From IMG/VR virus record IMGVR_UViG_3300002460_000149, positions 1-25,601 of that record: a stretch of 25,601 nt of DNA; one strand, 5' to 3'. Under the pieces are notes generated by a model. That model was not told where the DNA came from, searched no databases, and worked only from the letters and a program-made list of their open reading frames with translations. Shown here piece after piece: positions 1-25,601 of this stretch (positions are counted from its first letter, which is position 1; the number at the start of each line of letters is the position of its first letter). Origin of the DNA: a virus. A program made the position numbers and the translations under genes.

Positions 1-2099
1 TTACAATAAGCGGAACAGACTGGGATTGGGATTCCGGCGGTTCTGGCTCTGCAGTTAATATATCAAATGTTGATTACCAAATAGATTCTACTACAGGGGG
101 CGGCGGAGTTACAGTTATATTGGATGGTACGAGCGTAAATTTAGATAGTTTTGTCGTTTCTGCAGGAGATTCATTAAACGCTACTAAATCGGGTTTAATA
201 ATTACTATTGGGAATGCAACTGCAGACCAATTAACTATACGAGGAACTATTAATTTAGACAGCGTAATTATAAATTCTTATTACTCTTTATTAATAGCTA
301 CTTCAAATGCTATTGTAAATATTAATAATATTTCTGTTAAAAGTTCAGCTGATTATGGAATACAAATTGCTAATATAAATAGAATAATACAACTTAATAA
401 TTCTATATTTAGAAGTGGTGACCCTTATGCTGGAATGTATGTACAACTAAGTGGAAAAACAATAACAGGTACAAATAATACGTTTGTTGGTACTGCCAAT
501 AGTAATGATGTATTTGGACAGGATATTTACTTAAACGATGGTGCTAAAGCAGAATTAACAAATAGCACTTTTACTACGGTGGGATTTATTGGACCAACTG
601 GCTATTTAATATCAAAAGACCATAATAAAGTAACAAATAACTGGACTATCTGGGGTATGTTGGATACAACTACGGGTAACTCAACCGGCGGATACAATGG
701 CACTAATTGGACAGCAAGCGATACTATTAATTTAGCATTAGCAACCAGATACACTAATTATTTTCCATCTAATTTAAACGCCACTAATAATTTTGTAGTT
801 GGAGGTATGAATATAAGTAATGGAACTAATCTAATTGGAAGTAATTATAATTTAAGTTTAGGAAGTTTGTATATAATTTCTGGAGGACTTTACAACGCAA
901 CAACAGGAACTACAACACTAACGTCTGAAAATCCAGATGGAAGAGCGTTAGATAATTTAGGAACAATAACTCATAACTCTGGATTATTTAACATAACTAC
1001 AACTACAAATGCAACAATAAACACTGGTAAAGACCCTCTATTTAATCTACAAATAGCAACAGGAATAGGCAACATAACTTTACTAAACAATACAGATTTA
1101 GCTGGTGGATTAAACATTACAAGCGGAATATTGGATACAAACATTAGTTTCGGTCATAGACTTACAGCTTCAAATCAAATTATACTAAATAGCGAACTAT
1201 ATGGTAGAAACTCTTCAAATATTACTTTTAGCTCTGTAATTATAAATTCAGGAGGAAGATACAACGCTACTTCTGGCAAGACTGTATTTACAGATTTAAT
1301 AAGTAACTCTAGTTTAATAGGAGCATATATAATAGACCAGAATGGTTCAAGTATACAAAATTTAAGGCTTAATCAAACTATATTTAACTTAACAGCATAT
1401 AATATTACACTATATGATGTATTAAATGTAACTCTATCTGACCCAACAGGAGCGAGAAATACAAGCAATTATGTGAATATAAGTCAGCCAACATATTTTG
1501 TTTCTGCGTGGGCTTTCTTAAATATATCTTATACTACATTCACAACAGAAACAAATATTGATATGTTCAAACATAACGGAACAAGATGGAATTTAGTTCC
1601 ACAACCAAGAGGTAGAAATACAGAAGGAAATTATGTATTTGCAAATATATCTTCGTTTAGTCCATTTGCACCTATGGAAAATAATATAGCTGCAACAGAG
1701 GCTTTATTAGTAACTGTAAATCCACTTACAAATAAAACCATATTAGAATTCCCTGTAGCACAAGGTATTAACGAAACCCAATCAGCAATAGGGCAAACTA
1801 TTACATTAGGAATACTAAACGCATCTGTGAATTCAAGTTACGCTGGAGATATTAACGTGACTGTAAATGCTACGATAGGATTAAACGGAATAAGTATTTA
1901 CATAGCAGAACATAATATGACTAATAACTGCGATAACGCTGTAGGAAGAGGTATGAATCTCTCAACCACCCAGCAAGTAATTAGTAGTTTTTTTAATATA
2001 TTTAGCGGACAAAAACAATACTGGTTATGTGCTGTTTACAATGTTAGTGAATTAGGAGATATAGATGCGACTATTGATTTTAATAGCGTGGAAACATAA
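1..2099 (+). CDS. Sequon-rich adhesin-like virion surface protein (5' partial)
   Basis: The frame is open to the left window edge (first full codon at position 3), so the TTG at 120 is not the real start. The visible part is over 690 residues, low in cysteine, rich in N, T, S, I and G, and looks like beta-solenoid or beta-sandwich repeats. By hand I count about 44 N-X-S/T sequons in the last 659 residues. Two similar modules carry GGLYNATTGTTTLT and GGRYNATSGKTVFTD. Near residues 520-535 of that stretch is a NISSFSPFAPM segment like C-terminal beta-sandwich domains of archaeal surface proteins. It lies directly before the connector genes, where phages often place head decoration or fibre proteins. 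I infer a glycosylated head fibre or adhesin; no enzymatic motif is seen. The stop overlaps the next ATG by one base. Confidence 0.6.
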   Translation, partial: TISGTDWDWDSGGSGSAVNISNVDYQIDSTTGGGGVTVILDGTSVNLDSFVVSAGDSLNATKSGLIITIGNATADQLTIRGTINLDSVIINSYYSLLIATSNAIVNINNISVKSSADYGIQIANINRIIQLNNSIFRSGDPYAGMYVQLSGKTITGTNNTFVGTANSNDVFGQDIYLNDGAKAELTNSTFTTVGFIGPTGYLISKDHNKVTNNWTIWGMLDTTTGNSTGGYNGTNWTASDTINLALATRYTNYFPSNLNATNNFVVGGMNISNGTNLIGSNYNLSLGSLYIISGGLYNATTGTTTLTSENPDGRALDNLGTITHNSGLFNITTTTNATINTGKDPLFNLQIATGIGNITLLNNTDLAGGLNITSGILDTNISFGHRLTASNQIILNSELYGRNSSNITFSSVIINSGGRYNATSGKTVFTDLISNSSLIGAYIIDQNGSSIQNLRLNQTIFNLTAYNITLYDVLNVTLSDPTGARNTSNYVNISQPTYFVSAWAFLNISYTTFTTETNIDMFKHNGTRWNLVPQPRGRNTEGNYVFANISSFSPFAPMENNIAATEALLVTVNPLTNKTILEFPVAQGINETQSAIGQTITLGILNASVNSSYAGDINVTVNATIGLNGISIYIAEHNMTNNCDNAVGRGMNLSTTQQVISSFFNIFSGQKQYWLCAVYNVSELGDIDATIDFNSVET

Positions 2100-2311
2100 T
2101 GGTTAAATATGAAGATAAAACACATCCTATATGGAACAAGGTTAATAGTATGGAAGATAAAATATCAACATTAGAGGCGGACGTAAGCGTTATCAGAAAT
2201 GATATAAGATGGATAAAAGAAAAACTTGATGGCAATACAAAAGTAATATATGGTGTTGGAGTTGGAGTAATAGTGGCTATCATAAGCCAAGTATTATTTA
2301 ATGTATTATAA
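2099..2311 (+). CDS. Small coiled-coil protein with C-terminal membrane segment (XhlA-like)
   Basis: 70 residues. Residues about 15-45 have a heptad pattern (MEDKISTLEADVSVIRNDI) that predicts a coiled coil. Residues about 48-70 are a hydrophobic membrane span (VIYGVGVGVIVAIISQVLF). This plan matches phage XhlA-type and related small membrane proteins, some of which help holins, but the sequence alone cannot prove a lysis role. It is translationally coupled on both sides by TAATG overlaps to the adhesin-like gene and to a 51-residue gene. It could equally anchor or help assemble the preceding surface protein. Confidence 0.55.
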   Translation: MVKYEDKTHPIWNKVNSMEDKISTLEADVSVIRNDIRWIKEKLDGNTKVIYGVGVGVIVAIISQVLFNVL

Positions 2312-2466
2312 TGCCAAAAATATCATTTCCAATAAAAGTGAGAGTAAAAGCACCTTGGGATAGATTAAAAAACTGGGAATACATAACAAAAGTATGGAGA
2401 AATCCTAAACAATTAGAAAAGATATGGAATCTTAAACATAGTTGGGATAAACCCGAAAGAGGATAA
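2311..2466 (+). CDS. Small basic protein, unknown function
   Basis: A 51-residue frame starting MPKISFPIKVRVKAPW and ending WDKPERG. It fills the gap between two coupled genes: its ATG overlaps the previous stop by one base, and its TAA ends two bases before the next ATG. It is rich in K, R and W and has no membrane span or metal motif. The close packing and lack of any other explanation for the gap support a real gene. I do not recognise a family. Confidence 0.6.
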   Translation: MPKISFPIKVRVKAPWDRLKNWEYITKVWRNPKQLEKIWNLKHSWDKPERG

Positions 2467-2468
2467 CA

Positions 2469-2849
2469 ATGGTTTGGAATTTAGGTTCAGTTCAAGTAGA
2501 AGTAAGTAAATTAATAGAAAGCATACCAACAGCGATAAGTGGAACTGAGATGAATTCTCTTATAGATAGAGAAAGAATTTATTTACAAAATATATTAGGT
2601 GTGAATATTGGAAGTAATTCTATTGGAGAATCTCACCAACAGGTATTGGTTGATTTAACTGCAGTTTCAGTTATTAATTCTATGGAATTAACAGGGGCAG
2701 ATGTATCATCTGTTAGTTTGGGAGAATTTAGTGAAAGTAAAGGTGCCCAAAGTAATTTATCTATCGCTAAAACAATGTTTCATACAAAGGCACTGGAAGG
2801 AATCAAAGCATTAGGAATAAGAAACAGTATGTATAAATCATTTGGATAA
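2469..2849 (+). CDS. Putative head-tail connector (adaptor) protein
   Basis: 126 residues, mostly helical in pattern, without cysteine or catalytic motifs. Start is MVWNLGSVQVEVSKLIESIP. Its size, helical nature and place as the first of three small genes before an HK97-gp10-like gene fit the head-tail adaptor that binds the portal ring in siphoviruses. The assignment rests on gene order and size rather than a clear motif. Its stop overlaps the next ATG (TAATG). Confidence 0.45.
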   Translation: MVWNLGSVQVEVSKLIESIPTAISGTEMNSLIDRERIYLQNILGVNIGSNSIGESHQQVLVDLTAVSVINSMELTGADVSSVSLGEFSESKGAQSNLSIAKTMFHTKALEGIKALGIRNSMYKSFG

Positions 2850-3271
2850 TGGCTTTCACAGATGAATTGATAACAGATGTAAATAGCATAATAAATTCTA
2901 GAGGTACGAGTGTTAGATTAAAACATTTCACGGAATCTTTTTCTGGAGCAGATTTTGACAATGCTTATTTAACTCAAAGCGGAACTAATCAATGGGTTGT
3001 AGCGTTTCCCCAACCTCTTAATGATAATAAGGCAGGAGAGGATTTAAGGTTATTAGAACAAGGTGCTATTAGTTTTGATGGTAGAAAGGTATTTTTTGCT
3101 GGCAGTGTTGAAATAAATCCAGATAGTATTATAGGGATTGGTAGTCCAACACCAATAGAATTTCATGTTATCAATAAAGGTATAATTGTATATAGCCTTG
3201 TAGGTACTAATGTATATAAAAAAGTGTATGTAGAAAGGTTAAATACAGGTAGTTTTATAGGACAATATTGA
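2849..3271 (+). CDS. Putative head-closure (stopper) protein
   Basis: 140 residues with a predicted beta-rich core (FDGRKVFFAGSVEINPDS, then EFHVINKGIIVYSLVG). It lies between the putative adaptor and the HK97-gp10-like gene, the usual position of the head-closure or stopper protein that plugs the portal channel. No diagnostic motif is visible, so this is a positional call. The gene is coupled to both neighbours by one-base stop/start overlaps. Confidence 0.45.
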   Translation: MAFTDELITDVNSIINSRGTSVRLKHFTESFSGADFDNAYLTQSGTNQWVVAFPQPLNDNKAGEDLRLLEQGAISFDGRKVFFAGSVEINPDSIIGIGSPTPIEFHVINKGIIVYSLVGTNVYKKVYVERLNTGSFIGQY

Positions 3272-3648
3272 TGGGAGTAAAAATAGAAATATTAGGGGTT
3301 CCAGAAATGATTAAGAAGATAGGAATATTAAAAAATAAAATAATAAATGCTCAAAGACAATCTTTAATTGAAGCAGGTGAACATTTAAGAGGAGAAATTA
3401 TATTAAGTATTTCAGGTCAAAGAGAAGAACCTAGAAGTGTAGATACTGGTAATTTTATGAGAAGTATTCAAAAAACAGTTGATACTGAAAAAGCTGTTAT
3501 TAAAAGTGATGTTTCTTATTCAAAAGAATTGGAATTTGGTACAAGTAACAGACCTGCGAGGTCACATTTTCAAAATTCTGCTAATAGAGAAGAAACAAAA
3601 ATTAAAGAAATAATAAATAAAACAGTTAAAAATGCTTTAAAATCTTAA
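3271..3648 (+). CDS. HK97 gp10-like tail completion / neck protein
   Basis: 125 residues from the ATG at 3271; a TTG codon just upstream (3268) is unlikely because the ATG overlaps the previous stop in TGATG fashion. The pattern is that of the HK97-gp10 family: an N-terminal helix region (EMIKKIGILKNKIINAQRQ), then VDTGNFMRSI, and near the C-terminus ELEFGTSNRPARSHFQNSA, matching the family signature of DTG.L..SI and E.GT...PAR.F. Proteins of this family connect head and tail in long-tailed phages. The gene ends the connector block and a 110-nt gap with promoter-like sequence follows. Confidence 0.85.
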   Translation: MGVKIEILGVPEMIKKIGILKNKIINAQRQSLIEAGEHLRGEIILSISGQREEPRSVDTGNFMRSIQKTVDTEKAVIKSDVSYSKELEFGTSNRPARSHFQNSANREETKIKEIINKTVKNALKS

Positions 3649-3758
3649 TTACTATAGTTGTTATAACAACTCTTTAATATATTTTAAATATTATCATAAG
3701 GTATAATATTTATTAACCTCCTCAAGCGAGAGGAAAAAGGTAAGCCAAGCGAGGCACA
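3649..3758 (+). promoter_or_regulatory. Intergenic control region before the tail genes
   Basis: The only sizeable gap inside the structural block. It holds a perfect 16-bp palindrome (3656-3671), AT-rich TATA-like stretches (about 3680-3691 and 3702-3711), and then a leader with two short hairpins sharing the sequence AAGCGAG, one at about 3718-3733 (CCTcCTC-AAGC-GAGAGG) and one at 3743-3754 (GCC-AAGCGA-GGC). GAGG at 3751-3754 could serve as ribosome binding site for the ATG at 3759. The CCTCC at 3717-3722 could pair with such GAGG runs. I infer an internal late promoter with a possibly structured leader. Confidence 0.5.
3656..3671. repeat. Perfect 16-bp palindrome, possible operator
   Basis: AGTTGTTATAACAACT is identical to its reverse complement. 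It starts eight bases after the stop of the gp10-like gene and precedes TATA-like sequence. It may be an operator for a dimeric repressor, or in RNA a short hairpin at the end of the connector transcript. Confidence 0.45.
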
Positions 3759-4211
3759 ATGACAATAACAACATCCACATTAATGGCAGATTCTGTAAAA
3801 CAGATTCGTACATATATTCAAACAATTACTGACCCTGTTTCTTCAGTAAGACCATCTGGTTCTTCCTTTGTATTAACATCTTACCCAGAAAGAGCAGTAT
3901 ATTATCCTATAATATCAATTAAGACTATTAAATTTGACACAGTAGGTAGATGGATAGGAACTGATAGTCAGATAATATCAATAGGTTTAGAAATCAGAGT
4001 ATGGGCTAGGAATGAAAAAGAAAAAGAACAATTAGGAGATAGTATTTATGATACATTGAGAAATATACAATTAACTACAACTACAGGTAGTGTAGCTTTG
4101 GGATTATTTAATTTTAATTTTTCAATGATAGGAGATGTAGATGAAATAGGATTAGGTTCCGTTAAATCAAGAATATTTAGAGTTGGATTTAATTATTTTG
4201 CTACAGATTAA
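3759..4211 (+). CDS. Putative tail terminator protein
   Basis: 150 residues. The pattern of alternating strands and helices (YYPIISIKTIKF, IISIGLEIRVWARNEKEKEQLGDSIYDTLR, IFRVGFNYFA) resembles gpU/gp17-like tail terminator or tail completion proteins, which cap the tail tube and have a small alpha/beta fold. Its place between the gp10-like protein and the tail tube gene is the usual one. There is no strict sequence signature, so confidence is moderate. It begins after an intergenic control region and is followed almost directly by the next gene. Confidence 0.55.
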   Translation: MTITTSTLMADSVKQIRTYIQTITDPVSSVRPSGSSFVLTSYPERAVYYPIISIKTIKFDTVGRWIGTDSQIISIGLEIRVWARNEKEKEQLGDSIYDTLRNIQLTTTTGSVALGLFNFNFSMIGDVDEIGLGSVKSRIFRVGFNYFATD

Positions 4212-4212
4212 A

Positions 4213-4476
4213 ATGACAAAAATATATATAAAACAAATAGGACCCCACCAACCATATGGTATGATTAAAGAAATAGATGAAATAATAGCATTGGAGTTAA
4301 TTAAAACTGGACAATGGATTAAATTAGATTCTTCAAATCAATATGATAAAAAATATTTGGAGAAATTATCAATGGATGAACTTCAAAAAATTGGGCATAA
4401 ATTTAATGTTAAAGATAATAAGAAAGAAGAACTTATTCCTAAAATTTTAGAAGCAGAATCAAAGGAAACTAAATAA
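4213..4476 (+). CDS. Small HeH/SAP-like helical domain protein
   Basis: 87 residues from ATG 4213, which lies just after the previous stop; an upstream in-frame ATG at 4183 would overlap the tail terminator gene by 29 bases and is less likely. Residues about 54-82 (YLEKLSMDELQKIGHKFNV then KKEELIPKILEAE) form a helix-extended loop-helix motif of the SAP/LEM/Rho-N kind, common as a small module in phage structural operons. The N-terminal half (MTKIYIKQIGPHQPYG) is beta-like. It may be a minor tail or connector protein. Its stop overlaps the tail tube start by one base. Confidence 0.6.
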   Translation: MTKIYIKQIGPHQPYGMIKEIDEIIALELIKTGQWIKLDSSNQYDKKYLEKLSMDELQKIGHKFNVKDNKKEELIPKILEAESKETK

Positions 4477-5486
4477 TGGCAATTTTTTCACAAGACCAAT
4501 CCCAAGTTTCATGGCAATATGAAACCGGAACATATGCTACTCCAACTGGAACTTCACAATGGCCAGGACATGTTCAATCACATAATCCTAGTGAAGACAC
4601 TGGAGTAAATAAAAAAGTAATTAGATATATAGGGGCAGGAGATAGAAGTCTTTCTACTTTTATAGATGGTCCTTCTTCTTATGCAGGTACTCTATCTTAT
4701 TTTCCTACAGATTGGAAAATATTAAAATTTGCATTAGGTAAGAATGCTGATGCTGGAAGTCCTTCTCCTTATACACATACTATAAGCGAAGCTAATAGTG
4801 ATAATTCTAATGGAGAAATAGCACAGCAAGTATTACCTTCATTTTCTGTAGAAGATGCTCAAAGAGTATTGATAGCAGGTAGTGGTTTAAATCTTATAAG
4901 GACTTATAAAGGATGTATAGTTGATTCATTTTCAATGAATATGGCTGAAGGAGAACCTATTTCTGTTGAAGTAGGATACACAGCTAAAACTGTAGATTTT
5001 TCATCAGGAACTATAGCTACAGTAACAGCAGCAACTACATCACCATTTTTATGGGAACATACACTGATAAATTTAGCAGGAACAAAATTAAACACAGTTA
5101 AATCTTCTACATTTTCTATAAAAAATAATTTAGATGCACCTCATTATGTAGATAATACCATAAACATTTCAACACCAATACCAAAAGCTAGAGATTATGA
5201 AATGACTCTAAATTTAAATGCTGATAGCTCAAGAACAAATGAAATATACAACCAATATTTTATAGGTGGGAGTACATTTAATGTAGATATATTTTCTGCT
5301 GTGGGTTCAGCAACAAATGATATATTGATAGCGATGAGTGGTTGTAAACTAACTGGATTTAGTGATACATCAGCGACAGAAGGTGTAGTAGAACATGTAT
5401 TAACTATTATTCCAAAAAATGTATCTGTAATTGTAGATGATGCAATACAATTTTACAATGCAGGAAGTTATGCAGGAACTGTATAA
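4476..5486 (+). CDS. Major tail tube protein
   Basis: 336 residues, beta-rich, opening with SQVSWQYETGTYATPTG, the kind of N-terminus (an entity compared with a typical E.TYGT.) seen in siphovirus tail tube proteins. A second half from about residue 200 (STFSIKNNLDAPHYVDN, then PIPKARDYEMTLNLN) looks like a further tube-type beta-sandwich repeat, making it longer than minimal tube proteins. It is immediately followed by the tail assembly chaperone pair and the tape measure gene, which fixes its role well by gene order. It should be among the most abundant virion proteins. Confidence 0.75.
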   Translation: MAIFSQDQSQVSWQYETGTYATPTGTSQWPGHVQSHNPSEDTGVNKKVIRYIGAGDRSLSTFIDGPSSYAGTLSYFPTDWKILKFALGKNADAGSPSPYTHTISEANSDNSNGEIAQQVLPSFSVEDAQRVLIAGSGLNLIRTYKGCIVDSFSMNMAEGEPISVEVGYTAKTVDFSSGTIATVTAATTSPFLWEHTLINLAGTKLNTVKSSTFSIKNNLDAPHYVDNTINISTPIPKARDYEMTLNLNADSSRTNEIYNQYFIGGSTFNVDIFSAVGSATNDILIAMSGCKLTGFSDTSATEGVVEHVLTIIPKNVSVIVDDAIQFYNAGSYAGTV

Positions 5487-5494
5487 GGAGGTGA
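5485..5494 (+). promoter_or_regulatory. Strong Shine-Dalgarno site for the tail chaperone gene
   Basis: AAGGAGGTGA is complementary to the full 3' end of archaeal and bacterial 16S rRNA and lies four bases before the ATG at 5499. It is the strongest ribosome binding site in the structural block and partly overlaps the stop of the tail tube gene. Confidence 0.8.
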
Positions 5495-5498
5495 ATGA

Positions 5499-5864
5499 AT
5501 GGTAATAAATAAAGAAGATACTTTATTTAATAGAGATGAAAAGGGAGAATTACTTCCTATTGAAATCTTTATAGATAAGTTAAAAGATAGTGTAAAAGTT
5601 ATTCCTTTAACTAGAGGTGAATTAAGAAAATTAGGATTAGGATTGATAGAAGGAGGAACTACAAAAGACCAAGATGCTGAATTAATACTAAAACATTGTA
5701 TTTCTCCTAAATATACAGAAGAAGAAATCAAATTTATTAAATCTACAATAGCAGATAATATAGTATTAGCCATTTTAGAAGCTTCTGGTTTAGATATAAA
5801 TAAAGCAAAAAATTCAGTTGATAATGCAATTAATGATTTTGAGAATGAATTAAAAAAAAAATGA
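5499..5864 (+). CDS. Tail assembly chaperone, upstream part (G-like)
   Basis: 121 residues, mostly helical, highly charged, between the tail tube and tape measure genes, where long-tailed phages encode the G/GT-type chaperones that coat the tape measure during tail assembly. Typical features are the short beta start (IPLTRGELRKL) followed by helices (EEIKFIKSTIADNIVLAILEAS). The last codons are TTA AAA AAA AAA TGA, a run of ten A residues that gives a canonical -1 slippery heptamer directly before the stop. A -1 shift would extend the protein by the 57-residue frame at 5861-6034. Confidence 0.75.
   Translation: MVINKEDTLFNRDEKGELLPIEIFIDKLKDSVKVIPLTRGELRKLGLGLIEGGTTKDQDAELILKHCISPKYTEEEIKFIKSTIADNIVLAILEASGLDINKAKNSVDNAINDFENELKKK
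5852..5861 (+). other. Predicted -1 programmed ribosomal frameshift site
   Basis: Ten A residues at 5852-5861 include A AAA AAA read in the zero frame of the upstream chaperone gene, just before its TGA at 5862-5864. The next coding frame is offset by exactly -1 and has no stop until 6032. Frameshifting at this position in the tail chaperone pair is a conserved feature of tailed phages. Confidence 0.7.
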
Positions 5865-6034
5865 AAATAAAACGTAAACAGAATCTTGCTTTTTTTTTAC
5901 ACCAAACAGGATATAATTTTTTTAATGAACCTAAATTAACAAACTGGGAGGTTATGCATCTTGTAGATTATCACAATGAAATAGAAAGAAAAAAGGAAAT
6001 TGAGATAATCAAACAAAGACATAAAAATAAATAA
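5861..6034 (+). CDS. Tail assembly chaperone, -1 frame extension (T-like)
   Basis: A 57-codon frame that may be read by -1 frameshift from the preceding gene, or started at its own ATG (ATGA overlap at 5861-5864). The product ends with a helical segment (LTNWEVMHLVDYHNEIERKKEIE), whose W-x-V/E-x-x-x-L-x-x-Y pattern fits the small T domain that binds the tape measure in GT proteins. Its stop overlaps the tape measure ATG by one base. No ribosome binding site precedes its ATG, which favours frameshifting over independent starts. Confidence 0.7.
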   Translation: MKIKRKQNLAFFLHQTGYNFFNEPKLTNWEVMHLVDYHNEIERKKEIEIIKQRHKNK

Positions 6035-7749
6035 TGGTGAGTGGATTAGGAGGACTTGCACAAGCAGCATTAGGAGGAGGAGCAGCAGGAGGAGTCATTT
6101 CTATTATAATCAGAGCACAGGACCAATATTCTAATGAAATGCAAAAAGCCGCGGCTTCTACAGATAGACTTAAAAATTCTGCATTAGCATCAGCTGCTAA
6201 AATGACTGTTCTTGGAGCAGCTATAGGAATTACTGTTAAATTTCTCGGAGATGCTGCACAAGCTGGTTTAAAATTTGAAACAGCCCAAGCTAAATTTAAT
6301 GCCACTACAACTAATTCCAGTAAACTTTTAAAAGATTTACAAGATGCTTCTAAAGGAACTGTTAGTAATTTAGATTTAATGACTAATTCTAACCAAGCTT
6401 TAGCGTTGGGAATAGACCAAAATAAATTACCTGAATTATTAAAAATATCAGGGGCCTTAGGACAACAAACAGGAAGAAGTGTTACTGAAGCATTTGGGGA
6501 TATAACAAGAGGTATTGGAAGACAAAGCCCTCTTATTTTAGACAATTTGGGTATTATCATAGATAGTAACGCAGCTTATGATACATATGCTAAAAAAATA
6601 GGTAAATCTGCAAGCGAATTAACTGTTGCTGAACAAAAAACTGCCTTTTTAAATGCTGTAATAGAACAAGGAAATAAGAAATATGCTGAAAGTGGTGGTT
6701 TAATAGAAACTACTGAAGTTAAATTAGCAAGGTTAACAACATCATATGATAATTTTAAACAAAAAGTAGGAACAGGATTGATAAATGTAGGAACTAAATT
6801 ATTAGATTGGTTTTCAGGATTAGGGGAAAAAATAAAACCTATGACAGATAAAATGTTACCTGAATTAAAATCTGCCTGGAGTGGTTTATTTAGTGAATTT
6901 GGTGGTGGAAATAAGATATTATCAACTTTAAGTGATATAATTGGAAAATATATTATCATTTCTATTAAAATAATGTTAACATTATTAACAGGTCTTGCAT
7001 TAGTTGTTAGAGAAAATATTTTGGGTTTTAAAATTATAGCAGATACAATTTATGTATTCGGATTAAGATTAAAAGAAGCAGGTTTACATGCTAAAATATT
7101 TTGGAATACATTAACTGGTCAAGATACTACGCTATTGAATGCACAATTAACAGATACTTCATTAAAAATATCAGAAGTAACAAATAGATTAGCTACTAAT
7201 AAACAAGAATTTGTAGATACTGGTGAAAAAATAAAACAACTCGGTCCAAATTTAATTCAAAATATCAAAAAACCTATGGAAGAATCTGCTGAATCAGCAA
7301 AAAAAAGTGGAAAAGTTTTAATAGAAACTGCTGGTGAAGTTACAAATGCTTGGGGACAGGCCGCTACAAGTATTAATGATTTTCAGGCCGCAGTAGATAA
7401 TTTAAATAAACAAAAAGCAATGGCTTCTGGTATAATAGGAGGAACATCTGTAGCGAGAGAAGAATTTACTAGAACAATAGAACAGGCCAAGGCATATGGA
7501 AGTACAATAACCTCTTTCACTAGGGGAAATATTCAAAATACCGCAGAAGGAGGAATAGTAATGAGTCCACAAATAAGAAGGATAGGAGAAGCTGGGCCTG
7601 AAGCCATTATTCCATTAAATAAAACCAATAGTATGGGTGGAATTACTATTAATATAGGAACTATAACAACTGCATCAGCTCGTCAATTTGCAGATGATTT
7701 AATGGGAATACTTAATACAAGATTGCAGGCTACAGGGAGAATAAGATAA
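6034..7749 (+). CDS. Tail tape measure protein
   Basis: 571 residues. A glycine/alanine-rich hydrophobic N-terminus (about residues 4-26) is followed by RAQDQYSNEMQKAAASTDRLK and long helical stretches. A region around 130-205 (LPELLKISGALGQQTGRSV, then TRGIGRQSPLILDNLG) is the conserved tape measure domain. A hydrophobic segment lies near 303-325. The C-terminus holds EGGIVMSPQIRRIGEAGPEAIIPL, a widespread tape measure ending. It sets tail length and is ejected with the DNA. At 571 residues it predicts a rather short tail, roughly 85 nm if the usual 0.15 nm per residue rule holds. Confidence 0.92.
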   Translation: MVSGLGGLAQAALGGGAAGGVISIIIRAQDQYSNEMQKAAASTDRLKNSALASAAKMTVLGAAIGITVKFLGDAAQAGLKFETAQAKFNATTTNSSKLLKDLQDASKGTVSNLDLMTNSNQALALGIDQNKLPELLKISGALGQQTGRSVTEAFGDITRGIGRQSPLILDNLGIIIDSNAAYDTYAKKIGKSASELTVAEQKTAFLNAVIEQGNKKYAESGGLIETTEVKLARLTTSYDNFKQKVGTGLINVGTKLLDWFSGLGEKIKPMTDKMLPELKSAWSGLFSEFGGGNKILSTLSDIIGKYIIISIKIMLTLLTGLALVVRENILGFKIIADTIYVFGLRLKEAGLHAKIFWNTLTGQDTTLLNAQLTDTSLKISEVTNRLATNKQEFVDTGEKIKQLGPNLIQNIKKPMEESAESAKKSGKVLIETAGEVTNAWGQAATSINDFQAAVDNLNKQKAMASGIIGGTSVAREEFTRTIEQAKAYGSTITSFTRGNIQNTAEGGIVMSPQIRRIGEAGPEAIIPLNKTNSMGGITINIGTITTASARQFADDLMGILNTRLQATGRIR

Positions 7750-9257
7750 TGACATTTTTTTCAAGAGTAGATATTGGTGGAAATACAAATATATCTAATG
7801 CTGAATATATAGGTGTTAATGCTCAACAAGATTCCGTTTCTGATTGTACAATTAATTTCCCGAATGATAAAGGAAGTTATTCAGGAACGTTTGCTATTGG
7901 AAACATCATAAATATATGGGTTGGTTCACCTGCTACTCAAGATAAAATTTTTAATGGAGTTGTAACGGATTTATCTTATACAAGTCTCCCTAATCAAAGA
8001 GAATTTATAACAGTACAAGGTCATGATATGACTAAAAGATTAAGAGATGTTACTGCGAATGATTTATATGTAGGATTATCTGCTGGTAGTATAGTTAAAT
8101 CAATAATATCAGCAGAAACAAGTGGTATAACTACTAACAATGTAGATGATGGGGCAACTTTAAATAATATACAATTTAAGAAACGTCCTGTTATAGATTG
8201 TATTGGTGAATTAGCAGAACTTTCAGGATATGATTGGTGGATAGATTCTGGCGCAGATTTACATTTTGTTTCTAGAAATTCTATAAGTTCTGGCAAACAA
8301 TTATTAGCTGGTTCATTGGGAAATATAACTAATTCTATATGGTCTGTTAGTGATAGAGAATTAACAAATTCTGTAGTAGTATATGGTGGAAGAAGAGTAG
8401 TTGCCCAGGTTGGTTCTTTTGGAACAGCTGGAACAGGTTCAGTATTTACTTTAGATGATAAACCATATGACACTAAAGTAAAAGTTAATGGTGTTATAAA
8501 GGAAGGGGGAATTTTACAGCAGTTTGGAACTCCTCCAACAGGAATACAATATTTAGTTGATTTTGATAATAAACAAATTATTTTTACTTCTGGGACAGAA
8601 GCAGGAAATAATATTCCCTCTTCAGGTACAAATGTAGTAACTGTTGATTACAATAAACAAGTACCTGTAGTTAAATTAGCAGAAGATAGAATAAGTATAG
8701 ATAAATATGGAAAAAAAGAAAAAGTAATTGTTAATGAAGAAATTAAAGACCCAAGACAGGCAAGAGATATAGCATTAGCAGAAATACAAGATTTTTCTAC
8801 TCCTGGATTGAATGGTCAATTCAATGTAAAAGGAATTAATATGATACAACCAGGTCATACTGTAGATGTTTACATACCTTATACTGCAGCAAGTGGGACT
8901 ATGAAAGTAACTAATGTTTCTTATAATATAAATCAAAATACTTTAAAGTCTGAACAAATTTTATCTTTACAAGCTGGTACAAGGAAAGGAAATATTTCTG
9001 ATGCTTTCGCAGATTACATGATATCACAGCGTCAATTACAAGCTGAAAAAATAGATGTAAGTGATATATTATCTAGGTTAATGAATCTTGCAGGTTCTGT
9101 ACAAATTAGTATGTTATCATGGTATGTTAAAACAACAGATGTAAGTGGAGCATCTATTTGGGATGCAGGACATACTGAGTGGGATAGTGCTACATTTACG
9201 TGGGATAAATCAGGAACCAATGCAGTTACAACACAAAGGTCTGGAGGAACCTTCTAA
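7749..9257 (+). CDS. Tail tip / baseplate hub protein (gp27/GPD-like)
   Basis: 502 residues, starting in TAATG overlap with the tape measure gene. The N-terminal part (DCTINFPNDKGSYSG then GNIINIWVGS and KIFNGVVTDLSY) and the following EFITVQGHDMTKRLRD resemble the hub fold of phage gp27, late-control protein D and Mu gp44 proteins. A middle segment reads PRQARDIALAEIQDFSTPG, then INMIQPGHTVDVYIP, also typical of hub proteins where the second tube-like domain closes. The C-terminus (from about 440) is tail-like and probably binds the next proteins. Position directly after the tape measure supports the call. No lysozyme or peptidase motif is evident. Confidence 0.75.
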   Translation: MTFFSRVDIGGNTNISNAEYIGVNAQQDSVSDCTINFPNDKGSYSGTFAIGNIINIWVGSPATQDKIFNGVVTDLSYTSLPNQREFITVQGHDMTKRLRDVTANDLYVGLSAGSIVKSIISAETSGITTNNVDDGATLNNIQFKKRPVIDCIGELAELSGYDWWIDSGADLHFVSRNSISSGKQLLAGSLGNITNSIWSVSDRELTNSVVVYGGRRVVAQVGSFGTAGTGSVFTLDDKPYDTKVKVNGVIKEGGILQQFGTPPTGIQYLVDFDNKQIIFTSGTEAGNNIPSSGTNVVTVDYNKQVPVVKLAEDRISIDKYGKKEKVIVNEEIKDPRQARDIALAEIQDFSTPGLNGQFNVKGINMIQPGHTVDVYIPYTAASGTMKVTNVSYNINQNTLKSEQILSLQAGTRKGNISDAFADYMISQRQLQAEKIDVSDILSRLMNLAGSVQISMLSWYVKTTDVSGASIWDAGHTEWDSATFTWDKSGTNAVTTQRSGGTF

Positions 9258-9262
9258 ATAAA

Positions 9263-9275
9263 TTTAAATATATAA
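9263..9275 (+). promoter_or_regulatory. Archaeal-type TATA box before the tail-fibre-like gene
   Basis: TTTAAATATATAA lies 17-29 bases before the ATG at 9292, with no Shine-Dalgarno site between. With the usual spacing of about 25 bases between TATA box and start site, transcription would begin close to the ATG, giving a leaderless message. Confidence 0.5.
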
Positions 9276-9291
9276 AAGAAATTATAAAAAT

Positions 9292-10530
9292 ATGGCAATT
9301 ATAGCAGGACAACAAATAGCTGCAGATGATGTAATGAACGCATTTGGTAAGATTATTAAAAATTCTTCACAAGCGATATTTAATCAATATTATAAAGGAT
9401 GGGATGCTAATCTTAACGTAAGCGGAACTCCTAACTATACTAATTTTGCTGCAGACCCTTTTATTACTCTTGGAAGTTCTCAACGCAGAACTACTTTACA
9501 TATAGGAAGTCCGACATATAATCAATCTAATTTCAGTGGTGGAGCTCCAACAGGTTTCTATGTAGATATTGATGCAGACGCAATTACTAATACAGGAAGT
9601 TTTGGAATTTATGGTTGTAACTTTGCACAAATAGGTAGTAATAGATGGAGATTGCTATCTACAGGAGGAGCGTTATATGGTACAAATAGAGCAAGAGTTA
9701 TGGGTGTATTATTCGTAGGAAGTCCTACGCCCTTTACAGGTTCACCATATCAATTTAATTCTCCGAGAGCGAGCAGTACATACATTACAACACCAACAAA
9801 ATTCGCAAGTCCAGACCCGATGGATTATGGTAGAAGAGCCTCAACAGCTATTGTAGCTAAAATAGATTTAACTAATAATCAATCTGGGGGAAGAACTTTA
9901 ACTTTTCCAGCAAGTGTAGGTAGTATTGAATCTTGGTCAAGCGTAATTAGTGCAGCACCAGTAGGTAGGTGGGAATTACCAGCCGAAACTGTGCTTAACG
10001 ATGGTAATACGGATGAATTTTACACAGATTTAACTGCAGATATAAAAGTAAACGAAACTTCTGCACATTTAAAAATGACAGATACAGGAGCAGATGGTAC
10101 TGGAGGAGTTGCAGCGATGTGGCTTATGTCAGGAGTAACTACATTTAATGCACTATATTCTCAAGCAGGTTCTGTAACTGTAGCAGCAACTAAAGATTTT
10201 AATGTTGATGATGGAATGCCTGTATTTTCGGCCTTAACGCATCCTGGAAGTGAATATTTCGTATCAAATAATTATGGAGGAGGAACTGGAAGTATTACTA
10301 ATGTAATAGTTGTAGCAAACACAGCTACGAGCGGAACTAACGCAACAACCTCTTGGGAAACATCTAATAGAACTATTGAAGATATGGAAGCGGTTACATT
10401 AAATCAGATATTCAGATTTTCAAATTCAGCAGGAAGTAATTTATTTATAAAAGGATGGATATTAACAAGCGGCACTAATGCTGCCAGACAATCTATATCT
10501 GAATATGCTACAACTTGGAATTTATACTAA
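9292..10530 (+). CDS. Putative tail fibre or receptor-binding protein
   Basis: 412 residues with a helical N-terminus (ADDVMNAFGKIIKNSSQAIFNQYY) that could dock to the hub, followed by a beta-rich body with many G, T, S and N residues and several N-X-S/T sequons. The C-terminal part (FRFSNSAGSNLFIKGWILTSG) looks like a beta-sandwich. Codons such as AGC, AAC, ACG and GCG are used more than in the tape measure or hub genes, and resemble those of the adhesin-like gene at the left edge, which suggests exchange of host-range genes. Position after the hub fits a tail-tip adhesin; I do not recognise a named family. Confidence 0.5.
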   Translation: MAIIAGQQIAADDVMNAFGKIIKNSSQAIFNQYYKGWDANLNVSGTPNYTNFAADPFITLGSSQRRTTLHIGSPTYNQSNFSGGAPTGFYVDIDADAITNTGSFGIYGCNFAQIGSNRWRLLSTGGALYGTNRARVMGVLFVGSPTPFTGSPYQFNSPRASSTYITTPTKFASPDPMDYGRRASTAIVAKIDLTNNQSGGRTLTFPASVGSIESWSSVISAAPVGRWELPAETVLNDGNTDEFYTDLTADIKVNETSAHLKMTDTGADGTGGVAAMWLMSGVTTFNALYSQAGSVTVAATKDFNVDDGMPVFSALTHPGSEYFVSNNYGGGTGSITNVIVVANTATSGTNATTSWETSNRTIEDMEAVTLNQIFRFSNSAGSNLFIKGWILTSGTNAARQSISEYATTWNLY

Positions 10531-10552
10531 AAGAGGAATTTAAAAATTAAAA

Positions 10553-10909
10553 ATGACAGTTACAAACATAGCTAGAGAATATATTGCTGCGATATATGGA
10601 GGCAGTGCTTTAGGTTCTCCTGCTTATATAGCAATAGATACAGGTTCACAAGCATGGTCTAATTCCACAACAGGATTAACAACAGAATCAGATAGAAATT
10701 TGGTATCATCTATAGATTTATCTACATTGCAACAAGTTACATGGACTGTAGATTTTAATTCAGTGGAAATGTCAGGTTTAAGTTTAAAAGGATTTGGTTT
10801 ATTTCCTTTATCATCAGGAGGAAAAACACACGCAGGAGATGGATTTGCAGCTTTACAATTTGATGGAACTGAAGAATTACAAATACAAATTTCATTAAAT
10901 GTGATTTAA
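10553..10909 (+). CDS. Putative tail-tip / fibre-associated protein
   Basis: 118 residues. The order AYIAIDTGSQAWSN, then VDFNSVEMSGLSLKGFGLFPLSSGG and LQFDGTEELQIQISLNV, matches a common short phage tail module in which a strand pair leads to a G-L-F motif followed by GG and a final strand (L.I...I.). Such modules sit at the ends of tail fibres or baseplates. It follows the fibre-like gene by 22 bases and precedes the holin-like gene, consistent with the end of the tail block. No signal peptide or membrane span. Confidence 0.55.
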   Translation: MTVTNIAREYIAAIYGGSALGSPAYIAIDTGSQAWSNSTTGLTTESDRNLVSSIDLSTLQQVTWTVDFNSVEMSGLSLKGFGLFPLSSGGKTHAGDGFAALQFDGTEELQIQISLNVI

Positions 10910-10924
10910 TATTTTAACTATAAT

Positions 10925-10940
10925 CTTAAAATATATAAAT
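10925..10940 (+). promoter_or_regulatory. TATA-like promoter for the holin-like gene
   Basis: CTTAAAATATATAAAT lies 20-35 bases before the ATG at 10960 and 32-47 bases before the alternative ATG at 10972. Transcription would start around 10955-10962. Inference from motif and spacing. Confidence 0.45.
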
Positions 10941-10971
10941 AGGATAAATTTAAGATAAAATGGAGGTTAAA

Positions 10972-11163
10972 ATGGGAAAAGAATGGTATAAAAGTAAGAC
11001 GATATGGACCGCTATTGCGGCAGGTGTATTGACTACTATATATCAATTAGGATATGTAGATGCTAGCCAATTCCAAACAATTGGAGGAGTATTAGCTGCA
11101 TTTGGTCTATATGCTTTAAGAGACGGAATAGGTAAACCTATTGCACCAATACTAAAACAATAG
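10972..11163 (+). CDS. Small holin-like membrane protein
   Basis: 63 residues from the ATG at 10972, which has GGAGGT four bases upstream; an in-frame ATG at 10960 would add MEVK and could be used if the message is leaderless. The sequence MGKEWYKSKTIWTAIAAGVL opens with a basic stretch then a hydrophobic segment (about 11-27), with a second span at about 37-50 (TIGGVLAAFGLYAL) and a short tail PIAPILKQ. Such two-span proteins are frequent as putative holins at the end of phage late operons. A lysis role is inferred; no endolysin is seen next to it. Confidence 0.5.
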   Translation: MGKEWYKSKTIWTAIAAGVLTTIYQLGYVDASQFQTIGGVLAAFGLYALRDGIGKPIAPILKQ

Positions 11164-11170
11164 TGTTTAT

Positions 11171-11192
11171 CTTTTTTATTTTTTTTATTTTC
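11171..11192 (+). terminator. T-tract terminator of the structural operon
   Basis: CTTTTTTATTTTTTTTATTTTC-like T-rich tract starts about eight bases after the stop of the last + strand gene. Archaeal RNA polymerase stops at such oligo-T stretches without needing a hairpin. It lies at the convergence point of the two gene directions and overlaps the 3' end of the first - strand gene. Confidence 0.6.
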
Positions 11193-11379
11193 TAATTGTA
11201 AAGTTTTTTTGTTTACAAGCAGGACATTTATCTTTATCCATAAATCTCCAAACAGCAACAATTAAACCCGGAATTACAAAGGCAAATAACAATATCATTG
11301 TTAATATACCCCAACCCACACCATAAGTAGTAGGTTGTACAGTTGCTTTACAATTCTTACAATACAAAAGTTGTGTCAT
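11185..11379 (-). CDS. Zinc-ribbon membrane protein
   Basis: 64 residues with a split zinc ribbon: C7-x2-C10 (LYCKNCKATV) and C52-x2-C55 (KCPACKQKNF). Between them is one long hydrophobic span at about 22-44 (GWGILTMILLFAFVIPGLIVAVW). The layout, a CxxC knuckle on each side of a hydrophobic hairpin or span, recalls LITAF-like and other small membrane zinc proteins. It is the last gene of the - strand run. AAGGA about ten bases before its ATG may act as ribosome binding site. Function unknown. Confidence 0.6.
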   Translation of the reverse strand: MTQLLYCKNCKATVQPTTYGVGWGILTMILLFAFVIPGLIVAVWRFMDKDKCPACKQKNFTIRK

Positions 11380-11393
11380 ATTTATTATCCTTA

Positions 11394-11669
11394 TTATAAT
11401 TTATAAACATATGTATCTCCTTTATAATTTAATACTTTTATTTTTTCTTTTAATTCATTTTTAAATATATATGAGTATACAGATTGTTTATTTTTAATTA
11501 AATCTTCTTCAGAATTGGGTGTAATTTTTAATATTTTATTAGATTGTAATAAGAAATTATTTATTAATAATTTCCACCTACCACTACTTTTACTTAATAA
11601 TTCCAATTCTTTTAAAATTTCATCTGAATCAAAAGTTTCAAATTTTTTTACTTTTTCATAATTTATCAT
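11394..11669 (-). CDS. Small hypothetical protein
   Basis: 91 residues from ATG 11669; a TTG at 11684 would add five residues but overlaps the previous gene's last codons. GGAAG eight bases before the ATG at 11669 supports the shorter form. Charged and helical in the first half (SDEILKELELLSKSSGRWK), beta-like at the end (KIKVLNYKGDTYVYKL). No known motif. It is one of a block of tiny - strand genes that look like typical early accessory genes of a virus. Confidence 0.5.
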   Translation of the reverse strand: MINYEKVKKFETFDSDEILKELELLSKSSGRWKLLINNFLLQSNKILKITPNSEEDLIKNKQSVYSYIFKNELKEKIKVLNYKGDTYVYKL

Positions 11670-11674
11670 TTTAT

Positions 11675-11848
11675 TTACTTCCAATTATTAAATTCACAAT
11701 GACATTTAGGACATTGTATTGTTTTTCTTGAACCTTTTCTAGTTCTTTTGTTAGGAGGCCATTCATGTTTACAGTTTGAGCATCTCCAATATGTTGTTTT
11801 CTTTTTTATTTTTGTTGCTTCTTTTATTTTAATTTTGTTTTTTTCCAT
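11675..11848 (-). CDS. Small basic zinc-ribbon protein
   Basis: 57 residues: a lysine-rich N-terminus (MEKNKIKIKEATKIKKK) followed by a zinc ribbon with C23-x2-C26 (WRCSNCKHEWPP) and C46-x2-C49-x-C51 (IQCPKCHC). The order W-x-C-x2-C-x-H-x-W and C-P-x-C fits the ribbons used to bind nucleic acid. It occupies a gap between two other small genes: its start overlaps the previous gene by 25 bases, and the next ATG follows six bases after its stop. Probably a DNA- or RNA-binding regulator; this is an inference. Confidence 0.65.
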   Translation of the reverse strand: MEKNKIKIKEATKIKKKTTYWRCSNCKHEWPPNKRTRKGSRKTIQCPKCHCEFNNWK

Positions 11849-12006
11849 GTCTGTACTAATTTTTTGGCATCTGTAAAATCTAAATTAAATGTATTCATTA
11901 TTTTGTATATTATTATTTCTTTTTCAAATTCATTTGTTAATTTTTCATTTTCTAAATTATCTAAATAATCAAATATATCTCCTACTGTTATTTGTTCCAT
12001 TTTCAT
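11824..12006 (-). CDS. Small hypothetical helical protein
   Basis: 60 residues, acidic and helical (TVGDIFDYLDNLENEKLTNEFEKEIIIYKIMN) with a basic end (WKKTKLK). The first ATG overlaps the upstream stop in ATGA fashion; a second ATG two codons later is possible. No metal or catalytic motif. It is followed, with overlap, by the zinc-ribbon gene. Function unknown. Confidence 0.5.
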   Translation of the reverse strand: MKMEQITVGDIFDYLDNLENEKLTNEFEKEIIIYKIMNTFNLDFTDAKKLVQTWKKTKLK

Positions 12007-12227
12007 TTTTCAACCACAAAATTAATACCTTTATTATATCTTCCTAATAATTTAGTTACAACTTTTTCAGCTAACAATTCATCATCTATTAAATTAATTA
12101 TTCTTTCTGCCCATTCTTCTCTTGATTTTTCTATATATTCTTTTGAAGATGTCATTAATTTTTCAAATTTATCATTTTCATAAAGATTTGGTTCCATTTC
12201 TTTTTCTTTAAATTTTATATTTTCCAT
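12003..12227 (-). CDS. Small hypothetical helical protein
   Basis: 74 residues, highly charged and helical (KLMTSSKEYIEKSREEWAE, then IINLIDDELLAEKVVTKLLGRYN). It starts one base after the end of the upstream small gene and overlaps the downstream one by four bases. Nothing in it identifies a family. Part of the same small-gene block. Confidence 0.5.
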   Translation of the reverse strand: MENIKFKEKEMEPNLYENDKFEKLMTSSKEYIEKSREEWAERIINLIDDELLAEKVVTKLLGRYNKGINFVVEK

Positions 12228-12228
12228 T

Positions 12229-12411
12229 TTATATTTCCTTTATTTTTTTAAGACTTCTTTCAATTAATTGCTTTTTTTCTTGTATTTTATCTACTTTATT
12301 AAAATCCAAACCCGCAACTTCAATATCTTTATTATATCCTTCAATCATATCTTCATATATTCTAATATCATTCTTTCTATCATATTTTTCGTGTATTTTT
12401 ATATTTTTCAT
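12229..12411 (-). CDS. Small charged coiled-coil-like protein
   Basis: 60 residues, first gene of the small-gene block after the promoter-like element at 12429-12465. It is almost entirely charged helix (KVDKIQEKKQLIERSLKKIKEI) and would form a coiled coil. No Shine-Dalgarno site is seen before its ATG, which fits a leaderless or short-leader transcript from that promoter. Function unknown. Confidence 0.5.
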   Translation of the reverse strand: MKNIKIHEKYDRKNDIRIYEDMIEGYNKDIEVAGLDFNKVDKIQEKKQLIERSLKKIKEI

Positions 12412-12428
12412 ATTAATAATAAAAATTT

Positions 12429-12465
12429 GTAATATATAAATATTTATATACTATAGTATATAATA
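12429..12465 (-). promoter_or_regulatory. Promoter/operator element of the small-gene block (copy A)
   Basis: A 37-nt AT-rich element that matches 35 of 37 positions of the element at 24182-24218; the only differences are at 12448 and 12451. It contains TATA-like sequences on the - strand and a perfect 14-bp palindrome at 12447-12460 (TATACTATAGTATA). It lies 18 bases upstream of the ATG at 12411. The near identity of two copies in front of two - strand transcripts suggests a shared promoter and regulator site. Confidence 0.6.
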
Positions 12466-12477
12466 AATAACATTAGT

Positions 12478-12690
12478 TTATTGTATTTTTTTTCTTTTTT
12501 GTATCCTATTCTTTATAAATTTTTTTCTTTTTAATAAAAATAACCATTTTTTATTTATAAAAAATATTTTAAAATCCAATATTGGTACATTATATGAAAT
12601 TAACTTTTCTTTTTTAGCTGTTAGTTCTTTCTGTTTATAATCAATCCATTTTAATTCTTCTTCATAATCACTTGTATATGAACGTGTCAT
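12478..12690 (-). CDS. Small very basic protein
   Basis: 70 residues: an acidic-to-neutral helical start (SDYEEELKWIDYKQKELTAKKEK) and a strongly basic, partly aromatic end (WLFLLKRKKFIKNRIQKRKK). It overlaps the end of the primase gene by 23 bases and ends 13 bases before the promoter element at 12429-12465. The tail could bind nucleic acid. No family recognised; a spurious frame cannot be fully excluded because of the low-complexity base composition. Confidence 0.45.
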   Translation of the reverse strand: MTRSYTSDYEEELKWIDYKQKELTAKKEKLISYNVPILDFKIFFINKKWLFLLKRKKFIKNRIQKRKKIQ

Positions 12691-13624
12691 TTTTATTACA
12701 TAATATCTTATTTTGATAAGGACAATGTCCTAATTGTTTTATTTTATTACACATAAAAAATAAATTATTTCTTCTGTAAAGATAATAAGGTTGTTTTTCT
12801 ATTTTTACACTGTGTAAGAATTTTTTAGTAGATAAAAATTTTCTCATGACCTGTAAAGTTTCTGGATAAATTAATCCTAATGCATCTTTTAAATACATTA
12901 TAACACTATATCTATCAACATAATTACTTTCTGGGTTAGACATTATTTTTAAAATACAAGGAGGTAATTTATTTTTAAAATCTACATCTAAATCTACTGT
13001 ATGATTTACAAATGTTTTATCAAAAACAATTACTTCATCTGTTTGAAAATCAAATTTACTCATATCAAAATATTCTAATCCATACTTATTATTACAATAT
13101 TGTTGTTTCAAAGCTGCTTGTTTAATTAAATCTGGATGTTGTAATTCAGTAATAGGAATACAATATCTACTCCTTCTTAAATTATAAGTATTAGGTATCC
13201 TACTCAATCTTGCTGTATCTCCTATAATTTTATCATCACATATTATATCACTTTCTTTTATAATTTGTTTTTGTGCATTAAATAACGCACCTTTTGGATA
13301 CTTTAAATCTTGATAATTTTTTGTATATACATAAATATGATATCCACCTCCTGAAAAATAAATAGAATGTTTAAGCTGTTTATTTATTAAATAAGTATGT
13401 AATTTTTTAGCCATATCAAATGCTGAATCCCCATCAAAATCAAAAAATATTCTATCAATTACAGAAGTAATATAATCAGGATGTCCATTATCTAAATATA
13501 ATTTAGTGGAATATATATTTAAGAAACAATCTGTTAATCCATTCATAGTTTTTAATACTTTATCTAGATTATTTTTATCTTTAATTAATGACCTTCCTTT
13601 ACCAAATTCCAATGGATATTTCAT
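12668..13624 (-). CDS. Archaeo-eukaryotic primase with PriL-like Fe-S domain
   Basis: 318 residues that join two primase modules. The N-terminal part has the catalytic motifs of archaeo-eukaryotic primases: FFDFDGD with D62 and D64, SGGGYHIYV (91-99) and GDTARLSRIPNT with D136. From about residue 219 it resembles the C-terminal Fe-S domain of the large primase subunit: LPPCI (C223), then RYSVIMYLKDALGL, then FMCNKI (C292), GHCPY (C301) and ILC (C309), four cysteines in the PriL order. A single polypeptide of this kind would start and extend primers for the polymerase B encoded upstream. It starts eight bases after a structured element at 13632-13723 and has no clear ribosome binding site. Confidence 0.88.
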   Translation of the reverse strand: MKYPLEFGKGRSLIKDKNNLDKVLKTMNGLTDCFLNIYSTKLYLDNGHPDYITSVIDRIFFDFDGDSAFDMAKKLHTYLINKQLKHSIYFSGGGYHIYVYTKNYQDLKYPKGALFNAQKQIIKESDIICDDKIIGDTARLSRIPNTYNLRRSRYCIPITELQHPDLIKQAALKQQYCNNKYGLEYFDMSKFDFQTDEVIVFDKTFVNHTVDLDVDFKNKLPPCILKIMSNPESNYVDRYSVIMYLKDALGLIYPETLQVMRKFLSTKKFLHSVKIEKQPYYLYRRNNLFFMCNKIKQLGHCPYQNKILCNKNDTFIYK

Positions 13625-13631
13625 AGACAGT

Positions 13632-13723
13632 AAGTAGGAAATTTAAGGAATTGGCAGAAGTTATGCTAGTATCAGGCCACAGATTCTAGCATTCCTAGTG
13701 TCAACTGTTCCCATCTCCTACTT
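13632..13723 (-). ncRNA. Possible structured RNA element upstream of the primase
   Basis: A 92-nt stretch, clearly richer in G and C than its surroundings, closed by an 8-bp inverted repeat (AAGTAGGA at 13632-13639 and TCCTACTT at 13716-13723). Inside, ATGCTAG (13663-13669) pairs with CTAGCAT (13686-13692), leaving a 16-nt loop with a GGCC centre, and GGAAT (13647-13651) can pair with ATTCC (13691-13695). It overlaps the last seven codons of the nuclease gene and ends eight bases before the primase ATG. It may be a leader element, a small RNA or a processing site. I do not recognise a known riboswitch or tRNA. Confidence 0.4.
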
Positions 13724-14351
13724 GATTTTTACTGAAGCAATGCTCTTTATAATCACAATAATCACATAAAGGTGAAATTGTTCTATCAAACATTATTTCA
13801 TTACTAATATCTTCTCTAACTTTTAAAACTTTTTTTTTCATATATTCTATACTTTTTCTATTAACTTTTTCTATTATTGTTTTATTGGTATCTACAAAAT
13901 GTATGCCCCAATGTGTGACAATATCTTTTGTTTCTTTTTCATATAGATAAGTATATAGAGATAATTCAAATCTAAAATAATCTAAATTATCTTTTTCTTT
14001 TCCTGTTTTATAATCAATTATAATAGTATTATTTCCTTCTTTTTCTATTCTGTCAATAATTCCAATTATGTTTAATTCTTCATCATATATGTTCATTTCA
14101 CTTTTATAAGGTTTATTTGGGACTTTTTTCAATAATTCTTTTATAGGAGTTACAATTTCTGGAAATCTTATTTCTAAATCTTTAAATACTTTTTCTTTAT
14201 CATCATAAATATTTTCAAGATATTTATGTATTAAAATTCCTCTTTCTGCTGCATAACTGGTTTTAAATATTTCAAAATTTTCTATATATCTATATTTATA
14301 TTGTTTTTTGCATGCTAACCATGTTTGTATTTTAGATTTTGATAATCTCAT
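13701..14351 (-). CDS. Cas4/RecB-like PD-(D/E)XK nuclease with Fe-S cluster
   Basis: 216 residues from ATG 14351, one base after the polymerase stop; an upstream TTG (14363) would overlap the polymerase gene. The RecB-family nuclease core is visible: H42 in GILIHKYLE, D100 in GIIDRIE, D113 and K115 in IIIDYKTGK, and the ELSLYTYLY helix. Four cysteines placed as in Cas4 (C14 in LACKK, and C196, C199, C205 in LCDYCDYKEHC) should hold a 4Fe-4S cluster. There is no CRISPR gene nearby; in viruses such proteins act as single-strand exonucleases in recombination and replication, which fits the Sak4-like ATPase and SSB in the same operon. Confidence 0.88.
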   Translation of the reverse strand: MRLSKSKIQTWLACKKQYKYRYIENFEIFKTSYAAERGILIHKYLENIYDDKEKVFKDLEIRFPEIVTPIKELLKKVPNKPYKSEMNIYDEELNIIGIIDRIEKEGNNTIIIDYKTGKEKDNLDYFRFELSLYTYLYEKETKDIVTHWGIHFVDTNKTIIEKVNRKSIEYMKKKVLKVREDISNEIMFDRTISPLCDYCDYKEHCFSKNQVGDGNS

Positions 14352-14352
14352 T

Positions 14353-16689
14353 TTAATATTCAAATAAATCTTCTTTAATTATTTTATTTTCCTCCTTTTC
14401 AATCCAATTATATTCTGATTCAAGGTTTTTTGAGTTTGTTATAAATAATTTTGATGAAATAGATTTCACACCGAAAGAATAATTCCATCCTAATGCAGAA
14501 TAAATTCTTTCCACTTTATTATCAATTGTACTAGGCATCATTTTTGACCAATCTACTTTTATATTTTTAGGTAACTGCCAACTAAATTCAAAACTTATTA
14601 CATCTGTTCCAATTCCTTTATCATAGTAAGGATAAATAAAAATAAATTTTACTTTATTTCCTTCTTTGAACTGTGTTTTAAGATATTTATTAGAGTATTT
14701 TGCTCCTCTCACATGTGGAACATTTGATTTATATGTATTCAATGGTTTAGTTATTGCTTTTGGAATTCCTATATCATCAAAAGTATAAAATCCTTCTATC
14801 AATTTTTTCTTTTCTGTTTTTATGAATTCATCAATATCAGATTTATTTTTTTCTTCTAATACCATCCTAAATAATTTCTTTTGTATTTTTTGTGCAATAT
14901 AAGAACTATCACTTCTTATAACTTCAAAACCTACTATAACTAATTTTTCAGGATTAAGTATTTCACCATCTAAATAATTTACTAAACCAGCATAACGTTT
15001 TTTACTTTCCCCAAAAAATACTTTACTGAATAATTTTTCAAATTCCATTTCAAAATTATGTACCAGAATATTATGTTGTTGTGCAAAATCTTTATAAATA
15101 AAATTAATATAAGAACATATTTCCTTTAACCTTTCTACAGCATTTTCACCTTCTACTTTTATAAAATTACTATCTGTATCTGCATATATAACATCCATTC
15201 CTTTCTTATTTACTTCTTCTTTTGTCCAATTTATGATTTTTCTTCCTATGTATGTAACACTTCCTGCTATTTCTTCCCTATACAAACGGTAGTGAGGAGA
15301 ACCTAATACACCATAAAAACTATTTAATATTATTTTAATTGCATATTGTTGATTATAGTATTTGTTATAAAGAGAAGTACTGTAAGGATATTGTTTCATT
15401 AAAGATTTATAGTGTTTTCTTAATTTAAATAATTCTATCAATATATCAGGAATTAAACCTTTACATTCTTCTTTACTTTTGAATTTAATTCCATTACCTA
15501 CATCTATTTTACCTTCTTTATTAATTGTTTCTGGGCTCATATTATAAGAGATAATTATGGAAGGATATAGCGATTTTAAATCTAATACTCCTACATTTTT
15601 ATGCAATCCTGGTTTAGGAGTTAGAACTAATCCACCCTTTAAATCTTTACGTTTATGTGGTATTGTGGTAGGCAGAATAAACTTTTTATCTAGTTTTCTT
15701 ATTAATAATACATCTGCTATTCTAGTATTATATTGTAAATCTTCCCAATTACAACCTATTTCTCTTCTCAATGTATCAAAATAATCTATGATACCTTTTT
15801 CCTCATTTAATAATTTTAAAAGTAATGTATCTTGTCTTGAATATTCTACTAATTTAGGTTTATTTTGTTTATTTAATTCTTCAAATGACATATTAATAGG
15901 TAATTTAACTTTTTCTTCTCCTAATTCTAATTTTGATATAGAATTTAATCTGTAACTTACTTTTTCACCTGCAGTTAATATTTTATACCCTTTTAATAAA
16001 TCAAAACATACTCTGCCTTTTACTTTAAAATCATTTTTATCACTGATACACCAATTCATAGGTGAAATGGTTTTGAATTGTTTATCTATTCCTAATTTTT
16101 TACATCTATTAAATAAATATGGAAGGTCAAAATTATTACTGTTCCATCCTACTATTAAATCTGGGTCTAAATCTCTTATTTTATTTATAAAATATAAAAA
16201 CATTTCTTTCTCATTTTCACATATTACAGTATCTAAAATTTTTTCTTTTAAATCAAATGTTATAACAGTAGGAATTAAATCATGGTTTGTCATAAAAGAA
16301 ATCATGGTTACAGGTTTAGGTGTGTTAATAACATCTAATGAATCAGCGGTTTCAATATCAAAATATAATATTTCTAAAGGTGTATAAGATATTTGTTTTA
16401 TTCTATCAACTAAATATCTAGTAGTATATCTTATATCTGCCTCCCAGGTTTTTAGATATTTTTGTCTTTCAATTATTACATCTCCAGGAACATTGACATA
16501 AATTCTTTTAATATTATCTCCATACAATCCTTTAAATTCTCCTCCTTCATCTTCTATATAAAAATAAGGTTGAAAATCTGTTATCAGTATTTGTTCTCTT
16601 TTTCTTGTTTCAGGATTTCTTGTAAATAGCATTAAATCATTTTTTCCATCTAATTCTATACACACCAAAGGTAATGTTTTTAATTCCAT
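14353..16689 (-). CDS. polB: Family B DNA polymerase
   Basis: 778 residues, full length for an archaeal replicative polymerase B. The 3'-5' exonuclease motifs are intact: YFDIETAD (D111, E113), WNSNNFDLPY (N186, D188) and YSRQDTL (Y283, D287). The polymerase motifs are intact: DLKSLYPSI (370-378, catalytic D370), KIILNSFYG (452-460) and YADTDS (502-507), followed by a KKRYAGL motif. No intein or insertion interrupts it. It starts three bases after the dpdA stop and runs into the nuclease gene, so modification and replication genes appear to be co-transcribed. Synthesises the viral genome, probably with the PCNA clamp from the same operon. Confidence 0.97.
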   Translation of the reverse strand: MELKTLPLVCIELDGKNDLMLFTRNPETRKREQILITDFQPYFYIEDEGGEFKGLYGDNIKRIYVNVPGDVIIERQKYLKTWEADIRYTTRYLVDRIKQISYTPLEILYFDIETADSLDVINTPKPVTMISFMTNHDLIPTVITFDLKEKILDTVICENEKEMFLYFINKIRDLDPDLIVGWNSNNFDLPYLFNRCKKLGIDKQFKTISPMNWCISDKNDFKVKGRVCFDLLKGYKILTAGEKVSYRLNSISKLELGEEKVKLPINMSFEELNKQNKPKLVEYSRQDTLLLKLLNEEKGIIDYFDTLRREIGCNWEDLQYNTRIADVLLIRKLDKKFILPTTIPHKRKDLKGGLVLTPKPGLHKNVGVLDLKSLYPSIIISYNMSPETINKEGKIDVGNGIKFKSKEECKGLIPDILIELFKLRKHYKSLMKQYPYSTSLYNKYYNQQYAIKIILNSFYGVLGSPHYRLYREEIAGSVTYIGRKIINWTKEEVNKKGMDVIYADTDSNFIKVEGENAVERLKEICSYINFIYKDFAQQHNILVHNFEMEFEKLFSKVFFGESKKRYAGLVNYLDGEILNPEKLVIVGFEVIRSDSSYIAQKIQKKLFRMVLEEKNKSDIDEFIKTEKKKLIEGFYTFDDIGIPKAITKPLNTYKSNVPHVRGAKYSNKYLKTQFKEGNKVKFIFIYPYYDKGIGTDVISFEFSWQLPKNIKVDWSKMMPSTIDNKVERIYSALGWNYSFGVKSISSKLFITNSKNLESEYNWIEKEENKIIKEDLFEY

Positions 16690-16691
16690 TG

Positions 16692-17822
16692 TTAGTAGTA
16701 ATCAAGTAAATTTTTAGTTCTATGTCTTACACCTTTTTCATAATTTTCTAATCCATTTTCAATACATCCATCAATATATTCTATTCCTTTTAAAGCATTT
16801 CTAGAATGTTTTGATATAAAAAATTTTAGATATTCTTTATCCTTTATTCCTGTTATTATACTAGTGTAATCAACAATATGATTTAAATTATGTAAAGATA
16901 ACAAACTTAATCCAAATGTATCATCTTTACCTTCTTCTGATAATATATTGTATTTATTAATCATTTTACAGCTTTCACATATGCAAGGTGATTGTTTAAA
17001 ATCAGCTACAATATTATTTTCTGTAAGTATCCTTTCTCTATCACTAGATAATTTAATCATATCAAAATATTTTAAAGGATTAAAAATAGCTTTATATTTA
17101 CTACCAATAATATAAGAGGAACTATCAAAAGTAATAAGAGGATGTTTGGATAATAAACCATAATAAGTTATCATAGGGATACTTGTTTTACCACTAACCT
17201 GTAATATATGAATTGGTTTATCTGGAAAATTTTCTTTAGCAAAAATAAGATATTTTGCTATTTGTTCAGGACTTGTAGATGGTTTTGGGGCTAATGCGTA
17301 ACCATCAAATTGATGGTTTTTAGTTAATCTATCATACCAAGATTTCATTTCTTGATAAGTTTCTCCTTGTATTGTAGCATATAATTTAAGATTATTATTT
17401 TTTCTACTTTCTATCGCTTTTTCACTGTTAACAGCAGTTTGCTCCATTTTTTTAATAAACCCTTCTCCTGTTAATTTAGAACCAAATTGCATTGTTTCGG
17501 ACATTGTATAAGGAGGTGTATCAAGTGTTAATCCTATGTTCGCAACCTTTTCCTGCCATCTTAAAATTTTAATTACATCAATATCTTTACTCATACTAAC
17601 ACTTTGATATCCACCACTATCAGCTATTATGGTTACATTTGGAGCTATATCTAATTCTTCTCTGTAATTATGTCTATCAAAATTATAAAAAGCAGATGAG
17701 AGAATATAAGGATAATAAAAAGTACATTCTTTTTTCCACCAATAAATACATTCAGAATAAGGAGTTTTTGGTTTATTATTAAATGCCCCTCCTATTGCTG
17801 GAATATATTTAATTTCTACCAT
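16692..17822 (-). CDS. dpdA: DpdA-type 7-deazaguanine DNA transglycosylase
   Basis: 376 residues of the tRNA-guanine transglycosylase superfamily. Visible are ADSGGYQSVS (67-76, base-binding loop with D68), LTLDTPP (99-104), ATIQGETY (149-156), HILQVSG (205-211), ITFDSSSY (230-237, with D233 as likely nucleophile) and the zinc site CICESC (C280, C282, C285) with H311 in LSLHNLNHIV. The sequence departs from tRNA enzymes and lacks the PUA domain of archaeal arcTGT, as expected for DpdA, which swaps guanine in DNA for a preQ0-derived base. It overlaps the queF gene by seven bases and sits with folE, queD, queE and queC, so it most likely modifies viral DNA. Confidence 0.88.
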   Translation of the reverse strand: MVEIKYIPAIGGAFNNKPKTPYSECIYWWKKECTFYYPYILSSAFYNFDRHNYREELDIAPNVTIIADSGGYQSVSMSKDIDVIKILRWQEKVANIGLTLDTPPYTMSETMQFGSKLTGEGFIKKMEQTAVNSEKAIESRKNNNLKLYATIQGETYQEMKSWYDRLTKNHQFDGYALAPKPSTSPEQIAKYLIFAKENFPDKPIHILQVSGKTSIPMITYYGLLSKHPLITFDSSSYIIGSKYKAIFNPLKYFDMIKLSSDRERILTENNIVADFKQSPCICESCKMINKYNILSEEGKDDTFGLSLLSLHNLNHIVDYTSIITGIKDKEYLKFFISKHSRNALKGIEYIDGCIENGLENYEKGVRHRTKNLLDYY

Positions 17823-18286
17823 TGTGAAAATAAAAGATAATTTACATAAAATTTTTCTTCATCATTATTTTTTTCATATCTTATAATTACTTCAGATGGT
17901 ATTCCACCTCTTGGTTCAAAAACAAATTTTGCATTTAATTTATGTGGTAAACATATTTTCACTAAATCTTTTATTATTTGTACAGCTATAAATTCTTTAA
18001 ACATTCCTATGTTTCTATATCCATTTAAATAAAGTTTTAGAGATTTTTCTTCTACAACAACCATATCAGGAACATATTTTATTGTAAGGGTTCCAAAATC
18101 CGGAAGTCCTGTTTTAGGGCATAGACTATTGAGTTCTTTAGAAGTGTAAATTACTTCATATTTGACATCTTTATGTATATTATCAACAGTTTGCAGTTTT
18201 GAAAGTTGTTTTAATTGTTCTGTTATGTTTTTATGCTTATTTTCATAACCGGTTATATCTTTCACTTGTTTTGATATTTTATTCAT
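17816..18286 (-). CDS. queF: QueF-family preQ0-converting enzyme
   Basis: 156 residues with the T-fold signature of QueF: SLCPKTGLPDFGTLTIKY, giving the thioimide-forming C56 and the proton donor D63; VEEKSLKLYLNGYRN, the NADPH-binding motif E-x-K-S-x-K-x-Y; and PRGGIPSEV near the end. In QueF the next active-site motif reads F-H-E; here it is F96-K97-E98, so the histidine is a lysine while the glutamate that binds the base is kept. QueF reduces preQ0 to preQ1; archaeal QueF-like proteins instead form archaeosine from preQ0. The NADPH motif favours the reductase, the missing histidine leaves room for another activity. GAGGT eight bases before the ATG is a good ribosome binding site. Confidence 0.85.
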   Translation of the reverse strand: MNKISKQVKDITGYENKHKNITEQLKQLSKLQTVDNIHKDVKYEVIYTSKELNSLCPKTGLPDFGTLTIKYVPDMVVVEEKSLKLYLNGYRNIGMFKEFIAVQIIKDLVKICLPHKLNAKFVFEPRGGIPSEVIIRYEKNNDEEKFYVNYLLFSQW

Positions 18287-18971
18287 TGTTATACCTCAAT
18301 TTTGTATTACTACTATCTAAAATAAATGGTGTTTGATAAGGTTGTTTATGATACATATATTCCAATATTTTCTTAATTTCTTTGATATATGTTTTAATAT
18401 TCCATTCTTTAGATAATTTTTCAATCCAATCAAACATAACCATATCATCTTTAAACTGTTTTTCATTTAGACCTTCTATTAATGTTGCACAACAATTTTT
18501 ACAAAGATTACGTGCAAATGGAGACTTAATAATGTTAGTCCTTCTTAAATTTTTATTATATATAAATTTTATAAGAGGCATTTTACAATGCAATGGTTTC
18601 CAATTATGTATTAAACATTTATTATTTTTTAAATATTGACATTCATTTTTATGTCTTTGACCCACATAAATCTTTTTAATATGTCCATTAACTTTCATTT
18701 CTATTTCTTGTAAATCTTTTTTATTTTCTTCAGGAATTTCTTTATATTCTATTTGACCCCAAAATTTATAAAAAGGAATTTTGCAACATCCAGCATTACT
18801 CATACATGTGTAATTTCTAAAAAATAATGAACTTATCCTGATTTTTTTAGGAGCGTTAAAATGATATTTTTTTCCTTCATATTCTATTTCAACATCTTCT
18901 TTTGCAATTAAAGCTATATATTTCATTTCTACATAGAAATCTTTGATTAGTGCAGATTTATTTATTTTCAT
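18279..18971 (-). CDS. Cysteine-rich YkgJ/CxxCxxCC-like metal-binding protein
   Basis: 230 residues with cysteines in the order of the YkgJ-type (CxxCxxCC) family, thought to bind zinc or an Fe-S cluster: C56 and C62-C63 in YTCMSNAGCCKIPF, then C111, C119, H122 and C129 in ECQYLKNNKCLIHNWKPLHCKMP, and C157, C160, C161 in LCKNCCATLI. The KCLIH...P..C...P stretch is characteristic. Biochemical role of the family is poorly known. It overlaps queC by 14 bases and queF by 8, so it is embedded in the preQ0 cassette. It may act in the modification pathway, for example as a metal-cofactor enzyme on the base; that is inference. Confidence 0.7.
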   Translation of the reverse strand: MKINKSALIKDFYVEMKYIALIAKEDVEIEYEGKKYHFNAPKKIRISSLFFRNYTCMSNAGCCKIPFYKFWGQIEYKEIPEENKKDLQEIEMKVNGHIKKIYVGQRHKNECQYLKNNKCLIHNWKPLHCKMPLIKFIYNKNLRRTNIIKSPFARNLCKNCCATLIEGLNEKQFKDDMVMFDWIEKLSKEWNIKTYIKEIKKILEYMYHKQPYQTPFILDSSNTKLRYNNE

Positions 18972-19698
18972 ATTGTATAGGGTCCTCCATTCCTATTTTT
19001 TTAAATGCTTCTAATCTTTCTATACAACTACCACATTTACCACAAGCTTTTTCTCTTCCTTTATAACAAGTCCAAGTTAATGAATAATCTACATTCCATT
19101 TTTTTCCACATAATGCTATATCGCTTTTATCTATATTAATAAAAGGTGCAGATAAAATAGGAGGATTCCAATCACATAAACCAATACTTTTTTTCATAGA
19201 AGATATAAATTCTATTCTACAGTCAGGATAAATATGATGGTCTCCAGAATGGGCTCCGTAAAATAAATATTTAGCTCCATTACTTATAGCGAATGATGTA
19301 GCTAAACTGAGCATAACCATATTTCTATTTGGAACTACAGTTTGTTTCATATTATCATCTGTATAATATCCTTCTGGTATGTTAATATAATCTCTTGTTA
19401 AAGCTGAGTCTGCTACTTGATTTAATACATTTAAATCTAAAATTATTTGAGGTACTCCTAATTTTTTACAATTAATCATGGCCATTTCTAGTTCCTTTTT
19501 ATGTTTTTGTCCATAATTGAAAGACAATGCTATTACTTTTGCTCTGTTTTTAACTAATCCATATAACAAAGTAGTAGAATCCATTCCTCCTGATAATATT
19601 ATAATACATTTTTCATTTTGTATTCCTTTAGTAATCTCTTTAAAAAAATCATCATCTACAAATGATTTATTTACTGTTTGTGTTGTTGTCATTGTCAT
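18958..19698 (-). CDS. queC: 7-cyano-7-deazaguanine synthase QueC
   Basis: 246 residues. The PP-loop ATP-binding motif LSGGMDSTTLL lies at 35-45, followed by SFNYGQKHKKEL, VPNRNMVMLSLA and GAHSGDHHIYPDC, all typical of QueC. The zinc site is C211, C219, C222 and C225 in TCYKGREKACGKCGSC. The enzyme turns 7-carboxy-7-deazaguanine and ammonia into preQ0 with ATP. It has no glutamine amidotransferase extension, so it is not the Gat-QueC type that makes archaeosine in some phages. The gene starts five bases after folE. Confidence 0.96.
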   Translation of the reverse strand: MTMTTTQTVNKSFVDDDFFKEITKGIQNEKCIIILSGGMDSTTLLYGLVKNRAKVIALSFNYGQKHKKELEMAMINCKKLGVPQIILDLNVLNQVADSALTRDYINIPEGYYTDDNMKQTVVPNRNMVMLSLATSFAISNGAKYLFYGAHSGDHHIYPDCRIEFISSMKKSIGLCDWNPPILSAPFINIDKSDIALCGKKWNVDYSLTWTCYKGREKACGKCGSCIERLEAFKKIGMEDPIQYENK

Positions 19699-19702
19699 TA
19701 TT

Positions 19703-20209
19703 TTATCTCCTCATTAAATCTAAAAATTCTTTTCTAGCATCACTATCTGTTTTATATATTCCTCTTAATGATGATGTGGTAGTTTCTCCTTCGGTTTTTA
19801 TACCTCTTATTTCTATACATAAATGTCTGGCTTTCATTATTATTATTAATCCTTTAGGTTTTAATTTATCATCTAAATATGTAGCGATTTCATCTGTTAA
19901 TTTTTCTTGCACTTGTGGTCTATGTGCAAACATATTTACTGTTCTTGAAAATTTACTTAATCCTGCTATTTTACCGTTTGGTATGTAACCAATATAAAAA
20001 TCTCCGAAGAATGGAACTAAATGATGTGAACACATAGAATAAAATTTACCCCTAATAATTATCATTTCATCAATTTTACTTTCAAAAGTAGTAAAATTAA
20101 AGTTTAAACTATCATCTACCCATTCCTTAATAAATTTTTTATGTCTTTTCGGTGTATTTTTTAATTCTTCCTTTGTAAATAAATCATCTGAGTATTCAAT
20201 TTTCATCAT
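19703..20209 (-). CDS. folE: GTP cyclohydrolase I (FolE type IA)
   Basis: 168 residues from ATG 20209 (MMKIEYSDD; ATG 20206 is also possible). A longer frame to 20239 would run further into the upstream gene and is not needed. Zinc ligands are C60 and H63 in SMCSHHLVPFFG and C131 in ARHLCIEIRG. IPNGKIAGLSKFSR and RPQVQEKLTDEIA are further family signatures. It converts GTP to 7,8-dihydroneopterin triphosphate, the first step to preQ0. Most archaea use the unrelated MptA for this step, so a bacterial-type FolE here indicates recruitment for 7-deazaguanine production rather than for host folate or methanopterin. Confidence 0.95.
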   Translation of the reverse strand: MMKIEYSDDLFTKEELKNTPKRHKKFIKEWVDDSLNFNFTTFESKIDEMIIIRGKFYSMCSHHLVPFFGDFYIGYIPNGKIAGLSKFSRTVNMFAHRPQVQEKLTDEIATYLDDKLKPKGLIIIMKARHLCIEIRGIKTEGETTTSSLRGIYKTDSDARKEFLDLMRR

Positions 20210-20624
20210 TGTTTTCCCATGGATATTGTATCCATTCATCTTCTTTTTTTTCTATCGCCCAAAATTCTGGTTGAATTTTAGATTTTTTACAATAATGTAT
20301 TGTGGCTAATTTAAAATTTATATATTTACTTAATGTTTTTCCTGTGTCTGCTATATCATCACATACAATAGTTGAATTAATATTACCATGGTCTAATTCT
20401 TTTGATGACCATACTATAGGACTTAGTCCTGTATATTTTTTAATTTTATGTGATAACATTGTAGCTATTATAAATCCACCTCTTGGAATTCCTGCCAATA
20501 ATCCTATTTTTAAATCATTTTGTTCTACTTCAAATAAGATATTTTTTGCTAATTTGTCAATTGCATATTCTAATTCAGACCATGTCATTTTAATAATTTT
20601 TTGTTTTTTATTTTTTTCTACCAT
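20196..20624 (-). CDS. Purine-type phosphoribosyltransferase
   Basis: 142 residues of the type I phosphoribosyltransferase fold: LLAGIPRGGFIIATML (42-57), the PRPP-binding loop IVCDDIADTGKTL (86-98) with the two acidic residues, and a C-terminal PEFWAIEKKEDEWIQYPWE like the hood of xanthine-guanine or hypoxanthine phosphoribosyltransferases. It would add ribose-5-phosphate to a purine base. It overlaps queE by one base and folE by 14, so it is part of the preQ0 cassette. It may recycle the guanine that DpdA releases, boost the GTP supply for FolE, or act on a 7-deazaguanine base; the sequence does not decide. Confidence 0.8.
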   Translation of the reverse strand: MVEKNKKQKIIKMTWSELEYAIDKLAKNILFEVEQNDLKIGLLAGIPRGGFIIATMLSHKIKKYTGLSPIVWSSKELDHGNINSTIVCDDIADTGKTLSKYINFKLATIHYCKKSKIQPEFWAIEKKEDEWIQYPWENNDEN

Positions 20625-21286
20625 TATCTTTTCCTATTATTATCATACATCATCACATGTAACCTCGGTGTTAATTTTATATCATATTGTCCTGACTCTG
20701 TTAACATGTTTTCAATGACTCTTAATCTTTTTATTTGTATGTTTGATGTAACACCTTCTGCCATAAAATAAACATTTCTTAATTTTAATTTCTTTTTTAA
20801 GGATAATGCCATTTTAAAATCTCCTAAATTTTTAATTACAAATTTAAAATCATTTTCTAAAAATTTATTATATTGTCTTAATGCTTCTTCATTTAAATTT
20901 ATTTTTGCTTCAGCACTGTATAATTTTGGACTTACATTGAACCTGACATATTGTTGTAACTCAGAATTATAATTTATTCCACTAGTTTCTATTTCTATTC
21001 CTCCCATTCCACCTTGTTTTACTATTTTTACTAAATCAACTAGGTCTTTTTGTATAGTAGGTTCTCCTCCTGTTATTACTACATTATCTGCAAGTTTGTT
21101 TTCTAAAATTTCCTTTGATAATTTTTCAGGTGTTACTGTAAATGGTTTTTCTTTACCATTCCAACTTTCTGGAATATCACACCAGTTACACTGTACAGGA
21201 CATCCGAAGGTTCTGATAAAATAACTATAAACACCTAAATTTCTACCTTCCCCTTGGAATGCCATATATACTTCATGAACTTTCAT
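20624..21286 (-). CDS. queE: 7-carboxy-7-deazaguanine synthase QueE
   Basis: 220 residues of the radical SAM superfamily. FQGEGRNLGVYSYFIR precedes the cluster motif C29-x3-C33-x2-C36 (GCPVQCNWCD), the variant typical of QueE for its 4Fe-4S cluster. ITGGEPTIQ (71-79) binds the SAM amino group, and NVSPKL (around 116-121) lines the substrate pocket. The enzyme contracts 6-carboxy-tetrahydropterin to 7-carboxy-7-deazaguanine. It starts within the queD stop (ATGA overlap) and ends in overlap with the phosphoribosyltransferase gene. Confidence 0.95.
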   Translation of the reverse strand: MKVHEVYMAFQGEGRNLGVYSYFIRTFGCPVQCNWCDIPESWNGKEKPFTVTPEKLSKEILENKLADNVVITGGEPTIQKDLVDLVKIVKQGGMGGIEIETSGINYNSELQQYVRFNVSPKLYSAEAKINLNEEALRQYNKFLENDFKFVIKNLGDFKMALSLKKKLKLRNVYFMAEGVTSNIQIKRLRVIENMLTESGQYDIKLTPRLHVMMYDNNRKR

Positions 21287-21648
21287 TTTAATTCAGATGA
21301 ATCTGCCTCTGCATAGGAATTACTAGTTTCCCAAATTCTTACTTTACAAGGAAATCCAAATTTAACAAATATATTTAACATTATTTCTGTAGCAATATTT
21401 TCTGCTGTTGTAGGAATATTTTTATTTAAAAAAGGAGGTATTTGATTTAAATTTTTATGGTCGTAATTATCATTTATCATTTTCTTAATATGTGTAAAAT
21501 CTGCTATCAATCCTGTTTCTTTATTTACTGTTCCTTTTATCCAAACTTCAATTTTATATGTATGACCATGTAATTCATTACACTTGCTATCATATGGCAA
21601 AAATAATTGATGTGCTGAGTCAAATGTAAATGTTTTGTATATTTCCAT
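21283..21648 (-). CDS. queD: 6-carboxy-tetrahydropterin synthase QueD
   Basis: 121 residues, the normal length for QueD. Zinc ligands are H13 in FDSAHQL and H27, H29 in ELHGHTY; the catalytic C23 is in SKCNELHGH. DHKNLNQ (63-69), IPTTAENIA (78-86) and RIWETSNSYAE (104-114) complete the family pattern. It turns dihydroneopterin triphosphate into 6-carboxy-tetrahydropterin, step two of preQ0 synthesis. The ATG overlaps the PCNA stop by one base, which couples modification directly to replication genes. Confidence 0.96.
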   Translation of the reverse strand: MEIYKTFTFDSAHQLFLPYDSKCNELHGHTYKIEVWIKGTVNKETGLIADFTHIKKMINDNYDHKNLNQIPPFLNKNIPTTAENIATEIMLNIFVKFGFPCKVRIWETSNSYAEADSSELK

Positions 21649-22370
21649 TAATCTGCCCTCGGAGCTAAAATATATTTTACTTCTGAAAAATTTGTAGGAT
21701 TATAATTAATTTGCATAGGATAATCATTTTTTAAAAACAATTTACAAGTTTTTTTATCTATTACTTGTAATATATTTAACAATTGTTCACCAAAAGAAGA
21801 TTTACAATTTAATTCTTTTTCTAAATTTAATTCTAATCTATAAATATATTTTTTAAATTTATTATCTCCTATATGTATCAATAAATGTTTATCTAGTACC
21901 TCTAAAATTATATTACCTTCTTTGATTGTGTTTCTAAATCTAGCTATTTTTTTGCCATCTAATACATTTGGCCCAGATAAAGATATATATTCCTCAAAAC
22001 TAAGATTTGGAACTTTATCTTGTTCAGAAATTTCTCCATTTATTAAAGGAACAGAAAACTTTTCTTTTTCAGACCTTATTATTAATTTTCCAGTTTCTTC
22101 TGTTACTGTTATAGTTGTATCAAAATTTTCTATTAATTTAATAAATTCTGATATATTATTTAGTATAAAATTGAATGGAACAATTTCGTGAAAGATTTCT
22201 TCATTCAAATGACCACTTACAAAAAGTGATTGCGAAGCTGATGTAGCATTTATATACAAACCATCTTTTTTTAATCTGAAAATAATATCTTTTGTATCAA
22301 ATTCATTATTTATAAACATATTTCTAAGAAAATCACTTAATTCTTTACTATCTATTTTAAATTTCCCCAT
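21648..22370 (-). CDS. pcn: PCNA-like DNA sliding clamp
   Basis: 240 residues, the usual clamp size. The two-domain clamp pattern can be seen: an N-terminal part with IIFRLKKDGLYINATSASQSLFV and PFNFILNNISEFIKLI, an interdomain stretch with SVPLINGE, and a C-terminal KYILAPRAD, like the P-loop strand and tail (YYLAPK) of archaeal PCNA. It would encircle DNA and tether polymerase B. The sequence is divergent from cellular PCNA, as is common for viral clamps. It overlaps the upstream ATPase gene by 14 bases. Confidence 0.8.
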   Translation of the reverse strand: MGKFKIDSKELSDFLRNMFINNEFDTKDIIFRLKKDGLYINATSASQSLFVSGHLNEEIFHEIVPFNFILNNISEFIKLIENFDTTITVTEETGKLIIRSEKEKFSVPLINGEISEQDKVPNLSFEEYISLSGPNVLDGKKIARFRNTIKEGNIILEVLDKHLLIHIGDNKFKKYIYRLELNLEKELNCKSSFGEQLLNILQVIDKKTCKLFLKNDYPMQINYNPTNFSEVKYILAPRAD

Positions 22371-23112
22371 TTAACACCTTTTTTAGTTGTTCTATATTTA
22401 GTTCTTTAAATTTTTTTCCAATTATTTTTTTGTCATATCCTCTAGCTTTCTTAATTTCATATTCAAATCCTGGACCATCCATTTTATTGAAAGTTTTAAC
22501 AGATTCTATTACAATATCAACCATATAAGGGGTATCTTTTTGCCATTGAGGACTTTCAGAATTTAGTTTGTTTCCATTTCCATCATAATCAACTGAAGTT
22601 CTACTAGTAATTATAACATCTACAGGCAAGGCTATTAATTTAAGTAACATTTGCCTGTACACATTATTTATTAGTCCCCAATCAAATTGATATTTAGGTC
22701 TATCCTCAGCTTTAATTTTTAATAAATTTACTTTAGAATATCCTTGTACAATTTTCCATATATCTGTTATAGAATCTACAACTAATGTTCCTTCATGTAC
22801 ATTTTTATATAGATATTCAATTGCTTCTTTAATTTTTTCATAACTTTTTACATCATCTCTTTCTAAAACATCTTCGCTAACCTCTAATACTTCTAATATT
22901 TTAGTATTTTTGTTTTTAAAATGTATAGATTTCATAATAGGGGCACTTCCCATTTCTGTATCAATTATATATACAGGTTCTTTACCTGTTAAGGCAAAAT
23001 GTGTTTTACCTGTAGAAAAAGGTCCATAGATAGCAATCTTTAGTCCTCTTTTAGTTTCTTCTGCAGATTTAAATAAAGTTTCTTTTGGTAAGGTTTCTTC
23101 TATAAATCCCAT
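22357..23112 (-). CDS. Sak4/RecA-like recombination ATPase
   Basis: 251 residues from ATG 23112; an in-frame TTG two codons upstream is less likely because the ATG overlaps the previous stop (TGATG). Walker A is GPFSTGKT (30-37), Walker B is TLVVDSITD (D113), and VDVIITSRTSVD may be the following sensor strand. The reduced RecA core without extra domains and the place next to an SSB gene fit Sak4-type single-strand annealing ATPases of phages and archaeal viruses, which need their cognate SSB. It may promote recombination-dependent replication together with the Cas4-like exonuclease. Confidence 0.82.
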   Translation of the reverse strand: MGFIEETLPKETLFKSAEETKRGLKIAIYGPFSTGKTHFALTGKEPVYIIDTEMGSAPIMKSIHFKNKNTKILEVLEVSEDVLERDDVKSYEKIKEAIEYLYKNVHEGTLVVDSITDIWKIVQGYSKVNLLKIKAEDRPKYQFDWGLINNVYRQMLLKLIALPVDVIITSRTSVDYDGNGNKLNSESPQWQKDTPYMVDIVIESVKTFNKMDGPGFEYEIKKARGYDKKIIGKKFKELNIEQLKKVLNGEI

Positions 23113-24119
23113 CACCAACTCTCCACATTATCACTTGTAACTGGTTTAGGTGCATTTTCTGGTTTTACGATGAATTTTGGGTCAGCTTTTAAACCATATA
23201 CATTTATAGATACTTGTTCTCCTCTTTCAGGGTCATTTCTATAAGAAGGTGAACCTATTACATAAACTACACTATTTTCACCAAACTCTATTGGAATTTC
23301 AGAAGGAACCCAACATGTAATTCCAGCTAATGTTGCTGGGTCATCAAATCCTGCTTCTAAATCATCAATGGACATAATTATTGTTCCATATTCAGTTGGT
23401 GTAGGTGATAAACTCATTACATTTGCTTTTACTATACAAAACCTGTTAAAATCATCTTGATGTTGTATAGCCCAATCTTTTAAATTTTTTATATTCACTT
23501 TATAACTTCCGAGCAATTCTAAAATTCTTGTAAATTCTATATCACCTGTAATTTCAAATTTTGTTACTGATGTAGAGTTTAACATATTTGGTGTTTTACT
23601 CGGATTACATCTAAATTTAACTTTCTTAAATAACGGAGGTAGATTATCTACTAATTCATTTCTAACATTCATAACATATGTAGATAATTGTTCATTACTG
23701 TTTTCCAAGGATGCTAAAAGAAATATGTTTCTACCATAATCATTCAAAGGCATGATTTGGCCGCGTTTCCAATCTGGTGATTGATATATTGGAATTCCTT
23801 CTTCATTTACAAGTCCACTTTCAACTGCTCTTTGAGGGTCTTTTTCATATTGTTCCAAAGCAAATTGTCGGGCTTTTCTTACATAGTCAATTTTACCACC
23901 AAATCCAATTATTATACCTTCATATGACTTAGCGTTGCTCATAAATTGTCTTTTATATCTAGATTGCATTCTTGATAAGATGTAATGTTCTTTTTGTTCT
24001 ATATTTAAATTTGCATTTTGATATTCACTAAAGAATTTTTGATATTCATTTTCTAAGTCGTCTTCACTTACAGTCAATTTTATTTTCCATTTTAAAAACA
24101 ATTCTTTTCTATCTACCAT
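23112..24119 (-). CDS. Putative single-stranded DNA-binding protein (OB-fold/RPA-like)
   Basis: 335 residues from ATG 24119, which has AGGTGAT four bases upstream; a GTG at 24128 is within that site and less likely. The N-terminal third is helical and charged. The remainder is beta-rich (VKFRCNPSKTPN, FEITGDIEFTRIL, FCIVKANVMSLSPT, ITCWVPSEIPIEFGENSVVYVIG) in a pattern that suggests OB folds. The C-terminal tail ends SDNVESW, acidic with an aromatic last residue, like the protein-binding tails of SSBs. Being the first gene of the replication operon and next to a Sak4-like ATPase supports an SSB role. No zinc motif. Medium certainty. Confidence 0.55.
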   Translation of the reverse strand: MVDRKELFLKWKIKLTVSEDDLENEYQKFFSEYQNANLNIEQKEHYILSRMQSRYKRQFMSNAKSYEGIIIGFGGKIDYVRKARQFALEQYEKDPQRAVESGLVNEEGIPIYQSPDWKRGQIMPLNDYGRNIFLLASLENSNEQLSTYVMNVRNELVDNLPPLFKKVKFRCNPSKTPNMLNSTSVTKFEITGDIEFTRILELLGSYKVNIKNLKDWAIQHQDDFNRFCIVKANVMSLSPTPTEYGTIIMSIDDLEAGFDDPATLAGITCWVPSEIPIEFGENSVVYVIGSPSYRNDPERGEQVSINVYGLKADPKFIVKPENAPKPVTSDNVESW

Positions 24120-24246
24120 TTTTATCACCTAACTTAAATTTATTTTGCCTTACCTTAAGTTGATACTATTTATAATATATGGTAATATATAAATATTTAT
24201 TTAGTATAGTATATAATACATAATTTAACTAAACTAAATTATGGGT
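24120..24246 (-). promoter_or_regulatory. Main promoter region of the replication/modification operon
   Basis: This 127-nt gap holds a TATA box on the - strand near 24164-24178 (ATTATAAATAGTATC region), about 25 bases from an expected start near 24145. An inverted repeat, AACTTAA (24131-24137) and TTAAGTT (24155-24161), lies in the predicted leader just before the Shine-Dalgarno site AGGTGAT (24123-24129). Upstream at 24182-24218 lies the 37-nt element shared with 12429-12465. The layout suggests a regulated early promoter for the whole run of - strand genes. Confidence 0.6.
24182..24218 (-). repeat. 37-nt regulatory repeat (copy B)
   Basis: Matches the element at 12429-12465 at 35 of 37 positions and in the same orientation. 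Here the central palindrome is broken by the two changed bases (24201, 24204). It is about 63 bases upstream of the ATG at 24119, further than copy A is from its gene, so the shared part may be a protein-binding site and not simply the core promoter. Confidence 0.6.
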
Positions 24247-24558
24247 TTATTTGATTATTGAGGTATAAATTGTCATTCCAACTAAATCTGCTATTATATC
24301 TAAACCACTAAACGTTCCTAAACTCGTAATGTATTGTCCCAATTCAAATATAAAAGGTTGTATTGTTCCGTAAAATCTTGGACTATCCTTAATACGTTCT
24401 GAAATATTGTATAAAACTCCTGTTGCTAAAAAACCTTTAAATAAATGGGCTACTTTGTCTGCGTTATCTATATTGTATTGATAAGCTATACTTGCTCCGC
24501 TTAATATTACTGCTCCCGCTATAATAGTTTCAAGTGTTTCTTTTTTAATTTTTTTCAT
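24247..24558 (-). CDS. VanZ-like small membrane protein
   Basis: 103 residues with three hydrophobic segments (about 10-26, 38-54 and 84-101). DKVAHLFKGFLATGVLYN, then FIFELGQYITSLG and GLDIIADLVGM, follow the D-K-x-x-H ... E-x-x-Q ... D-x-x-A-x-x-x-G pattern of VanZ-like and related membrane proteins. Function in viruses is unknown; a role in lysis or in altering the host envelope is possible. It has its own promoter-like region upstream and ends before the main promoter of the replication operon. Confidence 0.55.
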   Translation of the reverse strand: MKKIKKETLETIIAGAVILSGASIAYQYNIDNADKVAHLFKGFLATGVLYNISERIKDSPRFYGTIQPFIFELGQYITSLGTFSGLDIIADLVGMTIYTSIIK

Positions 24559-24629
24559 AATAATAACGCTCAGTATAGAATACTAAGGAGGTATATATAC
24601 CGAGCTGTTATATTATTGGGTTAATATAT
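24559..24629 (-). promoter_or_regulatory. Promoter-like region with 12-bp palindrome
   Basis: GGTATATATACC at 24590-24601 is a perfect palindrome and reads as a TATA box on the - strand, about 32 bases before the ATG at 24558. Next to it AGTAT-AGA-ATACT (24572-24584) forms a second small inverted repeat. On the + strand AAGGAGG (24585-24591) looks like a ribosome binding site, but no gene follows it on that strand. Confidence 0.45.
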
Positions 24630-24803
24630 TTAAATTTTATGTTGTTCTTGTAAGTATTTTATCCTCGCAGGAATTACTAAATTTTTGTTACATTCATCAC
24701 AACACCTTTCATAAGATTCTTTAAAAGGTTGTGGATTATGTCCATAATTTAAATAAGTTTTATTACATATACTACATTTACTTTTTTTCTTATTGTCTTT
24801 CAT
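24630..24803 (-). CDS. Small zinc-finger-like phage protein
   Basis: 57 residues: KCSICNKTYLNYGHNPQPF, then YERCCDECNKNLVIPARI. C10-x2-C13 and C34-C35-x2-C38 should bind zinc. The G-x-N-P/A-x-P...RCCD-x-CN-x-x-V-I-P-A-R order is one found in many small phage proteins of unknown role. A TATA-like stretch lies just upstream at about 24812-24828. It lies between the helicase gene and the VanZ-like gene, same strand. Confidence 0.7.
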   Translation of the reverse strand: MKDNKKKSKCSICNKTYLNYGHNPQPFKESYERCCDECNKNLVIPARIKYLQEQHKI

Positions 24804-24885
24804 ATTGTTTTTTATTTTTTATATATTATAACCCTTTTTGTTTTTTATTGGTTCTAAATTTTTTAATTCATCTTGATTTTTACAA
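24804..24885 (-). promoter_or_regulatory. AT-rich gap with TATA-like sequence
   Basis: The - strand reads TTATAATATATAAAAAAT at about 24813-24830, a TATA-like box 10-27 bases before the ATG at 24803, which would give a leaderless or nearly leaderless message. No frame of useful length is present. A-rich on the - strand otherwise. Confidence 0.4.
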
Positions 24886-25601
24886 TTATCTCTCTTGATA
24901 AACAGAACGTCCATTCTGCTTAAATTTAGCTAATTTCTTTGCTAAAACCATATTAACTAATTTATTATTGATATTCATAGAAATTCTTGAACTGATAACA
25001 ATTCCTCTTTTAGCAACCCTATCTTTAACATCTTGTATTGTTAACGGAACTGTAAAAACTCCTTCATCAAATAAATCAGAAATAATCTGGTTATAATCTT
25101 TACCAGTTGTTTTAGATTTTCCACTTCCTCTAATTATTTCTGGCTTCTTAATCTGAAAACTTCCAGTAACCATTGGTCTTAAATTAATTTTAAATCCTTT
25201 CTCAACTAATCCATGAAGTCTTTTTCCATAAGCCTCAAATTCCTCTTTAGTCATTAAAATATCATGCTTTTTTGCTTCTTTAGATTCACTATGAAATAAT
25301 CTTCCTGTTCTTTGTATTTCTTCCCTCTTACTTCCAAATAAAAAGTCTACTTCAATTATATGTTCTAAATCTTTAATAGAAATTCCCATTTCCATAACTC
25401 TTGAAGCGATAAACACTTTGCTTGATTTTACTATTTCAATTCTATTTTTAGTTGCACCATGAATAAATGGAACCCCCAGAATATTAGCCAACCTTTCTCC
25501 AATCTCTATTTTATCAACAAATAATAATGTCTTTGTATCTTTTGCAACAAGGTTAGTAGCAAATCTAATCTTCTGTTCCATTGTATCAAAAATATAAACA
25601 T
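24886..25601 (-). CDS. SF2 helicase, C-terminal part (XPB-like), 5' partial
   Basis: The frame is open to the right window edge (upstream in-frame codons read VYIFDT), so the ATG at 25581 is internal. Residues below count from that ATG. The second RecA-like domain is visible: TLLFVDKIEIGERLANIL (18-35, motif IV), IASRVMEMGISIKDLEHII (58-76, motif V) and Q90-R-T-G-R94 (motif VI, with the arginine finger). The Q-R-T-G-R-L form and the preceding motif resemble XPB/Ssl2-type and phage UvsW-like helicases. A C-terminal extension from about 150 looks like a winged helix. Motifs I-III should lie outside the window. Likely replication or recombination helicase, or a substitute for a replicative helicase. 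Confidence 0.85.
   Translation of the reverse strand, partial: VYIFDTMEQKIRFATNLVAKDTKTLLFVDKIEIGERLANILGVPFIHGATKNRIEIVKSSKVFIASRVMEMGISIKDLEHIIEVDFLFGSKREEIQRTGRLFHSESKEAKKHDILMTKEEFEAYGKRLHGLVEKGFKINLRPMVTGSFQIKKPEIIRGSGKSKTTGKDYNQIISDLFDEGVFTVPLTIQDVKDRVAKRGIVISSRISMNINNKLVNMVLAKKLAKFKQNGRSVYQER

Follow-up and report, generated by a model that had tools for sequence, protein, structure and literature searches.

The window, by which we mean the whole 25,601-nt stretch of viral DNA analysed here, contains an eight-gene minus-strand run (21648-16692) with a PCNA-like clamp on one side and DNA polymerase B on the other (Table 1). Gene content and order can be read directly from the sequence, and a scripted check found that neighbouring cassette genes either overlap, by 1-44 nt, or stand 2-4 nt apart, the 44-nt overlap being that of the FolE and PRTase genes. 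An earlier note had described a six-gene cassette of FolE, QueD, QueE, QueC, QueF and DpdA/TGT, overlapping or nearly touching and directly upstream of PolB. All six genes are real and lie where the note put them, with E-values far beyond chance and the claimed close spacing, but the run comprises eight genes, as a Gpt-like phosphoribosyltransferase (PRTase) and a CxxCxxCC protein had been overlooked. A second IMG/VR contig from this virus matches at 100% identity along 16,907 bp, the whole cassette included, which argues against an assembly error. PADLOC returned nothing useful on the cassette apart from QueC, and a promoter and terminator scan gave only background-level signal.

Table 1. Genes of the minus-strand run and its two flanking replication genes, with supporting matches
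Gene product	Coordinates	Strand	Support
PCNA-like sliding clamp, upstream, same gene run	21648..22370	-	PRK01115 archaeal clamp models 3e-12; PDB clamps 1e-3
QueD (6-carboxytetrahydropterin synthase), 121 aa	21283..21648	-	PTPS 1.2e-30; TIGR03367 1.5e-24, slightly below cut-off
QueE	20624..21286	-	Radical_SAM 2e-12; PHROG 2076 7e-36; C29xxxCxxC
Gpt-like purine phosphoribosyltransferase (PRTase), 142 aa	20196..20624	-	PF00156 5e-7, over cut-off
FolE (GTP cyclohydrolase I), 178 aa	19703..20239	-	PF01227 / GTP_cyclohydroI 5e-51
QueC (preQ0 synthase), 246 aa	18958..19698	-	PF06508 4e-66; TIGR00364 over cut-off
CxxCxxCC (YkgJ-like) protein, DpdM-like, 230 aa	18279..18971	-	PF03692 1.4e-4
QueF (preQ0 reductase, forming preQ1), 156 aa	17816..18286	-	QueF-II TIGR03139 1e-34, over cut-off
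DpdA/TGT-family guanine transglycosylase, 376 aa	16692..17822	-	PF01702 1.6e-10; TIGR00449 9e-15
DNA polymerase B (PolB), downstream, same gene run	14353..16689	-	PF00136 9e-57

The flanking replication genes bear on the source of the DNA. The best phage relatives of the window PolB are HRTV-25/27 and Serpecor1, and all nine of its relatives in genome contigs are archaeal, found with search patterns derived in part from a haloarchaeal virus. Synteny with these nine contigs does not extend beyond PolB, and the clamp found no match in phages. The replication-gene operon and the archaeal PolB relatives agree with the earlier assignment to an archaeal tailed virus, which we regard as the probable source.

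The preQ0 route, QueF and the expected base

FolE, QueD, QueE and QueC are all present with intact active sites, and a TGT-superfamily transglycosylase is encoded alongside them, a combination that in gene content places the run among viral 7-deazaguanine systems. Scripted motif checks recovered the zinc ligands of FolE (C70-S-H-H and HLC) and QueD (H13, C23 and HGH), C29xxxCxxC and GGEP in QueE, and SGGMDS with the four-Cys cluster Cx7CxxCxxC in QueC, which lacks a glutamine amidotransferase domain. With the QueF and transglycosylase motifs given below, this bears out the claim of intact catalytic and metal motifs in all six genes. The base rate of QueE-like proteins is low (242 of 50,697 phage records match the window QueE), and 33 phage records match the window QueF.

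QueF carries the catalytic Cys and Asp of the nitrile reductases (C56 and D63 in C56PKTGLPDF), the E-x-K-S-x-K-x-Y motif as EEKSLKLY, and PRGG. Its resemblance to bacterial nitrile reductases (4f8b, 2e-21) leads us to expect preQ1 rather than archaeosine. Were the protein instead an amidinotransferase of the QueF-L type, the DNA would carry archaeosine (dG+), and phage QueF and QueF-L are indeed hard to separate by sequence (PMC6884629). We consider this very unlikely, given that the preQ1 synthase model TIGR03139 matches over its cut-off and that all seven PDB matches are QueF reductases, with no QueF-L among them. The chemically tested phage homologues, those of Dp-1 and HVTV-1, likewise gave mainly dPreQ1; the latter virus infects haloarchaea, encodes QueF and preQ0 genes, and has dPreQ1 at ~30% of G (PMC6884629). 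It is very likely that virion DNA contains some 7-deazaguanine, and quite likely that the base is of preQ1 type rather than archaeosine. A full preQ0 route independent of the host's archaeosine pathway had been proposed, and the window does hold a self-sufficient predicted GTP-to-preQ1 route together with a transglycosylase.

A DpdM-like protein and a phosphoribosyltransferase

The CxxCxxCC gene, situated between those of QueC and QueF, belongs to a family that we take to be DpdM, a dPreQ1 methyltransferase, which a 2023 paper by Cui (Cui 2023) reportedly describes together with DpdN and DpdA4. The window protein is homologous to CEPG_00054 of phage phiSM (E=3e-8), and homology and fold both connect it to the CxxCxxCC proteins of phiSM, Pan1 and Knocker. 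A fold search with it gave just three viral matches, with E from 2e-8 to 2e-7 and lengths in keeping with Knocker gp4, Va3 gp325 and phiSM CEPG_00054; a search of solved structures in the PDB gave none. Scans of IMG/VR with one or two sequences returned only the virus itself or nothing, and tblastn with the window protein in phages found none; relatives were reached only when a four-sequence alignment served as the IMG/VR query. All ten further loci recovered in this way lie within preQ0 clusters, and all ten contigs encode QueF. The family also accompanies QueF in Cellulophaga phage phiSM, Pan1, Knocker and the Vibrio phages QD01, D484 and Va3, so that in this survey it occurs in 7-deazaguanine viruses only and QueF is always present; among phage records, by contrast, matches to the window QueF are far fewer than those to the window QueE.

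Two features set the window protein apart: one of the four N-terminal cysteines, the second of C-x3-C-x2-CC, is missing, and so is the GRGWAMxRxDGERGA loop that bacteriophage members keep, a loop of 12 residues showing no variation among phiSM, Pan1 and Knocker. These losses would fit an otherwise unchanged module in which the protein no longer transfers methyl groups, or performs other chemistry, and the product is plain dPreQ1 as in HVTV-1, which makes that base without a CxxCxxCC protein in its cluster. We hold this reading to be possible but the less probable one, since family membership, the position beside QueF and the fold are all retained, and since the DpdM-like sequence of another IMG/VR virus, L098 (IMGVR_UViG_3300005613_003983), is intermediate in the same loop region. 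The window protein is thus a candidate preQ1 N-methyltransferase for which methylation is likely but, with one Cys and the loop missing, not safe; the chance that the modified base is in fact methylated we put at about even. The earlier note had named the product as preQ1 or another preQ0 derivative. QueF supports preQ1 over archaeosine, and the CxxCxxCC gene shifts the predicted end product to a probable N-methyl-preQ1.

The second overlooked gene encodes a PRTase of Gpt/XGPRT type, with an intact PRPP motif (DDIADTGKT for DDxxDTGxT) and an intact C-terminal base-site motif (WIQYPW for WIxxPW). Matches to purine PRTases in the PDB (4trb, 3e-5; 1vdm, 5e-5) support the Gpt-like assignment independently of the comparison with E. 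coli Gpt. In two overlapping IMG/VR samples, viral PRTase loci had preQ0-pathway genes within 5 kb in 78 of 80 and 75 of 80 cases, and among loci with full flanks 80 of 83 lay in preQ0 cassettes. The homologue is fused to FolE in PaMx25-type phages, the fused domain being matched by 34 phage records. Among the open-access papers searched we found none linking a PRTase with viral deazaguanine cassettes.

Purine PRTases are ordinary salvage enzymes and we know of no assay of a viral member, both of which favour a general role in purine salvage for replication, unconnected with modification. This explanation appears unlikely in view of the confinement of nearly all full-flank relatives to preQ0 cassettes, the proximity of FolE (at most 400 bp away in 55 of 80 loci) and the PRTase-FolE fusion. 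A more radical possibility, that the enzyme makes a deazaguanine nucleotide for insertion by the polymerase, is very unlikely because most full-flank PRTase loci also carry DpdA. We instead lean towards the view, suggested by its genomic linkage, that the PRTase recovers for reuse the guanine that the transglycosylase sets free.

The transglycosylase and its target

The window transglycosylase retains the catalytic Asp pair (D68 in DSGG, D233 in FDSSS; scripted check) and the zinc site C280/C282/C285/H311 (CxCxxC..H). The alignment shows this zinc site to be absent from DpdA1-type proteins, the 9g/CAjan type, and in the tree the protein falls outside the CAjan/PaMx25 clade (100/99). It also appears to lie beyond the tRNA-TGT clade (100/99), though its branch is long, is poorly placed and drew a long-branch warning. 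HVTV-1 gp69, which by its position we take to be the candidate DpdA of that virus, showed no homology to it by phmmer and sits on a different and itself very long branch; the HVTV-1 type of archaeal-virus DpdA is presumably the subfamily DpdA4. The nearest phage relatives, Illi-2 and GR11A, also encode QueC. A structure model reached a pLDDT of 42, too poor for a fold search, and was set aside. The protein thus represents a zinc-bearing TGT-like branch that is neither of the DpdA1-like clade nor of the HVTV-1 type, so the earlier label of "DpdA-type" is right by gene context and does not hold for either of these two lineages.

Given these TGT-like features, the cassette might supply preQ1-type bases for viral or host tRNA, with the transglycosylase acting on tRNA and thereby raising or altering translation. 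The retained zinc site, a nucleophile motif (FDSSSY) close to the FDSA[SA]Y of archaeal TgtA, and PF01702 and TIGR00449 matches over their cut-offs all point in this direction. Against it stand the apparent placement outside the tRNA-TGT clade, the absence of the C-terminal part of archaeal TgtA and of an archaeal tRNA-binding domain, and the presence of an own TgtA in four of the four archaeal genomes tested. The gene also lies between clamp and PolB, and its partners, the DpdM-like protein and the PRTase, are typical of viral DNA-modification clusters. Collectively, these observations make a tRNA role distinctly unlikely, and we infer that DNA is the target.

Proposed pathway and comparison with known systems

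In the pathway that we propose, FolE, QueD, QueE and QueC would convert GTP to preQ0, and QueF would reduce it to preQ1. After replication, the transglycosylase would excise guanine from viral DNA and insert preQ1, or preQ0 that is later reduced. The DpdM-like enzyme would probably N-methylate the aminomethyl group to give methyl-preQ1, and the PRTase would probably turn the guanine set free in this exchange into GMP, a supply for the GTP used by FolE. The altered guanines may then shield the viral genome from host restriction. Every catalytic step, the DNA target and the protective role are predictions from gene content and motifs. Leaving aside methylation and salvage, the module likely makes a preQ1-type DNA modification. 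The odds are roughly balanced on the fullest reading, namely that viral 7-deazaguanine systems have a dedicated guanine salvage, with a PRTase separate from, overlapping or fused to FolE turning DpdA-excised guanine into GMP as feedstock for the inserted base, and that in the window virus this loop goes together with a divergent route to methyl-preQ1 and a DNA transglycosylase from a separate zinc-bearing TGT-like branch.

This kind of kit is already known; what chiefly stands out here is the link to the PRTase, which recurs across dozens of viral cassettes that differ in composition and is even fused to FolE. If the PRTase serves guanine salvage, this would explain by what means the excised base is used again in a virus exchanging much of its guanine, and the gene would offer a new marker for finding deazaguanine viruses. 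Few archaeal viruses are known with a complete deazaguanine module plus their own transglycosylase, and the predicted methyl-preQ1 product and zinc-bearing transglycosylase set the window virus apart from HVTV-1.

That halovirus (Druskaviridae) is likewise an archaeal tailed virus with FolE, QueD, QueE, QueC and QueF near PolB, but its cluster is scattered rather than compact and lacks the PRTase and the CxxCxxCC protein. The Cellulophaga phage phiSM cluster (FolE, QueF, CEPG_00054/DpdM-like, DpdA, QueC, QueD, QueE) shares the preQ0 route, QueF beside a homologous CxxCxxCC protein and a transglycosylase in the run, yet it belongs to a bacteriophage, its zinc-less DpdA falls in the DpdA1-like clade and no PRTase occurs in the stretch viewed. 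Flavobacterium phage immuto (QueD-QueE-PRTase-FolE-DpdA-DpdN-like-QueF) has the window's order from QueD to FolE and also DpdA and QueF, whereas a formyltransferase-like gene replaces the CxxCxxCC protein and the DpdA is of another clade. Pseudomonas phage PaMx25 (Nipunavirus, Queuovirinae) resembles the window in its preQ0 route, its DpdA and its FolE-fused PRTase homologue, and differs in its CAjan-type DpdA, a longer QueC (466 aa) and a cluster in which no QueF was seen. L098 has no PRTase in view and a DpdA in the DpdA1-like clade, but at 29% GC, like the window, and with its intermediate DpdM-like sequence, it presents a near-identical gene order, QueD-QueE-QueC-FolE-DpdM-QueF-DpdA.

An eight-gene cassette with a phosphoribosyltransferase

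The predicted 7-deazaguanine DNA modification cassette is real. Each named enzyme was identified by Pfam, PHROGs and NCBIfam combined, and a second contig of this virus in IMG/VR, IMGVR_UViG_3300002460_000171, matches the window at 100% identity over 16,907 bp, the whole cassette included. The minus-strand gene order is QueD, QueE, a purine phosphoribosyltransferase (PRTase), FolE, QueC, a CxxCxxCC protein, QueF and a TGT-family transglycosylase, with a PCNA-like clamp upstream of QueD (1-nt overlap) and DNA polymerase B (PolB) starting 2 nt past the transglycosylase end. The earlier note named six of these genes correctly, and the intact catalytic and metal motifs that it claimed are present in all six; it left out the PRTase and the CxxCxxCC protein, which refine the predicted outcome to methyl-preQ1 and guanine recycling.

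Features of the window and of compared records
Feature	Position	Strand	Remark
Cassette	21648-16692	minus	eight genes
PRTase	20624-20196	minus	142 aa
CxxCxxCC protein	18971-18279	minus	230 aa
Long open frame	3-2099		~700 aa, truncated by window end
Strand switch	11163-11394		plus-strand tail genes up to 11163; minus-strand replication and cassette genes from 11394
Second contig, same virus	L120 (G001:C1:1-6100)		~6 kb past window right end
PaMx25 fused frame (JQ067084)	L006:5893-6783		297 aa
Illi-2 TGT-like protein	L009:5857-7227		zinc-bearing
GR11A TGT-like protein	L128:3617-5206		zinc-bearing

The PRTase is Gpt-like, matching the purine PRTase structures 4trb and 1vdm in the PDB and carrying both the PRPP motif and WIxxPW. 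One or more preQ0-cassette genes lie within 5 kb of 78 of the 80 best IMG/VR relatives of the PRTase from Flavobacterium phage immuto. Ranking by similarity to the window PRTase gave an overlapping sample in which this holds for 75 of the best 80, and in 55 of these 80 FolE is no more than 400 bp away. At loci with full flanks, a preQ0-cassette gene was found in 42 of 42 (immuto-ranked) and 38 of 41 (window-ranked), and DpdA in 36 of the 42 and 29 of the 41, respectively. Three full-flank viral PRTase loci (L150, L157 and L159) have no detected cassette gene within 5 kb. We read the PRTase as a salvage enzyme for guanine released by DpdA, which it would return to GMP, and GTP would then feed FolE. 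We found no open-access paper linking phosphoribosyltransferase with 7-deazaguanine, phage and DpdA, and we consider the PRTase-cassette link the most interesting general result.

In Pseudomonas phage PaMx25, a PRTase-like domain (hhalign E 6e-14; HMM 1e-6) and FolE share a single open frame, in place of which the deposited record annotates a truncated folE and, out of frame, the hypothetical gene gp38. This domain is matched by 34 phage records, mostly under GTP cyclohydrolase features.

QueF and the DpdM-like protein

QueF (156 aa) scores above the preQ1-synthase model cut-off, matches exclusively QueF reductases among solved structures (best 2e-21) and retains Cys56, Asp63 and the EEKSLKLY motif. 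Given these features, and phage homologues in Dp-1 and HVTV-1 that produce mainly dPreQ1 and not archaeosine (PMC6884629), this step is expected to yield preQ1. QueF-like sequences occur in a minority of phage records, 33 matching the window QueF versus 242 matching its QueE.

The CxxCxxCC protein had no tblastn match in phages, and aligned with CEPG_00054 of Cellulophaga phage phiSM (E=3e-8), whose homologues in Pan1 and Knocker each lie within a cluster containing QueF and a transglycosylase. An IMG/VR search with the four-sequence alignment (window, phiSM, Pan1, Knocker) recovered ten more loci, all within preQ0 or preQ1 clusters; QueF lies in the stretch viewed at nine, and elsewhere on the contig at the tenth. 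The genomes of distant Vibrio phage homologues also encode QueC and QueF. In Vibrio phages QD01, D484 and Va3, the DpdM-like proteins (304-335 aa) are all annotated hypothetical, and their genes lie far from queC and queF, though both are in each genome. Structure prediction for the window protein (pTM 0.71) gave a fold that matched no solved structure and three viral proteins only, with lengths that fit Knocker gp4, Va3 gp325 and phiSM CEPG_00054.

We take this family to be DpdM, the dPreQ1 methyltransferase, reportedly described as such in a 2023 paper. FliB, another CxxCxxCC protein, methylates lysine amines, and amine N-methylation suits a gene linked to QueF because QueF makes the amine. 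The protein is a candidate amine N-methyltransferase that would yield methyl-preQ1. Counting against the methyltransferase reading, one Cys is missing from the window copy, as is a loop invariant in phiSM, Pan1 and Knocker.

Virus and host

The plus strand carries neck, tail tube, tape measure and hub genes up to ~11.2 kb; GC and AT skew both flip sign at the strand switch. The nearest matches of PolB among phage records are the haloarchaeal tailed viruses HRTV-25, HRTV-27 and Serpecor1, and its relatives in genome contigs, found with scan patterns partly from a haloarchaeal virus, are archaeal in 9 of 9 cases (Methanoculleus, Methanogenium, Altiarchaeales, a euryarchaeon, Methanoperedens). 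The clamp matches archaeal PCNA models and the helicase matches ERCC3/XPB. The host is very probably an archaeon.

The long open frame at the window's start is repetitive and Asn/Thr/Ser-rich, had no match in a Pfam search, and possibly encodes an adhesin-like virion protein. The extension on the second contig completes the XPB-like helicase, encodes a further protein of 450 aa, and contains no tRNA genes.

The transglycosylase and its relatives

The transglycosylase keeps Asp68, Asp233 and the CxCxxC..H zinc site, and its FDSSSY motif resembles the archaeal TgtA counterpart. Its context suggests that it acts on DNA. In a tree it is placed outside both the tRNA-TGT clade and the PaMx25/CAjan/Dp-1/phiSM clade, albeit on a long branch. 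No relationship to HVTV-1 gp69 was detectable. Its phmmer relatives are proteins of Pseudomonas phage Illi-2, Vibrio phage GR11A and Pseudomonas phage 30-3, and DpdA-like proteins of PRTase-bearing contigs. Illi-2 and GR11A, both large phages, encode QueC, with no QueF detected in either; they are possible unrecognised 7-deazaguanine phages with the same type of transglycosylase as the window.
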